The position numbers and the translations under genes are program-made. A stretch of DNA of 64,000 nt from Paramesorhizobium deserti. GTDB taxonomy: Bacteria > Pseudomonadota > Alphaproteobacteria > Rhizobiales > Rhizobiaceae. This document shows, piece after piece, positions 1 to 64,000 of the stretch. The stretch lies in the NCBI RefSeq assembly GCF_001558695.1, contig NZ_LNTU01000023.1:248001-312000 (forward strand), read 5' to 3'. The notes under the pieces were generated by a model that made no database searches, was not told the DNA's origin, and worked only from the letters and a program-made list of their open reading frames with translations. Numbering within the stretch: the first letter of the stretch is position 1; every line of letters begins with the position of its first letter.

Positions 1-926
1 CGGTGAAGCTCCTGCATGAGGCGGGTGTGCCCAGGGATGCGGTGCTCTACGTGCCGGGCGACGGCAAGGTCGGCGCAGCGCTGACGGCGCATCCCGCCAT
101 CGGCGGCGTCGCCTTCACCGGCTCGACCGAAACCGCCTGGGCGATCAACCGGACGCTCGCCGCGAAGAACGGTCCGATCGTGCCGCTGATCGCGGAGACC
201 GGCGGTCTCAATGCGATGATCGTCGACGCCACCGCGCTTGCCGAGCAGGTGACCGACGATGTTATTATGTCGGCCTTCCGCTCGGCCGGGCAGCGCTGCT
301 CGGCGCTGCGCATCCTCTATCTGCAGGAGGATATCGCAGATTCCATGCTGGAGATGATCGAGGGTGCTGCCAAGGAGCTGGTGCTGGACGATCCGGCGCT
401 GCCATCGACTGATGTCGGGCCTGTTATCGACGAGGCGCAGCGTGCCATGCTGGCCGAGCACATCGAGGAGATGCGGAAGACGCAGAAGGTCCGCTTCGCC
501 GGCACGGCGCCGGAGGAGGGCATTTTCTTCGCGCCGCATATCGTGGAGCTCGACCGGCCTGAGGCGCTGACGCGTGAGGTGTTCGGCCCCATCCTGCATG
601 TGGTGCGCTGGAGGGCGAGGGAATTGGACCGGGTGCTCGATTCGATCGCCGCCACCGGCTACGGGCTGACCTTCGGTCTGCATACGCGCATAGAAGCGAC
701 GGTCGCCAAGGTGGTGGACCGACTCGATGTCGGCAACATCTATGTCAACCGCAATACGATCGGCGCGGTGGTCGGCACGCAGCCTTTCGGCGGCTCCGGC
801 CTTTCCGGCACAGGACCCAAGGCGGGCGGCCCGACCTATTTGACGCGCTTTGCGCTGGAGCAGGTGGTCTCGGTCAATACGGCGGCCGCCGGCGGCAATG
901 CCAGCCTCATCGCCATGGGTGAATGA
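1..926 (+). CDS. putA: PutA, C-terminal part (proline dehydrogenase / glutamate-semialdehyde dehydrogenase), cut by window edge
   Basis: PutA is a bifunctional enzyme that oxidises proline to glutamate. The frame is open to the left edge, so the proline dehydrogenase half lies outside the window. The roughly 307 visible residues are an aldehyde dehydrogenase fold: LIAETGGLNAMIVDA holds the general-base Glu region, SAGQRCSALR the nucleophilic Cys, FGPILHVV a late conserved motif, and PFGGSGLSGTGPKAGG the glycine-rich tail typical of PutA rather than of a generic aldehyde dehydrogenase. It is followed by a U-rich hairpin at 991-1016, so it probably ends its own transcript. The family assignment is firm. 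Whether the full protein also carries an N-terminal DNA-binding domain cannot be seen here. Confidence 0.93.
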   Translation, partial: VKLLHEAGVPRDAVLYVPGDGKVGAALTAHPAIGGVAFTGSTETAWAINRTLAAKNGPIVPLIAETGGLNAMIVDATALAEQVTDDVIMSAFRSAGQRCSALRILYLQEDIADSMLEMIEGAAKELVLDDPALPSTDVGPVIDEAQRAMLAEHIEEMRKTQKVRFAGTAPEEGIFFAPHIVELDRPEALTREVFGPILHVVRWRARELDRVLDSIAATGYGLTFGLHTRIEATVAKVVDRLDVGNIYVNRNTIGAVVGTQPFGGSGLSGTGPKAGGPTYLTRFALEQVVSVNTAAAGGNASLIAMGE

Positions 927-990
927 TAAAGCACGTATAAGTTGTAAAAACCTGGCAGCAATTTCTAGGGAGATTAACCATCCTGTGGAA

Positions 991-1016
991 AAGCCTCCGG
1001 AAACAGGGCTTTTTTT
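991..1016 (+). terminator. Rho-independent terminator after putA
   Basis: AAGCCT and AGGGCTT form a short stem around CCGGAAAC and are followed by a run of seven T. It lies 65 bp after the putA stop codon, on the same strand. Confidence 0.6.
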
Positions 1017-1187
1017 GCTTGATTTGCGATGCAACCTGAGATAGATAAGTGCCGTACTTGATGAATTTTAACACCTAATGATTGCAAATACGGATGTCGT
1101 TATGGGGCATTTCGATATCCGACCGAAATCAGGCTTAGGGTCCCCCCGCTTATGCCCTACCTGATGTTGTCCGCAAAACGGACAATG

Positions 1188-1230
1188 AAAGTCCGGATCG
1201 CTCCACACGGTCCGGACTTTCCTTTTTTTC
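1188..1230 (+). terminator. Strong terminator with no gene in front of it
   Basis: AAAGTCCGGA and TCCGGACTTT form a perfect 10-bp stem with a 13-nt loop, followed by CC and seven T. Directly upstream, TGTCCG and CGGACA form another small hairpin (1169-1185). putA already has a terminator at 991-1016, so this second one may end a short RNA transcribed from the 1020-1190 stretch. I could not place a convincing promoter for such an RNA. Confidence 0.65.
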
Positions 1231-1306
1231 AGTGCAGCCTTCCAATGCTTTGATGTCGAGGCGGGGCAGCCCTATGGTAGCTGGACCGCTGCATATGATT
1301 TTGCAG

Positions 1307-1335
1307 TTGCAAGAAATGCAACTCGACGCTAACAA
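1307..1335 (+). promoter_or_regulatory. trp leader promoter (-35 TTGCAA, 17 bp, -10 TAACAA)
   Basis: TTGCAA at 1307-1312 and TAACAA at 1330-1335 are 17 bp apart. The -10 ends 8 nt before the trpL ATG, so transcription should begin at or next to the A of the start codon. That gives a leaderless mRNA, as established for trpL in Sinorhizobium meliloti. No Shine-Dalgarno sequence precedes the ATG, which agrees. Confidence 0.7.
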
Positions 1336-1343
1336 TCACCTCC

Positions 1344-1391
1344 ATGAACAACGCGCGCATTATCACGAATGGCTGGTGGTGGGTCCGCTAA
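1344..1391 (+). CDS. trpL: trp leader peptide TrpL (15 aa)
   Basis: A 15-codon ORF, MNNARIITNGWWWVR, with three consecutive Trp codons. It ends 123 bp before the trpE(G) start. Its translation senses charged tRNA-Trp: a ribosome stalled on the Trp codons favours the antiterminator, and smooth passage allows the terminator at 1433-1464 to form. The WWW cluster, position and flanking stem-loops match known rhizobial trp leaders, where the attenuated leader RNA and the peptide also have roles in trans. Any such trans role here is inference. Confidence 0.88.
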   Translation: MNNARIITNGWWWVR

Positions 1392-1464
1392 GGCGGCCAC
1401 GCAGTCGTTTTGCACGCGCGCAAAGGGATCAGGGCCGCAACGGAATTTCCGGGCGGCCTTTTTG
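1378..1464 (+). promoter_or_regulatory. trp attenuator: alternating pause, antiterminator and terminator stems
   Basis: Three alternative pairings can be read. The pause stem joins GTGG and CCGC of the Trp-codon region (1378-1388) to GCGGCCAC (1393-1400). The antiterminator pairs GCGGCC (1393-1398) with GGCCGC (1433-1438). The terminator pairs that same GGCCGC with a second, identical GCGGCC (1453-1458), with inner CGGAA/TTCCG pairing and five T after it. The two GCGGCC copies compete exactly for one partner, as attenuation requires. Confidence 0.82.
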
Positions 1465-1514
1465 TTTGACCGTCCGTTTAAGCCGCCAGGGCAAGCGCAA
1501 CGGAGTTGAGGACG

Positions 1515-3701
1515 ATGGCAATGACTGCCGAGAATGAAGTGCATGACTATGTGACATCAGGCGGGGTCGCCATCACAAGGACGCGGGTGCCGACGGCTTA
1601 CGCCGGGGCGATCGAGGCTCGCATCGACGCGCTGGACGGGCGGCGCGGCGCGGTCTTCTCCTCCAATTACGAATATCCTGGGCGCTATACGCGCTGGGAT
1701 ACGGCGATCATCGACCCGCCGGTAATCGTCACCTCCAGCGGCCGCCGCATGAAGATCGAGGCGCTCAACACGCGCGGCGTGGTGATGCTGCGTCCGATCC
1801 TCGAAGTTCTCAAGAACCTTGACGACGTGACGGTGGTGAGGTCGGAAGAAAAGCTGATCGAGCTCGCGATCGCCGAGCCGCAACGGCATTTCACGGAAGA
1901 GGAGCGGTCGCGTGCGCCTTCGGTCTTCACGGCGCTGCGCGCCATTGTCGGCCTGTTCTTTTCCGAGGAGGATGCCAATCTCGGGCTCTATGGCGCTTTC
2001 GGCTATGATCTGGCGTTCCAGTTCGACCCGATCGAATATAAATTGAAGCGTCCGGACAATCAGCGCGACCTGGTGCTTTACCTGCCTGATGAGATCCTGG
2101 TCTGCGACCACTATTCGGCCAAGGCCTGGTTCGACCGTTATGAGTTCTCCTATGGCGGGTCTACCACGGAAGGGCTGCCGCGCGACACGAAGGTCGAGCC
2201 GTTCGAACCGGCGGCCAGCATTCCGCCGCGCGGCGATCACAATCCGGGCGAGTTTGCGCAATTGGTCGAGAAGGCCAAGGAGAGCTTCAAGCGCGGCGAT
2301 CTTTTCGAGGTGGTGCCAGGCCAGACCTTTTACGAGCGTTGCGAGACCAAGCCTTCGGAGATCTCCCGCCGCTTGAAGGCGATCAACCCTTCCCCCTATT
2401 CCTTCTTCATCAATCTGGGCGAGGGGGAATATCTCATCGGCGCCTCGCCGGAGATGTTCGTGCGGGTCAATGGCCGGCGGATCGAGACATGCCCGATATC
2501 AGGCACGATCAAGCGCGGCGACGACGCGATTTCGGATTCGGAGCAGATCCTGAAACTGCTCAATTCGAAGAAGGACGAATCCGAGCTGACCATGTGTTCG
2601 GATGTCGACCGCAACGACAAGAGCCGGGTGTGCGAGCCGGGTTCGGTCCGCGTTATCGGGCGGCGGCAGATCGAGATGTATTCGCGCCTCATCCACACCG
2701 TCGATCATATCGAGGGCCGCTTACGCGAGGGCATGGACGCGTTCGACGGTTTCCTGAGCCACGCCTGGGCGGTGACGGTGACCGGCGCGCCGAAGCTCTG
2801 GGCGATGCGCTTCATCGAGGAAAACGAGAAGAGCCCGCGCGCCTGGTATGGCGGAGCGATCGGCATGGTGCATTTCAACGGCGACATGAACACCGGCCTG
2901 ACACTCAGGACCATCCGCATCAAGGACGGCATCGCGCAGGTGCGTGCAGGGGCGACGCTGCTCTATGATTCCGTGCCGGAAGAGGAAGAGGCGGAGACAG
3001 AGCTGAAGGCTTCCGCCATGCTCTCGGCCATCCGGGACGCGCACAAGGCCAACGCTTCCGGCGAGGTGCGCGCGACATCTCGCGTCGGTGAGGGGCTGTC
3101 GATCCTGCTCGTCGATCACGAGGATTCCTTCGTGCACACGCTGGCGAATTATTTCCGCCAGACCGGGGCGACCGTCTCGACGGTGCGCTCGCCGGTGGCG
3201 GAGGAACTGTTCGACCGCCTGAAACCGGATCTGGTGGTGCTTTCGCCGGGCCCTGGCCGGCCGGAGGATTTCGACTGCAAGGGAACCATCGCCAAGGCGC
3301 GCAAACGCGAGCTGCCGATCTTCGGCGTTTGCCTGGGGCTGCAGGCGCTCGCCGAGGCTTATGGCGGTACGCTCAGGCAATTGCATGTGCCGATGCACGG
3401 CAAGCCGTCGCGCATCCGCGTGCTGAAGCCGGGCCTTGTTTTCTCCGGCCTGCCGAAGGAGGTGACTGTCGGGCGCTATCACTCGATCTTCGCCGATCCG
3501 GTGCGCCTGCCTGACGATTTCACCATCACGGCGGAGACGGAGGATGGCGTCATCATGGCTTTCGAGCACAAAAAGGAGCCGATCGCAGCCGTGCAGTTCC
3601 ATCCAGAATCGATTATGACGCTCGGCCATGATGCCGGCATGCGCATGATCGAGAATGTGGTGGCGCATCTGCCGAGGCGGGCGAAGGAAAGGGCGGCGTA
3701 G
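1515..3701 (+). CDS. trpE: Fused anthranilate synthase TrpE(G)
   Basis: Makes anthranilate from chorismate and glutamine, the first step of tryptophan synthesis. Component I and the glutamine amidotransferase are fused in one 728-residue chain, as in rhizobia. Residues about 1-510 are the chorismate-binding part ([29 protein letters not shown]). From about 527 comes a class-I amidotransferase: [20 protein letters not shown], nucleophilic Cys near 605 in GVCLGLQ, and His-Pro-Glu near 694 in VQFHPES. ATG 1515 is preferred because GGAG lies 9 nt upstream; ATG 1521 is possible. It is controlled by the trpL attenuator. The stop codon is the first triplet of a heptad-repeat element. Confidence 0.96.
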
Positions 3702-3781
3702 TGAGATGGTGAGTAGGGAATAGTGAGGTAGTGAATGGTATTTTTCACTATCTCACTGCCCACTATCTCACTACTCACCAT
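3699..3781. repeat. Heptad inverted-repeat element, copy 1 (trpE to CDF gene)
   Basis: About 40 bp of GTGAGATGGTGAGTAGGG-like units on the left are answered by their complements on the right (CACTATCTCACTACTCACC), so the whole can fold into one long imperfect hairpin. It starts at the trpE stop codon and ends just before the start codon of the next gene. Confidence 0.8.
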
Positions 3782-3785
3782 CGGG

Positions 3786-4700
3786 ATGACCATGGACGCG
3801 AAGAAAAAGATCCAGCTTCTCTCCACCTGGTCGATCCCGGTCGCTTTCGGCGTTCTCGCGCTGAAATATCTGGCTTTTGCCGTCACCGGCTCCATTGCGC
3901 TCTATTCCGACGCGTTGGAATCGATCGTCAATGTCATTGCCGCGGTCGCTGCCTGGTGGGCGATCCGCGTCAGCCACAAGCCCGCCGACCAGAACCACCC
4001 GTTTGGTCATCACAAGGCGGAATATTTTTCCGCCGTGCTGGAAGGTGTGCTGATCGTCGTGGCGGCGCTTCTGATCTTCCGCGAGGCATGGGGCGCGATC
4101 CGTGCGCCGCGGACATTGGAGGAGCCGTGGATGGGCCTTGCCATCAACGGCGCCGCGGGCATCATCAACGCCCTTTGGGCGATGGTGCTGATCCGGACGG
4201 GAACCCGCGAGAAATCGCCCGCACTTCTCGCTGACGGCCGCCATATCATGACCGATGTGATTACCTCCATCGGCGTGCTCGCCGGCCTCGTCGCCGCCAT
4301 CTTAACCGGCTGGGATGTGCTGGACCCGCTGCTCGCCATCATCGTGGCGCTCAATATCCTCTGGCAGGGCTGGCACGTCGTCAATTCATCGGTACAGGGG
4401 CTGATGGATGTCGGCGTCGATCTCGACGAGACGATCCGCATCCGCGATATCATTTCAGCTAATGCGGGCGGGGCGATCGAGGTGCACGACCTGAAAACCC
4501 GTGTCGCCGGCCGCGCCACCTTCATCGAGTTCCACATGGTGGTGGCGGCGGAGATGAGCGTCGGCGACGCCCATGTCATCTGCGACCGCATCGAGGATGC
4601 GTTGAAGGCAGTGATCCCCAGCGCCCGCGTCATCATCCACGTCGAACCGGAAGACGAGGCGAAACTGCCGCGCGGCACGGCGGCGGTGCCTTTTGCGTGA
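3786..4700 (+). CDS. Cation diffusion facilitator (CDF) family efflux transporter
   Basis: A 304-residue inner-membrane protein of the CDF family, which exports divalent metal ions in exchange for protons. The N-terminal half has several hydrophobic helices with the CDF pattern SIALYSDALESIVN, whose Asp lies at the metal site, and NHPFGHHKAEYFSA, a His-rich loop typical of the family. A second helix pair has LLADGRHIMTDV. The C-terminal 80 residues form the cytoplasmic domain (EVHDLKTRVAGRATFIEFH). The open frame runs back into the repeat element, so ATG 3786 or ATG 3792 is the likely start. The metal (Zn, Fe, Mn or Cd) cannot be told from sequence. It overlaps the frame of the next gene slightly and probably shares its transcript. 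Confidence 0.9.
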   Translation: MTMDAKKKIQLLSTWSIPVAFGVLALKYLAFAVTGSIALYSDALESIVNVIAAVAAWWAIRVSHKPADQNHPFGHHKAEYFSAVLEGVLIVVAALLIFREAWGAIRAPRTLEEPWMGLAINGAAGIINALWAMVLIRTGTREKSPALLADGRHIMTDVITSIGVLAGLVAAILTGWDVLDPLLAIIVALNILWQGWHVVNSSVQGLMDVGVDLDETIRIRDIISANAGGAIEVHDLKTRVAGRATFIEFHMVVAAEMSVGDAHVICDRIEDALKAVIPSARVIIHVEPEDEAKLPRGTAAVPFA

Positions 4701-4704
4701 CCCC

Positions 4705-5166
4705 ATGACCGAAAGCGAGCTGCAGCTTTACCTTCACGAACATATTCCGCTTTCGATGGCGATGCAGGTGGCGGTCGTTGCGCTGCACGATGAGAGTGTT
4801 GTTCTCAAAGCACCGCTTTCGCCCAATATCAATCATCGCGAAACGGTTTTCGGCGGAAGCGCTTCGGCGCTTGCGATCCTGGCCGCATGGTCGCTCGTCC
4901 ACATCCGTCTCGTGCGGGAGGGGATTGTGAGCCGCATCGTCATCCAGAGCAACACGATGCGGTATGACGCCCCGATCAGCGGAACCTTCAGTGCCCGCTC
5001 GCAGCTTGCAGCCGGCGCGAACTGGGGCCGTTTCGTCGAAATGCTCAGGCGGAAGGGCAGGGCGCGGATAGAAATAGCCGCCGTGCTCGACTATGAGGGG
5101 AATGTCGCGGGCCGTTTTTCCGGTGAGTTTGTGGCTCTGGATGCCTTTTCGGGTCGAATGTCATAA
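4705..5166 (+). CDS. Hotdog-fold thioesterase-like protein (YiiD C-terminal family)
   Basis: A 153-residue single-domain protein that resembles the thioesterase domain at the C-terminus of YiiD. The signature region NHRETVFGGSASALAILAAW contains the FGGS turn of this family, and residues about 80-130 (IQSNTMRYDAPISG, then FSARSQL) form the second half of the hotdog sheet. The substrate is unknown. ATG 4705 lies 4 bp after the stop of the CDF gene, so the two are probably cotranscribed. A TTG at 4693 in the same frame is a less likely start. Confidence 0.75.
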   Translation: MTESELQLYLHEHIPLSMAMQVAVVALHDESVVLKAPLSPNINHRETVFGGSASALAILAAWSLVHIRLVREGIVSRIVIQSNTMRYDAPISGTFSARSQLAAGANWGRFVEMLRRKGRARIEIAAVLDYEGNVAGRFSGEFVALDAFSGRMS

Positions 5167-5169
5167 CTC

Positions 5170-5198
5170 TTGCGTCCCGCCAGTGTCTCGGCTATCAA
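5170..5198 (+). promoter_or_regulatory. leu leader promoter (-35 TTGCGT, 17 bp, -10 TATCAA)
   Basis: TTGCGT at 5170-5175 and TATCAA at 5193-5198 are 17 bp apart, and the -10 ends 8 nt before the ATG at 5207. The spacing is identical to that of the trpL promoter, and both ATGs sit in the same CCTCCATGAAC context. A leaderless transcript is predicted. Confidence 0.6.
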
Positions 5199-5206
5199 TT
5201 GCCTCC

Positions 5207-5323
5207 ATGAACACGCGCCCGGTCATATCCTCCTTCGTTCGCTCCGTATCCGCGGGCGCGAAGGCTTGCGCGCTTCCACTCTCGCTTCTTCTCGGCCTTA
5301 TCGGCGACCGTCGGGCTCATTGA
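5207..5323 (+). CDS. Putative leu operon leader peptide (38 aa, Leu-rich)
   Basis: A 39-codon ORF upstream of leuA whose residues 23-32 read LPLSLLLGLI, that is six Leu and one Ile in ten codons. The Leu codons at 5273-5299 end 5 nt before the first arm of a predicted antiterminator (5305-5314), and the stop codon lies between the two alternative structures. There is no Shine-Dalgarno sequence; the ATG sits 8 nt after a -10 box, as in trpL. The architecture is that of a ribosome-mediated attenuator sensing charged tRNA-Leu. Leu leaders of this kind are known in enterobacteria; I have not seen this particular one described. Support is structural, not homology-based. Confidence 0.62.
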   Translation: MNTRPVISSFVRSVSAGAKACALPLSLLLGLIGDRRAH

Positions 5324-5375
5324 GAGGAGCGTCCGGCGGTCGAATGGTCGCCAGGCCGATGCTCCTTTGTCTTTC
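5305..5375 (+). promoter_or_regulatory. Putative leu attenuator: antiterminator versus terminator
   Basis: Antiterminator: CGACCGTCGG (5305-5314) pairs with CCGGCGGTCG (5333-5342), ten pairs with one U-G. Terminator: AGGAGC (5325-5330) pairs with GCTCCT (5361-5366), with inner CC/GG and GGCG/CGCC pairs (5333-5338 with 5349-5355), followed by TTGTCTTTC. Both use 5333-5338, so they exclude each other. The U-tract is interrupted, which makes the terminator weaker than the trp one. Confidence 0.55.
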
Positions 5376-5459
5376 AACCCAATTGTACGAGATTAATGCC
5401 GTCGCCATCCGGTCATATGCTGCCGGTATGGTTTATGACCTGAAGAAACGAGACTAGCC

Positions 5460-7157
5460 ATGAACGAGACCAAAGCCCCTTTCGCCTTTGCCAAGGGCAT
5501 GCCTATCGCCGGCACCAAGTATCAGCCTTATCCGTTGGTCGATCTTCCCGACCGGACCTGGCCCAGCACGCGTATCGAGAAGGCGCCGATCTGGTGTTCG
5601 GTGGATTTGCGCGACGGCAATCAGGCGCTGATCGACCCGATGGGGCATGATCGCAAGGCGCGCATGTTCCAGCTTCTGCTGGAAATGGGCTTCAAGGAGA
5701 TCGAGATCGGCTTTCCCTCGGCCTCGCAGACCGATTTCGACTTCGCCCGCTGGTGCGTGGAGGAGGGGGGCGTGCCCCACGACGTCTCGCTGCAGGTGCT
5801 GGTGCAATGCCGGCCTGAGCTGATCACCCGCACCTTCGAGGCGCTGGAAGGCGCGCATCGCCCCATCATCCATTTCTACAATTCCACCAGCGAGTTGCAG
5901 CGCCGCGTGGTGTTCGCCAAGGATGTCGCCGGCATCAAGCAGATCGCCACCGACGCCGCCAAGATGATCACCGACATGGCGGCGAAGGCGGGTGGCGGTT
6001 TCCGCTTCGAATATTCGCCGGAGAGTTTCACGGGCACGGAACTGGACGTGGCGCTCGAGATCTGCAACGCCGTCACCGAGATCGTGAAGCCGACGGCCGA
6101 GAACAAGCTGATCATCAACCTGCCATCGACGGTCGAAATGGCGACGCCGAATATCTATGCCGACCAGATCGAATGGATGTGCCGCAATCTGGATAATCGC
6201 GAGAATCTGATCATCTCGCTGCATCCGCATAATGACCGTGGCACCGGCATCGCCGCGACGGAACTCGGCCTGATGGCTGGCGCCGACCGGGTGGAGGGCA
6301 CGCTTTTCGGCAATGGCGAGCGCACCGGCAATGTTGACGTGGTGACGCTGGCGCTCAATATGTTCACGCAAGGGGTCGATCCAGAACTCGATTGCTCCGA
6401 CATCAATCGGATGAAGGAGGTTTACGAATATTCGAACCAGCTGCGCATCCCCGAGCGGCATCCCTATGTGGGCGAACTCGTCTATACCGCTTTCTCCGGC
6501 TCGCACCAGGATGCGATCAACAAGGGCATGAAGGCGATCCGCCAGGCCAACAAGCCGCAATGGGAGGTGCCTTACCTGCCGATCGACCCGCAGGATGTGG
6601 GGCGTTCCTACGAGGCGATCATCCGCATCAACTCGCAGTCCGGCAAGGGCGGCCTCGCCTATATCCTGCAGGCCGATTACGGGCTCAACCTGCCGCGCAA
6701 TCTGCAGGTGGAATTCCGCGACGTGATCCAGCAAATCACGGATGAGGAAGGCAAGGAGCTGCCGTCGAAGCGCATTCATGACGAGTTCCAGAAAATCTAT
6801 GTGGAGCAGCCTGGTGCGCGGCTGAAATTCGTCGATCACCACACCTATCCCGACCCCGAGCGGAAGGGCCGGCGGATCATGTCGGCCGAGATCACCGACA
6901 ATGGCAAGACGAAGCGGATCGAAGGCAATGGAACCGGGCCGATCGACGGCTTCGTCGATGCGCTGTCGCATTATCTCGGCATCAAGCTCTCGGTGGTCGA
7001 TTATTCCGAGCACTCGTTGCGGCAGGGCTCCGACGCCTCCGCCGTCTGCTACATGGAGATCGCCCATCCCGGCGGGAAAATCTTCGGCGTCGGCATCAAC
7101 GACAATATCGTCACCGCCTCGCTCGAGGCGATCGTGGCGGCGGCGAACCGAGTGTAG
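5460..7157 (+). CDS. leuA: 2-isopropylmalate synthase
   Basis: Condenses acetyl-CoA with 2-oxoisovalerate, the first committed step of leucine synthesis. The 565-residue length and the early motifs WCSVDLRDGNQALIDPM and EIEIGFPSASQTDFDF mark the longer type-2 LeuA family. The metal-binding SLHPHNDRGTG lies near residue 254 and GLMAGADRVEGTLFGNGERTGN follows. The C-terminal ~120 residues (IEGNGTGPIDGFVDAL onwards) are the regulatory domain that binds leucine in this family. The upstream leader at 5207-5375 suggests attenuation as well as feedback control. The Shine-Dalgarno is weak. A repeat element starts right after the stop codon. Confidence 0.95.
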   Translation: MNETKAPFAFAKGMPIAGTKYQPYPLVDLPDRTWPSTRIEKAPIWCSVDLRDGNQALIDPMGHDRKARMFQLLLEMGFKEIEIGFPSASQTDFDFARWCVEEGGVPHDVSLQVLVQCRPELITRTFEALEGAHRPIIHFYNSTSELQRRVVFAKDVAGIKQIATDAAKMITDMAAKAGGGFRFEYSPESFTGTELDVALEICNAVTEIVKPTAENKLIINLPSTVEMATPNIYADQIEWMCRNLDNRENLIISLHPHNDRGTGIAATELGLMAGADRVEGTLFGNGERTGNVDVVTLALNMFTQGVDPELDCSDINRMKEVYEYSNQLRIPERHPYVGELVYTAFSGSHQDAINKGMKAIRQANKPQWEVPYLPIDPQDVGRSYEAIIRINSQSGKGGLAYILQADYGLNLPRNLQVEFRDVIQQITDEEGKELPSKRIHDEFQKIYVEQPGARLKFVDHHTYPDPERKGRRIMSAEITDNGKTKRIEGNGTGPIDGFVDALSHYLGIKLSVVDYSEHSLRQGSDASAVCYMEIAHPGGKIFGVGINDNIVTASLEAIVAAANRV

Positions 7158-7213
7158 GGCAGTAAGGGAGTAGGGGTATGTTCCTTACTCACTTGTTCCC
7201 TTACTCCCTTCTC
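7158..7213. repeat. Heptad-type inverted repeat, copy 2 (divergent, after leuA)
   Basis: AGTAAGGGAGTAGGGG on the left is answered by CCTTACTC and CCCTTACTCCCTT on the right, forming an imperfect hairpin directly after the leuA stop codon. The unit (AGTAAGGG) differs from the GTGAATA unit of the other copies, but placement and design are the same. Confidence 0.6.
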
Positions 7214-7255
7214 TAGGTTAATGTCCTGTTAACCAAGAGCAACTCGGGACATGCC

Positions 7256-7903
7256 ATGAACGAGACGAGCGAGAAGATCAGTTCAGCCGGAGCCACCACA
7301 CGCCGGCTTTCGGAAGCCGTGCGCACGGCGAAGATCGCCGCCGCCGATCGTGGCGATGTCGTGGTCGACATGAAGGAGGCCGACCGGGCTAGGCTGGAGC
7401 TCCTGGCGCAGGATCTCCAGCCGGTGTTCGACGAGGTTCCCTCCGACGATCCGCAATGGGATTTCGCCCTTTCGACCGGCCTGCAGCCGCGGCTTTGGAT
7501 CGATGCCACCGCGCATGTGATGATGGGGCGGGACCGCCGCACCTATCGCTTCGTCCGCGATACGCGTCTCGGACGCATCGTCGTGGCCGAATCGACCGAA
7601 ATCAAGCCCGTTTCCGATGCGGTGACCGCCTATATCGCGGAGCGCATGGTCGAGCGGGAGCGTCTCCTCGAAGGCGATCTCGTCGACCTGCGGATAGGGA
7701 CGACCGTTGCCGGTGCATCTGCGAAGGAGGATGAGGAGACGTCCGCACCGGTCTCCGTCCAGGCGGCGGCGCTGGCCGAGCCGCCCAGGCAGAGCCGGTG
7801 GGCCGGCTTCGTGTCGGGGTTGGTCTGGTTCCTGATCGGCGCTCTTGCCGCCTGTGGTGTCCTGCTCGTCGTGCTACAGGATCGCTTCAGCGTGGTAATC
7901 TGA
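7256..7903 (+). CDS. Conserved hypothetical protein with one C-terminal membrane segment
   Basis: A 215-residue protein that I do not assign to a named family. Residues 1-165 are soluble and charged, with the conserved-looking stretch GRDRRTYRFVRDTRLGRIVVAES. Residues about 180-207 (WAGFVSGLVWFLIGALAACG onward) are one hydrophobic helix followed by a very short tail, so it is probably a tail-anchored inner-membrane protein with its bulk in the cytoplasm. No catalytic motif is visible. The start ATG 7256 is supported only by position. It stands alone between leuA and an SDR gene. Confidence 0.7.
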   Translation: MNETSEKISSAGATTRRLSEAVRTAKIAAADRGDVVVDMKEADRARLELLAQDLQPVFDEVPSDDPQWDFALSTGLQPRLWIDATAHVMMGRDRRTYRFVRDTRLGRIVVAESTEIKPVSDAVTAYIAERMVERERLLEGDLVDLRIGTTVAGASAKEDEETSAPVSVQAAALAEPPRQSRWAGFVSGLVWFLIGALAACGVLLVVLQDRFSVVI

Positions 7904-8004
7904 GGCGGTTTCGCCGCTCATCGATATCAAAGCAAGAAACGGATAGCTGGGCTCATTGCCCGGCCGCTAGACCTCCTGTCCCAACATGACAGGAGATCAA
8001 ATTC

Positions 8005-8769
8005 ATGGAACTGCAAAACAAGTCGATCATCATAACCGGGGCAAGCAGCGGGATCGGTGCAGCGGCGGCTTTGCTGTTCGCGGCCGAAGGCGCCAATCTG
8101 GTCCTCGGCGCACGGCGGTCGGCGGAGCTGGAAGCACTTGCCGGGCAAATCAATCGTGGCGGTGGCTCGGGTAGGGCCGTATTTCTCGCCGGCGACGTGA
8201 GAGACGAGGGTTATGCGGATACGCTTGTCGACCTCGCCGTAAAGGAATTCGGCGGGCTGGACGGCGCGTTCAACAATGCCGGTATTGTTGGGGAGATGCA
8301 GCCGGTCGCGGATATGGCGCTCGACAATTGGAACGATGTCATTTCGGTCAATCTGACGAGTGCTTTTCTCGCCGCCAAGGCGCAGATACCGGTGATGAAG
8401 AAGCTGGGAAGGGGATCGATCGTGTTCACATCTTCCTTCGTCGGGTTCAGCAATGGCGGAATGCCGGGAATGGGAGCCTATGCGGCGTCCAAGGCCGGAC
8501 TGATCGGCCTGATGCAGTCGCTGGCCTCTGATCACGCCGCTGATGGTGTGCGCGTCAATGCGCTCTTGCCGGGCGGGACGATCACGCCGGCCGGCGGAGA
8601 GGGAAATCCGGAAGTTCTGGATTTCATTGCCAACCTGCATCCGATCAAGCGGATGGCGGAGCCGCAAGAGATAGCGCAGGCGGCCCTTTTCCTCCTGTCT
8701 GACCGGTCGAGCTTCATGACGGGAAGCCCGCTGCTCGTGGATGGTGGCATATCGGTGAGGTTGGTGTAG
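8005..8769 (+). CDS. Short-chain dehydrogenase/reductase (SDR) family oxidoreductase
   Basis: A 254-residue classical SDR. Residues 1-35 have the NAD(P)-binding TGASSGIG motif; ARRSAELEA just after the second strand suggests NADP preference (Arg after the strand). NNAG occurs near residue 90. The catalytic Ser lies in VFTSSFVG and the YxxxK dyad in YAASKAGL near 162. The tail LSDRSSFMTGSPLLVDGG is typical of the family. AGGAG lies upstream of ATG 8005. The substrate cannot be read from the sequence. It is convergent with the phosphoesterase gene. Confidence 0.92.
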   Translation: MELQNKSIIITGASSGIGAAAALLFAAEGANLVLGARRSAELEALAGQINRGGGSGRAVFLAGDVRDEGYADTLVDLAVKEFGGLDGAFNNAGIVGEMQPVADMALDNWNDVISVNLTSAFLAAKAQIPVMKKLGRGSIVFTSSFVGFSNGGMPGMGAYAASKAGLIGLMQSLASDHAADGVRVNALLPGGTITPAGGEGNPEVLDFIANLHPIKRMAEPQEIAQAALFLLSDRSSFMTGSPLLVDGGISVRLV

Positions 8770-8792
8770 AGGACGTCCGCCTCCTGCTTATT

Positions 8793-9725
8793 CTAAGAAC
8801 CCGTTGAGGACTGAAGGTCGTGCGCCACGTCAAGCTCATGCTCGGCAATCGTGGCGATCTGCTTGTCGGAGCCGATGACGCCGCGTTCGATCCAGCGGCA
8901 GGTCCATTTCCCGTCCGCCTTTCCAATGGTGAAGAGGTTGAAGCGCGCGGCAGGGCGCCTTTCGCCGAAACTCTGGCTGGCGGAAGGTACGCAGATCACC
9001 GGTACCTTCCAGGAGGGGCCGTCAATCTCATAGCGCGTCGCGAGATGCGTATGCCCGTGCAGGATAAGTTCGGCGCCGTGCTTCCTGATGATCTTCTGGA
9101 AGCGACCGATGCCGTAAAGCCGCTTGTGGGCGGGGGCCGCGCCGCGAACCGGCGGATGATGAATCATGACGACGCGGAAAAGGCCGCGTCCGGCTGTTTC
9201 GTCCAGCATCTGGGCGAGGCGCTTGGCCTGACCGCGGCCGAAATCGCCGCTGGCCATGAATGGGGCGGTGGCGCGCGCCGAGGAAACGCCGATCAGCGCC
9301 ACGCCGTCGCGCACGCGCAGATAGGGAAACTCCACCCGATGGCCGGCATTGTCGACGCCGTCCCCCCGCATCCATGGCTCCCATATGCGGCAGGCATTGT
9401 CGAGTGCGCCCGGCACATAGGCGTCATGATTGCCGGGAACAACAGAGACGTCGGCAGGATCGCCCAGGGTTTCGAGCCAGAGCCGCGCCGCCTTCACTTC
9501 CAGATCGAGCGCCAGATTGACGAGATCGCCGGTGATGGCGATATGATCCGGCGCCTGCGCCTGCATGTCGGCGATGAGCGCTTCGAGCGCGCCGCTGGTC
9601 ATTACGCCCTGGCGGTTGCGCCGCCAGTTTATGTAGCCGGTGATGCGCTTGGACGCGAGTTCCCGATAGGTGATGCCCGGCAGCGGAGAAAGGTGTATGT
9701 CGGAAATATGCGCCAAGTGAAACAT
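8793..9725 (-). CDS. Calcineurin-like metallophosphoesterase
   Basis: A 310-residue cytoplasmic phosphoesterase with the full metal-site series: HISDIHLS at residues 6-13, ITGDLVN near 65, VPGNHDAYV near 97, a later VMIHHPPVRG, and HGHTHLATRY near 228. These motifs resemble cAMP or cyclic-nucleotide phosphodiesterases (CpdA type) and related 3',5' phosphodiesterases, but the substrate is not fixed. It is divergent from the Nudix gene at 9807, with 81 bp between the two starts. Confidence 0.9.
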   Translation of the reverse strand: MFHLAHISDIHLSPLPGITYRELASKRITGYINWRRNRQGVMTSGALEALIADMQAQAPDHIAITGDLVNLALDLEVKAARLWLETLGDPADVSVVPGNHDAYVPGALDNACRIWEPWMRGDGVDNAGHRVEFPYLRVRDGVALIGVSSARATAPFMASGDFGRGQAKRLAQMLDETAGRGLFRVVMIHHPPVRGAAPAHKRLYGIGRFQKIIRKHGAELILHGHTHLATRYEIDGPSWKVPVICVPSASQSFGERRPAARFNLFTIGKADGKWTCRWIERGVIGSDKQIATIAEHELDVAHDLQSSTGS

Positions 9726-9806
9726 GCAGACCGGTTTAGAATAGTGCTGGTTTCAAATCCAGTGCCGGGCTGCATCGAAGCCTGAAAAGCGAGGGGCCAG
9801 TCGTCC

Positions 9807-10277
9807 ATGGCAGATATCAGTTTGAGACTGCGGCACTGGGTGTTCCACAGCTATTTCCTGTTCCGCCGTCCGATGACGCTCGGTGTGCGCGCGCTGGTGC
9901 TGGACGAGACGGCAGGCACGGTCTTTCTCATCCGCCACACCTATGTGCCGGGCTGGCAATTGCCGGGTGGCGGCGTGGAGACGGGGGAGACCTTCGCGGA
10001 GGCGTTGGCCAAGGAATTGCGCGAGGAAGGCAATATCGAGCTGACCGGACCGCCCGAACTCTTCGCGCTCTACAAGAACGCCCATGCCTCAAAGCGCGAT
10101 CATGTGGCGCTCTACGTCTGCCGCCGCTTCCGGCAGACCGCGCCGCGCCTTGCCGATCGCGAGATAGCGGAGGCGGGCTTCTTCCCCATCGCCGATCTGC
10201 CCGAGGGGACGACCAAATCGACACGGCGGCGTCTTAAGGAGATACTTGAAGGCGAAACGCCGTCGGAGCTGTGGTGA
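9807..10277 (+). CDS. Nudix hydrolase
   Basis: A 156-residue Nudix protein hydrolysing a nucleoside diphosphate linked to some other moiety. The Nudix box GGGVETGETFAEALAKELRE, followed by EGNIEL, is complete, including the REx2E-type Glu residues that bind metal (here RE-EG, near residues 51-74). The N-terminal 25 residues (RLRHWVFHSYFLFRRPMTLG) are a family-typical extension. The substrate is unknown. Its stop codon is immediately followed by a short GTGAAATAGTGAG stretch like the heptad repeats, then by a strong palindrome at 10338-10367. Confidence 0.88.
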   Translation: MADISLRLRHWVFHSYFLFRRPMTLGVRALVLDETAGTVFLIRHTYVPGWQLPGGGVETGETFAEALAKELREEGNIELTGPPELFALYKNAHASKRDHVALYVCRRFRQTAPRLADREIAEAGFFPIADLPEGTTKSTRRRLKEILEGETPSELW

Positions 10278-10337
10278 AATAGTGAGTCGATTGAATCGGT
10301 TGGGCGGGATTGTTGCGAGATTGATTCAATGAAATCA

Positions 10338-10367
10338 CCCCCCTCTGCCCTGCCGGGCAGAGGGGGG
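10338..10367. repeat. RIME-like 13-bp palindrome, possible bidirectional terminator
   Basis: CCCCCCTCTGCCC, a TGCC loop and GGGCAGAGGGGGG form a perfect hairpin between the convergent Nudix and ompW genes. The arm matches the end sequence of rhizobial RIME-type elements, such as the one at 33838-33990. There is no T-run, so termination is uncertain. A second inverted pair, ATTGAATC/GATTCAAT, flanks 10290-10330. Confidence 0.65.
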
Positions 10368-10383
10368 CACAGCATCGACGTTC

Positions 10384-11079
10384 TCAGAACCGATACGTCA
10401 CACCCGCGCCGATCAGCCAGGGATCGAGCTTGGCTTCACCGGAAATCCTCGTGCCGTCGGCCAATGTGGCGTCGAAGTTTGGCTTGAGGAAGATCTTCTT
10501 CACATCGAAGTTGAGGCCCCAATGCTCGTCGATCATGTAGTCGAAGCCGACCTGCAGGGCAGCGCCGAAGGTGTTCTTGACGTCGAGGTCCCGCAGCGCG
10601 CCGGTGCCGTCCTGATTGTAGAAGATGGTGTAGTTGACGCCCGCGCCGACATAGGGCTTGAAAGCGCCGAAATTGGTGAAATGATATTGCAGCGTCAGCG
10701 TCGGCGGCAGCACCCAGACCTCGCCGATCTTGCCGAGCCCGCCGATCGTTCCGTCGCCATCGATGTTGGCCTTGGTGGTGCCGAGAATGAGTTCGGCGGC
10801 CAGATTGTCGGTGAAGTAATAGGTGATGTCGAGTTCGGGGACGACCGAGTCCGAATAGGAGAGGTCGGAGCCGGGGATCTGGTCGACGCTGCCCTTGTCG
10901 TTGGTGATAACGCCGAGCGCGCGCAGACGGAACTGCCATGGGCTCAATGTGGCAGGCGCTTCCGCCACGGGCGCCTCGGGGGCTACTGCAATATCGGCCG
11001 CGGCGGCCTGATGTCCCGCGAGGAAGAGGGCGGCGGCCGCCACGAACCCCCGCGCCACGCTCTTACGCTCTTTCATCAT
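10384..11079 (-). CDS. ompW: OmpW family outer-membrane protein
   Basis: A 231-residue outer-membrane beta-barrel. Residues 1-28 are a Sec signal peptide ending in AAAA. The mature part has OmpW features: WQFRLRALGVITNDKGS, ELDITYYFTDNLAAELILG, PYVGAGVNYTIFY, GLNFDVKKIFLK, and a terminal DPWLIGAGVTYRF strand ending in Phe. OmpW forms a narrow hydrophobic channel and is often induced under oxygen limitation. A perfect FNR/FixK box lies 66-79 bp upstream. The start codon at 11079 is chosen because AGGAGA precedes it by 7 nt; an upstream in-frame ATG at 11121 would put extra residues before the signal peptide. Confidence 0.9.
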   Translation of the reverse strand: MMKERKSVARGFVAAAALFLAGHQAAAADIAVAPEAPVAEAPATLSPWQFRLRALGVITNDKGSVDQIPGSDLSYSDSVVPELDITYYFTDNLAAELILGTTKANIDGDGTIGGLGKIGEVWVLPPTLTLQYHFTNFGAFKPYVGAGVNYTIFYNQDGTGALRDLDVKNTFGAALQVGFDYMIDEHWGLNFDVKKIFLKPNFDATLADGTRISGEAKLDPWLIGAGVTYRF

Positions 11080-11144
11080 GATCTTCTCTCCTTGATCCCT
11101 GTGGATGATGCAGCGCAACATCGCGCCGCCGGAGAGAGAGCCGT

Positions 11145-11158
11145 TTGATCTGGATCAA
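11145..11158 (-). promoter_or_regulatory. FNR/FixK-type anaerobox upstream of ompW
   Basis: TTGATCTGGATCAA is a perfect match to the TTGAT-N4-ATCAA consensus bound by FNR, FnrL and FixK. It is centred about 72 bp before the ompW start codon. If it activates at -41.5, the transcript would begin near 11110, leaving a short 5' leader with a good ribosome binding site. Confidence 0.75.
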
Positions 11159-11245
11159 GCAGGAAGGCTTACGGATGGACCGGGCCCATCTTCGAAAAAC
11201 CCTGTAACAAAAATGCAACGGTTGCAGAATGTGGCGGTGGGCGCC

Positions 11246-12238
11246 TCACGCGGCTTTGGCGGCAAACCGGTTCCGGTCGTGCGGCGCTCCATAGTCGATC
11301 TCCGGGCCGAGAGGAATGATTCCGGTCGGGTTGATGGTTTTGTGGCTGCCGTAATAATGCGCCTTGATGTGGTGCATGTTGACCGTGCCGGCGACATCAG
11401 GGACCTGGTAGAGATCGCGCAGATAGTTGGAAAGGTTCGGGTAATCGGCGATCCGCTGCCGGTTGCATTTGAAATGGCCGACATAGACCGGGTCGAAGCG
11501 CAGAAGTGTGGTGAAGAGCCGCCAGTCGGCTTCGGTCAGCCGGTCGCCGGCGAGATAGCGCTGGCGCGAGAGCCGTTCTTCGATCTGATCGAGTGCGCTG
11601 AACAACTGGTTGAAGGCCTCCTCATAAGCCTCCTGCGTCGTCGCGAAGCCGGCGCGGTAAACGCCATTGTTGATATTGGGATAAACGAAATCGTTGAGTT
11701 CATCGATTTCGGTGCGCAACTCTTCGGGATAGAAATCCAGCGAGGCATCGCCGAACTCATTGAAAGCCGAATTCAGCATGCGGATGATCTCCGCGGATTC
11801 GTTCGAGACGATGGTCTGGCGCTGCTTGTCCCAGAGGACGGGGACGGTGACCCGGCCCGAATATTTCGGATCGGCGCGGGTATAAATCTCATGGAGCCGC
11901 TGGGCGCCGTAGAGATGGTCGCCGGTTCCGCCGTCTCTCCCGTAGAGCGTCCAGCCTTCCTCGCCCATGTAGTGGTCGACCACCGAGACGGAGATCGCGT
12001 CCTCGAGCTTCTTCAGGACGCGGAAGATCAATGTGCGATGCGCCCAGGGGCAGGCATAGGAGACATAGAGATGATAGCGACCCGGTTCCGCCTTGAAACC
12101 GTCTTCGCCGCTCGGGCCGGCGCTGCCATCCGCCGTCACCCAGTTGCGGAATTGGGATTTGGAACGCACGAAGCGCCCGCCGCTATCCGATGTATCGTAC
12201 CATTGGTCATGCCAGACGCCGTCAACCAGAAGTCCCAT
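11246..12238 (-). CDS. yqjG: Glutathionyl-hydroquinone reductase (YqjG/ECM4 family)
   Basis: A 330-residue member of the Xi-class glutathione S-transferases, which reduce glutathionyl-hydroquinones. The N-terminal thioredoxin-like half holds the catalytic Cys in VSYACPWAHRTLI near residue 63; RFVRSKSQFRNWV and the GRYHLYVS lead-in are characteristic. VPVLWDKQRQTIVSNES follows, with SNES binding glutathione. The C-terminal half is helical (DWRLFTTLLRFDPVYVGHFKCN). AAGGAG precedes ATG 12238 by 7 nt, and a CTGCCA-17-TATATT promoter can be read upstream. Confidence 0.93.
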   Translation of the reverse strand: MGLLVDGVWHDQWYDTSDSGGRFVRSKSQFRNWVTADGSAGPSGEDGFKAEPGRYHLYVSYACPWAHRTLIFRVLKKLEDAISVSVVDHYMGEEGWTLYGRDGGTGDHLYGAQRLHEIYTRADPKYSGRVTVPVLWDKQRQTIVSNESAEIIRMLNSAFNEFGDASLDFYPEELRTEIDELNDFVYPNINNGVYRAGFATTQEAYEEAFNQLFSALDQIEERLSRQRYLAGDRLTEADWRLFTTLLRFDPVYVGHFKCNRQRIADYPNLSNYLRDLYQVPDVAGTVNMHHIKAHYYGSHKTINPTGIIPLGPEIDYGAPHDRNRFAAKAA

Positions 12239-12294
12239 GAAATATCTCCTTTACCGTCCCCAATATAGGGGAGCGGAGAGCGCTTGGCAGCTAC

Positions 12295-12334
12295 CGGATG
12301 GTTGAACGGTGCGTAACCGCCGCGCAACCATCCG
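12295..12334. repeat. Inverted repeat in the GST/GNAT divergent promoter region
   Basis: CGGATGGTTG and CAACCATCCG (10-bp perfect arms) enclose a second short pair, CGGT/ACCG. It sits between the divergent starts of the GST and GNAT genes and could be an operator or an RNA hairpin. The rest of 12239-12532 shows nothing else I can name. Confidence 0.6.
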
Positions 12335-12532
12335 CGATTAATTTCGTTTACGCCGGGTCATTTTGATGATAGGAGCCGCCTGATCATGCGGCGTGGCCGT
12401 ATTTCGGGAGAAATGTTTTGACGGGATTGCCTTTCATCCGACGATGAAACCGGACCAGCGCCTTGGGCGCTGCCGATGCCTGTCTGCGCCCATTGCGGCG
12501 TTCCGATTTCTCAATTTGCGACCGTCTTTGCC

Positions 12533-13039
12533 ATGCTGCAACTCGAACTGACCTACGCGCAGGAAGATCCCGCGCACGACCTTGAAATCGAAGCCATCAA
12601 CCGGGAAGCCTTCGGGCCGGGCCGTTTCACGCGCGCCGCCTATCGGATCCGCGAGGGAGGACCGCACGACCGCTCGCTCTCCTTCGTGGCCCTGCAGGGC
12701 GGCATCGTCATTGGCTCGGTGCGCATGACGCATGTCAGGATCGGGGCAACGCCGGCGCTGCTGCTCGGGCCGCTGGCCGTGCGACCGGAATGGAAGAACC
12801 GGGGCATCGGCCGCGCGCTGATGCGCATGGCGATGGAGGCGGCAAGGCTCGCCGGTCACAGGCTGGTGGTGCTCGTCGGCGACGAGCCCTATTACGGGCC
12901 TTTCGGCTTTCGCAAGGTGGAGCCAGGCCGAATCCTGATGCCGGCCTCCGTCGATCCCAACCGGCTGCTCGCCTGCGAGTTCACGCCACGCGCGCTGGAG
13001 AATGTTTCAGGTCTGGTGCGGCACGCGGATAGAGCATGA
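12533..13039 (+). CDS. GNAT family N-acetyltransferase
   Basis: A 168-residue acetyltransferase. The acetyl-CoA binding motif A is GPLAVRPEWKNRGIGRALM near residues 83-101 (R-x-x-G-x-G/A form). VLVGDEPYYGPFGFRKV matches the YfdE/YhbS-like branch of GNAT proteins. The acceptor substrate is unknown. An upstream in-frame ATG (12476) would add 19 residues of Cys-containing sequence; neither start has a good ribosome binding site, and ATG 12533 fits the domain best. It is convergent with the leftward operon that follows; a GGCGG/CCGCC hairpin lies between them. Confidence 0.85.
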   Translation: MLQLELTYAQEDPAHDLEIEAINREAFGPGRFTRAAYRIREGGPHDRSLSFVALQGGIVIGSVRMTHVRIGATPALLLGPLAVRPEWKNRGIGRALMRMAMEAARLAGHRLVVLVGDEPYYGPFGFRKVEPGRILMPASVDPNRLLACEFTPRALENVSGLVRHADRA

Positions 13040-13051
13040 GGAGAGGCGGAG

Positions 13052-15142
13052 TTACCGCCCCTCGCGATACCACATCGAGCCCAGCACCAGAAGCATGGCG
13101 GCGAGGCCGAGGAAGCCGGAAAAGAGCGGCAGGCGGTTGACGCTCTTCAATGCCGTGTCGCCGGTTTCACGCAAGCCGATCCAGCTATTGCCGCTCGCTG
13201 CCGCCGTGTTGCGCACGGCGATGATGCCGGGAACCTCAATGCTCGACTGGCCGGCTTCCGTCCGCAGTCGCCGCACGCTGCCGCCGGTCTCGGTTGCCAG
13301 CGGTTCCAGCTTGGCGGTGGTCGAGATGCTGTCGGTGAATTCCGGCGCATCCACCGGCCCGACATGGGCAAGCGTGTTCAGATCGCCATTCGCAACCTGG
13401 AAAAGACCGATTTCATCGGTCTGCAGCGTGCCGCTGAAGATGCCGGGCTCGCTTCTCGTCAATGGCACCTCGACCGTGTTGCCCGACGGCGTGATGACAC
13501 GGGCGTCGCCGGGATTGTCGCCCATGGTTTGGCGGCGGATCTGCAATGTGCGGCCGCTACCGCTGGCGGTCAGCGCTTCTTCCTCCAGCTCCGGTTCCTT
13601 CATCAGCCAATGGGCGATGCGGCGGTAGAGCGCGGCATAGGGGCCGCCGCCCTCGAAGCCGCGGGCCCAGAGCCAGCCCTGATCGGAGAGGAACATGCCG
13701 ACGCGGCCTTCGCCCACACGGTTGAGCACCAGGAGCGGCCGGTTGTCGGCGCCGTTCATGATCACCTGGCCCTGCGGCTGGTCGATATCGATGATGCGGA
13801 ACCAACGGCTCCATTGCGGCGGTTCCTGGGCGCCGCCTTCCAGCCCGCGCGTCACGGGATGGCGCTTGCCCATATCGCTGAGGCGCGGATAGAAGGCCTT
13901 CTCGGTGATTTCACCGGTCGGCAGCGCCGGCAGGGCGCTGAGCAGCGGCGTGCGCGCGATCGACTGATTGCCGGCATATTCGGAGCCGGCGGCGATCAAC
14001 AGCGCGCCGCCATTTTCGACATATTGGGCGATGTAATCGTAATAGAGTAGCGGCAGCACGTCGCGATGCTGGTAGCGGTCGAAGATGATCAGGTCGAAAT
14101 CCTCGATCTTCTCGACGAACAGCTCGCGCGTCGGAAAGGCGATCAGCGACAATTCGTTGATCGGCGTGCCGTCCTGCTTTTCCGGCGGGCGCAGAATGGT
14201 GAAATGGACGAGATCGACCGAGGCGTCGGATTTGAGAAGATTGCGCCAGGTGCGCTCGCCATTGTGCGGCTCGCCCGAAACCAACAGCACGCGGAGATTG
14301 TCGCGGATGCCGTCAATCGTCGCCACGGCGCGATTGTTGGTTTCCGTGACTTCGCCGGGGATGGTATCCGTCCTGATCTCGACGATATTGGTGCCGGCCC
14401 TCGGCAGATTGACCTCCACCGGCGTCTCGGCGCCGATGACCGCGTTTTCCTCGCTCACCACATCGCCATTGACGATGACGCGCACCCGCGCCGTTCCGTC
14501 GGTGGGCGCATTCTCGCCCTCGTCGGTGACGGTATAGACAAGCTGCTGCGGCTTGCCGGTGATGCCGAAGCGCGGTGCATGCACGAAGCGGATGCGGCGA
14601 TCGAATTCCTCCGGCGTTCCGGTGATCAGCCCGTGCACGGGGGCATTGAAGCCCAATGCGGCGGCGTTTTCCGGGATATCGTGGATCTGGCCGTCCGTCA
14701 CCATGACCGCGCCGCCGATACGCGAGGGCGGCACATCGCGGAAGGCGCCGTTCAATGCCTGGAAGAGCTTTGTAGATGTGCCGTCGTCATCGTCTGCCGG
14801 GCGGCCCGCCTCGACCACGCGCACGTCGAATTGCGGCAGCTTTCCAAGTTCCTGCTCGACCTGCCTGACGGCCGCGTCGGTATCGGCGCGCCTGTCTCCG
14901 ATATCCTGGCTCTGGCTGCGGTCGACGACGACGGCGACGACGCTTTTCAGCGGCTCGCGCTCCTCGTCGATCAGGATCGGATTGAAAAGGGCGAGGGCGA
15001 GAGCCAGGAGCGCAGCCAGGCGGATGACGCTGCCGCGCTGGCGGAAGAACAACCCGGCGATGACGAGCAGCGCCAGCGGCACGAGAAGCGCGGCAAGCCA
15101 GGGCCATGAGAAGAGCGGCTGAAAATTGAGCGACATATACAT
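13052..15142 (-). CDS. Membrane protein with glutamine-amidotransferase-like domain, last gene of MoxR operon
   Basis: A 696-residue membrane protein. Two hydrophobic helices lie at about residues 12-35 and 42-58, then a periplasm- or cytoplasm-facing body with a von Willebrand-like stretch (VVAVVVDRSQSQDI, GGAVMVTDGQIHD), a region resembling amidotransferase-like domains (DLIIFDRYQHRDVLPLLYYDYIAQYV, GGALLIAAGSEYAG), and a C-terminal helix near residue 670. The Asp and Ser of DRSQS resemble a degenerate MIDAS site. It is the fourth gene of the operon MoxR, DUF58, BatA-like, this one; ATG 15142 lies 4 bp after the previous stop. The operon resembles Bat (aerotolerance-type) loci; its exact job is unknown. 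Confidence 0.85.
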   Translation of the reverse strand: MYMSLNFQPLFSWPWLAALLVPLALLVIAGLFFRQRGSVIRLAALLALALALFNPILIDEEREPLKSVVAVVVDRSQSQDIGDRRADTDAAVRQVEQELGKLPQFDVRVVEAGRPADDDDGTSTKLFQALNGAFRDVPPSRIGGAVMVTDGQIHDIPENAAALGFNAPVHGLITGTPEEFDRRIRFVHAPRFGITGKPQQLVYTVTDEGENAPTDGTARVRVIVNGDVVSEENAVIGAETPVEVNLPRAGTNIVEIRTDTIPGEVTETNNRAVATIDGIRDNLRVLLVSGEPHNGERTWRNLLKSDASVDLVHFTILRPPEKQDGTPINELSLIAFPTRELFVEKIEDFDLIIFDRYQHRDVLPLLYYDYIAQYVENGGALLIAAGSEYAGNQSIARTPLLSALPALPTGEITEKAFYPRLSDMGKRHPVTRGLEGGAQEPPQWSRWFRIIDIDQPQGQVIMNGADNRPLLVLNRVGEGRVGMFLSDQGWLWARGFEGGGPYAALYRRIAHWLMKEPELEEEALTASGSGRTLQIRRQTMGDNPGDARVITPSGNTVEVPLTRSEPGIFSGTLQTDEIGLFQVANGDLNTLAHVGPVDAPEFTDSISTTAKLEPLATETGGSVRRLRTEAGQSSIEVPGIIAVRNTAAASGNSWIGLRETGDTALKSVNRLPLFSGFLGLAAMLLVLGSMWYREGR

Positions 15143-15146
15143 CGGC

Positions 15147-18077
15147 CTAATTCCCAAGCCGTTCGAGCAGAACGGGAACGTGAACCTGATCGGACTTATA
15201 GTTGCCGGTCAGCATGTACATCATGATGTTGACGCCGCCGCGCATCGCATAGGCTCGCTGCATGGGATCGTTCGGCACGGTCGGCAGCAGCGGCGCACCC
15301 CGCTGGTCGACCGCCCAGGCGCCGGCGAAATCATTGGCGGTGATGAGAATGGGGCTAACGCCGTCGCCGGTGCGCACCGGGCGGTCCTCGCGGCTCTCGC
15401 TGTTGAGCGAGGCTTCCACCCACAGCGGGCTGCCGCGGAAACGGCCCGGAAAATCCGGCATGATGTAGAAGGATTTGCTCAGGACATGATCGCTCGGCAC
15501 GGGTTCGAGCGGCGGCACGTTCATGCCGTCGAGAATGGCGCGCAGGCGCTGGCCGGCGGGCGTGGTGGCGCCGTCGAGTCCGGCGCCGGCGGCCATTTCG
15601 TCACGCGTGTCGAAGAGGACGGTGCCGCCCTGCTGCATATAGGCGTCGACCTTGGCGATCGCGGCCTCGCTCGGCATGGCGGCGTTGGGGTCGACCGGCC
15701 AATAGATCAGCGGATAGAAGGAGAGATCGTCGCGGGCGGGATCGAGGCCGATCGGCTCGCCCGGCTCCAGCGCCGTCTTCTCGATCAGGAATTGCGTGAG
15801 CCCCTGCAGGCCGGCCCTGCTGATGTCGTCGACCGCCTTGTCGCCGGTGATGATATAGGCGAGGTGGGTAACGGAAACCGCATCGATCATCGCTTGATCG
15901 CCAGGCCGGCTGTCGTCATGGATGGTGTTGTCGCTGGTTTCCGGCGATTGTGCAGACTGTGCGGGTGTCGGGCTGGAGGTCTGCGCGAATGCCTGGCCGC
16001 CGGCGAGCGGGGAGGCTGACAAAAGCCATCCACCCGGCAGCAGCAGCAATACCACCGCGCCCATCGCGGCAGCCTTGCGGCCCCCTTGCGGCCGGCTTCC
16101 CCTGCGCGGGCGGAAATGGCCGCCGAGCCAGAGCACGAGCAGCGTGTCGAGCGCGAGCAGGATTGCCGCGGCGGCGAAGAGCGGCCCGCGCAGCCGGATC
16201 GATTCATCGGCGGCATAGGCGGTCGCCGTGACGGGGAAGGAGAGCGAGGGCTGGACCAGCGGCGTCAGTTCCGATCGGGGTCCCAGGAGGTTCAGTGCAT
16301 AGAGCGCATCCTCGGAGCCGTAGAAACCGGGCGGATTGTCGTAGCTCACCTCAGGCGTGGCGCCGCCGCCCACGGTAAGCGGTTTGGTTTCCGGCGTCGG
16401 CGGGATCATCGAGCCATCCGCCGCCAGCATGAGATAGGGCGGAAGCGAGACGCTGGCCGTGCCGTTTTCTTCGGTGCCGCCGAGATTGCGCGACAGGACG
16501 ACGATGCGGCGCAGCATCTCGACGAAAGTACCGCTGATCGGCAGGTTGGACCAGGTGGCATCGGGAGCGATGTGGAAAAGCACGACGCGGCCACGGTCGC
16601 GTGTTTCGCCCGTGACGAGCGGCGTTCCATCGGCGAGGTTGGCCCAGCTTTTCTCGAAGAGATCGGGCGATGGATCGGCCAGCACCTGGCGCTTGACGGA
16701 GACTTCCTGCGGGGTGGGGAGGCCGGCAAACGGGCCGTTCGCCGGGAAGGCGGCAAGCGGCTGCGGCTCGGTCCAGGAAAGCGTTCCGCCGAGCGAGCGT
16801 TCGCCGCGCCTGAGCGTGACCGGCAGCAAGGTGTCGTCGTCGCCGGCGCCGGCAAGCCTGGGGCCCGCAAAGCGGATGAGCGTTCCGCCCTTGGACACCC
16901 AGTCGGCAAGCCGCTGTTCAGCCGCTTCCGGCAATTTGCCGATATCGGCCATCACCACGACGGAGGGCTTCTGGTCGAGAAGCTCGGGTATCGATATGGC
17001 GAGGTCGGCCGTGCGCGGTTGCAGCAGATCGGCGAAAGGCTGCAGCGCCCGGGAAATATAATAGAGCGGCGACAGCAGTGGCTGGGCGGTGGCGGCATCG
17101 GCCTCGGCGCCGGAGATGAGCGCCACGCGCCGCCGCTTGGCGTTATCGTCCAGTAGACGCGTGGCGGCAGCCTGCCGGGAGCCGTCGACCCGGATGGTGG
17201 AAAAATCATTGCGCAGTTCGATCGGCGCCTCGATGCGCCCCTCCGCCGTGCTGCTTCCCGGGCCGAAGGCAAGGCTTGTCTCGGCGATGCGGCGGCCCTT
17301 GTTGTCGAAGGCGCCGACGGTGACGCTGCGCGGCTGGTTGGCATCGGTCGGACGAATGGCGTGGACGACGAGCGCGTCGGCCCCGTTCTCGACCGAGGCG
17401 AGGCCGGCGAGATTGGCGGTATCGGGCCGGTACCAGAGCATGGAGGACGCGCCGCTCTGCGCGAGCGGTGCAAAAGCTGTGGCGTCATCCGCCGTCTCGA
17501 CGCCATCGTTGAGATAGGCGATACGGGCGCCCGGCGTGGCGGTTATGGCGGTGGCAAGGCGCTCGAAGGCCTGTTGGCGGTCGACCGGGATCGGCCGGGG
17601 GTTCAGCGCCTCAAGCCTTTCCAGCGCGCGTGTCGCGTCGAAAGGCCCGATCTCGGCGTTGGTGCGCTCCGCCGTGCCCATGACGTAGATCGGCGCGCCC
17701 GCCGCCTCCGCATCATTTATGAGCCGTTCCGCCGTGTCGTGCTTCTGGTCCCAATCCTCAGCCGAGGCCCAGCCATTGTCGAGGACGATGGCGACGGGCT
17801 GATCCCCGGCCAGCGTGACGGGACGCGGGTTCCAGACGGGCTCGGCCAACGCCAGGATCACCAATGCGGCAAGAGCCAGGCGCAGAAGGGTCATCCACCA
17901 CGGGCTCTTGCTCGGCGTTTCCTCCTTCTTCAGCACATTGGCGAGGATGCGGAGCGGGGGGAACACCTCTTCCTGAGGGCGAGGCGGGGTCATGCGCAGG
18001 AGCCACCAGATGATCGGCAGGGCGATCAGCCCGGCGAGGACCATGGGTGCGCCGAAGGCGAGAGGAAGCGCGTTCAT
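15147..18077 (-). CDS. BatA-like membrane protein with C-terminal DUF4159
   Basis: A 976-residue membrane protein. The N-terminus (GAPMVLAGLIALPIIWWLLR, then PPRPQEEVFPPLRIL) is the aerotolerance-regulator N-terminal domain of BatA proteins; a second helix lies near residues 62-80. A vWA-like stretch follows (VAIVLDNGWASAEDW). Further helices occur near residues 625 and 665. The last 220 residues are DUF4159 (VTHLAYIITGDKAVDDISRAG, then GGTVLFDTRDE). Start ATG 18077 overlaps the DUF58 stop codon (ATGA); the longer open frame upstream lies inside the DUF58 gene and is rejected. Confidence 0.85.
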   Translation of the reverse strand: MNALPLAFGAPMVLAGLIALPIIWWLLRMTPPRPQEEVFPPLRILANVLKKEETPSKSPWWMTLLRLALAALVILALAEPVWNPRPVTLAGDQPVAIVLDNGWASAEDWDQKHDTAERLINDAEAAGAPIYVMGTAERTNAEIGPFDATRALERLEALNPRPIPVDRQQAFERLATAITATPGARIAYLNDGVETADDATAFAPLAQSGASSMLWYRPDTANLAGLASVENGADALVVHAIRPTDANQPRSVTVGAFDNKGRRIAETSLAFGPGSSTAEGRIEAPIELRNDFSTIRVDGSRQAAATRLLDDNAKRRRVALISGAEADAATAQPLLSPLYYISRALQPFADLLQPRTADLAISIPELLDQKPSVVVMADIGKLPEAAEQRLADWVSKGGTLIRFAGPRLAGAGDDDTLLPVTLRRGERSLGGTLSWTEPQPLAAFPANGPFAGLPTPQEVSVKRQVLADPSPDLFEKSWANLADGTPLVTGETRDRGRVVLFHIAPDATWSNLPISGTFVEMLRRIVVLSRNLGGTEENGTASVSLPPYLMLAADGSMIPPTPETKPLTVGGGATPEVSYDNPPGFYGSEDALYALNLLGPRSELTPLVQPSLSFPVTATAYAADESIRLRGPLFAAAAILLALDTLLVLWLGGHFRPRRGSRPQGGRKAAAMGAVVLLLLPGGWLLSASPLAGGQAFAQTSSPTPAQSAQSPETSDNTIHDDSRPGDQAMIDAVSVTHLAYIITGDKAVDDISRAGLQGLTQFLIEKTALEPGEPIGLDPARDDLSFYPLIYWPVDPNAAMPSEAAIAKVDAYMQQGGTVLFDTRDEMAAGAGLDGATTPAGQRLRAILDGMNVPPLEPVPSDHVLSKSFYIMPDFPGRFRGSPLWVEASLNSESREDRPVRTGDGVSPILITANDFAGAWAVDQRGAPLLPTVPNDPMQRAYAMRGGVNIMMYMLTGNYKSDQVHVPVLLERLGN

Positions 18078-18991
18078 GCCACACCTCCCTGATAGCCCAT
18101 GTCGGCGGTCATGTTCATATGCACCCGCACCAGTGCCTCGGAAGCCGGGCGGTCGGTATGGTTGACGGTGAAGCTCCAGCCGAGCCGTTTGCAATAAGCT
18201 GCGAGCGTCTCGCGGCGAGCGAGATAGAGCTTGCGGTAATCCTGAGCAAAGAGCTCGGCGCGGCCCGCGGTGATCCTTTCGTCCGTCTCGGGATCACGGA
18301 ATTCGGTGCGGCCTGAATAGGGGAAGACCTCTTCCGCCGGGTCGGTGATCTCGATCAGATGGGCGCGGACGCCATGCTTGGCCAGGCGTTCGAGAAGCTC
18401 CAGCACCTCCTCGACCGGCTGGAGGAAATCGCTGACCAGGATGATATCGGAAAAGCGCCGGATGTTGGCGATGTCGGGCAGGGCGGGCACGCCGGCGGAA
18501 TGAACGAGGGCCGAGGCGAGCCTTTCGGCGCCGTTGCGTGCGGCGAAGGGATCGATGACGCCGGGATAGGCGATGCGCTCGCCGCTGCGCGACAGAAGCT
18601 CGGCAAGCGCCAGGGTGATGACCAGCGCGCGCCACTCCTTGGAAACCTCGCCAAGATTGGACTGATAGAGCATGGAGGCAGAAGGATCGGTCCACAGCCA
18701 GACGGTGTGGGCGGCCTCCCATTCGCGGTCGCGCACATAGGTATGATCGTCACGGGCCGAGCGCCGCCAGTCGATGCGCGACAGGGCCTCGCCTTCGACA
18801 TAGGGCCGGAATTGCCAGAAATTCTCGCCCATGCCGCGCCTGCGCCGGCCATGCCAGCCGGTGATGACGGTGCTGACCACGCGGCGCGCCTCGACCAGGA
18901 GATCGGGCACCAGCGCTGCGCGTTGTCTGGCGCGGGCAAGCGCATCGGTCGTCGCGACCGGCTCGACACGCTGCCCAAGCGCCGCCATCAA
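18074..18991 (-). CDS. DUF58 domain protein
   Basis: A 305-residue protein of the DUF58 family, which accompanies MoxR ATPases and has a vWA-like fold. The family signature is present: FWQFRPYVEGEALSRIDWRRSARDDHTYVR near residues 60-88 (R-x-Y-x-x-G-D-x-x-R-x-I-D-W-form), then LWTDPSASM, a MIDAS-like DxSxS variant (DPSAS), and a C-terminal block that ends with SFTVNHTDRPA. It overlaps MoxR at its start and the BatA-like gene at its end by 4 bp each, so the three are translationally coupled. Confidence 0.92.
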   Translation of the reverse strand: MMAALGQRVEPVATTDALARARQRAALVPDLLVEARRVVSTVITGWHGRRRRGMGENFWQFRPYVEGEALSRIDWRRSARDDHTYVRDREWEAAHTVWLWTDPSASMLYQSNLGEVSKEWRALVITLALAELLSRSGERIAYPGVIDPFAARNGAERLASALVHSAGVPALPDIANIRRFSDIILVSDFLQPVEEVLELLERLAKHGVRAHLIEITDPAEEVFPYSGRTEFRDPETDERITAGRAELFAQDYRKLYLARRETLAAYCKRLGWSFTVNHTDRPASEALVRVHMNMTADMGYQGGVA

Positions 18992-19995
18992 ATGGCTGCC
19001 TTCACGAGATTGGCGATGACATCGCGGACGTTCATGCCGTCGGCACGGGCCGCGAAAGTCAGGGCCATGCGGTGCTGGAGGACGGGCTCGGCCAGCGCCT
19101 TCACATCGTCCACCGAGGGGGCGAGGCGGCCGTCATAAAGCGCGCGGGCGCGGGCGCAGAGGGTCATCGCCTGGCTGGCGCGCGGGCCGGGGCCCCAGGC
19201 GATGTGGCGGTCGGCGTGCTCGCTGCCGGTGCCCGGACGGGCCGAACGCACCAGCTTGAGGATCGCTTCCACGACATTTTCCGAAACCGGCATCCGGCGG
19301 ATCAGGTTCTGCATCTCCTTCAACCGCAGCGCGGTGACGACACCGCGGGCCTTGGCTTCGGCAGTGCCGGTGGTCTCCAGCAGGATGCGCCGTTCCGCGT
19401 CGAGCTCGGGATAGAGAATGTCGATCTGCATGAGGAAACGGTCGAGCTGCGCCTCGGGGAGCGGATAGGTTCCTTCCTGCTCCAGCGGGTTCTGCGTCGC
19501 CAGCACATGGAAAGGCGAGGGCAAGTCGTGGCGCTCGCCAGCGACCGTCACGTGATATTCCTGCATCGCCTGCAGGAGCGCCGACTGGGTGCGGGGCGAG
19601 GCGCGGTTGATCTCGTCGGCCATCAGAAGCTGTGCGAAGATCGGGCCCTTCACATAGCGGAAGGAACGGCGTCCGTCGGCGTCCTGTTCCATCACCTCGG
19701 AGCCGATGATGTCCGAGGGCATCAGGTCGGGCGTGAACTGCACGCGGCGCTCGTCGAGGCCGAGCACCGTGCCGAGCGTTTCCACGAGCTTGGTCTTGGC
19801 GAGGCCGGGAACGCCGACGAGAAGCGCATGGCCGCCCGCCAGAAGGGCTACGAGCGTGCGCTCGATGACGCTCTCCTGCCCGAAGATGACGGTGCCGACA
19901 GCGTCCCGGATTTTCGAGATATCCTGCAGGGCGCGCTCGGCTTCAGCGACCAGAGCCTTGGGATCGATGGGATCGGCTGTTTTGACAACGCTCAT
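18988..19995 (-). CDS. MoxR family AAA+ ATPase
   Basis: A 335-residue AAA+ ATPase thought to act as a chaperone for vWA-domain partners. Walker A is GVPGLAKTKL (a Gx4GK[T/S] form, near residues 59-68), Walker B is LLMADEINRASPRTQSALLQAM (shown in part; DE near 129), sensor 1 is VLATQNPLEQEGTYPLPEAQ. The lid domain follows (GPGPRASQAMTLCARARALYDGR). It is the first gene of the leftward operon. Downstream partners with DUF58 and vWA-like regions fit the usual MoxR pairing. Confidence 0.94.
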   Translation of the reverse strand: MSVVKTADPIDPKALVAEAERALQDISKIRDAVGTVIFGQESVIERTLVALLAGGHALLVGVPGLAKTKLVETLGTVLGLDERRVQFTPDLMPSDIIGSEVMEQDADGRRSFRYVKGPIFAQLLMADEINRASPRTQSALLQAMQEYHVTVAGERHDLPSPFHVLATQNPLEQEGTYPLPEAQLDRFLMQIDILYPELDAERRILLETTGTAEAKARGVVTALRLKEMQNLIRRMPVSENVVEAILKLVRSARPGTGSEHADRHIAWGPGPRASQAMTLCARARALYDGRLAPSVDDVKALAEPVLQHRMALTFAARADGMNVRDVIANLVKAAI

Positions 19996-20156
19996 GGCTT
20001 CCTCGCAAATGGCTTAGCCGCTGTGGCAGCGGGTTCTAATGCTTTAACTAGGGTCCTAATGGACAAGTTAAATCACTATGACATGCTGACAAGCCGCGAA
20101 ACGGTGACTATTTCGTGACGTATCCTTAATTTTCAATGTGAGAATAACCGAGTCGC

Positions 20157-20795
20157 ATGGGAAAAAGCAGTGTAGTTTCCGCATCGAAGCAGGGACCTGA
20201 TATGCCGGGGCTGGAGGCCCTGATCGCCCGCGCCCGGAGTGACGGCGCGAACCCGGAGGGCAAAGGCCTGCCGCCGGTGGAGAAATGGAATCCCGATTTC
20301 TGCGGTGATATCGACATGGAGATCCGCGCCGACGGCACCTGGTTCTATATGGGCACGCCGATCGGCCGCAAACCGCTCGTCAGGCTTTTCTCGACGATCC
20401 TGCGCAGGGACGAGGACGGGCGGACCTATCTGGTGACGCCGGTGGAAAAGGTCGGCATCCGGGTGGAGGACGCGCCGTTTTTGGGCGTGGAGATGAGTGT
20501 GTCCGGTACGGGGACGGCCCAAATCCTGACCTTCCGCACCAATGTCGGCGACGTGGTGGAGGCCGGCCCGGACCATCCGCTGCGCTTCGAGATCGCGCGT
20601 GAGAATGAAGGATTGAAACCATACCTCAAGGTACGCGGCCGGCTGGAGGCCCTTCTGTCACGGCCCGTCATGTACGATCTGGTGGCGCTGGGCGAAGATG
20701 TGGAGGTCGACGGGCGCTCCATGTTTGTGGTGCGCTCAAAAGGCGCGGTTTTTCCGATTATGCCCGCCGATCAGCTGGAGGCGTTCCGCTCGTGA
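20157..20795 (+). CDS. DUF1285 family protein
   Basis: A 212-residue protein of the DUF1285 family, of unknown biochemical role. Family landmarks are PPVEKWNPDFCGDIDMEIRADG (in part), WFYMGTPIGRKPLVRLFSTI, and TPVEKVGIRVEDAPF. No membrane segment or signal peptide is visible. It overlaps the following Nudix gene by 4 bp (GTGA) and begins a three-gene operon with the Nudix and CCA enzymes. The start could be ATG 20157 or ATG 20202 (MPGLEAL). Confidence 0.85.
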   Translation: MGKSSVVSASKQGPDMPGLEALIARARSDGANPEGKGLPPVEKWNPDFCGDIDMEIRADGTWFYMGTPIGRKPLVRLFSTILRRDEDGRTYLVTPVEKVGIRVEDAPFLGVEMSVSGTGTAQILTFRTNVGDVVEAGPDHPLRFEIARENEGLKPYLKVRGRLEALLSRPVMYDLVALGEDVEVDGRSMFVVRSKGAVFPIMPADQLEAFRS

Positions 20796-21445
20796 AGTTC
20801 GTCCGGGGAGAATTCAGGCATGGCGACGCCGATGCATTTTCGGCGCGAGATTTCGCGGGGCGCATCGCCGATCTCGGCCATCACGGGGTGAGCGAGGATC
20901 GCGGCGACCATTTGCTCAATCCCGATCTCGACCAGATGATCGCGGCGACGAAGATGCGGGACGCGGCGGTGCTCGTCCCCGTCGTCGATCGCGGCCCGGA
21001 GGCGACGATGCTTCTGACCTTGCGCAATGCATCGCTGCGCAAGCATTCGGGCCAGATCGCCTTTCCGGGCGGCGCCATCGATCCCGAGGACGGTACGGCG
21101 GAACACGCGGCGCTGCGCGAGGCGCATGAGGAAATCGGCCTGACAGGCGACAGGACGGAGCTTCTCGGCCGCCTGCCGCGCTATCTCACGACCACCGGCT
21201 ATTCCATCACGCCGGTGCTGGCTGTGGTTCGCCCGCCCTTTGACGTCGTTCCCAATCCGGACGAGGTGGCGGATGTCTTCGAGGTGCCGCTTTCCTTCCT
21301 GATGGACCCGCGCAACCACCGCAGCGAGAGCAGGGTGTGGGAAGGCCGCGAGAGGTTCTATTATACGATGCCCTATCAGGACCGCTTCATCTGGGGCGTG
21401 ACCGCGGGCATCATCCGCACGCTTTATGAAAGGCTCTACGCTTGA
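20792..21445 (+). CDS. Nudix CoA pyrophosphatase (NudL-like)
   Basis: A 217-residue Nudix enzyme of the CoA-diphosphatase branch. The LRNASLRKHSGQIAFPGG segment is the family-specific motif preceding the Nudix box, which continues as GGAIDPEDGTAEHAALREAH and EEIGL. Predicted to cleave CoA or its derivatives to phosphopantetheine and ADP. The GTG start overlaps the stop codon of the DUF1285 gene, and the stop overlaps the TTG start of the CCA gene, so translation is coupled along the operon. Confidence 0.9.
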   Translation: MKFVRGEFRHGDADAFSARDFAGRIADLGHHGVSEDRGDHLLNPDLDQMIAATKMRDAAVLVPVVDRGPEATMLLTLRNASLRKHSGQIAFPGGAIDPEDGTAEHAALREAHEEIGLTGDRTELLGRLPRYLTTTGYSITPVLAVVRPPFDVVPNPDEVADVFEVPLSFLMDPRNHRSESRVWEGRERFYYTMPYQDRFIWGVTAGIIRTLYERLYA

Positions 21446-22716
21446 GCAACGTCGTTTCCATAGCCGGACGGGCGCCTTGGCTCGCCGACAAGCATCTGCA
21501 ATCGCTGCTCAACGCGCTTTCGAGCGACGGAGAGGAGGCGCGCATCGTCGGCGGCGCGATCCGCAACACGCTGCTCGGCCAGGAGGTCAGCGATATCGAT
21601 ATCGCGACGACGACGCTGCCTGAGGAGACAATGCGTCGCGCGACAGACTGCGGCTTCAAGGCGGTACCGACCGGCATTGAGCATGGAACGATAACCGTCG
21701 TGGCCGCTGGCCGCCCGTTCGAGGTGACGACGCTTCGCGCCGACATTGATACCGACGGTCGACGGGCGAAAGTCGCCTTCGGGCGCGACTGGAAGGTCGA
21801 TGCCGAGCGCCGCGACTTCACCATCAATGCGCTCTATGCGAAGGCGGATGGCACGGTGGTGGACCATGTCGGTGGACTCGGGGATATCGAAACGCGGACC
21901 CTGCGCTTCATCGGTGATGCCGAAACGCGCATCAGGGAAGATTTCCTGCGCATCCTGCGCTTCTTCCGCTTCTTCGCCTGGTATGGATCCGGGCGGCCGG
22001 AAGCGCAGGGGCTGAAAGCCTGCACGCGTCTGAAAGACGGGCTGACGGGCCTTTCGAGGGAGCGGATATGGGACGAGCTGAAGAAGCTTCTCTCCGCCCC
22101 CGATCCCTCGCGGTCGCTTCTATGGATGCGGCAGACCGGCGTTCTGAACATCATCCTGCCGGAAAGCGAGAAATGGGGCATCGACGCCATTCACGGCCTC
22201 GTCCGCGCCGAACAGGATCTGGACTGGGAACCGGATGCGCTGCTCAGGCTCGAAAGCCTGATCCCGCCCGATGCGGCGCGGATGGAGGAGCTAGGCGAGC
22301 GGATGAGGATGTCGAATGCCGAGCGCGCACGGCTCGAGGCATGGGCTCGAGCGGAAGCGCCAAAGCCGAACCTGTCCGATCTGGGACTCGCCCGCCGGAT
22401 CTATCGCGGCAGCAAACAGGCCGTTCTTGACCGCTTGCGGCTGGCGCTTGCGGCAGTTCGGGTCGAGGCGGCGGGCGGCGATGCAACGGCCATGATGGAC
22501 GCGGGGCGTTATGCGCGCCTTCTGCAGCAGGCGGAAACCTATGAGGCGCCGCGTTTCCCGCTTTCGGGCGGCGACCTCATCGCGGCCGGGGTGAAAAAGG
22601 GGCCGGAGGTTGGGCGCGTGCAGCGGGCGCTCGAAGACCTCTGGATCGAATCCGGCTTTTCGCTCGACCGCGCGGCGCTGCTCGACAAACTGCGCGAGAT
22701 TTCCGGGGAGGGCTGA
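21442..22716 (+). CDS. CCA-adding tRNA nucleotidyltransferase (PcnB-like family)
   Basis: A 424-residue class-II nucleotidyltransferase that completes tRNA 3' ends or acts on RNA tails. Motifs: IVGGAIRNTLLG near residue 35 with GG-x-x-R, the metal site DIDIAT near 50, a basic region RRDFTINALYA near 125, and the flexible-loop KACTRLKDGLTGLSRERIWDELK. The C-terminal part is helical. It begins with TTG inside the stop codon of the Nudix gene. In alphaproteobacteria a single protein of this family usually does CCA addition. Confidence 0.9.
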   Translation: MSNVVSIAGRAPWLADKHLQSLLNALSSDGEEARIVGGAIRNTLLGQEVSDIDIATTTLPEETMRRATDCGFKAVPTGIEHGTITVVAAGRPFEVTTLRADIDTDGRRAKVAFGRDWKVDAERRDFTINALYAKADGTVVDHVGGLGDIETRTLRFIGDAETRIREDFLRILRFFRFFAWYGSGRPEAQGLKACTRLKDGLTGLSRERIWDELKKLLSAPDPSRSLLWMRQTGVLNIILPESEKWGIDAIHGLVRAEQDLDWEPDALLRLESLIPPDAARMEELGERMRMSNAERARLEAWARAEAPKPNLSDLGLARRIYRGSKQAVLDRLRLALAAVRVEAAGGDATAMMDAGRYARLLQQAETYEAPRFPLSGGDLIAAGVKKGPEVGRVQRALEDLWIESGFSLDRAALLDKLREISGEG

Positions 22717-22743
22717 ACCCGGTTGTCTTCTATCTTGAGTGGC

Positions 22744-23658
22744 TCAGGGCCATTTCACCGTCGGCGGCATGGATGACAGGATGGCGTCGACATTGCCGCC
22801 GGTCTTCAGCCCGAAGATGGTGCCGCGGTCGTAGAGCAGGTTGAACTCGACATAGCGGCCGCGCCGGACGAGTTGTTCCTGACGGTCGTCGGTGGTCCAG
22901 TCCAGATTGAAGTTCTGCCGCACGATGTGCGGGTAGATCACCGAAAAGCCGCGCCCGACATCGCGGGTGAAATTGAAATCGGCGTCCCAGCCGCCTGCCT
23001 CATCGGAGGAATGCAGCCAGTCGTAGAAAATGCCACCGATGCCGCGCTGCTCGTTGCGATGGGGCAGGAAGAAATATTCGTCGCACCAGGCTTTCAACTT
23101 GTCGTAATCGGCAACGTTGGAGTGCCTGTCACAGACGAATTTCAGCGCCTTGTGAAAGGCCTGGGTGTCGGGATCATCCTGGGTGCGGCGGCGGTCGAGA
23201 ACCGGCGTCAGATCAGCCCCGCCGCCGAACCACTGGCGCGAGGTGACGACCATGCGCGTGTTCATATGCACGGCAGGGACGTTCGGATTCTGCGGATGAG
23301 CGATCAGCGAAATGCCCGACGCCCAGAAGCGCGGGTCCTCCTCCGCACCGGGGATCTGCTTGCGGAACTCGGGCGAGAATTCGCCGAAGACCGTCGAGGT
23401 GTGAACGCCGACCTTTTCGAAGACACGGCCATGCATGATCGACATCACGCCACCGCCGCCATTGCCTTCTTCCCGCTGCCAGGGCGTCTGGACGAATCGC
23501 CCAGGCTCACGGTCGGACAGCGGGCCTTCGAGTTCGTCCTCCAACTTTTCCAGGCTCGCGCATATCCTGTCGCGCAATTCCTCGAACCAGGCCTTGGCGA
23601 TGGCCTTTTTCTCCTCGAGTTCGGGCGGAAGCGTGGTTGGAATATCAGGACGTTGCAT
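22744..23658 (-). CDS. hemF: Oxygen-dependent coproporphyrinogen III oxidase
   Basis: Converts coproporphyrinogen III to protoporphyrinogen IX with O2 in haem synthesis. The 304-residue form from ATG 23658 matches the usual HemF length; an in-frame extension of 32 residues further upstream is less likely. Conserved regions: [54 protein letters not shown], and the later YIWPHIV-like stretch [15 protein letters not shown] and [26 protein letters not shown] lies 11 nt upstream of the start. Convergent with the CCA gene. Confidence 0.95.
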
Positions 23659-23820
23659 AAGAAATTTTATCCTTTTTAGGGTTTCGTAGCAAACTATGGA
23701 TATGCGGCAAAGGGATAAAGCTGGCGAGCGGGACCGGAGGGGCTTGCTCCCCAAGAAATGACTCGTTTTCTGGTTGCATCCACGTTACCTTACCGGCGAA
23801 GGGTTTTGCGAGGGTTCACG

Positions 23821-24081
23821 ATGACCGCCAATCTACCCCGTCCGCCGCTCAACGGCTTGCGCAAGCAGTTAGAGGCAGGCCGCGCCCGCAAGCAGCGCTT
23901 GCCGCGCGATGGCTTCATCCGCGAAACATTCACGCTGCCGCGCCACGATGCCCGCGAAAAGGCACGGGAATGGTTCACGCTCTTTCCAAAGGCCGCCTAC
24001 TGGACCGAGATCGAGAGTTGGTGCGAGCGGCCCGACGACGTGATCGAATTCACCATGCGGCGGCTGCCGACGGCGGACTAG
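23821..24081 (+). CDS. Small conserved hypothetical protein (86 aa)
   Basis: An 86-residue basic soluble protein. It has no signal peptide or membrane segment. The C-terminal half reads AREWFTLFPKAAYWTEIESWC, rich in aromatic residues, with a preceding basic stretch (KQLEAGRARKQRLPRDGF). I recognise no named family. ATG 23821 has GAGGG about 7 nt upstream; a longer frame from 23758 has none. Its stop codon TAG is the first triplet of the following heptad element. Confidence 0.65.
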   Translation: MTANLPRPPLNGLRKQLEAGRARKQRLPRDGFIRETFTLPRHDAREKAREWFTLFPKAAYWTEIESWCERPDDVIEFTMRRLPTAD

Positions 24082-24216
24082 TGAATGGAAAAATAGTGAA
24101 CAGTGAATAGAAAGAAATATGCTTTGATGAACAGATGACTGATTTTGTTATCTGTTTCACCATTCACCATTCACCATTCACCATTCACCATTCACCATTC
24201 ACCATTCACCATTCAC
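24079..24216. repeat. Heptad inverted-repeat element, copy 3, with eight perfect CATTCAC units
   Basis: The left side has TAGTGAATGG, AATAGTGAACAGTGAATAG and the right side is eight exact tandem copies of CATTCAC (24161-24216). The complementary halves can pair. The element lies between a convergent gene pair, begins at the stop codon of the upstream gene, and ends inside trmL. Confidence 0.85.
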
Positions 24217-24643
24217 CTGCCGCCATCGCCGCCGACAGGGCGATGTTGAGCGAGCGGGCGCTTTCCACCATCGGAATCAGCAGTCGGGCATCGGCGCGTT
24301 CATGGACGTGGTCGGGAACGCCCGCCGATTCGCGCCCGAACAGCAGTATGTCGCCGGGCTTGAAGGCGAAGCGGGTGTAGGGCTCGGCGGCCCTGGTCGA
24401 GAACAGCACAAGCCGCCGGTTCTCGTTCTTTCGCCATTCTTCGAAATGTGCCCAATCGAGATGGCGGGTGAGGGCGGCCTGCTCGAGATAATCCATGCCG
24501 GCGCGACGCAGTGCCCTGTCGGAGATGTCGAAGCCGGCGGGCTCGATCACATCCACGCCGATGCCGAGGCAGGCGGCCATGCGCAGGATCGTTCCGGTGT
24601 TGCCGGGAATATCCGGCTGGTAGAGGGCAATGCGAAAATTCAT
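24206..24643 (-). CDS. trmL: tRNA (cytidine(34)-2'-O)-methyltransferase TrmL, C-terminus replaced by repeat
   Basis: A SPOUT methyltransferase of 145 residues that modifies the wobble base of tRNA-Leu. The start IALYQPDIPGNTGTILRMA and the AdoMet-binding knot FGRESAGVPDHVHERAD and IPMVESARSLNIALSAAMA are all present. The protein stops abruptly as AAGEW: these last residues and the TGA are read from the CATTCAC array (24161-24216). Enterobacterial TrmL runs about ten residues further after the same point, so the natural tail appears replaced. Knot residues are untouched, so it may still work. Confidence 0.9.
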   Translation of the reverse strand: MNFRIALYQPDIPGNTGTILRMAACLGIGVDVIEPAGFDISDRALRRAGMDYLEQAALTRHLDWAHFEEWRKNENRRLVLFSTRAAEPYTRFAFKPGDILLFGRESAGVPDHVHERADARLLIPMVESARSLNIALSAAMAAGEW

Positions 24644-24786
24644 GAATGCTGGGTAGCCATCACATCATCGAATGGCAATAGCTGTCAGTTTCGGGCGAGC
24701 GGGTGGACATTTTGTCGCGAAGGCTCTCGCCAAAAGTGTCGGGATTGTCTATAGAAGCACCCCGAGACGAACCGATGGAGGTGTCC

Positions 24787-24879
24787 ATGATCATCATGAC
24801 CAGACTTCTCCCATGGCCGAAGGCAGCAATGCCTTCCTCCATGTTCCGCGGTTCTGCGCCCGATCGTTTTATCCGGTAG
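24787..24879 (+). CDS. Possible 30-aa small protein or leader peptide upstream of ABC exporters
   Basis: A short ORF (MIIMTRLLPWPKAAMPSSMF onward, ending RFIR) with a near-ideal Shine-Dalgarno, GGAGG, five nt before the ATG. It lies 208 bp before the first ABC exporter gene in an otherwise featureless 444-bp gap (24644-25087). No attenuator hairpin with a T-run was found after it. It may be a translated leader that couples to drug or peptide efflux, or a free-standing small protein. The function is not known, and conservation must decide. Confidence 0.4.
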   Translation: MIIMTRLLPWPKAAMPSSMFRGSAPDRFIR

Positions 24880-25087
24880 TTCTTTCTCCAGATTTCGTAT
24901 CTCCGTCCTGACGCAGTACCGCAGCCGTTTTCCCGTGCTTGCAGGTCTGTGTCATGTCCCTTGGTTTTTCGTGTCTTAAGACATTGCCGCCCGTCCGGCA
25001 GCTTCCATCGGTTTCCGTTTCTTTTCCTGTCTCTCCCGCTGCGCAACCTTGCCTGGGTGATGAGGCAACCGCATATGAGGTTTCATA

Positions 25088-26947
25088 ATGTTCCGCTGGT
25101 TTGAGCAAAGGCTGCATGCATTTCCCGACATCGAGCTGCGCGAACCACCGCGTGGCCTTGTCGCGTTCTGCATGTACTACACCAAAGGCGCCTGGCCCTG
25201 GATCGGGTTGATGGCGCTTGGCGCCGCGTCGATCGCGGTTCTCGAAGTGTCGCTGTTCGCCTTTCTCGGCAATATCGTCGACTGGCTTTCGAACCAGTCG
25301 CGGGAGACGTTCCTCGCCAATGAGGGCGCGCGGCTGGCGCTGATCGCCGGCGTCGTCCTGGTGGTTCTGCCGACCGTGGTGCTGTTCCACTCGCTGGTCA
25401 TCCACCAGACGCTGCTTGGCAATTATCCGATGCGGGTGCGCTGGATGATCCATCGCTATCTGATTCGCCAGTCGATGGCCTTTTTCCAGGATGAGTTCGC
25501 GGGCAGGGTCTCGACCAAGCTGATGCAGACAGCGCTCGCGGTGCGCGAGACGGTGATGAAGCTCCTCGACGTGCTCAACTACGTCGTGGTCTATTTCACC
25601 GGCACGCTCATCATTGCAGCCTCGGCGGACTGGAGGCTGATGATGCCTTTTGCCGTCTGGGTGGTAGGCTATATCGGGCTCTTGCGTTTCTTCATTCCGA
25701 AGATGCGCGTCATTTCGGAGGAGCAGGCTGACGCGCGCTCGACCATGACGGGGCGGATCGTCGACAGCTACACCAATATCGCGACGGTCAAGCTCTTCTC
25801 CCATTCCAACCGGGAGGAGGAGTACGCCCGCGAGAGCCTCCTGACCTTCCAGGACACGGTCAACCGCCAGATGCGGCTGGTGACGAAGTTCTATTTCTCG
25901 CTCTATATGCTGAACTGCATCCTGCTCTTTTCGGTGGGCAGCATCGGCATCTGGCTTTGGCTGGGCGAGGCGGTGACTATCGGCGCGGTGGCGGTCAGTA
26001 TCGGCCTCGTTCTGCGCTTGAACGGCATGTCGCAGTGGATCATGTGGGAAATGTCGGCGCTGTTCGAGAATATCGGCACGGTGCAGGACGGCATGGCATC
26101 TATCGCGCAGCCGCAGCTGGTCACGGATATGCCGGGAGCGCCCGCCCTGCATGTCTCGAAGGGCGGGATCGTCTTCGATCATGTCCGCTTCCACTACGGC
26201 AAGGGCAAGGGCGTCATCGACGATCTGGCGCTGACGATCCGTCCGGGCGAGAAGATCGGCCTGGTCGGACGGTCCGGCGCTGGCAAGTCGACGCTGGTCA
26301 GCCTGTTGCTGCGCTTCTACGACGTGGAAGCCGGCCGGATCCTGATCGACGGCCAGGATATCGCGGAGGTGACGCAGGAATCGCTGCGCGCCAATATCGC
26401 CATGGTTACGCAGGACACATCGCTCCTGCATCGCTCGGTACGCGACAATATCCTTTATGGCCGTCCGGATGCGACGGAGGCGATGATGCTGGAGGCGGTG
26501 AACCGCGCCGAGGCATGCGATTTCATCCAATCGCTGACCGATCCGAAAGGCCGCAAGGGCTTCGATGCCCATGTCGGCGAACGCGGGGTGAAACTCTCCG
26601 GCGGGCAGCGCCAGCGCATCGCGATCGCCAGGGTCATACTGAAGGATGCTCCCATCCTCATCCTCGACGAGGCGACCTCGGCACTCGATTCTGAAGTGGA
26701 AGCGGCGATCCAGGACAATCTCTATCGCCTGATGGAGGGCAAGACCGTCATCGCCATTGCACATCGGCTTTCGACCATTGCGGCGCTCGATCGCCTGATC
26801 GTGATGGATCGGGGGCGAATCGTCGAGGAGGGCACACATGAGGAGCTGATCGCGCGGGGCGGCATCTATGCCGGGCTTTGGGCGCGGCAGTCCGGTGGGT
26901 TCCTCGGCTTCGACGACCGCGTGTCGGAGGAGATGGCGGCGGAATAA
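25088..26947 (+). CDS. ABC exporter half-transporter 1 (TMD-NBD fused)
   Basis: A 619-residue inner-membrane exporter. Residues about 35-330 hold six membrane segments; the NBD follows with Walker A GRSGAGKST near 394, Q-loop TQDTSLLHRS, signature LSGGQRQRIA near 502, Walker B ILILDEATSALDSE near 524, and H-loop IAIAHRLST. It forms a tandem pair with the next gene, 15 bp apart; their NBDs are very similar, so a heterodimer or two paralogous homodimers are both possible. The substrate (drug, lipid or peptide) cannot be read. Confidence 0.95.
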   Translation: MFRWFEQRLHAFPDIELREPPRGLVAFCMYYTKGAWPWIGLMALGAASIAVLEVSLFAFLGNIVDWLSNQSRETFLANEGARLALIAGVVLVVLPTVVLFHSLVIHQTLLGNYPMRVRWMIHRYLIRQSMAFFQDEFAGRVSTKLMQTALAVRETVMKLLDVLNYVVVYFTGTLIIAASADWRLMMPFAVWVVGYIGLLRFFIPKMRVISEEQADARSTMTGRIVDSYTNIATVKLFSHSNREEEYARESLLTFQDTVNRQMRLVTKFYFSLYMLNCILLFSVGSIGIWLWLGEAVTIGAVAVSIGLVLRLNGMSQWIMWEMSALFENIGTVQDGMASIAQPQLVTDMPGAPALHVSKGGIVFDHVRFHYGKGKGVIDDLALTIRPGEKIGLVGRSGAGKSTLVSLLLRFYDVEAGRILIDGQDIAEVTQESLRANIAMVTQDTSLLHRSVRDNILYGRPDATEAMMLEAVNRAEACDFIQSLTDPKGRKGFDAHVGERGVKLSGGQRQRIAIARVILKDAPILILDEATSALDSEVEAAIQDNLYRLMEGKTVIAIAHRLSTIAALDRLIVMDRGRIVEEGTHEELIARGGIYAGLWARQSGGFLGFDDRVSEEMAAE

Positions 26948-26962
26948 GAAGAGTAGAACCGA

Positions 26963-28810
26963 ATGAAAGCGATATACGGCGTCTTCGAACGCTGGATCGA
27001 TCCCTTCCGCAAGACGGACAATTTGCGTCCGCCAGACACGACCCTTCGCTTCCTCTGGCACTATGGCCGGCAGGCGAAGGGGCCGCTGGCGCTCGCCCTC
27101 ATCGCTGGCGGGCTTGCGCCGCTGGTGGAGGCGGGGCTGTTCTATTTCATGGGCAGGCTGGTCGATATTCTGAGCCAGGCGGCGGACAAGAGCTGGCAAG
27201 GTCTTCTGGCGGAGGCGGGGCCGGAACTCGCCTTCATGGCGGTGACGGTGCTCATCGTCCGTCTGGTCGTCACGGCGCTGAATACGCTGCTTGACGATCA
27301 GACGCTGTCGCCCGGCTTCTACAATCTGATCCGCTGGCAGGCCAATTCTTACGTGCTGCGCCAGTCCTACGCGTTTTTCCAGAACGATTTCGCCGGGCGC
27401 ATCGCCACCAAGGTCTGGCAGGCGGGGCAGGCGGCGGGCGACCTGATGATCAGCTTCATCCAGGTGGTCTGGTTCATGCTGATCTACAGTTTCACGACGC
27501 TTGCGCTGGTGGGCAGCCTCGACTGGCGGCTGGCGGCGGCGGTGATCGCTTGGATCATCGCATTCGCGTTTATCGCGCGCCACTATGTGCCGCTGATCCG
27601 CAAGCGCGCGGAGGCAACGGCCGAAGCAGGCTCGATGATCAACGGGCGCATCGTCGACAGCTATTCCAATATCCAGACGATCAAGCTCAACACGGCCGAT
27701 GCGGACGAAGCTTACTTACGCGACGGATTCGACCGCTATCTGGGCGCGCTCCTGCCGCTCTACCGCTCGCTGACCGGCGTGCGCGTGGCGCTGGCGGCGC
27801 TCTCCGGCCTGATGATCGTGACCGTGGCGGTACTCGCCATCGATCTCTGGACCAAGGGCGTGGTGACGGTGGGGCAGGTGTCGTTCACGCTCGGGCTGGT
27901 GCTGCGCCTCAACATGCTGCTCGGGCGGCTGATGATGCAGCTCAACGGCATGTTCCGGCAACTCGGCCTGATCGAGAATTCGATGCGGCTCGTCTCCGCA
28001 CCGCTCGGCCTGGAAGACCGGTCGGGGGCAAAGCCGCTTGAGGTGACCAAGGGTGCGATCGACGTCCGGCACGTCACGTTCCATTACGGCAAGGAAGGCG
28101 GGGTGCTTGACGATATCAGCCTTTCCATCAGGGGCGGCGAGCGCATCGGCCTGGTGGGTCATTCGGGCGCCGGCAAGACGACGCTGATCAACCTGATCCT
28201 GCGGCTCTTCGATGTTGAAAAGGGGCGTATCCTGGTCGATGGGCAGGACATACGCGACGTGACGCAGGCATCATTGAGAAGGGCCTTCGCCGTGGTGAGC
28301 CAAGAGACGGCGCTTCTGCACCGCTCGCTGAAGGACAATATCCTGCTTGCCCGCGACGATGCGACGGAGGAGGAAGTGCTCGCCGCTGCGCGCCAGGCGG
28401 AGGCGGACGAGTTCATCGCGTCGCTTGAGGATTTCAAGGGACGCAAGGCCTTCGACGCCTTTGTTGGCGAACGCGGGGTGAAACTATCAGGCGGGCAGCG
28501 GCAGCGCATCGCCATTGCGCGCGCGATCCTGAAGAATGCGCCGATCCTCATCTTGGACGAGGCGACCTCGGCGCTCGATTCGGAGGTGGAAGCGGCGATA
28601 CAGGAGAACCTCTACAGCCTGATGGAAGGCAAGACGGTCATCGCCATTGCGCACCGGCTCTCCACCATCGCGCGGCTCGACCGTCTTGTAGTGATGGATC
28701 GGGGGCGCATCGTCGAGGAAGGCACCCATGAGGAGCTGCTTGCCCGTGGCGGAATTTATGCCGGGCTTTGGGCACGCCAGTCCGGCGGCTTCATTGGGAG
28801 AAGTGAATAG
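26963..28810 (+). CDS. ABC exporter half-transporter 2 (TMD-NBD fused)
   Basis: A 615-residue paralogue of the preceding exporter with the same order of parts: six membrane segments to about residue 330, Walker A GHSGAGKTT near 398, signature LSGGQRQRIA near 508, Walker B ILILDEATSALDSE, H-loop IAIAHRLSTIARLD. Its last 90 residues are almost identical to those of gene 1, in protein and largely in DNA, which suggests recent duplication or gene conversion in the NBD tail while the membrane parts have diverged. The stop TAG is part of a heptad element. Confidence 0.95.
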   Translation: MKAIYGVFERWIDPFRKTDNLRPPDTTLRFLWHYGRQAKGPLALALIAGGLAPLVEAGLFYFMGRLVDILSQAADKSWQGLLAEAGPELAFMAVTVLIVRLVVTALNTLLDDQTLSPGFYNLIRWQANSYVLRQSYAFFQNDFAGRIATKVWQAGQAAGDLMISFIQVVWFMLIYSFTTLALVGSLDWRLAAAVIAWIIAFAFIARHYVPLIRKRAEATAEAGSMINGRIVDSYSNIQTIKLNTADADEAYLRDGFDRYLGALLPLYRSLTGVRVALAALSGLMIVTVAVLAIDLWTKGVVTVGQVSFTLGLVLRLNMLLGRLMMQLNGMFRQLGLIENSMRLVSAPLGLEDRSGAKPLEVTKGAIDVRHVTFHYGKEGGVLDDISLSIRGGERIGLVGHSGAGKTTLINLILRLFDVEKGRILVDGQDIRDVTQASLRRAFAVVSQETALLHRSLKDNILLARDDATEEEVLAAARQAEADEFIASLEDFKGRKAFDAFVGERGVKLSGGQRQRIAIARAILKNAPILILDEATSALDSEVEAAIQENLYSLMEGKTVIAIAHRLSTIARLDRLVVMDRGRIVEEGTHEELLARGGIYAGLWARQSGGFIGRSE

Positions 28811-28875
28811 TGAAATAGTGAATAGTGAATAGAAATTTGGTGCTTGCCATTCGCTATTCACCATTCACCATTCTC
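28803..28875. repeat. Heptad inverted-repeat element, copy 4 (ABC exporter to petA)
   Basis: GTGAATAGTGAAATAGTG and AATAGTGAATAG on the left are answered by CGCTATTCACCATTCACCATTC on the right. The left arm contains the stop codon of the exporter gene (AGT GAA TAG), so the gene's last two codons and stop are written in the repeat. Confidence 0.85.
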
Positions 28876-28978
28876 TCCAGTGCATAGCCTGCGACATCCT
28901 GCCGTAATGGCGCCCTGCCGTCTGGACAAGCCGCAACATCACGCCTAGAAACCACGCAACATGCCGGGGGATTCCGCC

Positions 28979-28997
28979 GGCCCATTCGCCATGGGCC
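28979..28997. promoter_or_regulatory. Palindrome upstream of petA
   Basis: GGCCCAT, a 5-nt loop and ATGGGCC lie about 63 bp before the petA start. It may be an operator for the pet operon. I could not recognise a clear -35/-10 pair in the same stretch. Confidence 0.4.
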
Positions 28998-29059
28998 GAT
29001 CTCAAAATGAGGGGACGCGGAATACCTTGTAAAAATGAAAGTTGGAAAGGATAGGTCTC

Positions 29060-29623
29060 GTGAGCGCACACGACACGGCTGAGCCGACACGGCGTGATTT
29101 TCTCTATATAGCGACCGGGATGGCGGGTGTCGTCGGGGCGGCCAGTCTCGCATGGCCTTTCATCGACCAGATGCGCCCCGATGCTTCAACGCTCGCGGCA
29201 GCTTCGATCGAAGTGGATATTTCTTCCGTGACGGAAGGCATGTCGCTGACGGTCAAATGGCGCGGCAAGCCGATCTTCATCCGCAATCGCACGCCGAAGG
29301 AAGTCGACGACGCCAAGAACACGGCCCTTTCCGCCCTGAAAGACCCGGTCGCGCGCAACGCCAACCTGGCGTCCGACGCACCGGCTACCGATCTCGAGCG
29401 TTCAGCGGGCGAGGGCAAGGAAAACTGGCTCATCATGATCGGCATCTGCACGCATCTGGGCTGCATTCCCCTCGGCGAATCGGGTGAGTATGGTGGCTGG
29501 TTCTGCCCCTGCCATGGCTCGACCTACGATACGGCCGGGCGCATCCGCAGCGGTCCGGCGCCGGAGAACATGGCTATTCCGCCGTATGAATTCCTCTCCG
29601 ACACGCACGTGAAGATCGGCTAA
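29060..29623 (+). CDS. petA: Ubiquinol-cytochrome c reductase iron-sulfur (Rieske) subunit
   Basis: The 2Fe-2S subunit of the cytochrome bc1 complex, 187 residues from GTG 29060 with AAAGGA about 9 nt upstream. The N-terminus RRDFLYIATGMAGVVGAAS is a twin-arginine-type anchor segment. Cluster ligands are in CTHLGC near residue 130 and CPCHGS near 149, with GPAPENMAIPPY following. Member of the petABC operon. Confidence 0.95.
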   Translation: MSAHDTAEPTRRDFLYIATGMAGVVGAASLAWPFIDQMRPDASTLAAASIEVDISSVTEGMSLTVKWRGKPIFIRNRTPKEVDDAKNTALSALKDPVARNANLASDAPATDLERSAGEGKENWLIMIGICTHLGCIPLGESGEYGGWFCPCHGSTYDTAGRIRSGPAPENMAIPPYEFLSDTHVKIG

Positions 29624-29644
29624 AGGGTTATTGGGAGACACGAT

Positions 29645-30943
29645 ATGAGTGGCGGACATTCCACCTACACGCCGAGCACCGGCATCGAAAAATGGATTGA
29701 CGCAAGGCTGCCATTGCCGCGCCTCGTCTATGATTCCTTCATCGCCTATCCGGTCCCGCGCAATCTGAACTATGCCTATACGTTCGGCGGCATCCTGGCG
29801 ATCATGCTGGTTTCGCAGATCCTGACGGGCGTGGTTCTCGCCATGCACTATGCATCAGCCACGAGCCTCGCGTTCGATTCGGTTGAAAAGATCATGCGCG
29901 ACGTGAATTCCGGCTGGCTTCTGCGCTACATGCATGCCAACGGCGCATCGATGTTCTTCGTCGCCGTCTATATCCATATTTTTCGCGGCCTCTATTACGG
30001 CTCCTACAAGGCGCCGCGTGAGCTGCTGTGGATCCTCGGCGTCATCATCTATCTCCTGATGATGGCGACGGCGTTCATGGGCTACGTGCTGCCGTGGGGG
30101 CAGATGTCGTTCTGGGGCGCCACCGTCATCACCGGCTTCTTCACCGCCTTCCCGATCATCGGCGACCCGATCCAGCAATTGCTGCTCGGCGGCTTCGCGG
30201 TGGATAACCCGACGCTGAACCGCTTCTTCTCGCTGCACTATCTGCTGCCGTTCATGATCGCGGGCGTCGTCGTGTTGCACGTCTGGGCCCTGCATGTGAC
30301 CGGGCAGACCAACCCGACCGGCATCGAGGTCAAGTCGAAGACAGATACGGTGCCGTTCACGCCCTATGCGACCGTGAAAGACGGCTTCGCCATGGTGCTG
30401 TTCTTCATCCTGTTTGCCTATTTCATCTTCTACATGCCCAACTATCTCGGGCATCCGGACAATTACATTCCGGCTGATTCGCTGAAGACGCCCGCCCACA
30501 TCGTTCCCGAATGGTATTTCCTGCCGTTCTACGCGATGCTGCGCGCCATCACCTTCAATATCGGCCCGATCGATTCCAAGCTTGGCGGCGTGCTGACGAT
30601 GTTCGGCTCGATCGCGATCCTGTTCCTGGTTCCCTGGCTCGATACTTCCAAGGTGCGTTCGGCGGTCTATCGTCCGTGGTACAAGCTCTTCTTCTGGCTG
30701 TTCGTGGCCGATGCCATCCTGCTCGGCTGGCTCGGCTCGCGTCCGGCGGAAGGCGTCTATGTCGTCATGGCGCAGATGGCCACCCTCTACTACTTCGTTT
30801 TCTTCCTCGTCATCATGCCGGTTCTCGGACTGATCGAGACGCCGAAGCGGTTGCCGAACTCGATTACCGAAGCGGTGCTGGCCAAGTCGAAAGGCGGTGC
30901 CGTGCCCGCCGGCGCGACCGCCGCTCCGGAAACCAAAGGCTGA
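29645..30943 (+). CDS. petB: Cytochrome b subunit of bc1 complex
   Basis: A 432-residue integral membrane protein that carries the two b haems and the quinol oxidation (Qo) and reduction (Qi) sites. The haem-ligand His-containing helices include [18 protein letters not shown] and [24 protein letters not shown]. The Qo motif [14 protein letters not shown] is present, and WGATVITGF stands at the cd helix. Eight or more membrane segments. It lies between petA and petC with 21 and 29 bp gaps. Confidence 0.97.
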
Positions 30944-30972
30944 GCGAACTGCCAGATATTAAGGACTGTCCC

Positions 30973-31833
30973 ATGAAAACGATCCTCACCGGTCTTGCTA
31001 CGCTCGGCTTCGGCGTCATGCTTACCGTCGGCGGCGCTCTTGCCCAGGAACAACACAGCGAAGCGGAGCCGACGCATTTTCCGATTGAAAAGCCGCATCA
31101 GGAAAGCTGGTCCTTTGCCGGTCCGTTCGGAACCTATGACAAGGGCCAGCTGCAGCGCGGCCTGAAGGTCTACAAGGAGGTCTGCTCCAGCTGTCATTCG
31201 ATGAAGCTTGTGGCCTTCCGCTCGCTGGAAGAGCTTGGCTACACCGAAGACCAGGTTAAAGCCCTCGCCGCCGAATACGATATTCAGGACGGGCCGAACG
31301 CTGATGGCGAGATGTTCACCCGCAAGGGCATTCCGACCGACTATTTCCCGTCGCCATTCCCGAATGACGCGGCGGCGGCGGCATCCAACGGCGGCGCGGC
31401 TCCCCCCGATTTCTCGCTGATCGCCAAGGCTCGTGCCGTCGAACGCGGCTTCCCGACCTTCATCTTCGACATCTTCACGCAATATGCGGAAGCCGGCCCT
31501 GACTATATCCATGCGCTTTTGACCGGATATGATCACACCCCGCCGGAAGGCATGGAGATCCCGGAAGGCACGCACTACAACCCGTATTTCATCGCGGGCA
31601 AGTCGCTTGCCATGCCGAAGCCGATCGATGATGGCCAGGTCACCTATGACGACGGGTCGCCGGAGACGCTCGATCAGTATTCGCGCGACGTCTCGGCATT
31701 CCTGATGTGGGCGGCTGAGCCGCATCTGGAAGCCCGCAAGCGGACCGGTTTCCGCGTCATGGTCTTCCTCGTCCTGTTCGCCGGTTTGGTCTATCTGGTC
31801 AAGCGCCGCGTCTGGGCGAATGTCGCGCATTGA
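30973..31833 (+). CDS. petC: Cytochrome c1 subunit of bc1 complex
   Basis: A 286-residue periplasm-facing haem subunit. Residues 1-24 are a Sec signal peptide ending in ALA; the haem-attachment motif CSSCH lies at 71-75. A membrane anchor is at about 257-275 (FRVMVFLVLFAGLVYLV) with a basic KRRVW tail on the cytoplasmic side. AAGGA precedes ATG 30973. The operon ends with a 20-bp perfect inverted repeat at 31847-31889. Confidence 0.96.
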   Translation: MKTILTGLATLGFGVMLTVGGALAQEQHSEAEPTHFPIEKPHQESWSFAGPFGTYDKGQLQRGLKVYKEVCSSCHSMKLVAFRSLEELGYTEDQVKALAAEYDIQDGPNADGEMFTRKGIPTDYFPSPFPNDAAAAASNGGAAPPDFSLIAKARAVERGFPTFIFDIFTQYAEAGPDYIHALLTGYDHTPPEGMEIPEGTHYNPYFIAGKSLAMPKPIDDGQVTYDDGSPETLDQYSRDVSAFLMWAAEPHLEARKRTGFRVMVFLVLFAGLVYLVKRRVWANVAH

Positions 31834-31846
31834 TCGCGGAGACCAT

Positions 31847-31889
31847 CTGCCAAAGAAAAGGGCGCCGCTGGCGCCCTTTTCTTTGGCAG
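31847..31889. terminator. Strong terminator after petABC
   Basis: CTGCCAAAGAAAAGGGCGCC, a GCT loop and its exact 20-bp complement form a very stable hairpin. The right arm contains CCCTTTTCTTT, so a T-rich tract follows the GC-rich part of the stem on the top strand, as expected for rho-independent termination. It separates petC from apt. Confidence 0.9.
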
Positions 31890-31929
31890 GAATGCCTGCG
31901 AGTATCGGCCTTGATCGAAAGGAAATCAC

Positions 31930-32475
31930 ATGGATTCGGCGCTGCGTGAAACATTGAAAGAATCCATCCGGACCATTCCAGATTATCCGAAGCCCGGTAT
32001 TATGTTTCGCGACATCACGACGCTTCTGGGCAATGCGCGCGCCTTCCGGCGGGCGGTGGACGAGCTGGTCTATCCCTATGCGGGCGGCAAGGTCGACAAG
32101 GTAGCGGGCATCGAGGCGCGGGGCTTCATCCTGGGTGGCGCCATCGCGCATCAGCTCTCGGCCGGCTTCGTGCCGATCCGCAAGAAGGGCAAGCTGCCGC
32201 ACGATACGGTGCGCATCGCCTATAGCCTCGAATATGGCGTCGACGAAATGGAGATGCACCGCGATGCCATCGTGCCGGGTGAAAAGGTCATCCTGGTTGA
32301 CGATCTGATCGCCACCGGCGGGACGGCGGAGGGCGCGACCAGGCTCCTCCTGCAGATGGGCGCGGAGGTCGTTGCCGCCTGCTTCATCATCGATCTGCCC
32401 GATCTCGGCGGCCGCAAGAAGCTTGAGGCGCTTGGCGTAACCGTGCGTACGCTGGTGGAATTCGAAGGGAACTGA
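31930..32475 (+). CDS. apt: Adenine phosphoribosyltransferase
   Basis: Makes AMP from adenine and PRPP (purine salvage). The 181 residues match the family length. Motifs: [17 protein letters not shown] near the start, [28 protein letters not shown], and the PRPP-binding loop [17 protein letters not shown] near residues 120-135. AAAGGAAATCAC lies before the ATG, after the pet terminator. Confidence 0.95.
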
Positions 32476-32536
32476 GGAGGCAGTGCCTGGACCGGGCCGT
32501 GTTTATCCAGCCATCTGTCAGGCCGCTCTCCCGAGA

Positions 32537-33073
32537 TCAGGCATCGATCGCTCCGTTAATTTGGACCTTGGGGCTTCGGAACCCCATGGCGATCCATGCG
32601 CTCAGCAGCTTGGCAAAAAACGAAAATGAGTGGTGCTTCGCGTTCGGAACATCGTCACTGAGCGTCGTACCAGCCGGGATATCGCTCGTCATCGTTCGTA
32701 GAGCGGGAGGAGGCGTTGTGCCTTCGGGCCATAGGCTCTCATAGAGGCTGAGCCAATGCCCACCCTGGAATTCGAGAAAGACGGGCGTGTTGCAGCATGT
32801 GGCGATGACGCGACGGGTTTTGGACTCTGGCTTGAGGCGGAACTCCTTGAGCCATTCAGCGCCATCCAGAAAACGGACGCGATCCTTGCGGTAGAGAACG
32901 AAGCGCGTTCCCCCGTTCTGCTGCAGAACCGGTCCGGCCGTGGGGAGGGTCTGCAGTCTCGCGCCCGCCTCGCGGCAACTGCTGCAATGGCATTCCGCGC
33001 CGATGATCGGCGCAGCCTCCAACTCCAGATGAAATTTTCCGCAGGCGCAGGCGAGTTGGGTAGTCTGCTTCAT
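32537..33073 (-). CDS. GFA-like zinc-binding protein (DUF6151-type)
   Basis: A 178-residue protein with the Cys pattern of the Mss4-like GFA fold: CACG at residues 9-12, CHCSSC near 29-34, and CC near 92-93. GFA proteins include glutathione-dependent formaldehyde-activating enzymes, but sequence resemblance of this kind does not prove that activity. It overlaps the TetR gene by 4 bp (ATGA) and is the only downstream member of that operon, so it is the likely target of the regulator. Confidence 0.75.
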   Translation of the reverse strand: MKQTTQLACACGKFHLELEAAPIIGAECHCSSCREAGARLQTLPTAGPVLQQNGGTRFVLYRKDRVRFLDGAEWLKEFRLKPESKTRRVIATCCNTPVFLEFQGGHWLSLYESLWPEGTTPPPALRTMTSDIPAGTTLSDDVPNAKHHSFSFFAKLLSAWIAMGFRSPKVQINGAIDA

Positions 33074-33711
33074 GGCGTCACTTGCTCCATGTTTGGGCGC
33101 TCGAAGAGGAGACGGATATACCGGTCGAGATGATCGAGGCTCTCGCGCGCCAGCGCGGGATTATTTGCGGCTTTTGCCAGCACGAAAGCACCCTGGATCA
33201 CCGTCTGCGTATGGCGGGCCAGGCTGTCGGCCGTCCAATCGCCCTTCACGCCCCGGTTCTTGATGGCGGCGTCAATGTCCGCTTCTAGGGTGGAAGCATG
33301 GCCGAAGATACTGTCACCACAAGCATCGCGAATGGCGGGCGATTGCGCATAGACCTCCTGCACCATCGTGCCCACCAGACAGGTGAATTCGGCCAGTTCG
33401 CCCACGATGATCGACTTGCGGAAGGCAACATAGGCCAGCACGCGATCGAGCGGATCGTCATGCGCGTGATAGGGGGCGACGGCAAAGAAGGCGCTGGTGG
33501 TTTCGGCCCAATGGCGTGCGGCTGCGACCCCGAGTTCCTCCTTGCTCTTGAAGTGGTGAAAGAACGAGCCCTTGGTCACCGCGGCGGTCTGGCAAAGCTC
33601 GTCGACCGAAGTCGCGGCAAAGCCCTTCGCGCGGATCATATCGACGGCGGCATCAAGAAGGCGTGTTCTGGCACCGCCGCGTTCAGGGTGATGTTTGGTC
33701 GGCCTAGGCAT
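33070..33711 (-). CDS. TetR family transcriptional regulator
   Basis: A 213-residue regulator. The N-terminal helix-turn-helix domain (TRLLDAAVDMIRAKGFAATS, then VTKGSFFHHFKSKEELG) is standard; the C-terminal ligand-binding part is variable. The ATG at 33711 has no Shine-Dalgarno and lies 7 nt after a -10 box, so the transcript is probably leaderless; a longer frame to 33789 is rejected because it crosses the promoter and operator. The palindrome at 33718-33743 covers the promoter, which implies autorepression of this gene and the GFA-like gene. Confidence 0.92.
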   Translation of the reverse strand: MPRPTKHHPERGGARTRLLDAAVDMIRAKGFAATSVDELCQTAAVTKGSFFHHFKSKEELGVAAARHWAETTSAFFAVAPYHAHDDPLDRVLAYVAFRKSIIVGELAEFTCLVGTMVQEVYAQSPAIRDACGDSIFGHASTLEADIDAAIKNRGVKGDWTADSLARHTQTVIQGAFVLAKAANNPALARESLDHLDRYIRLLFERPNMEQVTP

Positions 33712-33717
33712 GTCAAT

Positions 33718-33743
33718 ATACATACCGTACAGTTGGTATGTAT
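33718..33743. promoter_or_regulatory. TetR operator lying over the promoter
   Basis: ATACATACC and GGTATGTAT are 9-bp perfect arms around GTACAGTT. On the minus strand a -35 TTGCAT (33742-33747) and a -10 TATGTA (33719-33724), 17 bp apart, overlap the two arms. The palindrome ends 7 bp before the tetR start codon. Binding would directly block RNA polymerase. Confidence 0.75.
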
Positions 33744-33837
33744 GCAAGAAAGGGATTTTGGCTCTCTCGTGGTGCGGTGCAGTCATCATTGAGAGGAATT
33801 AGAACTTTCAATTTTAGACGGAAGCGTTGGTGCTAAT

Positions 33838-33990
33838 ACCCCCGTCTGGCCTGCCGGCCATCTCCCCAGGGGAGATTAGCTGACATCGATGGCGGAGCTT
33901 AATTCCGCAACGTCGGTAATTAGCGAAAGCAAGAACGCATATCCAATCTCCCCCCTTGTGGGGGAGATGGCCGGCAGGCCAGAGGGGGGT
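33838..33990. repeat. RIME-like intergenic mosaic element
   Basis: A 153-bp element whose ends, ACCCCCGTCTGGCCTGCCGG and its near-complement ending in CCAGAGGGGGGT, pair over about 30 bp. Each arm also carries a small palindrome (CATCTCCCCAGGGGAGAT and ATCTCCCCCC with TTGTGGGGGAGAT). The design and sequence are those of rhizobial RIME-type elements. It lies between the tetR promoter and the MaoC genes. Confidence 0.75.
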
Positions 33991-34201
33991 GAATGGCGAT
34001 TCCATCGAAATAAAGAACCGCTATAGTCGCTTGATCGACTCGTCTTGCAGACCTGCCGTCTCTTCCCGCAATCGGAGATGATGGACGCAGTGGAAAGGCT
34101 TGACGCCCTTTCTTCGACCCATGCCATGGAGGAGAGATGGTCCGAAGGACCGGTGGGGAGAGTAACGTCGCGAGACTGAGAGAATATCAATCAGCGGTTT
34201 C
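33991..34201. other. Intergenic stretch without recognisable gene
   Basis: It follows the RIME-like element and precedes the end of the leftward MaoC gene. It is only moderately GC-rich and contains GGTCCGAAGGACCGG, a small palindrome near 34139-34153. No promoter, ORF or RNA gene could be supported. Confidence 0.5.
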
Positions 34202-34666
34202 TTACACCTTCACCAGCGCGGCGCTGTCGAACTCCATCACTTTCATGCCGTCTTGATTGAAGGCGGAGGAGTGCATGTTCAGCATCGACCAGCCGGGGCG
34301 GGAGGCGAGGGGACGGATCGCCTTGATGGTGCGCTTGTAGGTGATCGTGTCGCCGGCATAGACGGGCTTCGGCCATTTGAGGTTCTCGAAGCCGGGGGAG
34401 GGGCCGAAGACCGGCAACGGCTCGCCGCGGGATTTCGCCATCTTCAGCGCTTCTGCCATCGATTGCACGTTAAGCTTCATCCAGACGGCGGTGGTGTGCC
34501 AGCCGGATGCGCAGAGCGCGCCGAAATTGCTCTTCTTCGCGGCTTCCGGATCGATGTGGAAGGGCTGCGGATCATAGAGCGTGGCGAAGCGGATGATGTC
34601 TTCGGCGCTGAAGGTATAGCTGCCGAGCGTCTGTTCGACGCCGATCTGTTCTTCCAGAAGGCTCAT
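34202..34666 (-). CDS. MaoC family dehydratase-like protein 2
   Basis: A 154-residue single-hotdog hydratase-like protein. The active-site motif is LYDPQPFHIDPEA near residues 29-41, with the Asp-His dyad of R-specific enoyl-CoA hydratases. The later CASGWHTTAVWMKL and KPVYAGDTITYK are conserved in the family. The substrate is unknown. It overlaps its paralogue by 4 bp, and the two may form a heterodimer. Confidence 0.88.
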   Translation of the reverse strand: MSLLEEQIGVEQTLGSYTFSAEDIIRFATLYDPQPFHIDPEAAKKSNFGALCASGWHTTAVWMKLNVQSMAEALKMAKSRGEPLPVFGPSPGFENLKWPKPVYAGDTITYKRTIKAIRPLASRPGWSMLNMHSSAFNQDGMKVMEFDSAALVKV

Positions 34667-35151
34667 CGCGCCGCCTCCTTGACCAAGCCTTGCGGATCGC
34701 GCAGCAGGAACATGGCGACGTGCTGCGCTTCGCAGACGCTTTCGCCATTCTGATTGAACAATTCATGATGCACTGTGACGAAGCCGAGATCGGGCTTCGA
34801 TCGGGAGACGCGGCGGTCGAGGACTCTGGTCCTGCCGCTCAGCGTATCGCCGGCCAGCACGGGCTTCTTCCATTTGACGAAATCGACGCCGGGGGCGCCC
34901 TGTGAGGTGGAGCCGGTGATATAGGCATCGCACATCATGCGCATCAGCATGCAGATGGTGTGCCAACCGGAGGCGGCGAGACCGCCGAGGATGCTGGCCT
35001 TTCCCGCCGCCTCGTCAAGATGGAAGGGCTGCGGGTCGAATTCGCCGGCGAAGGCGACGATCTCCTCCGCCGTCACCTCCTTCGGTCCCAGAGGCAATTC
35101 CAAGCCTATGGTAAAGTCTTCATAGGCGTAATGATGAAGCTTCATATCCAT
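34663..35151 (-). CDS. MaoC family dehydratase-like protein 1
   Basis: A 162-residue paralogue of the next gene, with FDPQPFHLDEAA near residues 38-50 as the Asp-His active-site dyad, AASGWHTICMLMRMM, and KPVLAGDTLSGRT. AGGAGG lies 6 nt before ATG 35151. The two MaoC genes are coupled (ATGA) and follow ychF at a short distance, on the same strand. Confidence 0.88.
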   Translation of the reverse strand: MDMKLHHYAYEDFTIGLELPLGPKEVTAEEIVAFAGEFDPQPFHLDEAAGKASILGGLAASGWHTICMLMRMMCDAYITGSTSQGAPGVDFVKWKKPVLAGDTLSGRTRVLDRRVSRSKPDLGFVTVHHELFNQNGESVCEAQHVAMFLLRDPQGLVKEAAR

Positions 35152-35187
35152 ATTCCGCCTCCTCCGGAATGATTGAACCGGGATGGA

Positions 35188-36291
35188 TCAGGTATTGAAC
35201 CTGAACAGCATCACGTCGCCATCCTGCACCACATATTCCTTGCCTTCGTCGCGGGCCTTGCCGGCCTCCTTGGCCGCCACTTCGCCGCCGAGCGTGACGT
35301 AATCATTATAGGCGATCGTCTGCGCACGGATGAAGCCGCGCTCGAAATCGGTGTGGATGACACCTGCCGCCTGCGGCGCCTTGGTTCCGCGCGGAATCGT
35401 CCAGGCGCGGGTCTCCTTTGGGCCGGCGGTGAAATAGGTGATGAGATCGAGCAGCCTGTAGCCGGCACGGATCAGCCGGTCGAGGCCGGGTTCCTCAAGC
35501 CCCATGGCATCGAGATACTCCTTGGCTTCCTCGTCTGAAAGCTGCGCCACTTCGGCCTCGATCGCCGCGGAAATGATGACGGTTTCCGCACCTTGCTCCT
35601 TCGCCATCTTTTCGACGGCCCTGGTGTGGTCGTTGCCGGTCGCTGCGTCGCTTTCCGCGACGTTGCAGACATAGAGGACGGGATGCGAGGTCAGGAGGTT
35701 GAGGCCCTGAAGGATGGCAAGGTCTTCTGCCGAAATACCTTTGAGCAGCAGGCGCACCGGCTTGCCGTTCTGCAGGAGCTCAAGCGCTTTTTCCATCATC
35801 GGCAGGATGGTCAGCGCTTCCTTGTCCTTGCCGGTGGCGCGCTTGCGGATCTGCACGATGCGGCGCTCGAGGCTTTCGAGATCGGCGAGCATGAGCTCCG
35901 TCTCGACCGTCTCGGCATCGGAAACCGGATCGATGCGGCCCTCGACATGGGTGATGTCGTCATCCTCGAAGCAGCGCAGCACATGGACGATGGCATCGAC
36001 CTCGCGGATATTGGCGAGGAACTGGTTGCCCAGGCCTTCGCCCTTGGAGGCGCCGCGCACGAGGCCGGCGATATCGACGAAGGAGATGCGGGTCGGAATG
36101 ATGTTCTGCGACTTGGCGACCGCGGCGATCGCCTTCATCCGAGGATCAGGCACGGCGACCTCGCCGGTATTCGGCTCGATCGTGCAGAAGGGATAGTTCG
36201 CGGCCTGTGCCGCCGCCGTCTTGGTCAGCGCGTTGAAAAGCGTCGATTTGCCGACGTTCGGCAGGCCGACGATGCCGCATTTGAAACCCAT
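35188..36291 (-). CDS. ychF: Redox-regulated ATPase YchF
   Basis: An Obg-family P-loop protein of 367 residues that binds ATP in preference to GTP and associates with ribosomes. G1 is [15 protein letters not shown] at residues 8-22, G3 is [20 protein letters not shown], and G4 is NVAESD (altered from NKxD, which underlies the ATP preference). The C-terminal TGS-like domain ends with the conserved [14 protein letters not shown]. It begins the leftward ychF-MaoC-MaoC group. Confidence 0.96.
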
Positions 36292-36308
36292 GCTGTCCGT
36301 TCCTTGTC

Positions 36309-36755
36309 TTACAAAGGGAGAATGTCGCCTGCTCTGTGCAGGAAAGGATTGACGATCGTCAAGCCTTCAATTGCATGGCCGTCATGCAGGTCCTCGGAAA
36401 GGAAGTAGCGGCACTTCAACTCGATGGCAGAGGCAAGGAGAAGGCAGTCCCACCAGGAATATGCGGTTTTCATGTGAAGTGTACGGGCACACTCCACATC
36501 TGCCTGATCCAATGGCCTGTCGCCGAAGGCAGCAAACTGGTCGACAATGGCAAATGCGATCGTAGGGCTATCGAACCACTTCTTTCTGAGGAATACGTAA
36601 GTGAGTTCGTTGAGGACTTGCAGGTTTATCTGAGCGCGATCTTGCAGCGCCAAAATCTCAAGCCAAGCCCGCGCCCGTTCGCGCTTATCCGGATTTTTAC
36701 GATCATGGATGTAGAGGAGGACGTTGGTGTCGACGAACACCTTAACGCCGGGCAT
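36309..36755 (-). CDS. vapC: PIN-domain toxin VapC-like
   Basis: A 148-residue PIN-domain nuclease. Acidic residues line up as D9 in VFVDTNVLLY, E50 in VLNELTYVFL, and two later Asp in SWWDCLLLASA and LSEDLHDG. These are the metal-binding residues of VapC toxins, which cleave specific RNAs. It overlaps the antitoxin gene by 14 bp, as is normal for such pairs. The target RNA is unknown. Confidence 0.88.
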   Translation of the reverse strand: MPGVKVFVDTNVLLYIHDRKNPDKRERARAWLEILALQDRAQINLQVLNELTYVFLRKKWFDSPTIAFAIVDQFAAFGDRPLDQADVECARTLHMKTAYSWWDCLLLASAIELKCRYFLSEDLHDGHAIEGLTIVNPFLHRAGDILPL

Positions 36756-36987
36756 TGCGTTCCTCGGCGGTGGGCATACGATCGTTCTCCGTCACATCCC
36801 ATTGGGGACCGCTTAAAATCTTTTCCAATGCTTCAAGTTGCCGGCTCCGGCGACTGGTCCCTTCCGCCTGCATTTTTTCCTCGCCTGCTTCGGCCATGTA
36901 GCGGGAGACGCTTTTTCCAGCCTTTGCGGCCGCTACGCGAATACGTTGCGCCAATTCCTCATCCATGGAAATGGTGATATTCTTCAT
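36742..36987 (-). CDS. vapB: Antitoxin of the VapBC pair (ribbon-helix-helix-like)
   Basis: An 81-residue protein. The N-terminus MKNITISMDEELAQRIRVAA, then GKSVSRYMAEAGEE, is a ribbon-helix-helix DNA-binding domain that normally represses its own operon; the acidic and basic C-terminal half would bind and neutralise the toxin. The start is 54 bp after no other gene, so the module has its own promoter between 36988 and 37050. Confidence 0.85.
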   Translation of the reverse strand: MKNITISMDEELAQRIRVAAAKAGKSVSRYMAEAGEEKMQAEGTSRRSRQLEALEKILSGPQWDVTENDRMPTAEERNARR

Positions 36988-37050
36988 CTCACAGCCTCAC
37001 GAAAACACGGAATTCGTGTTGCCTCAATATAGTGTCGGCCGCGGCCTAAC

Positions 37051-37788
37051 TCAATCCTTCTTGCCGAAGAGCTTCTTCAGCATATCGGCCATGGGGCCGC
37101 TGGCGGGGATATCGGCTGCCGGTTTGGCGGGGCGTGCCTGGCGTATATGACTCTGGCCCTTGGCAGCGCCGGCCGGTTTCCCGGCGCCCTTGTCCTTTCG
37201 CCCGTTCGAGCGCGGATCACCTCCGCCCATCGCCAGCGACACGCGGTTCATGAAGCTGTTATCGTCGCCCTTGACCAGCAAATCCGCATTGTCCGCTATG
37301 GCCGCCAGAAGCGGCTCCAGCCATTCGCTGTCGGCCTTGGCGAAATCGCCCAGCACATGACCGTGCACCAGTTCCTTGACACCCGGATGGCCGATGCCGA
37401 GCCGAATGCGGCGGTAATCCTTGCCGCAATGTGCATCGATCGATTTGATGCCGTTGTGCCCGCCTGCTCCACCGCCCGTCTTGACGCGTACTTTGCCGGC
37501 AGGCAGGTCCAATTCGTCATAGATGACCACGAGATCGGAGGATGAGAGCTTGTAGAAACGCATGGCCTCGCCGACCGCCTGGCCGGAAAGGTTCATGAAG
37601 GTCTGCGGTTTGATTAGAAGTACCTTTTCGCCGCCGATGGTGCCGTCGGCGATCTCCGCCTGGAATTTCTTTTGCCAGGGAGAAAAGCGATGGCGGCGGT
37701 GTATTTCATCCGCCGCCATGAAACCGATATTGTGCCGGTTTTTCGCATAGCGGGAGCCCGGATTGCCAAGTCCTGCGATGAGCAGCAT
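37051..37788 (-). CDS. pth: Peptidyl-tRNA hydrolase with C-terminal extension
   Basis: Releases peptides from tRNA stalled off the ribosome. Residues 1-185 match Pth: [18 protein letters not shown] with the catalytic His, PQTFMNLSG with the essential Asn, [10 protein letters not shown], and [13 protein letters not shown]. Usual length is about 190; the extra 55 residues are basic and Ala/Pro/Gly-rich and end in [13 protein letters not shown]. Such tails are seen in alphaproteobacterial Pth and may bind RNA. Confidence 0.95.
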
Positions 37789-37818
37789 GGAAACGGCTCC
37801 CGAATGCCAAGAAGACGA

Positions 37819-38448
37819 TTACTCGCCTTCCTTCTCTTCCGTCGCAGCTTCTTCGGTCGCTGCCTCTTCCTCGGACTTGAGGCCGGCAGGTGCTGCGATG
37901 GTCGCGATGGTGAAGTCGCGGTCCTGGATGACCGGCGTGACACCCTGCGGCAGCTTCACCGCGGAAATATGGATGGAATCGCCAAGCTGATGGCCAGTCA
38001 GGTCGATTTCGATGAAATCGGGGATGGCGTTGGCGGGCACATTGGCCTCGATGTCATGGCGAACGATGTTGAGAACGCCGCCGCGCTTGATGCCGGGAGC
38101 CGCTTCCTCGTTGATGAAGTGAACGGGGATGTTCACCTGAACGACCGACTTCTCCGACACGCGCAGAAAATCGACATGCATCGGGAAATCGCGAACCGGA
38201 TCAAGCTGATAGTCCTTGGGCAGGACCTGAATCTTCTTGCCGTCGACATCGATCGTGGCGACCGTCGTCTTGAAGCCACCGCCGTGGATCTTGTAGTAGA
38301 TCTCCTTGTAGGACAAGGCGATGGAGAGGGGGGGCTGCTTGTCACCATAGATGACGGCAGGCACTTTACCGTTGCGCCGAAGTTCCCGGGCGGACCCCTT
38401 ACCGACCCGTTCGCGCGCCTCGGCCTTGAGCTCGTATTGTTCGCTCAT
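37819..38448 (-). CDS. rplY: 50S ribosomal protein L25 (CTC form)
   Basis: Binds 5S rRNA. The 209-residue CTC form has an L25 N-terminal domain ([20 protein letters not shown], then [10 protein letters not shown]) and a C-terminal TL5 domain, followed by an acidic Glu-rich tail ([17 protein letters not shown]). AAAGGAA lies upstream of ATG 38448; an in-frame ATG at 38496 is less likely. Its promoter at 38599-38627 leaves a 5' leader of about 140 nt. Confidence 0.94.
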
Positions 38449-38598
38449 GGCATTTCCTTTCGAGGTTAAATCTGGAGTGTTTTCCTTTTCGGCCAAGCCG
38501 GGCAGAAAAACATGAAGCGACCGATTTACCGTCCGACACGCGAACGAAAGGCCGCCTCATTCCGTGTTGCCTCCAAGGGTGTCTACACGGATGGCGGC

Positions 38599-38627
38599 TC
38601 TATAACGGAAAGGCTGGAAATGTGCAA
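38599..38627 (-). promoter_or_regulatory. rplY-pth promoter (-35 TTGCAC, 17 bp, -10 TATAGA)
   Basis: On the minus strand, TTGCAC and TATAGA are exactly 17 bp apart, about 150 bp before the rplY start. The gap 38449-38788 otherwise holds only the leader and the region upstream of the HerA-like gene; nothing else is recognisable there. Confidence 0.55.
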
Positions 38628-38788
38628 GTTCACGGGGAATTTTCCGCTTGTCGCCGGTCTTGCGTAGTTATTGTGGGTTTTGTCACAAGGGAGGCGCGCC
38701 AGCGGATTTGGGATGCTATGGGATGGTGGGGCCGGTGTGATCATGCTATCCGCGGCACAATCTTCGAACAGATATTTCAGGAGGCAGG

Positions 38789-40300
38789 ATGAAGGTCGGC
38801 ATCGACATGGGAGCCACGTCCGGCGGGACCGCGGCCATGCTCGATCTGGAGGAATTGCTTGCAACGCGCCTGCTGGTCCAAGGCAATTCGGGTTCGGGCA
38901 AATCGCATCTTCTTCGCCGGCTCCTGGAACAGAGCGCCTCCTGGGTGCAGCAGTGCATCATCGACCCGGAGGGCGATTTCGTCACGCTTTCGGATGCGTT
39001 CGGCCATGTGGTCGTGGATGCCGCGCGCACCGAGGCGGAGCTGACGCGGATCGCCGCGCGCATCCGGCAGCACCGCGTCTCGGTCGTCCTCAACCTGGAA
39101 GGGCTCGATGTCGAGCAGCAGATGCGCTGCGCTGCGGCCTTCCTCGGTGGCATGTTCGACGCCGACCGGGATTACTGGTATCCGATGCTGGTGGTCGTCG
39201 ACGAGGCGCAACTCTTCGCTCCCGCCGTTGGCGGCGAAGTATCGGACGAGGCGCGGAAGCTCTCGCTCGGCGCGATGACCAATCTGATGTGCCGCGGCCG
39301 CAAGCGCGGCCTTGCCGGCGTCATCGCCACGCAGCGGCTGGCGAAGCTCGCCAAGAATGTGGCCGCTGAAGCTTCCAACTTCCTGATGGGCCGGACCTTC
39401 CTTGATATCGACATGGCGCGCGCCGCCGACCTGCTCGGCATGGAGCGGCGGCAGGCGGAGATGTTCCGCGATCTCCAGCGCGGCCATTTCGTGGCGCTTG
39501 GCCCGGCCTTGTCGCGGCGGCCGCTGTCCATCAAGATCGGTCCGGTGGAAACCTCGGCCAGGTCGAGCAGTCCCAAGCTGATGCCGCTGCCCGATACGCC
39601 GGAGGATGCGCGTGAGCTGATCTTCACGCCAGCGCCTGAGGAAATCCGCCCTGTGGTGAAGCGTGCGCCCGTCGCGCCACCGTCGCGCCCGACCGCCGAG
39701 ATTCTCGCCCAGCTCACCAAAGCGAAGCCGGAGCCGGAAGCTCCTAGCGAGCCGCTTTTCCCCGGCATCGCCGATGCCGAGCGGGAGAACCTCATCGACA
39801 AGGTAATGCGCGAGATCATTGACGATCCAGAAGCCTCATTCCGCTCCGTCGCGGTGCTTTATCAGGATTTTCTCGTCCGCTGCCGTATCCATCGCGTGCC
39901 GGGAGAGCCCCTGGCGCTGCCGGCGTTCCGGCGCAGGCTGGCGCTGGCGCAGACCAATCTCGATGGCGAGACGGCTGCCGGCAAGACCTGGCAGCAGGCG
40001 CTCGATCTCTCCCAAAGCCTGACGGACGACGTTCAGGGCGTGTTCCTGATCGTCGCGCAGGCTGCCGTCACGGGCGCTGCTTGTCCTTCCGATCCGGTGC
40101 TGGCGCGCGCCTATGGCACGCATTCGGTGAGCCGGGCGCGGCGGCTTCTTACCTATTTCGAGGAGAGGGGGCTTCTGGTGGTGCGCACCGACTTCACGGG
40201 AAAACGCATCGTCGCCTTTCCCGATCTCGGCTGCGAGACCGCGCCGGGCGATCCCAATGCGCCGGATGAGATGGGGGAAGAACGGACGGCGGCGGAGTAA
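38789..40300 (+). CDS. HerA-like (DUF87) ATPase
   Basis: A 503-residue P-loop ATPase of the HerA/FtsK superfamily. Walker A is VQGNSGSGKSHLLRRLL near residue 30; Walker B is MLVVVDEAQLFAP near 137, followed by the arginine-type motif AMTNLMCRGRKRGLAGVIATQRL. Residues about 270-340 are a Pro/Ala-rich linker and the rest a C-terminal helical region. HerA proteins pump or unwind DNA, often beside NurA; none is seen here. It is a candidate orphan translocase, possibly housekeeping in rhizobia. AGGAGG lies before the ATG. Confidence 0.85.
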   Translation: MKVGIDMGATSGGTAAMLDLEELLATRLLVQGNSGSGKSHLLRRLLEQSASWVQQCIIDPEGDFVTLSDAFGHVVVDAARTEAELTRIAARIRQHRVSVVLNLEGLDVEQQMRCAAAFLGGMFDADRDYWYPMLVVVDEAQLFAPAVGGEVSDEARKLSLGAMTNLMCRGRKRGLAGVIATQRLAKLAKNVAAEASNFLMGRTFLDIDMARAADLLGMERRQAEMFRDLQRGHFVALGPALSRRPLSIKIGPVETSARSSSPKLMPLPDTPEDARELIFTPAPEEIRPVVKRAPVAPPSRPTAEILAQLTKAKPEPEAPSEPLFPGIADAERENLIDKVMREIIDDPEASFRSVAVLYQDFLVRCRIHRVPGEPLALPAFRRRLALAQTNLDGETAAGKTWQQALDLSQSLTDDVQGVFLIVAQAAVTGAACPSDPVLARAYGTHSVSRARRLLTYFEERGLLVVRTDFTGKRIVAFPDLGCETAPGDPNAPDEMGEERTAAE

Positions 40301-40303
40301 AAT

Positions 40304-40378
40304 CAGTGAGATAGTGAATAGGGAATAGCGAGGTCGTGAATGTCGCCCTTCCCTATCTCACTATTCCCTACTCACTTA
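40304..40378. repeat. Heptad inverted-repeat element, copy 5 (HerA-like gene and prs)
   Basis: AGTGAGATAGTGAATAGGGA and AATAGCGAGGTCGTGAATG on the left pair with CCTATCTCACTATTCCCTAC and TCAC on the right. Both flanking genes are convergent and stop at the two ends of the element. Confidence 0.85.
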
Positions 40379-41308
40379 ATCAAAAAGGCTCGAGACCGAT
40401 TCCTCGGCGGCCGTGCGCGAGATCGCCTCGCCGATCAGATCGGCAATCGAAAGCACCCGGATATTGGGAGCGGCCATGATGGCGGCGGTGGGCTGAATGG
40501 AATCGGTGATGACCAACTCCTTCAGCTTGGAAGATGTGATGCGGGCGACGGCTCCGCCGGAAAGCACGCCATGGGTGATATAGGCGGTGACGCTCTTGGC
40601 GCCCTTGGCCAGCAGCGCCTCGGCGGCGTTGCAGAGCGTGCCGCCGGAATCGACGATATCGTCGAACAAGAGGCAATCCTTGCCCGTTACGTCGCCGATG
40701 ACGTTCATGACCTCGGACTCGCCCGGGCGTTCGCGACGCTTGTCGACGATGGCGAGCAGCGCGTCGATGCGCTTTGCCAGCGAACGGGCGCGCACCACGC
40801 CGCCGACATCAGGGGAGACGACCATGATGTTTTCGGTGGAGTAGCGGGCTTTCACATCGCGGGCGATGACCGGAACGGCATAAAGATTGTCGGTCGGGAT
40901 ATCAAAAAAACCCTGGATCTGGCCGGCATGGAGATCGAGGGTCAAAACACGGTTGGCGCCCGCTTCGGTGATGAGGTTGGCCACGAGTTTGGCCGAAATC
41001 GGTGTGCGCGGGCCAGCTTTGCGGTCCTGCCGGGCGTAGCCGAAATAGGGCATGACGGCGGTGATGCGGCGGGCGGAGGATCGGCGGAAGGCATCGATCA
41101 TGATGAGCAGTTCCATCAGATGATCGTTTGCCGGATAGGACGTGGACTGAAGGACGAAAACATCCTCGCCACGGACATTTTCCTGAATCTCGACAAAAAT
41201 CTCCTGATCGGCAAAGCGACGGACGCTGGCCTTGCCCAAGGGGATGTTCAGATATTTTGCGACGGATTCAGCCAGGACACGATTGGAGTTGCCCGCAAAA
41301 AGTTTCAT
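40376..41308 (-). CDS. prs: Ribose-phosphate pyrophosphokinase
   Basis: Makes PRPP from ribose 5-phosphate and ATP. The 310-residue form from ATG 41308 has [35 protein letters not shown] (PRPP/ATP loop), [17 protein letters not shown], and the PRPP loop [17 protein letters not shown]. The in-frame ATG at 41380 would add 24 unrelated residues and is rejected. Confidence 0.96.
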
Positions 41309-41530
41309 GCTTGATCTGCCCCTGGCGCTGGTCGAGCCTTGTGGATGGCGGCCTTTTACCGCGACTCTCGGTGAATGCAAGCGTGCAATCGCGATATGTG
41401 GCTAACAATCACTGAAAAGTTTTCAGGGTGCCGTAGCGGAAACAGGTACGAAGGGGCAACATTACCTTCTTGATTCCAAAGGTTTATGCGGCTTTCCTGC
41501 TGCAAGTCGGCAGCGCGGGCATCATTTGGC

Positions 41531-42088
41531 TCATGCGCGGTTTGCCGCAAGCCAGCTAGCGTATTCCTGCATGGTGCGATCCGCGATCGCCTCCATTGCC
41601 GAAGGGGGGACGGCGCTCCAGGAATCCGGCGCGCTGCCTGCGACCTTCTCCTGGCCCTGAATACGATGCAGCCGGTTGCCTGAGGGATCAAGAATATCCC
41701 AGACATAGAGAACCGTGGTCTGGTTGCCTTCCGCGAGCGCCGAGAAATAGCCCTTCATGACATAGGCCTGTCCGGTCTCGCTGGCGCCGGCGAGCGTCAC
41801 GCCCTTTTCTTTCGCATCCGCGGCCAGGCGCCGCGACAGCGGCGTGACGACGCTGACCGGGGCGCCGACGATCGGGGCGATCTGAAGCTTGTCGAGGCGC
41901 AACGTTCCGGCGGTCTGCCCCGCCGCTCCCGGCTGAGTGGAAGAGGGCTGTCCCGCGGTCTGACCGGTCGCCGCCGCGGCAGCTGTTGCGTCGCCGGCAT
42001 TCGGCACCGACAGAGTTGCCTCGGTACTGTTGCAGCCGGCAAGTGCTCCGACGAACAGCAGAACAATCGAAGTGATCCGTTTTTTCAT
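41531..42088 (-). CDS. Conserved lipoprotein
   Basis: A 185-residue envelope lipoprotein. The signal peptide ends with the lipobox LAGC (Cys 19), then an Ala/Gly/Thr/Gln-rich linker to about residue 62. The rest (LQIAPIVGAPVSVVTPLSRR, then GYFSALAEGNQTTVLYVWDI) may be a small beta domain. No named family is recognised. It is on the same strand as prs, which lies 222 bp further on, and is preceded by the M24 gene. Confidence 0.75.
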   Translation of the reverse strand: MKKRITSIVLLFVGALAGCNSTEATLSVPNAGDATAAAAATGQTAGQPSSTQPGAAGQTAGTLRLDKLQIAPIVGAPVSVVTPLSRRLAADAKEKGVTLAGASETGQAYVMKGYFSALAEGNQTTVLYVWDILDPSGNRLHRIQGQEKVAGSAPDSWSAVPPSAMEAIADRTMQEYASWLAANRA

Positions 42089-42163
42089 TTTCGGCTGCTT
42101 GCTCCAGACGCTGCGGCGGTCCCCCGCTGATCTATCCCATTGGCAATTTATAAGGATTTCGAT

Positions 42164-43315
42164 TCACTTGACAATCAAGTCGAGAGAATGGCGGGAAAGC
42201 GGCTCTGCGGCACCGCTCGTGGTAAGATAGGTGCGGCCCAGCGTCATCGCGGTTTCACTGTCGGAATCCATGATGATCATATGGGCGAAAAGCGTCATAT
42301 CCGGCTCGATGCGTTCGGGGTTTCCGGAATAGAACATCTGCGGATCCATCCATGACGGCGTGAAGCGCGCGCCGACCGAATAGCCGCAGGCGTTGAGCCT
42401 GTGCCGGGTGAGGTCGTGGGCTTCCATGGCCTTGGCATGGGCATCGAAAACATCGCCGAAGGTACAGGCGGGGGTCAGCGCCGCTTCGACGGCTTCCAGT
42501 GCCTCGCGAGCCGCATCATAGAGCTCGAGATGGCGCTTGCTCGGCTTGCCGGTCAGGATCGTGCGCATCATCGGCGCATGATAATGCCGGTAGACGCCGG
42601 ACCATTCGAGCGTGAGCTGATCATTCTTCGTCAGCTTCCTGCGGCCGGATTTATAACGGCAGAGTAGGGCGTCCGCGCCCGAACCGATGATGTATTCATT
42701 GGCGGGATAGTCGCCATCACCCTCGAAATTCGCGCTCATCATGGCCGCCAGGATATCGGCTTCGCTGGCGCCGGCCTTGGTGATCTTCAAGGCGGCATCG
42801 AGCGCATCGTCGCTCAAGCTGGCGGCCTTGCGGGCGAAGGTTATTTCGGACGGGCTTTTCAGAAGCCGCAGCCGGTCGACAAGCCCCGAGGCATCGGCCA
42901 ATTTGGCGAAGGTGGTCAGTTGCTCGTCGAGCTTGCGGCCATTGGCGGCGGTCAGCCCATGGGTCTGGTACTCGATGCCGATGCGGCAGCCGAGCAGGTC
43001 CATCTCGTTCAAGATGTTGCGCAGGTCGATGGCCGGGTTGGCGTTCTCCCGGTCGGTCCACAAGACGATATTCTCGATATTGGAGGTATGGCGCGCCTGC
43101 CGCAAATCCGCCGAGCGGGTCATCAGCACCATCGAACCATCAGCCTTGACGACCAGGCACTGGAAAAAGCAGAAGCCGAACGTGTCGTATCCGGTCAGCC
43201 AATACATGCTCTCCTGCGAAAACAGGAGCAGCGCGTCCAGCTTCTCCTCCGCCATTTTCATAAGCAGGCGGTCGTGGCGTGCGGCATATTCTTCCGGCTC
43301 GAAATGAAGGGCCAT
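42164..43315 (-). CDS. M24-family creatinase/ectoine-hydrolase-like protein without metal ligands
   Basis: A 383-residue pita-bread protein. The N-terminal creatinase-type domain runs to about residue 150 and the M24 fold follows. In M24 metallopeptidases two Asp bind metals in a DxG, then DxTRT, pattern; here the aligned stretch is LTLEWSGVYRHYHAPMMRT, so both are lost, as is the late Glu of EPG. This resembles creatinase and ectoine hydrolase (EutD/DoeA-like), which act without metal. The substrate is therefore probably not a peptide. It lies 15 bp after pgeF. Confidence 0.85.
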   Translation of the reverse strand: MALHFEPEEYAARHDRLLMKMAEEKLDALLLFSQESMYWLTGYDTFGFCFFQCLVVKADGSMVLMTRSADLRQARHTSNIENIVLWTDRENANPAIDLRNILNEMDLLGCRIGIEYQTHGLTAANGRKLDEQLTTFAKLADASGLVDRLRLLKSPSEITFARKAASLSDDALDAALKITKAGASEADILAAMMSANFEGDGDYPANEYIIGSGADALLCRYKSGRRKLTKNDQLTLEWSGVYRHYHAPMMRTILTGKPSKRHLELYDAAREALEAVEAALTPACTFGDVFDAHAKAMEAHDLTRHRLNACGYSVGARFTPSWMDPQMFYSGNPERIEPDMTLFAHMIIMDSDSETAMTLGRTYLTTSGAAEPLSRHSLDLIVK

Positions 43316-43330
43316 TCGTCTACTCCCCCT

Positions 43331-44122
43331 CTACTCTGTGATGGCTATGGCTGAAATCTGGCGCCCGTAATCCGCTTCGCCGCGGTGGGTGGTGCGCCGA
43401 TAGGAAAAGAATTGTGCCTCGTCGGCATAGGTACATTGCATGAGGGCGCCGGTCTTCACGCCCGACGCCTCCAACCTGTCGATGATGAAGCTCCACAGGT
43501 CGAACATTTTGTAGTTTTCCTGGCGGGATGGGCTGAAATATCGCTCATAATCGGCATCTCGCGCGACGAACTCAGCGAAGAATTCCGGCCCCACCTCGTA
43601 ATTCTCCGGCCCGATCGTCGGTCCCAGCACGGCGACGATGCGGGAGCGGTCCGCCCCGAGCGCGATCATCGCCTCAACCGTATTTTCGAGAATGCCTGAG
43701 ATGGCGCCGCGCCAGCCCGCATGGGCCGAGCCGATGACGCGGGCCTCCTGATCTGCGAAGAGGACCGGCCCGCAATCGGCGCTGAGTGTGCCGAGCGCGA
43801 TGCCGGGCGTGTTGGTGACCATGGCGTCCGCCTTCGGCCTTTCGCCGGGGAAGGGGGCGGTGACGGTCACGACATCGGGCGAGTGCACCTGATGCACGGT
43901 CAGCAGATGTTCCGGCCTGACGCCGAGGCTCTGGGCCACCCTGCGGCGGTTTTCGGTGACGTTCTGCGGCTCGTCCCTGGAGCCGGCGCCGACATTGAGG
44001 CCGCGATAGATTCCTTCGGAAACGCCGCCCTGACGGGTGAAGAAGCCATGCACGATGCCCCGGCTGCGTCCGGCTTCGAGCAGCGGCGAGCGTATCGGGG
44101 CAGGGCGGTCAATGGTCAGCAT
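43331..44122 (-). CDS. pgeF: PgeF (YfiH/laccase-domain) family protein
   Basis: A 263-residue protein of the family shown to act on purine nucleosides and to correct mis-incorporated peptidoglycan residues. The zinc ligands and fold show in VHQVHSPDV, LSADCGPVLFAD, GSAHAGWRGAISGILENTV, and the C-terminal RRTTHRGEADYGRQIS. It is coupled closely to the M24-like gene and follows midA after 155 bp. Confidence 0.9.
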   Translation of the reverse strand: MLTIDRPAPIRSPLLEAGRSRGIVHGFFTRQGGVSEGIYRGLNVGAGSRDEPQNVTENRRRVAQSLGVRPEHLLTVHQVHSPDVVTVTAPFPGERPKADAMVTNTPGIALGTLSADCGPVLFADQEARVIGSAHAGWRGAISGILENTVEAMIALGADRSRIVAVLGPTIGPENYEVGPEFFAEFVARDADYERYFSPSRQENYKMFDLWSFIIDRLEASGVKTGALMQCTYADEAQFFSYRRTTHRGEADYGRQISAIAITE

Positions 44123-44276
44123 GGGCAGGGCTCCTCAAGGCGAGGGGATGGTGATGGAGGGGGGAAGGGAAGTCAATCGCTCCATTTTGGAAGCTGGATT
44201 CTGACGAAATCCGTGGACGGGTCTTTGCGTTCGCACAAGGCGGACACAGAGATATTACCCTCATTTTTGCGTGATT

Positions 44277-45368
44277 CTACTCCGACTCACGATCGAACGG
44301 AAAGATGCGGCTCTGCCGATCGCCGACACAGAGCACCTTGAAGAGCGTGCCCATCTGGTCGGGCCCGGCGAGGCGCTCGACATCATTCCTTATCTGCTCG
44401 CGAAAGACCTCGTCCTTGTCCGCTCCGAGCTGTCCGGCACGGTTGAGCAGCCCCATGGCGATCAGGAAATCGCCTTGCGTCATGGCGCCTGTCCGGCAGG
44501 AAAAAGCGCGTGCCGTCGCAGCCAGTGCCGCGAAATCGACATGGCTGGTGAGGTCCGCTTCGCCGGGTTTTTCGAACACGCCCTGGAATTCATGCTTCGA
44601 GATCGCCTGCAGCGTGTCGCCCAAGCCCGCTTCGAGATGGCCATAATCGATAAGGAGGGCGCCGCCGCGGCTGGCGGCGATGCGCTCGACGATCCGCTGC
44701 ATCAATGCGGTGCGGGCGGGGGCGACCTCGAAGATTGCGCCCTCCGGTGCCCGCGTGTGGCCATCAGGCAGAAGTGCCGTATCGATGGAGCCGGCGCCCG
44801 CGGTGAAGCATAGCTCTGCGTTCCTGGTCGTGACGAGGCGCTCGACGAAGCAGCCGTTTACCTTGACATACTGGCGGATCGGCAACGCGTCGAAGAGCTC
44901 GTTGGCGACGAGGATCAGCGGTCCTTCGGGAATATCTTCGATTTCCCGGTGCCATTCGATGGAAACGGGCTGGTTTTTCAGCTTTTCCCGCTGGATTTCA
45001 GCCAAGCGCGGACTGGTCTCGACCATGGTGATGCGAGCGGACCGCAGGAAATCCGGCGCAATCTGCCTGAGGGTGCGCAGCATATCGGCCATCAGCGTGC
45101 CGCGTCCGGGACCAATTTCGCAGAGCACCGCATCCTTCGGCTTGCCGAGCGCCTCCCAAGCGCCAGCGCACCAGACGCCGATTAATTCGCCAAACATCTG
45201 GCTCACCTCCGGCGCGGTGATGAAATCGCCTTCGCGCCCGAAAGGCTCGCGCGTCGTATAATAGCCCGCTTCTCGGTCGCCGAGGCATGCCGCCATATAT
45301 TCGGCGACGCTGATCGGCCCCGTCGTTTCGATCTGCCTGACGAGGCGCTGCTTCAGAGCTGTCGTCAT
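44277..45368 (-). CDS. SAM-dependent methyltransferase (MidA/NDUFAF7 family)
   Basis: A 363-residue DUF185 methyltransferase. The AdoMet motif I is [17 protein letters not shown] near residue 85, the family opening [19 protein letters not shown] is present, and the late [14 protein letters not shown] is the DYG motif. In mitochondria the homologue methylates an arginine of a complex I subunit; a similar role here is inference. ATG 45368 overlaps the lgt stop (ATGA), so the pair is translationally coupled. Confidence 0.93.
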
Positions 45369-46213
45369 GCGGAGGCGTGGCGCGCGGCACTCTTGGCCCG
45401 CAGCACGGCCCAGAGGCCGATCAGCACCATCGGCAGGGAAAGCACCATGCCCATGGTGAGCCAGCCGCCAAGGAGATAGCCGAGTTGCGGGTCCGGTTCG
45501 CGGAAGAATTCGACGATGATGCGGCAAAGGCCGTACCCGGCGACGAACGTGCCGCTGATATAGCCCGGCATCTTGAGCTTCAGCCCCTTATGGGTCAGCA
45601 GCCACAGCACGGCGAAAAGCACGAGCCCTTCCAGCGCCGCTTCGTATAACTGGCTGGGATGGCGTGGCACCGGTCCGCCATTCGGAAAATAGACCGCCCA
45701 GGGAACATCACTGACGCGGCCCCACAATTCGGAATTGATGAAATTGGCGATGCGTACCAGCCCGAGCCCGACGGGAACGCCCGCCGCGACCGTGTCAAAC
45801 ATGCTCCAGACACCGATGCCGCGCGAGCGGGCGAAGAGGAACATGGCGAGCGTGGTGCCGAGAATGCCGCCATGAAACGACATGCCGCCGTCCCATACGG
45901 CGGGAATTGCCAGCGGATTGGAGAGATAATAGCTGAAATTATAGAAGAGCACGTAGCCGATGCGCCCGCCCAGTACGACGCCGAGGGCGGCCCAGAGCAC
46001 GAAATCATCCAGCGCTTCCGGCTTCATCGGCGGCTGGTCGCCAGCCCAAAGCTGTGGCCTGGAGAGAAGGCGCTTGCCGTACCACCAGGCAAACAGGATG
46101 CCCACGACATAGCCGACGCCATACCAGTGCACCGCCAGCGGACCGATCGAGAAGATCACCGGATCGATATCGGGAAAGGCGAGAGCGGAAAGCGGCAGAA
46201 GCGGCTCGATCAT
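45365..46213 (-). CDS. lgt: Prolipoprotein diacylglyceryl transferase
   Basis: An inner-membrane enzyme that attaches diacylglycerol to the lipobox Cys of prolipoproteins. The 282 residues contain seven or so membrane segments; the family signatures are [11 protein letters not shown] near residue 105, [19 protein letters not shown] near 150, and [14 protein letters not shown]. It starts the leftward operon and is divergent from ubiK across a repeat-containing spacer. Confidence 0.96.
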
Positions 46214-46262
46214 GGGGTTCTCCGAGAATTGGGCGGACCATGCAAGACGATCCCGCGCCGGT

Positions 46263-46398
46263 CAAGCATTGTGCCCTGACCTACAGCATCGGCCTGAAAA
46301 TCGGAATCGATTTTCAGAAAGCCTGATGCGTAGATTCAATAACGTCCAGCGTCCTTTGTGCGTCCTAACGGACGCACGGCGCTGTAGGGTCAGAACCT
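46263..46398. repeat. Dispersed rhizobial palindromic repeat between lgt and ubiK
   Basis: CCTGAAAATC, GGAATC and GATTTTCAG form one hairpin (46290-46320), and AGCGTCCTTTGTGCGTCC with GGACGCACGGCGCT forms another (46348-46384). The pattern is one I associate with short repeats scattered through rhizobial intergenic regions. No promoter elements could be separated from it. Confidence 0.55.
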
Positions 46399-46486
46399 AT
46401 CGAATTCACTACGATTTCAATCCGGTGCTTGCATCGCATATTATGGAAGCTTATCTGAAAGAAAGCGCTCAACAGAGGTGACTGCC

Positions 46487-46807
46487 ATGACCAGCGGAAC
46501 GAACCGGGTCCTCGACGAACTCGCCAAGCTTGTGACCGACGCGGCTGGAGCGGCCCAGGGCGTGCGGCGCGAGGTGGAGACTGCCATGCGGGCGCAGGTG
46601 GAGCGGATCCTCAATTCCATGGATGTCGTGCAACGCGAGGATTTCGAGGCTGTGCGCGAAATGGCGGCCAGAGCGCGCACTGAAAACAGCGCGCTCATTG
46701 AGCGGATCGAAGCACTCGAGGCGCGTCTTGCGAAATTCGAGGGACAATCCGCCCCCAAAACCGCGAAATCGTCCGCTGCTTCGACGAAATCCAGAAATAA
46801 TTCGTAA
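46487..46807 (+). CDS. ubiK: UbiK/BMFP family accessory protein
   Basis: A 106-residue protein with a predicted coiled coil near residues 45-85 (VVQREDFEAVREMAARARTE, then IERIEALEARLAK). Such BMFP/YqiC proteins trimerise and associate with membranes and assist ubiquinone synthesis in enterobacteria. The Ser/Ala/Lys-rich tail is disordered. ATG 46487 has AGAGG about 8 nt upstream; GTG 46478 is an alternative. Divergent from lgt. Confidence 0.85.
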   Translation: MTSGTNRVLDELAKLVTDAAGAAQGVRREVETAMRAQVERILNSMDVVQREDFEAVREMAARARTENSALIERIEALEARLAKFEGQSAPKTAKSSAASTKSRNNS

Positions 46808-47148
46808 AAAATTTATCAACAGGCTCGAGCAGGCAAAAACCCTTGTCTTAGAGTCGGTTACGGGTGCCGCGCGGCTTCGCGCGGCAGGCTCTGTCCACAT
46901 GCTTTCACGCCTCTTTTCCGAAAAGGGGCTAGCGCTCTGACTCAGCATCAATAGACTGAAAACACTACATGATTCGAAGCTGAGTCATGCGGTGACGGCA
47001 CAAGGGGTTTTAGCGGGTTCAAGTGCCTACAGCCGTTCTCCAGTATCAGTATGTGTTTGCGTCCTTTCAGGCGGGCGTTTGGTGCGCTCGGTCCAAGATT
47101 TCGAGTATGACCTTTTTATGAAGGTCTGCTCCAGAACAGGAAATGGTC
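46808..47148. other. Structured intergenic region between ubiK and YbjN-like gene
   Basis: It holds a perfect hairpin, TGCCGCGCG with CGCGCGGCA (46865-46886), a second long-range inverted pair TGACTCAGC/GCTGAGTCA (46938-46946 and 46979-46987), and GACCTT with AAGGTC just before the next gene. None has a T-run typical of a terminator. It could contain a small RNA, but no promoter was clear. Confidence 0.4.
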
Positions 47149-47649
47149 ATGAGCCTTCTTGAGCTTGAAATCGCTCGCGATGCGCATCCGGTGGATGTGA
47201 TCGAACAGGTCGCAAATTCAAACGACTGGTCGTTCGAGCGTACAGGCGATGATGAAATTGCCATGTCGGTGGCTGGGTTGTGGACGGATTATCATGTCTC
47301 CTTCTCGTGGATGGAGGATTTCGAGGCGCTTCACTTGGCTTGCGCGTTCGACATCAAGGTGAGCGAGGCGCGCGTCAACGAGGTGCTGCGGCTTCTCTCG
47401 CTCATCAACGAACAGTTGTTGATGGGACATTTCGACCTCTGGCAGCAGGAGGGTGCGATCATGTTCCGCCAGTCGCTGTTGCTCGCCGGCGGCGCGGAGC
47501 CGACGAGCCGCCAGGTGGAAGTGCTCCTGGCGAGCGCGCTCGATGCCTGCGAATGCTATTTCCAGGCGTTCCAGTTCGTCGTGTGGTCCGGCATTTCGGC
47601 GCGCGAGGCGCTGGACAGCGTGCTGTTCGAAACGGTTGGGCATGCTTGA
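47149..47649 (+). CDS. YbjN domain-containing protein
   Basis: A 166-residue protein of the YbjN family (type III secretion chaperone-like fold, of unclear function). The WTDYHVSFSWMEDFEALHLA stretch and CAFDIKV, then RVNEVLRLLSLINEQLLMGHFDLW, are characteristic. AGGAA lies 6 nt before ATG 47149; the in-frame ATG 47143 is possible. CsaA follows 8 bp after its stop, so they are probably cotranscribed. Confidence 0.82.
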   Translation: MSLLELEIARDAHPVDVIEQVANSNDWSFERTGDDEIAMSVAGLWTDYHVSFSWMEDFEALHLACAFDIKVSEARVNEVLRLLSLINEQLLMGHFDLWQQEGAIMFRQSLLLAGGAEPTSRQVEVLLASALDACECYFQAFQFVVWSGISAREALDSVLFETVGHA

Positions 47650-47657
47650 GGTGAGGA

Positions 47658-48005
47658 ATGAGCGGGCCTGATTTGATCAGCTGGGACGATTTCGAGAAAG
47701 TGGACATACGCTGCGGCACGATCATCGAGGCGGCGTCCTTTCCGGAAGCGCGCAAGCCCGCGATCAAGCTGAAGATCGATTTCGGCGGGGCCATCGGGGT
47801 CAAAAAGTCTTCGGCCCAGATCACCAAGCACTATACGCCCGAACAGCTGGTGGGCTGTCAGGTGCTGGCGGTGGTCAATTTTCCGCCGCGCCAGATCGGC
47901 CCGTTCATGTCGGAAGTGCTGACGCTCGGCCTGCCGGACGAGGAAGGCGCCGTCGTGCTCGCTTCCGTCGACAAGCCGGTCCCGAACGGCGGTAAGCTGT
48001 TTTGA
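47658..48005 (+). CDS. csaA: tRNA-binding-domain protein CsaA
   Basis: A 115-residue single-domain protein of the CsaA/EMAP-type tRNA-binding fold, a dimeric chaperone-like protein. [39 protein letters not shown] and [14 protein letters not shown] are family landmarks. The stop codon opens a heptad element that separates it from the convergent histidine kinase gene. Confidence 0.92.
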
Positions 48006-48083
48006 GTGAATAGCGAATAGAAAGATTCGCTATTGTTCGGCTGTATCGCCACGTACAACCATTCACCATTCACCATTCACTCA
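48003..48083. repeat. Heptad inverted-repeat element, copy 6 (csaA and histidine kinase)
   Basis: TGAGTGAATAGCGAATAG on the left pairs with GCTATT and CCATTCACCATTCACCATTC and TCA on the right. Both convergent genes end inside it. Confidence 0.85.
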
Positions 48084-49421
48084 CGCCGGTATCCTGATCA
48101 TCGCACGCAGGCCGCCCAGCGGGCTGTCGTGGAGCGTGATGTCGCCGCCATGGCTGCGGGCGATGTCGCGGGCGATCGCGAGCCCGAGGCCGGTGCCGCC
48201 TGCGTCCTGATTGCGCGCCTCGTCGAGCCGGACGAACGGCTTGAACACATCCTCGCGTTTTTCGGCGGGAATGCCGCTGCCATCATCGTCGATGGTGATG
48301 GTCAGTCCGCTATCGCTGTGGGTCGCGGCCACCTCGACCGTCTGTGCATGACGGAAGGCATTGGCGACCAGGTTGCTGATCAGGCGCGCGAAGGCATTGG
48401 GGCGGACCTGGACGACGGGGTCGCCTTCTATCCTTGACGTCAGATCGCGCTGGCGCAGCTTCGCCTCTTCGCCGAGCTTGGCGAAGAAACGGACGAGATC
48501 GAACGTACCTTGTTCCTCCGACGCTTCGCCACGGGCAAAGGCCAGATAGCCTTCGAGCATCGTCTGCATGTCGGCGATGTCCTGGTTGAGCGGCTCGGCG
48601 TCGATCTTGGAGCCGGCGAGCGCCAGCTGCAGCTTGAAGCGGGTTAATATGGTGCGCAGATCGTGGCTGACGCCGCTCAGCATGGCCGTGCGCTGCTCGA
48701 TCTGGCGCTCGATGCGCTCGCGCATCTGGATGAAGGCCAGGCCGGCGCGGCGAACTTCCTCGGCGCCGCGCGGGCGGAAGCCTTCCGGCATCGGCTGTCC
48801 CTTGCCGAAGCCCTCGGCCGCCTGGGCGAGCTGCTGGATCGGCCTGATCTGATTGCGCAGGAAAAGAATGGCGATGGTGAGCAGCACCAGCGCGGTTCCG
48901 ACCATCCATGTCAGGAAAATCAGCGTGTTGGAGGCATAGGCCTGGCTGCGCCGGGCAAAGACGCGTAGCACCTTGTCCTCGAGCTGAATACGGATCTCGA
49001 TCAGATCGGAATCGCCGACGGTGTCGACCCAGAACGGACGGTTGATCTGGCGTGTGATCTCCTCGCTCAGGAAATAGTCGAGAATTGAGAAGAACGGCTT
49101 GGGGCCGGGTGGGGGCAGGGGATCCGGCGGCAGGATGGAGATGTTGAGCGCCAGGCGCTGCTGGGCGATGCGGACGATATTCTCATATCCGGGATCCTGC
49201 GGGTAAGTCTCGATGATATCGATGATGGCGGAGATATCCCGCACGACCGCGGTCGAAAGCCGCTCGGTCACCATCTGCCAGTGACGTTCCATGAAGACGA
49301 AGGCGATGACCGACTGCAACAGCACCATCGGCGCGATGATGATGATCAGCGAGCGGGCATAAAGCCGCTTCGGCATCTTGCGCGCCAGCCATCTGGCGAA
49401 TTGCGTCCAGAGCGATTTCAT
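48081..49421 (-). CDS. EnvZ-like sensor histidine kinase
   Basis: A 446-residue membrane sensor. TM1 is near residues 24-44, a periplasmic domain follows, TM2 is near 167-188, then HAMP (RNQIRPIQQLAQAAEGFGKG). The phospho-acceptor His is in GVSHDLRTILTRFK near residue 252; the ATPase domain has N-box NLVANAFRHA, DDDGSGIPAE and GTGLGLAIARD. It is downstream of the OmpR-type regulator and is its likely partner. The stop is set in a heptad repeat. Confidence 0.93.
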   Translation of the reverse strand: MKSLWTQFARWLARKMPKRLYARSLIIIIAPMVLLQSVIAFVFMERHWQMVTERLSTAVVRDISAIIDIIETYPQDPGYENIVRIAQQRLALNISILPPDPLPPPGPKPFFSILDYFLSEEITRQINRPFWVDTVGDSDLIEIRIQLEDKVLRVFARRSQAYASNTLIFLTWMVGTALVLLTIAILFLRNQIRPIQQLAQAAEGFGKGQPMPEGFRPRGAEEVRRAGLAFIQMRERIERQIEQRTAMLSGVSHDLRTILTRFKLQLALAGSKIDAEPLNQDIADMQTMLEGYLAFARGEASEEQGTFDLVRFFAKLGEEAKLRQRDLTSRIEGDPVVQVRPNAFARLISNLVANAFRHAQTVEVAATHSDSGLTITIDDDGSGIPAEKREDVFKPFVRLDEARNQDAGGTGLGLAIARDIARSHGGDITLHDSPLGGLRAMIRIPA

Positions 49422-49506
49422 CTTTTCAGATTAAGACTCCGGTTGACGTCACACGCCAAGTCTATTCGGGGCTTGCCGTAGGAATTTCCGGCGGTTCTAT
49501 GTGACG

Positions 49507-50235
49507 TCATTCGATACTGAGCTTGTATCCGATGCCGCGCACGGTCTGAAGCCAGACCGGATTGGCCGGATCCTGCTCGATCTTGCGGCGCAGCCGGTTG
49601 ATCTGCACGTCGATGGTGCGCTCGCCTACCTCGCCTTCCTGCCCTGTCAGTTCATGGCGCGGCACCGTCTCGCCCGCCCGTGCCGCGAAGATGGCCATGA
49701 TATCCTGCTCGCGATCCGTCAGCTTGATGTTCTCGCCCGCCTTCTTCAGCTCCTTGCGGGGAATGAAGAAGGTGTAGGGGCCGAACACTACCTGCTCGAT
49801 CTTCGGCTGTTGCGGCGGCGCGCCGCGGCGCAGGATATTGTTGATGCGCAGGATCAGTTCGCGCGGGTCGAAGGGTTTCGGCAGGTAATCGTCGGCGCCG
49901 GCTTCCAGCCCGTCGATCCGGTTGTCGGTTTCCGACAGGGCGGTCAGCATCAGGATGGGCACGTCCTTCTGCTCGCGCAGCGATTTCGTCAGCGACACGC
50001 CACTTTCTCCGGGCATCATGATATCGACGATCAGCAGATCGAAATCGATGCCCTCCAGCTTGCGCCGGGCTTCCGCGGCATTGGCCGCCACGGTCACGCG
50101 GAAGCCGCTGCCGGTCAGATATTGCGACAGAAGGCTGCGGATGCGAGTATCGTCATCAACAACGAGAAGATGCGGTGCGTCGTCAGAAACCGGTTTTTCC
50201 TCGATGACCATATCGGCATCCCTTCTCTTCATCAT
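49507..50235 (-). CDS. OmpR-family response regulator (PetR-like)
   Basis: A 242-residue regulator with a receiver domain: acidic pair near D28, phospho-acceptor D71 in LLIVDIMMPGE, Thr in LTALSE, and Lys in LPKPFDPREL. The C-terminal winged helix follows (LTDREQDIMAIFAARAGETV, then RTIDVQINRLRRKIEQDP). Together with the MarR-type gene above it, the order resembles petP-petR of purple bacteria, which regulate the bc1 genes; the symbol is not assigned because the evidence is only order and family. Confidence 0.93.
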   Translation of the reverse strand: MMKRRDADMVIEEKPVSDDAPHLLVVDDDTRIRSLLSQYLTGSGFRVTVAANAAEARRKLEGIDFDLLIVDIMMPGESGVSLTKSLREQKDVPILMLTALSETDNRIDGLEAGADDYLPKPFDPRELILRINNILRRGAPPQQPKIEQVVFGPYTFFIPRKELKKAGENIKLTDREQDIMAIFAARAGETVPRHELTGQEGEVGERTIDVQINRLRRKIEQDPANPVWLQTVRGIGYKLSIE

Positions 50236-50257
50236 ATGACTATCACCTGTCTTGATT

Positions 50258-50761
50258 CTAACCTGCTGCGGGCAAACTGTCGATCTGCGCGCGCTGATCT
50301 GGGTTGACCATGGCTTTCAGGAAATGCTCGATCGCCGCACGATTTTCGGGGCCGCTTTCCTCCAGTGCCCGGGCGATACGACCGGACTGTGGCAGGGCGA
50401 GGGCAAGTGCGAGCTCACGCCCCTTGGCCGTGGGGTAAAGTTCCCTCTGGCGACGGTCACGCGGCCCCGTCACCTGCACGACATGCTCGGTATCGATCAG
50501 CTGCTTGAGGACACGCGCGAGGCTTTGCTTGGTGATCTTCAGCACGTCCAGAAGCTCGGCGACCGTCATGCCCGGCTTGCGGTTGATGAAATAGAGAACG
50601 CGGTGGTGCGCGCGCCCGAAGCCGATCTTCTCCAGGATCAGATCCGGATCGGCGGTGAAGTCCCGATAGGCAAAGAACAGGAGCTCGATGATGTTCAGAT
50701 CGGGGGCGTCCTCATTGGAGAGGGCCTTGGTAATTAGGGGGGCATCCTTGGTGCGCTTCAC
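50258..50761 (-). CDS. MarR-family transcriptional regulator (PetP-like)
   Basis: A 167-residue winged-helix regulator. The DNA-binding part shows FGRAHHRVLYFINRKPGMTV, then ELLDVLKITKQSLARVLKQL and the wing DRRQRELYPTAKG. The GTG start has GGAG 8 nt upstream. A 29-bp palindrome at 50785-50813 lies directly before the gene and is a likely autoregulatory operator. It is the first of three genes (MarR, OmpR-type, kinase). Confidence 0.9.
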   Translation of the reverse strand: MKRTKDAPLITKALSNEDAPDLNIIELLFFAYRDFTADPDLILEKIGFGRAHHRVLYFINRKPGMTVAELLDVLKITKQSLARVLKQLIDTEHVVQVTGPRDRRQRELYPTAKGRELALALALPQSGRIARALEESGPENRAAIEHFLKAMVNPDQRAQIDSLPAAG

Positions 50762-50784
50762 TTTTCGGGCTCCGGTATGACGAA

Positions 50785-50813
50785 AAAATATGTCAGCCTT
50801 GTTGACTTATTTT
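50785..50813. promoter_or_regulatory. Probable MarR operator
   Basis: AAAATATGTCA and TGACTTATTTT are 11-bp arms (one mismatch) around GCCTTGT, 24 bp before the marR-like start codon. The remaining part of the 307-bp gap holds the ilvE upstream region and repeats. Confidence 0.65.
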
Positions 50814-50936
50814 CGGGGTGCTGATAATTTTTGCCAAGCTGTTGGTCAGATTTTGAATGAAACATAAAGTCAGTACGGCTCTTCAAGACATAATCCCTCT
50901 CTGAATTGCGTATATAATCATTTTTGCCCAATAGTC

Positions 50937-51040
50937 TGCCGTCCGGTATAACCGGGAACGGACGGTATCGCAGAAGACCCGGAAAATTTTTAAGCCGCAT
51001 GATCTTCTCGGAAAAGCCTGCAGCTTTTCCCGATCATGCT
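50937..51040. repeat. Palindromes in the ilvE upstream region
   Basis: CCGTCCG with CGGACGG (50938-50974 region) forms one hairpin, and GCATGATC, GGAAAAGC, then GCTTTTCC and GATCATGC (50998-51040) a second, longer one. The GCATGATC and GATCATGC ends are common in small dispersed repeats of rhizobia and brucellae. The second lies 29 bp before the ilvE start and would be in its 5' leader. Confidence 0.6.
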
Positions 51041-51068
51041 CAGGGAATGAAAACGCCTGGAGGTTAAC

Positions 51069-51959
51069 ATGGCATCCGTTCCGTTCGATCAGCTTGAGGG
51101 TTACATCTGGATGAATGGCGAATTCGTTCGCTGGACGGATGCGAAGGTGCATGTGTTGACCCATGGTCTGCACTATGCCAGTGCCGTGTTCGAGGGCGAA
51201 CGCGCCTATGGCGGCGAAATCTTCAAGCTCAACGAGCATACCGAGCGCCTGCACGAATCCGCTCGTATTCTCGGCTTCGATATTCCCTATTCCGTCGCGG
51301 AGATCAACGAAGCTTGCCGCGAGCTCCTGGCCAAGCAGGGCTTCCAGGACGCCTATGTGCGCCCGATCGCCTGGCGCGGCAGCGAATCCATGGGGGTTTC
51401 GGCCCAGAACAACCGCATCAACGTCGCCATAGCCATCTGGCAGTGGCCGAGCTATTTCGACCCGGCGCAGAAGTTGAAGGGCATCCGTCTCGATATCGCC
51501 GAATATCGCCGTCCTGATCCGAGGACTGCGCCGTCGAAGTCGAAGGCGGCCGGTCTCTACATGATCTGCACGATCTCCAAGCATGCGGCGGAAGCCAAGG
51601 GCTATGCGGATGCGATGATGCTCGACTGGCGCGGCCAGGTGGCCGAGGCGACCGGCGCCAACATCTTCTTTGTCAAGGACGGCGTCATCCACACGCCGAA
51701 AGCCGATTGCTTCCTCGACGGCATTACGCGCCGCACGGTCATCGATCTGGCGAAGCGCCGCGGCTATGAAGTGGTGGAGCGCGCCATCATGCCGGAAGAA
51801 CTGGATAGCTTCGAGCAGTGCTTCCTTACGGGTACCGCGGCAGAAGTCACCCCGGTGGCTGAGATCGGACCACATCGCTTTACTGTCGGTGAAATCGTTA
51901 CAAATCTGATGCACGATTACATGGCTGAAGTTCAGCCAAAACGGGCAGCAGCGGAATAA
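51069..51959 (+). CDS. ilvE: Branched-chain amino-acid aminotransferase
   Basis: Transaminates leucine, isoleucine and valine with 2-oxoglutarate. The 296-residue length matches. The fold-type IV PLP enzyme has the Lys in PSKSKAAGLYMICTI near residue 157, THGLHYASAVFEGERAYGG near the start, and EATGANIFFVKDGVIHTP and GTAAEVTPV, which fit branched-chain specificity. GGAGG lies before the ATG. A terminator follows at 52040-52070. Divergent from the MarR gene. Confidence 0.95.
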   Translation: MASVPFDQLEGYIWMNGEFVRWTDAKVHVLTHGLHYASAVFEGERAYGGEIFKLNEHTERLHESARILGFDIPYSVAEINEACRELLAKQGFQDAYVRPIAWRGSESMGVSAQNNRINVAIAIWQWPSYFDPAQKLKGIRLDIAEYRRPDPRTAPSKSKAAGLYMICTISKHAAEAKGYADAMMLDWRGQVAEATGANIFFVKDGVIHTPKADCFLDGITRRTVIDLAKRRGYEVVERAIMPEELDSFEQCFLTGTAAEVTPVAEIGPHRFTVGEIVTNLMHDYMAEVQPKRAAAE

Positions 51960-52039
51960 ACTCCTAATATTACGCATTTCCGGATGTAAGACCGGTTTCC
52001 ACTTTTGCTGGAAATGCTCTGTTAAGTTTTAAACAAGAA

Positions 52040-52070
52040 ATGCGGCGGTTTTCGCCGCATTTTTCTTTTT
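52040..52070 (+). terminator. Rho-independent terminator after ilvE
   Basis: ATGCGGCG, loop GTTTT and CGCCGCAT, then a run of T with one C. Confidence 0.85.
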
Positions 52071-52167
52071 GATCGGTGATCCTGTTTGACTTTAGCGGTA
52101 AACCGTCCAACATCACCTTGCCGGAGGATTCTGCTTTGGCGAGAAACACTTTGACGGGGTGACAATT

Positions 52168-52449
52168 ATGGAAGCTCTTCTTCCCATCATCATTCAGCTG
52201 GTTTCCGGTGCTGTCGGCGGCAACATTGCCGGCGCGGCCAAGAACCTCAGCCTCGGCACGGCTGGAAACACAGTGGCAGGCGGCATCGGCGGCGTTTTGC
52301 TCAGCCAGCTTCTGCCGCTTTTGAGCAATGGCGGTCTCGATTCCGTACTCAACGGCGTTGTCGGTCATATCGCCGGCGGTGGCATCGGCGGCCTCGTGTT
52401 GACCGCCATCGTTGGCCTGATCAAGAACTCGGTTGCCAGCAAGGCTTGA
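52168..52449 (+). CDS. Small Gly-rich hydrophobic protein (93 aa)
   Basis: A 93-residue protein, almost entirely hydrophobic with Gly, Ala and Leu, and with GxxxG-type patterns (SGAVGGNIAGAAKN, GGIGGVLLSQLLPLL, GGGIGGLVLTAIVG). Two or three short membrane-embedded helices are likely. There is no signal peptidase site. It looks like a self-assembling membrane protein; no family name is assigned. A Shine-Dalgarno-like GGGGTG precedes ATG 52168. A strong terminator follows at 52584-52612. Confidence 0.6.
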   Translation: MEALLPIIIQLVSGAVGGNIAGAAKNLSLGTAGNTVAGGIGGVLLSQLLPLLSNGGLDSVLNGVVGHIAGGGIGGLVLTAIVGLIKNSVASKA

Positions 52450-52583
52450 GCTGAACCGCATGGGCGGGATCGGATAGGCCCCCCCACTGGCCTTTCCAAT
52501 CAGGTCATGCGTGAATGCCGGGATGGGAATCGATCGGCCGCCGTGCGGCCGGTCACAGAGGGAATTGCCATACCTTACAGTTT

Positions 52584-52612
52584 ACGGGCGGTCTTTTGAC
52601 CGCCCGTTTTCT
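52584..52612 (+). terminator. Rho-independent terminator
   Basis: ACGGGCGGTC, TTTT loop and GACCGCCCGT (10-bp perfect stem), followed by TTTCTTT. It follows the small Gly-rich gene. Confidence 0.85.
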
Positions 52613-52705
52613 TTGAGATATCCGGTTGAGGGGCAGAGCGGACTTTGATCGACACCGTCTTTCCCGTAGAAACCTACAAACCTTTTTCGCCACCGGAGGC
52701 AGCCC

Positions 52706-53350
52706 ATGGGCCAATTGAAGGCAATCATCGTTCCCGTTACGCCGTTCCAGCAGAATTGCACGATCCTGTTCGATGATGAGGAGAAGAAGGGTGTGGTGGT
52801 CGATCCGGGCGGTGATGTGGACCAGATATTGGAGGCGATACGTTCCAAGGGGATCGTGATCGAAGCGATCTGGCTCACCCACGGTCATATCGACCATGCA
52901 GGCGGCGCGCTCGATCTGAAGGAAGCGCTCGGCGTCGAGATCATCGGCCCGCACGAGGCAGACAAGTTCCTTCTCGACAGCATCGAGATCGTCGCGCCGC
53001 AATATGGCATTGGCGGCGGGTTCCGCAACGTAGCGCCGGACCGCTGGCTTCAGGACGGGGACACGGTTTCCTTCGGCGGTCATCAATTCGAGGTGCTGCA
53101 TTGTCCCGGTCATGCGCCAGGGCATGTCATCTTTTTCAACGGGCAAGCGAAATTCGCCCATGTGGGGGATGTGCTGTTCCACGGTTCGATCGGGCGCACC
53201 GATCTGCCGGGCGGCGATCATGCGGCTCTCATCCGGTCAATCAAGGAAAAGCTCTTGCCGCTTGGCGACGATATCGGTTTCATCTGCGGCCATGGGCCGG
53301 GCGGCCGTTTCGGCGAGGAGCGGCGGACCAATCCGTTCCTGGTGGGATAG
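52706..53350 (+). CDS. Metallo-beta-lactamase fold hydrolase (glyoxalase II-like)
   Basis: A 214-residue MBL-fold hydrolase. The metal motif THGHIDHAGG lies near residues 53-62, HCPGHAPGH near 132, GDVLFHGSIGRTDLPGG near 153, and a late HGPGG. This GloB-like group hydrolyses thioesters or related substrates, which is not determined. It stands alone between two terminators. Confidence 0.92.
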   Translation: MGQLKAIIVPVTPFQQNCTILFDDEEKKGVVVDPGGDVDQILEAIRSKGIVIEAIWLTHGHIDHAGGALDLKEALGVEIIGPHEADKFLLDSIEIVAPQYGIGGGFRNVAPDRWLQDGDTVSFGGHQFEVLHCPGHAPGHVIFFNGQAKFAHVGDVLFHGSIGRTDLPGGDHAALIRSIKEKLLPLGDDIGFICGHGPGGRFGEERRTNPFLVG

Positions 53351-53373
53351 GGGCGGGTCCAGATCGCCAAACA

Positions 53374-53402
53374 AAAAGCCGCCGGAGGACCCGACGGCTT
53401 TT
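53374..53402. terminator. Bidirectional terminator between MBL gene and BA14K gene
   Basis: AAAAGCCG and CGGCTTTT flank a 13-nt loop. Both strands present a T-run after the stem, fitting the convergent genes on either side. Confidence 0.75.
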
Positions 53403-53422
53403 ATCATGCGTATCCGTATGGA

Positions 53423-53875
53423 TCAGTTGGCGGTGCAGAAATGATCTGCGCCGTCATAGCCGCGATAGGTGCCCGTCTGCGGGTTGAACGAGCGGTAACG
53501 GTCGGAGCAGTAGCGGTACCATTCGCGCGACCATGGCTCATAGCCGCCATAGCGCTGGTAGGTGACGACGCGGCGCGGGGCGGGTGGGTAATAAGCCGGA
53601 GGAGCCGGCTGATAGATGACAGGACCCGGTTCGACATAGCGCGGCTGCGACAGCGCGCTGCCGATCAGGGCGCCGGCCGCAAGACCGACAGCACCGGCTG
53701 CCCATGCATCGCGATGATCATTGCGATGGCGATGATATGGGCGGTCCCAGCCTCCATGATGACGCCAGCCGCGGCGGCCCCAATCGTCGGCCGATGCGGT
53801 AGTGATCGATAGCGGTGCCACCACGGCTGCCACCGATGCGGTGGCCAGAATTGCTGCCTTAACAAAGCGGTTCAT
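53423..53875 (-). CDS. BA14K family protein
   Basis: A 150-residue secreted protein of the BA14K (Brucella 14-kDa immunoreactive) family. Signal peptide at residues 1-29 (ends ASA), a His/Arg-rich segment, a hydrophobic Gly-rich stretch (AAGAVGLAAGALIGSALS), and the C-terminal motif WYRYCSDRYRSFNPQTGTYRGYDG characteristic of the family. Role in the envelope is not known in detail. Confidence 0.9.
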   Translation of the reverse strand: MNRFVKAAILATASVAAVVAPLSITTASADDWGRRGWRHHGGWDRPYHRHRNDHRDAWAAGAVGLAAGALIGSALSQPRYVEPGPVIYQPAPPAYYPPAPRRVVTYQRYGGYEPWSREWYRYCSDRYRSFNPQTGTYRGYDGADHFCTAN

Positions 53876-54063
53876 TTGGTGCCTCCTTCAGAAGCATGAA
53901 TATTCCCGGCTGGACAATGTTCAGATACCAACCATGGTAGCGGTTTATCCGAAGCCGCATGAACGCAAGCTGAACAGTTAACGCGGTATTATTATGGCCG
54001 GAATCTGACCGGCAAACCGCTCCCACAGAATAGTTCCGATGCCGGGGCGATGCTTTCAAGGCA

Positions 54064-54092
54064 ACAAAAAACCCCGGCTTGTGGCCGGGGTT
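54064..54092 (-). terminator. Terminator of the cold shock gene
   Basis: On the minus strand AACCCCGGC, CACAA and GCCGGGGTT are followed by six T. It lies 28 bp after the stop of the cold shock gene. Confidence 0.85.
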
Positions 54093-54119
54093 CGTTCCGG
54101 TTCGACCGGGAACGAAGTG

Positions 54120-54335
54120 TCAGTCGGCGACCGAAATATTGACAGCTTTCGGGCCCTTGCCGCGGCGATCCGGCTCGGTGTCGAAGCTAACTTTCTGATT
54201 GTCGGCAAGGCCCGTGAGGCCGGAAGCCTGCACGGCGGAGATATGGACGAAGATGTCCGGACCGCCATTATCAGGCTTGATGAAGCCGAAGCCTTTTTCG
54301 CTGTTGAAGAATTTGACCAAACCGGTCTGTGCCAT
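54120..54335 (-). CDS. Cold shock domain protein (CspA family)
   Basis: A 71-residue single CSD protein. RNP1 is KGFGFI (KGFGFIKPDNGGPDIF) and RNP2 is IFVHIS. It binds single-stranded RNA or DNA. AAGGAA precedes the ATG. The mRNA leader from a predicted TATAAG -10 at 54485-54490 is about 140 nt and folds into CCACTCCCC/GGGGAGTGG (54360-54379) upstream of the ribosome binding site; a temperature-responsive role is inference. Confidence 0.95.
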   Translation of the reverse strand: MAQTGLVKFFNSEKGFGFIKPDNGGPDIFVHISAVQASGLTGLADNQKVSFDTEPDRRGKGPKAVNISVAD

Positions 54336-54684
54336 GGGATCCGTTCCTTTTCCTTGGCGCCACTCCCCTGGGGGAGTGGATTTAGTAGAACCGCCATGCG
54401 AACCACGCCCGGCGGAGGGTCATGCAGGCAGTTCTCGAAATCAGGGAAGGAGCCGATCATTGCCAGGAAATTCCCGGCCCGGGACTTATAGCGGTTCCGG
54501 CACGCCGTTTCTTCCAGTCTTCCATTGTTCGCAAAATGCCCGAACGGGGTGAGACTGATCCATGAAGCGAATTTTGGCAAGCGAATTTTGGCGGAACAGG
54601 CGTTTTTCGCCTTATTTCGGCCGCAACCAGCATAAGCCTTGGCCGCCGGATTTCACAGTCCAATTCATTTCCGTAGAAGGGTTG
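54336..54684. other. Leader of the cold shock gene and upstream spacer
   Basis: It contains the perfect 9-bp palindrome CCACTCCCC/GGGGAGTGG (54360-54379), TATAAG on the minus strand at 54485-54490, and an A/T-rich stretch towards 54684. No ORF was found in it. The end of the leftward lytic transglycosylase gene lies at its right side. Confidence 0.5.
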
Positions 54685-55692
54685 TCAACGGTTTTTCAGG
54701 ACAATGCAGGCGCCGCCGGCTGCACGCAATTTGCTGCAGAAGAGGTCCGCCTCGGCACGGCTGTCGGCGCCGACCCTGACGGCATAGATGCCTTGCCGGC
54801 CCATCGGCGAGCGGATGCGGCTGACCACGGCAGGATGCCCCTTGAGGATGGACGAGAACTGGCGCTTCGTGCGGTCCCACTGGGCGACGGCGGCCGTGCG
54901 GCGGAAATTGCCCGCCACCTGGACGCCCCAGGGCTTCGGCTTGATGCGCGCCATGGGAATGGTCGCGGCCTTGACGATGGGCAGCCGGCGACAGGCCTGA
55001 TCGAAGGGGAGTTTGGCGTCGAGCGGGCGCGGCTGCAGTTTCGCTCCGGCGGCAAAATCATCCGCCGCATGGCCGGTGATGTCGAGCACATATTGTTCGG
55101 TTTCGAGCGGCAGGAAACCGCCCGATTTCAGCCATGAGGAAACCCGTCTGGCGCCGGCATTATAAGCGGCGGCCGCCAATCCCCAATTGCCGAAGACACC
55201 GCGCAGATCCTTGAGAAAGGCCGCCGAGGCCGGAATGGCCTGCTTGACGTCGAACGGGTCTGCAAGGCCGCGCTCCTTCGCGGTGTAGGGCATGAACTGC
55301 GCGATGCCCTGTGCTCCGACGGGACTGACGGCCCGATAGTCGAAACGGCTTTCCTTCCAGATCAGACGGGCGAAGAAATCGCGCGGCAGGCCGTGTTGGT
55401 CGGCATTGGCGGCGATCAGCGAGCAAATCTGTGCGACGGTCGGAGCTTTTGCCGGCGGCTCCTCCGGTTTCTCTTCTGGCGGTTGCGGCGGCGGCATTGT
55501 TCCAGCAGTGGCAGGTTTTTCCTCCGCCGGGGTCAGCGGCGATGCCGGCATCGGCTCCGCCAATGCGCCGGTCGAATTCAGGGGCAGGCCAGAAGTCAGG
55601 CCAAGAAAGGTGATAACAATGATTTGGCGGAAAAGCCGGCCCGGATATCCCGGTCGGCCATCTGTTCCAAAGCTGGCGTCCCTCTTGCCCAA
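54685..55692 (-). CDS. Lytic transglycosylase with SPOR domain
   Basis: A 335-residue periplasmic enzyme that cleaves peptidoglycan glycan strands. An N-terminal hydrophobic segment near residues 21-44 acts as signal or anchor, followed by a Pro/Glu-rich linker. The SLT domain begins near residue 85: GLPRDFFARLIWKESRFDYR, with the catalytic Glu in WKES, then GAQGIAQFMPYTAKERG, AYNAGARRV. The last 80 residues are a SPOR domain (WGVQVAGNF, then VRVGADSRAEADLFCSKLRA). SPOR binds denuded glycan, so it is probably active at the septum. Confidence 0.9.
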   Translation of the reverse strand: MGKRDASFGTDGRPGYPGRLFRQIIVITFLGLTSGLPLNSTGALAEPMPASPLTPAEEKPATAGTMPPPQPPEEKPEEPPAKAPTVAQICSLIAANADQHGLPRDFFARLIWKESRFDYRAVSPVGAQGIAQFMPYTAKERGLADPFDVKQAIPASAAFLKDLRGVFGNWGLAAAAYNAGARRVSSWLKSGGFLPLETEQYVLDITGHAADDFAAGAKLQPRPLDAKLPFDQACRRLPIVKAATIPMARIKPKPWGVQVAGNFRRTAAVAQWDRTKRQFSSILKGHPAVVSRIRSPMGRQGIYAVRVGADSRAEADLFCSKLRAAGGACIVLKNR

Positions 55693-55896
55693 ATGCCGTG
55701 TCCTCGCGCAGCAGCCATGATCGCCTAGAGAATAAGCATAGACCGGTCAAAAAGCGAAGCGGGCAATGGGATGGTGGTGAACGGCTTCTTTCTCCCCGCC
55801 TTGCCATTCGGGCGTGCTGTTTTACGATAGTTTAGGGGATGGGAATCGCGCGCTGGAAGAGAACGCGGTCGAGGGCGAGAACAAGGAGAGGGTTTG

Positions 55897-56343
55897 ATGA
55901 CAATCATCCATATGAACATGCCTGGACTGGGTCCGCTTGCAGCGGCACTGCTGCTGACGGGCTGCGTCGCCGTCGAGAATGGCGGGGGGCCAGCAGGGCC
56001 TCGGCCGGACGGGCCGCAAATGTGTCCGATGATCTATGCTCCGGTCTGCGGCGAGCGTGGTGGCAGGCGCCAGACCTTTGGCAATTCCTGCCAGGCCGGT
56101 GCGGAAGGATACCGGGTCGTGCATCGCGGCGAATGTGGGCGCCGCGGCCAAGGCAACTGGACCGGCGGTGGGCCGGGACCTGTCATCCCGCCGCGTCCGG
56201 GAAGGCCGGAGCGGCCGGAGTTCTGCACAAGGGAATACGCGCCTGTCTGCGCGCGGCGCGGCGGTTCCGTTCGCACGTTCCCGAATTCCTGCGAGGCGGA
56301 ACGCGGTGGCTACAGCATCATCGGCAGAGGTCCTTGCCGATAA
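55897..56343 (+). CDS. Lipoprotein with two Kazal-type protease-inhibitor-like repeats
   Basis: A 148-residue envelope lipoprotein. Lipobox LLTGC ends the signal peptide near residue 23. Two Kazal-like repeats follow: repeat 1 begins CPMIYAPVCGERGG with FGNSCQA and GEC, repeat 2 begins CTREYAPVCARRGG with FPNSCEAE and GPC. Each has four Cys, less than the six of classic eukaryotic Kazal domains, as is normal in bacteria. A Pro/Gly-rich linker joins them. It may guard the cell against serine proteases. AGGAGAGG precedes ATG 55897. Confidence 0.85.
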   Translation: MTIIHMNMPGLGPLAAALLLTGCVAVENGGGPAGPRPDGPQMCPMIYAPVCGERGGRRQTFGNSCQAGAEGYRVVHRGECGRRGQGNWTGGGPGPVIPPRPGRPERPEFCTREYAPVCARRGGSVRTFPNSCEAERGGYSIIGRGPCR

Positions 56344-56385
56344 TGGTGATATGATGGGGCGGGTTTTGGGGAGAGGAGAGTATCC

Positions 56386-56790
56386 ATGAGCACCCGTGAA
56401 ACCCGCAACATCAGCATTGCCATCGAACGCGACTGGCGCGACGTCAGCGCATTCCTGGCGCGGCCGGAGAACTTTCCCCTATGGGCCTCCGGCCTCGCCA
56501 ATGGTCTGGAAAGATCCGGAGAAGAGTGGCTCGCCGATGGGCCGTCGGGCCGCGTGCGGATCCACTTTTCGCCGCCCAATGAATTCGGCGTCGCCGACCA
56601 TACGGTCTTTCTCGGCGACGGGAACGAGGTCTACGTTCCACTTCGGGTCATTCGCAACGGTGGGGGCAGCGAGGTTATCTTCACGCTGTTCCGGATTGAA
56701 GAGATGGGCGATGAACTCTTCCGCAGGGACACCGAATGGATTGAGCGGGACCTGAAGCAGTTGAAGGAATTGCTGGAAAAGGCGCTCTGA
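56386..56790 (+). CDS. SRPBCC (START-like) family protein
   Basis: A 134-residue START/polyketide-cyclase-like protein. The IAIERDWRDVSAFLARPENFPLWASGL start is the family beta-alpha opening, followed by alternating strands and a C-terminal helix (TEWIERDLKQLKELLEKAL). A hydrophobic ligand pocket is expected; the ligand is unknown. AGGAG precedes the ATG. It stands between the Kazal lipoprotein gene and the convergent HxlR gene. Confidence 0.8.
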   Translation: MSTRETRNISIAIERDWRDVSAFLARPENFPLWASGLANGLERSGEEWLADGPSGRVRIHFSPPNEFGVADHTVFLGDGNEVYVPLRVIRNGGGSEVIFTLFRIEEMGDELFRRDTEWIERDLKQLKELLEKAL

Positions 56791-56799
56791 GGCTTGTTG

Positions 56800-57180
56800 C
56801 TATGCGACATCCCCAAGCGGAGTGGCTGCCGCAGTCGGCTTGCCGAAGCGGCTGATATTGGCATCGCCCCATTCCTTCAGCGCCAGCAGGATCGGCTCGA
56901 TGCTGCGGCCCAGTGGCGAGAGGCTGTATTCCACCTTCGGCGGCACCTCGGCATAGACCTTGCGCACGATCAGCCCGTCTTCCTCCAGTTCGCGCAACTG
57001 GTTGGTCAGCATGCGCTGGGTGACGTCGGGTATCTGGCGGCGGATTTCGTTAAAGCGCATCGTGCCACCCAGAAGATGGAACAGCACGACGCATTTCCAT
57101 TTGCCGTCGATGAGGCTGATCGCAGCCTCTACAGAGCAGCCGGGAAGGCAGTCGAGACGGGAATGGCGGATCTTGGCCAT
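56800..57180 (-). CDS. HxlR-family transcriptional regulator
   Basis: A 126-residue winged-helix regulator. The typical Cys-bearing start CLPGCSVEAAISLIDGKWK, then GGTMRFNEIRRQIPDVTQRMLTNQL and wing EVPPKVEYSLSPLGRS, is present. The two Cys at 11 and 15 may sense thiol-reactive compounds. It is divergent from the oxidoreductase-VOC pair, its probable target. The spacer has TAAGTAC and GTGCACTA as an imperfect inverted repeat (57199-57222). Confidence 0.92.
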   Translation of the reverse strand: MAKIRHSRLDCLPGCSVEAAISLIDGKWKCVVLFHLLGGTMRFNEIRRQIPDVTQRMLTNQLRELEEDGLIVRKVYAEVPPKVEYSLSPLGRSIEPILLALKEWGDANISRFGKPTAAATPLGDVA

Positions 57181-57292
57181 GTCGGTATCCTTTGGTGCCT
57201 AAGTACAAAAAGGTGCACTATGGGCGATTTTTGTGCGTATTTTCAGATTTCAATCGTAGCTGCATATAGGTTCCATAGCAAATGGAGCAAGC

Positions 57293-58318
57293 ATGATGAA
57301 AGCAGTTGCCTATGAGCAAGCCGGAAGCCTCGACCGCGCCGATGCGCTGTCGGACGTAACCTTGAAAAAGCCTGATGCCATTGGACGAGACCTTTTGGTC
57401 AAGGTGGAGGCGGTTTCTGTTAATCCGGTGGACTACAAGATACGGAGCGCCGTTTCGGCCGAGCCGGGCCAATGGAAGGTGTTGGGCTGGGATGCCGTTG
57501 GCACGGTGGTCGAAGCCGGCGATGCGGTGAAGAATTTTAGGGTTGGAGACCAGGTGTGGTATGCGGGTTCGCTCACGCGGCCCGGCGCGAACAGCGAATT
57601 CCATCTGGTGGATGAGCGCATTGTCGGGCACAAGCCGACCTCGCTCTCCAAAATGGAAGCCGCGGCACTGCCCCTGACTTCGATCACTGCCTGGGAGATG
57701 CTGTTCGACCGGCTGGATGTGCGCAAGCCCGTGCCGGGCACGGTCAACGCCATCCTGATCATCGGCGGGGCAGGGGGTGTCGGCTCGATCGCGATCCAGC
57801 TCGTTCGCGCATTGACCGATCTGACGGTCATTGCCACCGCTTCACGCGCCGAGACGCGGGAATGGGTGAAGCAGCTCGGTGCGCATCATATCATCGACCA
57901 CAGCAAGCCGCTGGCGGCGCAAGTGGAAGCGCTCGGTATCGGCAAACCGGCCTTTGTCTTCTCCACCACGGAAACCTTGCGCCATCTTGCCGAAATCGTC
58001 GAGCTGATCGCGCCGCAGGGCCGGTTCGGCCTGATCGATGATCCGGACGTGCTGAATATTGTGCCCTTCAAGCGCAAGTCCGTTTCGGTGCATTGGGAGC
58101 TGATGTTCACCCGCTCCCTGTTCGAAACAGCGGATATGGATGCCCAGGGCCGCCTTCTGGATGAGGTGGCGCGGCTTGTCGACGAAGGCAGGATCAAGTC
58201 GACGCTGACCGATGTGCTGTCGCCGATCAACGCAGAAAATCTCAAGAAGGCCCATGCCATCCTTGAAAGCGGCAGGGCGCGGGGTAAGATTGTGGTCGAA
58301 GGATGGGAGGACGCATGA
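57293..58318 (+). CDS. Zinc-type alcohol dehydrogenase-like / quinone oxidoreductase (MDR family)
   Basis: A 341-residue medium-chain reductase. NADP-binding motif is IIGGAGGVGSIAIQLVRAL near residues 158-176; the N-terminal part has VNPVDYKIRSA, GWDAVGTVVEAG. The classic zinc-binding Cys and His residues are absent, which fits the quinone-oxidoreductase branch. GGAG precedes ATG 57293. It is coupled to the next gene by an ATGA overlap and is divergent from the HxlR regulator. Confidence 0.92.
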   Translation: MMKAVAYEQAGSLDRADALSDVTLKKPDAIGRDLLVKVEAVSVNPVDYKIRSAVSAEPGQWKVLGWDAVGTVVEAGDAVKNFRVGDQVWYAGSLTRPGANSEFHLVDERIVGHKPTSLSKMEAAALPLTSITAWEMLFDRLDVRKPVPGTVNAILIIGGAGGVGSIAIQLVRALTDLTVIATASRAETREWVKQLGAHHIIDHSKPLAAQVEALGIGKPAFVFSTTETLRHLAEIVELIAPQGRFGLIDDPDVLNIVPFKRKSVSVHWELMFTRSLFETADMDAQGRLLDEVARLVDEGRIKSTLTDVLSPINAENLKKAHAILESGRARGKIVVEGWEDA

Positions 58319-58668
58319 AGGTCAAGCGCATCGTCGCCAATATCGCTACGCCTGATATCGCTCTTGCCAAGCGGTTCTATCAGGGTGTGCTCGACCTCGA
58401 TGTGCTGATGGACCATGGCTGGATCATGACCTACGGCTCGCGCGAACAGGCGAGCGTTCAGGTCAGCTTCGCCGTGGAGGGCGGCTCCGGCACGCCAGTG
58501 CCGGACCTTTCGATCGAGGTCGATGATGTCGACGCCGCGCTGCTGCGCATGAAGGAGGCGGGATTTGCCATAGAATACGGGCCCGCCGACGAGCCCTGGG
58601 GCGTGCGCCGCTTCTATGTGCGCGATCCCTTCAGCAGGCTCGTCAATATTCTGAGCCATCGTGATTGA
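58315..58668 (+). CDS. VOC (glyoxalase/bleomycin-resistance) family protein
   Basis: A 117-residue vicinal-oxygen-chelate protein. Residues 1-45 (ANIATPDIALAKRFYQGVLDLDVLMDHG) form the first module and SIEVDDVDAALLRMKEAGF with the second Pro/Trp-containing module follow. Metal ligands of true glyoxalases are only partly present, so a binding or lyase function is not decided. It is coupled to the oxidoreductase gene. Confidence 0.87.
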   Translation: MKVKRIVANIATPDIALAKRFYQGVLDLDVLMDHGWIMTYGSREQASVQVSFAVEGGSGTPVPDLSIEVDDVDAALLRMKEAGFAIEYGPADEPWGVRRFYVRDPFSRLVNILSHRD

Positions 58669-58781
58669 TAGTGGTGCTCCGCGCCTGGATTCCATCGCGC
58701 AGGCCGGCTTCATCTGTCCTTGGCCATAGAACCCCGGGTCGAGCTCGAAGCTGACGACAGGATATGAGACGCGGCGCTTGC

Positions 58782-59267
58782 TTAATTTGCGGCTATTTTC
58801 ATTGAGGCGTTTAGTCGCCAATAGTAATATAGAATAATGAAAATTGCTGGAGGAAGATCGTAAATAGCGCTTTCATCTATATTTTCACGCCATCCGATAA
58901 TCTGAATAGTAGTATAATAAAACATAGATACTAAAAGTAATATAACAATTGATTTTATAAGAACGGGAAAGCTTATGCATATCATTCTTTCTATAAAATC
59001 TTTATCGTCTCCTGATTTATTTGTTTTATAGCATAATGTTGATCCTATAATAAAGGATATTATATTTATTGAGTCTATAATGTAGTCAAACTTGTTTATA
59101 TTTCCTGTGTATAGATATGTTGTTACAATTGGGCTTGATAAAACGGTTGTAATAAAAATGAATAAAATAAAGTATAGGTACTTTTCTTTCGAAGAAACTG
59201 CATTGTCTTTAAGGCGCAGCGCCAATTCCTGATCGTTGATGAAATTCATGTATTTTTCCAAGGACAA
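58782..59267 (-). CDS. AT-rich hypothetical membrane protein (161 aa)
   Basis: A 161-residue protein whose codons are very AT-rich (many ATA, AAT, TTT), unlike the rest of the window. The N-terminus is hydrophilic, then four hydrophobic segments follow, at about 31-52, 63-80, 95-117 and 137-150 (YLYFILFIFITTVLSSPIVT, IIDSINIISFIIGSTLC, FPVLIKSIVILLLVSMFYYT, PPAIFIILYYY). No family is recognised. It lies downstream of uvrB on the same strand. The base composition suggests recent gain from a low-GC source. Confidence 0.72.
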   Translation of the reverse strand: MSLEKYMNFINDQELALRLKDNAVSSKEKYLYFILFIFITTVLSSPIVTTYLYTGNINKFDYIIDSINIISFIIGSTLCYKTNKSGDDKDFIERMICISFPVLIKSIVILLLVSMFYYTTIQIIGWRENIDESAIYDLPPAIFIILYYYWRLNASMKIAAN

Positions 59268-59429
59268 TTATATTCTTATGGTTGTAATAATATTGAAATA
59301 CGACGCAATGCGGGAAAAGGCAACTGCCGTAATGGTTTCCGCAGGAGCGAGGCAACAATAATCGCCTTGCTTCCTTCGTCGGTCAGATTGCCGATTAAAA
59401 TAGCGGACTTTCAGCCCGTCGGGCGGTGT

Positions 59430-62255
59430 CTACCGCCCCGGCCGGCCGGTCTTGCCGGGCCGCCGCTTCTTGCGGGATACCTCCGCCGGATCCTCATAGG
59501 AGCCGATGCCGGCGCGCTCGCGCCTGATCGGCGCTTCGCCGCCCGCCGGGACTTCGGTGCGGCGCACCGTCATCTCATCGAGCGAATTCTTGCGGAAGCG
59601 GCTTTCTCCGGCCGGTACCGCGTGGTCGCCGGAGGTGCCCATCTCGTCGAGATCGGGCTTGCGGAAGAGCGAAGGCTTTCCGTCGTCGACGGTGCGATGC
59701 GCCTTGCGTCCGGCATTGTGCCGGCCCTTGGTGCGGCCCGTCACCGGGCTTTCCAGCTCGACCTCGCGGGCAAGGGGATCGTCGGATATGGCAAGCTCCG
59801 TCTCGCGCAGGCGCTTGATCTCGTCGCGTAGGCGGGCGGCGCGTTCGAAGTCGAGATCGGCGGCGGCGTCGCGCATCTCCTTCTCGAGATGTTCAAGGTG
59901 CGCCTTGAGATTGTTGCCGACAAGCGCGCCCTCCTTGGCGAAACCGGAAATATCGGCCCGCACATGGTCGCGCTCGTAGACCGAGTTGAGAATGTCGCCG
60001 ATGTTCTTCTTGACGCTCTCCGGCGTGATGCCGTGGGCCAGATTGTATTCGGTCTGCTTCTCGCGCCGGCGGGAGGTTTCCGCCATGGCGCGTTCCATCG
60101 AGCCGGTGATCTGGTCGGCATAGAGGATGACCTTGCCGTCGACATTGCGCGCGGCGCGGCCGATGGTCTGGATGAGCGAAGTCTCGGAGCGCAGGAAACC
60201 TTCCTTGTCGGCGTCGAGGATGGCGACGAAGCCGCACTCGGGAATATCCAGGCCCTCACGCAACAGGTTGATACCAACAAGCACGTCGAATGCGCCGAGG
60301 CGCAGGTCGCGCAGTATCTCGATGCGCTCCAGCGTGTCGATATCGGAGTGCATGTAGCGGACGCGGATGCCCTGCTCGTGCAGATATTCCGTCAAATCCT
60401 CGGCCATGCGCTTGGTCAGCACGGTGACCAATGTGCGATAGCCCTTGGCGGTGGTCTCGCGGATCTCGCCAAGCACGTCATCCACCTGGCTCTTGGCCGA
60501 GCGCACCTCGACAGGCGGGTCGATGAGGCCGGTCGGACGGATGACCTGCTCGGCAAAGACGCCGCCGGCCTGCTCCATCTCCCATTTGCCGGGGGTCGCC
60601 GAGACGGCGACGGTCTGCGGGCGCATCGCATCCCATTCCTCGAAGCGCAGCGGACGGTTATCCATGCAGGAGGGTAGGCGGAAGCCGTATTCGGCCAGCG
60701 TCGCCTTGCGGCGGAAGTCGCCGCGATACATGCCGCCGATCTGCGGGATGGTGACGTGGCTCTCGTCGATGAAGACCAGTGCGTTGTCGGGAATGTATTC
60801 GAACAATGTCGGCGGCGGCTCGCCTGGCTTGCGGCCGGTCAGATAGCGCGAATAGTTCTCGATGCCGGCGCAGGAACCTGTCGCCTCCAGCATCTCAAGG
60901 TCGAATGTGGTGCGCTGTTCGAGGCGCTGGGCTTCGAGCAGACGTCCGGCGCGGTTCAGTTCGTCGAGCCGGTGCTTCAGCTCTTCCTTGATCGATCTGA
61001 TGGCCTGGTTGAGCGTCGGGCGCGGCGTGACATAGTGCGAGTTCGCGTAGATCTTCACCGATTTCAGATCGCCGGTCTTCTGACCGGTCAGCGGATCGAA
61101 CTCGGTGATCGTCTCGATCTCGTCGCCGAAGAGGGAGATGCGCCAGGCGCGGTCCTCCAAGTGGGCCGGGAAGATTTCGATCGTATCGCCGCGCACGCGG
61201 AAGGAGCCGCGCACAAAATTAATGTCTTGCCGCTTGTATTGCTGGGCCACGAGGTCGGCCAGAAGCTGGCGCTGGTCGAGCCGGTCGCCGATCTTCATCT
61301 CGAAGGTCATTGCGGTATAGGTCTCGACCGAGCCGATACCGTAGATGCAGGAGACAGAGGCGACGATGATCACGTCGTCGCGCTCGAGCAGAGCGCGGGT
61401 GGCGGAGTGGCGCATCCGGTCGATCTGCTCGTTGATCGAGGATTCCTTCTCGATATAGGTGTCGGAGCGCGGGACGTAGGCCTCCGGCTGGTAGTAATCG
61501 TAATAGGAGACGAAATACTCGACCGCATTGTTGGGAAAGAAGCTCTTGAACTCGCCATAAAGCTGGGCGGCGAGCGTCTTGTTCGGCGCGAGGATGAGCG
61601 CCGGTCGCTGGGTCTCCTCGATCACCTTGGCCATGGTGAAGGTCTTGCCTGAGCCGGTGACGCCGAGGAGAACCTGCGTCTGGTCTTCATCATCGATGCC
61701 GGAGACGAGGTCGCGGATCGCCGTCGGCTGGTCGCCGGAGGGCTGAAAGGCGGTTTCCATGCGGATCGGAATGCCGCCTTCGGACTTTTCCGGCCGGGCA
61801 GGGCGGTGCGGCGTCCACATTTCGCCATTCTTGAACAGCGGATTGCCGGATTCGATCAGGTCGGCGAGCGCCTTGACGGTGGCGGTCGCGCCGGAGGATG
61901 AAAGCCCCGCAGCCTCTTCCAGGCTAATGTCGAGACCGGCGACCGGATTGAGGCCGGCCGCCGCGCGCTCCTTGGCGGAGGCCGCGCCACCCATGGAGGT
62001 GCCGCGCGCGGATTTGCCGGCGGCCGTCGAGCGCTCCGGTATCTTTTTAGGCTGCTTCGGCTTTCCCGCCTTTACCTTCTCCGCTTCGGCGCCGATTTCG
62101 GCGGCCCAATCCGCGATCGAGCCGGACAGGGGCGTGCCTGTCAGCCCGGCCTGGGGCGCTTCGCCAAAACCGTCGGTCGCAAACGTCTCGTCGCTCTCCG
62201 GACGGTCGTATTCGCCCGAGCGCGGCGCGGATGAATTTTTCGGTAATGATGCCAT
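59430..62255 (-). CDS. uvrB: Excinuclease ABC subunit B with long N- and C-terminal extensions
   Basis: DNA-damage helicase of nucleotide excision repair. The core begins near residue 166 ([12 protein letters not shown]); [15 protein letters not shown] is Walker [14 protein letters not shown] the beta-hairpin, [19 protein letters not shown] the DEAD-type motif, [11 protein letters not shown] and QTIGRAARN the helicase motifs, and [18 protein letters not shown] the UVR motif. About 165 residues precede and 100 follow the usual UvrB of about 670. The start is chosen as MASLPKNSS; no good Shine-Dalgarno is seen and the frame is open to 62324. No alphaproteobacterial LexA box was found upstream. 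Confidence 0.95.
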
Positions 62256-62285
62256 GGCCGCAATATGGAGAGAGTCAGGAGAAAT

Positions 62286-62319
62286 GAAAAGGGCGCGGCG
62301 GGGAAAACCTCTGCGCCCT
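62286..62319 (-). terminator. Terminator after the SH3 gene
   Basis: On the minus strand GGGCGC and GCGCCC enclose a 16-nt loop and are followed by TTTTC. It lies between the SH3 gene and uvrB. A second inverted repeat, CTCCTGAC/GTCAGGAG, is at 62338-62361. Confidence 0.65.
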
Positions 62320-62380
62320 CTCATGCTGTATCGGCGTCTCCTGACAGTATGTTGTCAGGAGGACATTTGCTTTGTCCGGG

Positions 62381-62914
62381 TTAGCGCGGGCCATCCCAAT
62401 TCGGCATGATGCGCCTGCTGCTGCGCCAGCGCGGCCGATCCCAGTCGCCGCGATCACGCCAGCTTGGCCGGTCGCGCCAACGTGGGCCATCCCAACGATC
62501 ACGATGCCAATGCCGGCGATGCCAGCGGTCACGATAATATCCACGATCGCGATAATAATGCCGGTCGCTCAGTGCGGAGCCGATAATGGCGCCGGCGATC
62601 AGCGGGATGCCGATTGCGGCGGCGCTGTTGCTGAAATCTCCGGAATATCCCGCCGATCCCTGACGGGTCGCGAGATAGCGTGAGGACGCCCAGCCGGACA
62701 GGCCGCCATAGTACACATGGCACCAGCCATAACCAGCGGTACAGCCCCTGACATCCACCCGCGCGCCATTGGGAAGCGTGCCGATGGCGGCATATCGCGT
62801 TCCCGGTCCGCTACGCACGTTCAAATCCGTGGTGACCAGTGCGGTTGCAGCCTGGGCTGAGCCGGCAGCAAACACACCTGTGGCCAGGACGATGGTTCTC
62901 AAGAGTGATTTCAT
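62381..62914 (-). CDS. SH3-domain protein with Arg/Trp-rich tail
   Basis: A 177-residue secreted protein. Signal peptide at 1-22 (SAQAA), then a bacterial SH3 domain at 24-80 (TTDLNVRSGPGTRYAAIGTL, GWCHVYYGGLSGWASSRYL), then a hydrophobic Gly-rich segment (IGIPLIAGAIIGSALSD), and a C-terminal tail rich in Arg, Trp, Asp and His (RWHRRHWHRDRWDGPRWRD). Such tails occur in rhizobial envelope proteins. The SH3 part may bind peptidoglycan. ATG 62914 is chosen because it starts the signal peptide. Confidence 0.85.
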   Translation of the reverse strand: MKSLLRTIVLATGVFAAGSAQAATALVTTDLNVRSGPGTRYAAIGTLPNGARVDVRGCTAGYGWCHVYYGGLSGWASSRYLATRQGSAGYSGDFSNSAAAIGIPLIAGAIIGSALSDRHYYRDRGYYRDRWHRRHWHRDRWDGPRWRDRPSWRDRGDWDRPRWRSSRRIMPNWDGPR

Positions 62915-63001
62915 GGATATGCTCCATGTTACAGACAATCCATCCCTCTGCACATGATAACGCCAAATGCGGGGTTTATGTTCCGGTCAGCCAGTAAAGG
63001 T

Positions 63002-64000
63002 TCAACGCGGCAGGTCGGTGGCGGCGGTGAGAATGCGTGCGGGAAGATAGAGCACCAGCGAGGCCGCGCCCTGGATAACAGAGGAGCCATCGGCAAGGAT
63101 GGCCTCGCCCGGCGTCGGGCCTTCGCCCTCCAGCGTGCGCTCGGTCAGTCCGCCCCTGCGCACGAGGGTCATCAGGGTCGGCGAACTGGCGAACACGTCA
63201 TGACTGCCGCCATCGACCGCGGACAGATCGAGCACGGCGATGCCGTTGTCCCTCAGCATCTGGATGCTGGAGCCGTCGCCGACGCGGGGATGGCCGCCGG
63301 TGATGCGCCCGGAGATGTTGAGCGCCTTGTCTTCCCTGGAAACCAGGACCGCGAAGGGACGGGGCAGTTTGCCGATATCCTTTACCTGCTCCTTGAACAC
63401 GTCGACATCGATATCGGGAGCCGCGAGCATGACGCCGGTCAGCCGGTCGAGCGGTGTGCGCTTGCCGGAGATGGCGAGGGTGCGCAGGGCCTCCATGACC
63501 ACCAGCGTGCCCATGGAATGGCCGACCAGCAGGATGCGCTTCGCTTTCGTCCGGCTGACGATCTCCAGCAGCTTGGCAAGCCCGTCGCGGGCGAAATTGG
63601 CGCTATCTCGGTCATAGGCGTAAAGCCCGAGAGAGCCGCCGGAGGGCCAGGCATAGTGGACGGCGACCGATTTGAAGCCGTAATCGTGGATGAACTGGGC
63701 CTCGCGGAAGGTGCTGTCGGCGAAATTATTGTTGTAGCCGTGCACGAAGATCAGGATTTCCTGCTCGTCGGCCGGGCGGGCGGCCAAGGCCGCGTTCAGC
63801 TTTTCGGTGAAAACCTTGCTGTTATCGTAAGGCTGGAAGGCGACAGCGGCGAAATACTTGGCGGGATTGGGCTTGTAGCCGGTTTTTTCGACGAGACCGT
63901 TCTTGTGGTTGGGCGGAATGCCAACATCGACGCGTGCGAAATTGAGCGTCGGCGAGCGCTTGGCATTATAGGGCAGGGACAGATTGTCGGAGCGTTGACG
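63002..64000 (-). CDS. Alpha/beta hydrolase (DUF900-type), cut by window edge
   Basis: The visible 333 residues are the C-terminal part of a larger protein; the frame is open beyond the right edge. The alpha/beta-hydrolase core has IFVHGYNNNFADST (oxyanion-type start), the nucleophile elbow LLVGHSMGTLVV, an acidic residue near VMLAAPDIDVDVF, and a late GGSHDVFASS with the catalytic His. It belongs to the COG4782-type esterase/lipase-like hydrolases. It lies downstream of no visible gene; its promoter is outside the window. Substrate unknown. Confidence 0.88.
   Translation of the reverse strand, partial: RQRSDNLSLPYNAKRSPTLNFARVDVGIPPNHKNGLVEKTGYKPNPAKYFAAVAFQPYDNSKVFTEKLNAALAARPADEQEILIFVHGYNNNFADSTFREAQFIHDYGFKSVAVHYAWPSGGSLGLYAYDRDSANFARDGLAKLLEIVSRTKAKRILLVGHSMGTLVVMEALRTLAISGKRTPLDRLTGVMLAAPDIDVDVFKEQVKDIGKLPRPFAVLVSREDKALNISGRITGGHPRVGDGSSIQMLRDNGIAVLDLSAVDGGSHDVFASSPTLMTLVRRGGLTERTLEGEGPTPGEAILADGSSVIQGAASLVLYLPARILTAATDLPR

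Follow-up and report, generated by a model that had tools for sequence, protein, structure and literature searches.

A conserved leucine-rich leader upstream of leuA in Paramesorhizobium deserti and its relatives, a probable ribosome-mediated attenuator

The DNA analysed here, called the window throughout, is a stretch of 64,000 nucleotides from Paramesorhizobium deserti that carries on its forward strand the gene leuA (5460–7157) for 2-isopropylmalate synthase, whose product matches the NCBIfam family TIGR00970 (leuA_yeast) with 768.6 bits against a cut-off of 697.4. Upstream of it, on the same strand, lies an open reading frame of 38 codons with a TGA stop (5207–5323), translated as MNTRPVISSFVRSVSAGAKACALPLSLLLGLIGDRRAH*. 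Ten of its codons, residues 23–32 (5273–5302), encode six Leu and one Ile, as the first-pass annotation of this DNA had stated, and all six Leu codons are CTT or CTC (CTT CTC CTT CTT CTC CTT). The last CTT is followed by an A, and the resulting CTTA (5297–5300) is near-invariant when loci are compared. A scan with weights for a rhizobial consensus places promoter-like hexamers in front of this reading frame on the forward strand, a −35 CTTGCG at 5169–5174 and a −10 CTATCA at 5192–5197, separated by a spacer of 17 nt, the −10 ending 9 nt from the leader ATG. Position 5170, at which the first-pass annotation had started the element, lies within this −35 hexamer; the leader does follow, from the ATG at 5207. 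A simpler scan of 4900–5700 for E. coli-type promoters returned no promoter and did not list the terminator hairpin described below, and its sole hairpin was another, weak one at 5409–5426 (one found, 0.7 expected).

The last codons of the leader contain the 5′ arm of a predicted antiterminator (arm 2, 5305–5316, forward strand), recognised by pairing and covariation, and its 3′ arm (arm 3, 5331–5342), recognised in the same way, lies just 3′ of the stop codon and is common to the terminator hairpin. The ten-base-pair antiterminator proposed earlier (5305–5314 with 5333–5342) indeed consists of ten standard pairs, and two further pairs extend it out to 5316/5331. The terminator hairpin (arms 3:4, 5324–5367) was delimited by folding and by its conserved lower stem, in which the alignment pairs AGGAGC (5325–5330) with GCTCCT (5361–5366). 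The two structures are mutually exclusive: the positions they were said to share, 5333–5338, are part of an overlap that spans 5333–5342. Folded in isolation, the alternative stems have nearly equal energies (−24.7 versus −24.9 kcal/mol). The sequence directly 3′ of the terminator hairpin reads TGTCTTTC, and the U-rich tract TTTGTCTTTC occupies 5366–5375 in the window and is missing from most relatives examined. A further reading frame (5344–5457), which starts inside the terminator hairpin and stops 2 nt short of the leuA ATG, is probably due to chance. Folding energies by themselves do not stand out (five stretches of the window gave z between −2.2 and 0) and would be insufficient as proof; the comparison with relatives is decisive and places the element far beyond chance.

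This comparison was based on 81 loci, the window plus the 80 listed among 592 leuA relatives, each taken with 2 kb of upstream sequence. Sinorhizobium fredii and S. terangae are represented among the loci compared. A Leu-rich leader precedes leuA in all 81, by a motif filter whose first version missed leaders ending in GCRVR and which was widened after the data had been seen; where one leader offered several in-frame ATGs, the one nearest 40 codons was chosen irrespective of the promoter. In the listed loci, 122–288 nt separate the end of the leader from the LeuA match, and the C-terminal motifs are few, mostly GDRRAR- or RGCRVR-like. Stem statistics were computed on an alignment of these loci anchored at the stop codon and comprising 79 distinct rows. 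Of the 948 alignment cells of the 12-pair antiterminator, 99.8% are paired, compared with 19–53% in controls in which the arms were slid, and three of the antiterminator pairs show two-sided changes, one of them a replacement of G-C by A-U in 30 of the 79 rows. In the lower stem of the terminator, 97.0% of 474 cells are paired (41–62% in slid controls), and three pairs again show two-sided changes; the covariation score of this stem is no higher than in the slid controls, two of six slid versions surpassing it. The covariation that the first-pass annotation had suggested looking for in the arms is accordingly present in the antiterminator and not above the slid controls in the terminator stem, and the conservation of peptide and stems, whose lack in relatives it had named as grounds for refutation, extends across the 81 listed loci. 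A possible 1:2 pause hairpin (CUCGGC with GCCGGG) is paired in 90.5% of cells, with covariation not above that of shuffles.

A covariance model (R1) built from 40 hand-picked rows of the 81 gave one strong match in the genome of P. deserti, the single one with E < 0.1, and matched 188 of 199 sampled genomes of the family. Among the 11 family genomes that it did not match, six lack any LeuA match, one has a weak partial LeuA (G769) and one a LeuA fragment (G685). The other three (G584, G642 and G755) encode a full-length LeuA, and G642 has a recognisable leader (L131) in spite of the missing model match.

The well-conserved C-terminal end, in most cases GDRRAR- or RGCRVR-like, would also be expected if the reading frame were a small protein gene whose C-terminus acts in trans, the stems being coincidental mRNA structure, and the S. 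meliloti peptide peTrpL has been described as a precedent (PMC7298713). We give this explanation very little credence: the codons for the C-terminus form arm 2 and show covariation with arm 3, which lies outside the reading frame, the N-terminal half appears by eye to be far more variable, and codon choice is conserved beyond what the amino acids alone would require.

Codon choice was tallied over the final 18 codons of each of 77 distinct leaders out of the 81 listed. Their Leu codons are CTT (59.8%), CTC (26.7%) and CTG (8.7%), as against 4.2%, 20.9% and 63.0% in the leuA genes, so that CTT and CTC together make up 86% of Leu codons in the leaders versus 25% in leuA. CTT is not rare in the window, where it accounts for 17.9% of the Leu codons of 38 long open reading frames. 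The last Leu codon is CTT in 73 of the 77 distinct leaders, and an in-frame CTT-A stands near the leader end at 80 of the 81 listed loci, L060 being the exception. The residue encoded after this Leu codon is variable, and the motif also occurs in many leaders of the class outside the family. Its conservation is not accounted for by the stems or by pairing; a pairing of CUUA with the stop region or with a hairpin loop was considered and dropped upon reading the leaders. In the genome of P. deserti, nine long genes could be typed among 45 tRNA matches, and they include one tRNA-Leu each with the anticodons GAG, TAG, CAG and CAA. CUU and CUC should both be decoded by tRNA-Leu(GAG), and the bias of the leaders thus points to this tRNA as the isoacceptor that is sensed; the preference for CUU makes isoacceptor-specific sensing testable. 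ARAGORN also reports a tRNA-SeC gene in this genome (L300, C37:43776–43866).

The promoter geometry of the window recurs among its relatives. The best promoter match ends 7–9 nt 5′ of the leader ATG at 66 of the 81 listed loci, and a match lies 5–11 nt 5′ of it at 71, compared with 7 of 81 for shuffled sequence; at six further listed loci, a second in-frame ATG located 6 nt upstream restores the distance. A Shine-Dalgarno-like motif precedes only one of the 81 listed leaders versus 51 of the 81 leuA genes, any in-frame ATG being accepted in the latter count. Because the −10 hexamer of the window ends 9 nt from the ATG, transcription would start at the AUG or within a few nucleotides of it. The leuA leader is probably leaderless, its start site being deduced from this spacing, like the trpL of S. 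meliloti, which is described as leaderless (PMC10117765, PMC7298713).

Beyond the family, the covariance model matched nine of 199 genomes in a sample of the order; seven of these matches stand before LeuA, six of them from the family and one from a different family, and the remaining two lie away from LeuA. In a sample of the class it matched 10 of 385 genomes, that of P. deserti included. Outside that genome, six matches (L086, L087, L089, L090, L091 and L095) stand before a LeuA that is 60–63% identical, and four (L088, L092, L093 and L094) are not before LeuA. A LeuA of the same type was found in 110 of the 385 class genomes, again counting P. deserti. We assembled 97 upstream regions, from 91 of these 110 genomes, three loci of the order search and the three family genomes without a model match; L224, with only 47 bases, was dropped, and some regions are shortened by contig ends. 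A Leu-rich peptide whose stop codon is spanned by a helix of 8 or more pairs is present in 38 of the 97 regions, and 32 of these also have CTT-A; the corresponding counts are 1/97 and 0/97 on the reverse strand and 10/291 and 0/291 in shuffles. CTT-A as a criterion was suggested by the same data, and reverse-strand controls for it gave 0/97 and 2/97. When the helix was not required, peptide plus CTT-A identified leaders in 56 of the 97 regions (2/97 on the reverse strand), the other 41 having no leader by this rule. The stop-codon helix occurs in 33 of the 56, compared with a mean of 14.8 (maximum 20) for permuted partners and 12.2 (maximum 15) for shuffled sequences. A promoter match 5–11 nt before an in-frame ATG accompanies 49 of the 56 (shuffle, 4), a count that is favoured by the choice of the ATG with the best-placed promoter. 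By eye, many of the class leaders are shorter, with RL(I/T)xPxL-like residues at their end. Judged by sequence, predicted leaders similar to that of the window precede leuA elsewhere in Alphaproteobacteria.

These distant leaders also bear on translational control of the kind described for the actinobacterial LEU element, in which the run of Leu codons (CUUCUUCUC) would pair with the Shine-Dalgarno sequence of leuA and a stalled ribosome would free it. Such an architecture has been described for Actinobacteria (PMC1262725), and at the 81 listed loci the Leu run forms a better duplex with its own leuA start than with other start regions of the same loci in 74% of cases (mean duplex energy −17.25 versus −14.43). 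Yet shuffled start regions are outperformed at only 58% of these loci, the conserved 2:3 and 3:4 stems would be left unexplained, and in 32 distant leaders 13.7% of Leu codons are CTA, which does not match a Shine-Dalgarno sequence (CTT 45.3%; 5.0% CTT and 0.9% CTA in 24 of their leuA genes). We consider translational control of this type unlikely.

For transcription attenuation, the family offers a second leader for comparison. The window itself carries a trpL leader peptide (MNNARIITNGWWWVR, 1344–1391) before trpE(G) (TIGR01815), followed 3′ by a stem (1445–1470) ending GGGCGGCC and TTTTTGTTTG, together a canonical trp attenuator. Terminators were scored by a rule requiring a hairpin of −8 kcal/mol or below followed by at least 5 T in 8 positions. 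All 30 listed trp leaders of the family (from 40 matching genomes of 41) conform to it, as against 9 of the 81 listed leu leaders, the two sets coming mostly from different genomes of the same family; in six of the nine the hairpin is at the conserved stem, and in L023, L036 and L040 it is elsewhere. With 4 T of 8, the counts for listed loci become 30/30 for trp and 21/81 for leu, and with 6 T of 8 they become 28/30 and 2/81, the window included in the latter. The first-pass reading of a terminator followed by a U-rich tract thus stands for the window, with 6 T of 8, and does not carry over to most relatives. Intrinsic termination is a well-founded prediction for the window and finds no support in the majority of the relatives studied, and its signature is missing in 72 of the 81 listed leaders, so that it would not be the general output of these elements. 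Two trpE(G) matches, in L258 (G597) and G579, contain one in-frame TGA each, which may reflect a pseudogene, a sequencing error or recoding.

A possible explanation, and our leading guess, is that leucine is sensed by ribosome stalling throughout and that, in most relatives, transcription would end through Rho or with the help of the hairpin, no U-tract being involved. Downstream of the 81 listed leu leaders, the highest T content averages 4.38 of 8, which equals the background of 4.33 (trp leaders, 6.4), and the 3:4 stem is kept although the U-tract is missing. Immediately 3′ of the conserved stem, the first 20 nt contain little G (11–13% G and 27–32% C, as compared with 32% G in the sequence preceding the promoter); this composition is that of 80 of the 81 listed leaders, L077 having been dropped since its fourth arm was not found. 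The combination of hairpin and U-tract is seen in just 10 of the 56 class leaders. However, an excess of C over G is no proven Rho site, the window has a U-tract terminator of its own, and it is not evident how 2:3 pairing would keep Rho from acting.

Taking these lines of evidence together, we consider it highly likely that the element attenuates transcription of leuA by a ribosome-mediated mechanism responsive to leucine, which would very probably let the cell raise the level of the leuA enzyme at leucine shortage. The attenuator proposed in the first-pass annotation is supported by comparative sequence data, as relatives retain the leader, its Leu cluster and the two stems, with covariation in the antiterminator. 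We infer the start site, the stalling, the termination and the response to leucine as follows. RNA polymerase would start at or next to the leader AUG, and a ribosome would load on the leaderless end. When charged tRNA-Leu is scarce, mainly the GAG isoacceptor reading CUU and CUC, the ribosome would stall in the Leu cluster; arm 2 (5305–5316) would then be free to pair with arm 3 (5331–5342), no terminator would form and leuA would be transcribed. When leucine is plentiful, the ribosome would reach the stop codon at 5321 and cover arm 2, arm 3 would pair with arm 4, and transcription in this genome would end at the U-tract (5366–5375). More tentatively, the leuA leader of Alphaproteobacteria may be characterised in general as leaderless and reading mainly CUU, with a near-invariant CUU-A at the last Leu codon, a stop-codon hairpin and mostly no intrinsic terminator, hence with an output that is not the textbook one.

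At gathering score, Rfam 15 has no match in the window or in eight related loci, the family RF00512 (Leu_leader) included, and a search of 5150–5480 up to E = 5 revealed no leader family; the single relaxed match in this segment, to an lncRNA, is at chance level. Searches of main texts in the open literature found no description of an alphaproteobacterial leuA leader. One such text states that a leucine riboswitch had not been predicted in S. meliloti or its relatives (PMC2245857), and another notes a small open reading frame before leuC of S. meliloti, a different gene (PMC10117765). An alphaproteobacterial ilvB leader is credited to Vitreschak 2004 (PMC1273637), and an ilvIH leader of Caulobacter is mentioned elsewhere (PMC4117421). 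The label 'undescribed' attached earlier to the leader therefore holds for Rfam 15 and for these main texts, while the survey of Vitreschak 2004 may already list it. The ilvIH and ilvB leaders, likened here by their description alone, belong to the same class and concern branched-chain amino acids, in another operon. A regulatory RNA of leucine synthesis that is absent from Rfam 15 would recur in plant symbionts and their relatives.

The enterobacterial leu operon attenuator (RF00512) resembles the leuA leader in its run of Leu codons, its competing stems and leuA as the first gene. The E. coli leu leader uses CUA codons, whereas the leaders studied here use CUU and CUC, have no Rfam match and, but for one of the 81 listed, have no Shine-Dalgarno-like motif in front. 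The actinobacterial LEU element likewise has a leader peptide with a Leu run before leuA, but its definition includes a pseudoknot and a base stem formed with the Shine-Dalgarno of leuA (PMC1262725); the leuA leader differs from it in having a 2:3 stem and in the weakness of pairing between Leu run and Shine-Dalgarno. The trpL/trpE(G) attenuator of S. meliloti, from the same family, is described with a leaderless leader, regulatory codons near the stop and an antiterminator/terminator switch (PMC7298713, PMC10117765), but senses Trp. The leuA leader looks built as a ribosome-mediated attenuator, one that probably starts leaderless and, for most of the relatives studied, lacks a canonical terminator. 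One family would hold two leaderless leaders, trp with a U-tract and leu mostly without, and this contrast offers a direct way to study how transcription is controlled by a stalled ribosome where an intrinsic terminator is not seen.

Two minor features were observed by eye upstream of leuA. At L030, L050, L013 and other loci of the Rhizobium group, the interval from the leader to the leuA start contains further small inverted repeats, of the type GACC..GGTC followed by GCATTTG..CAAATG, and at a few loci a possible second promoter is seen near CTTGAC.
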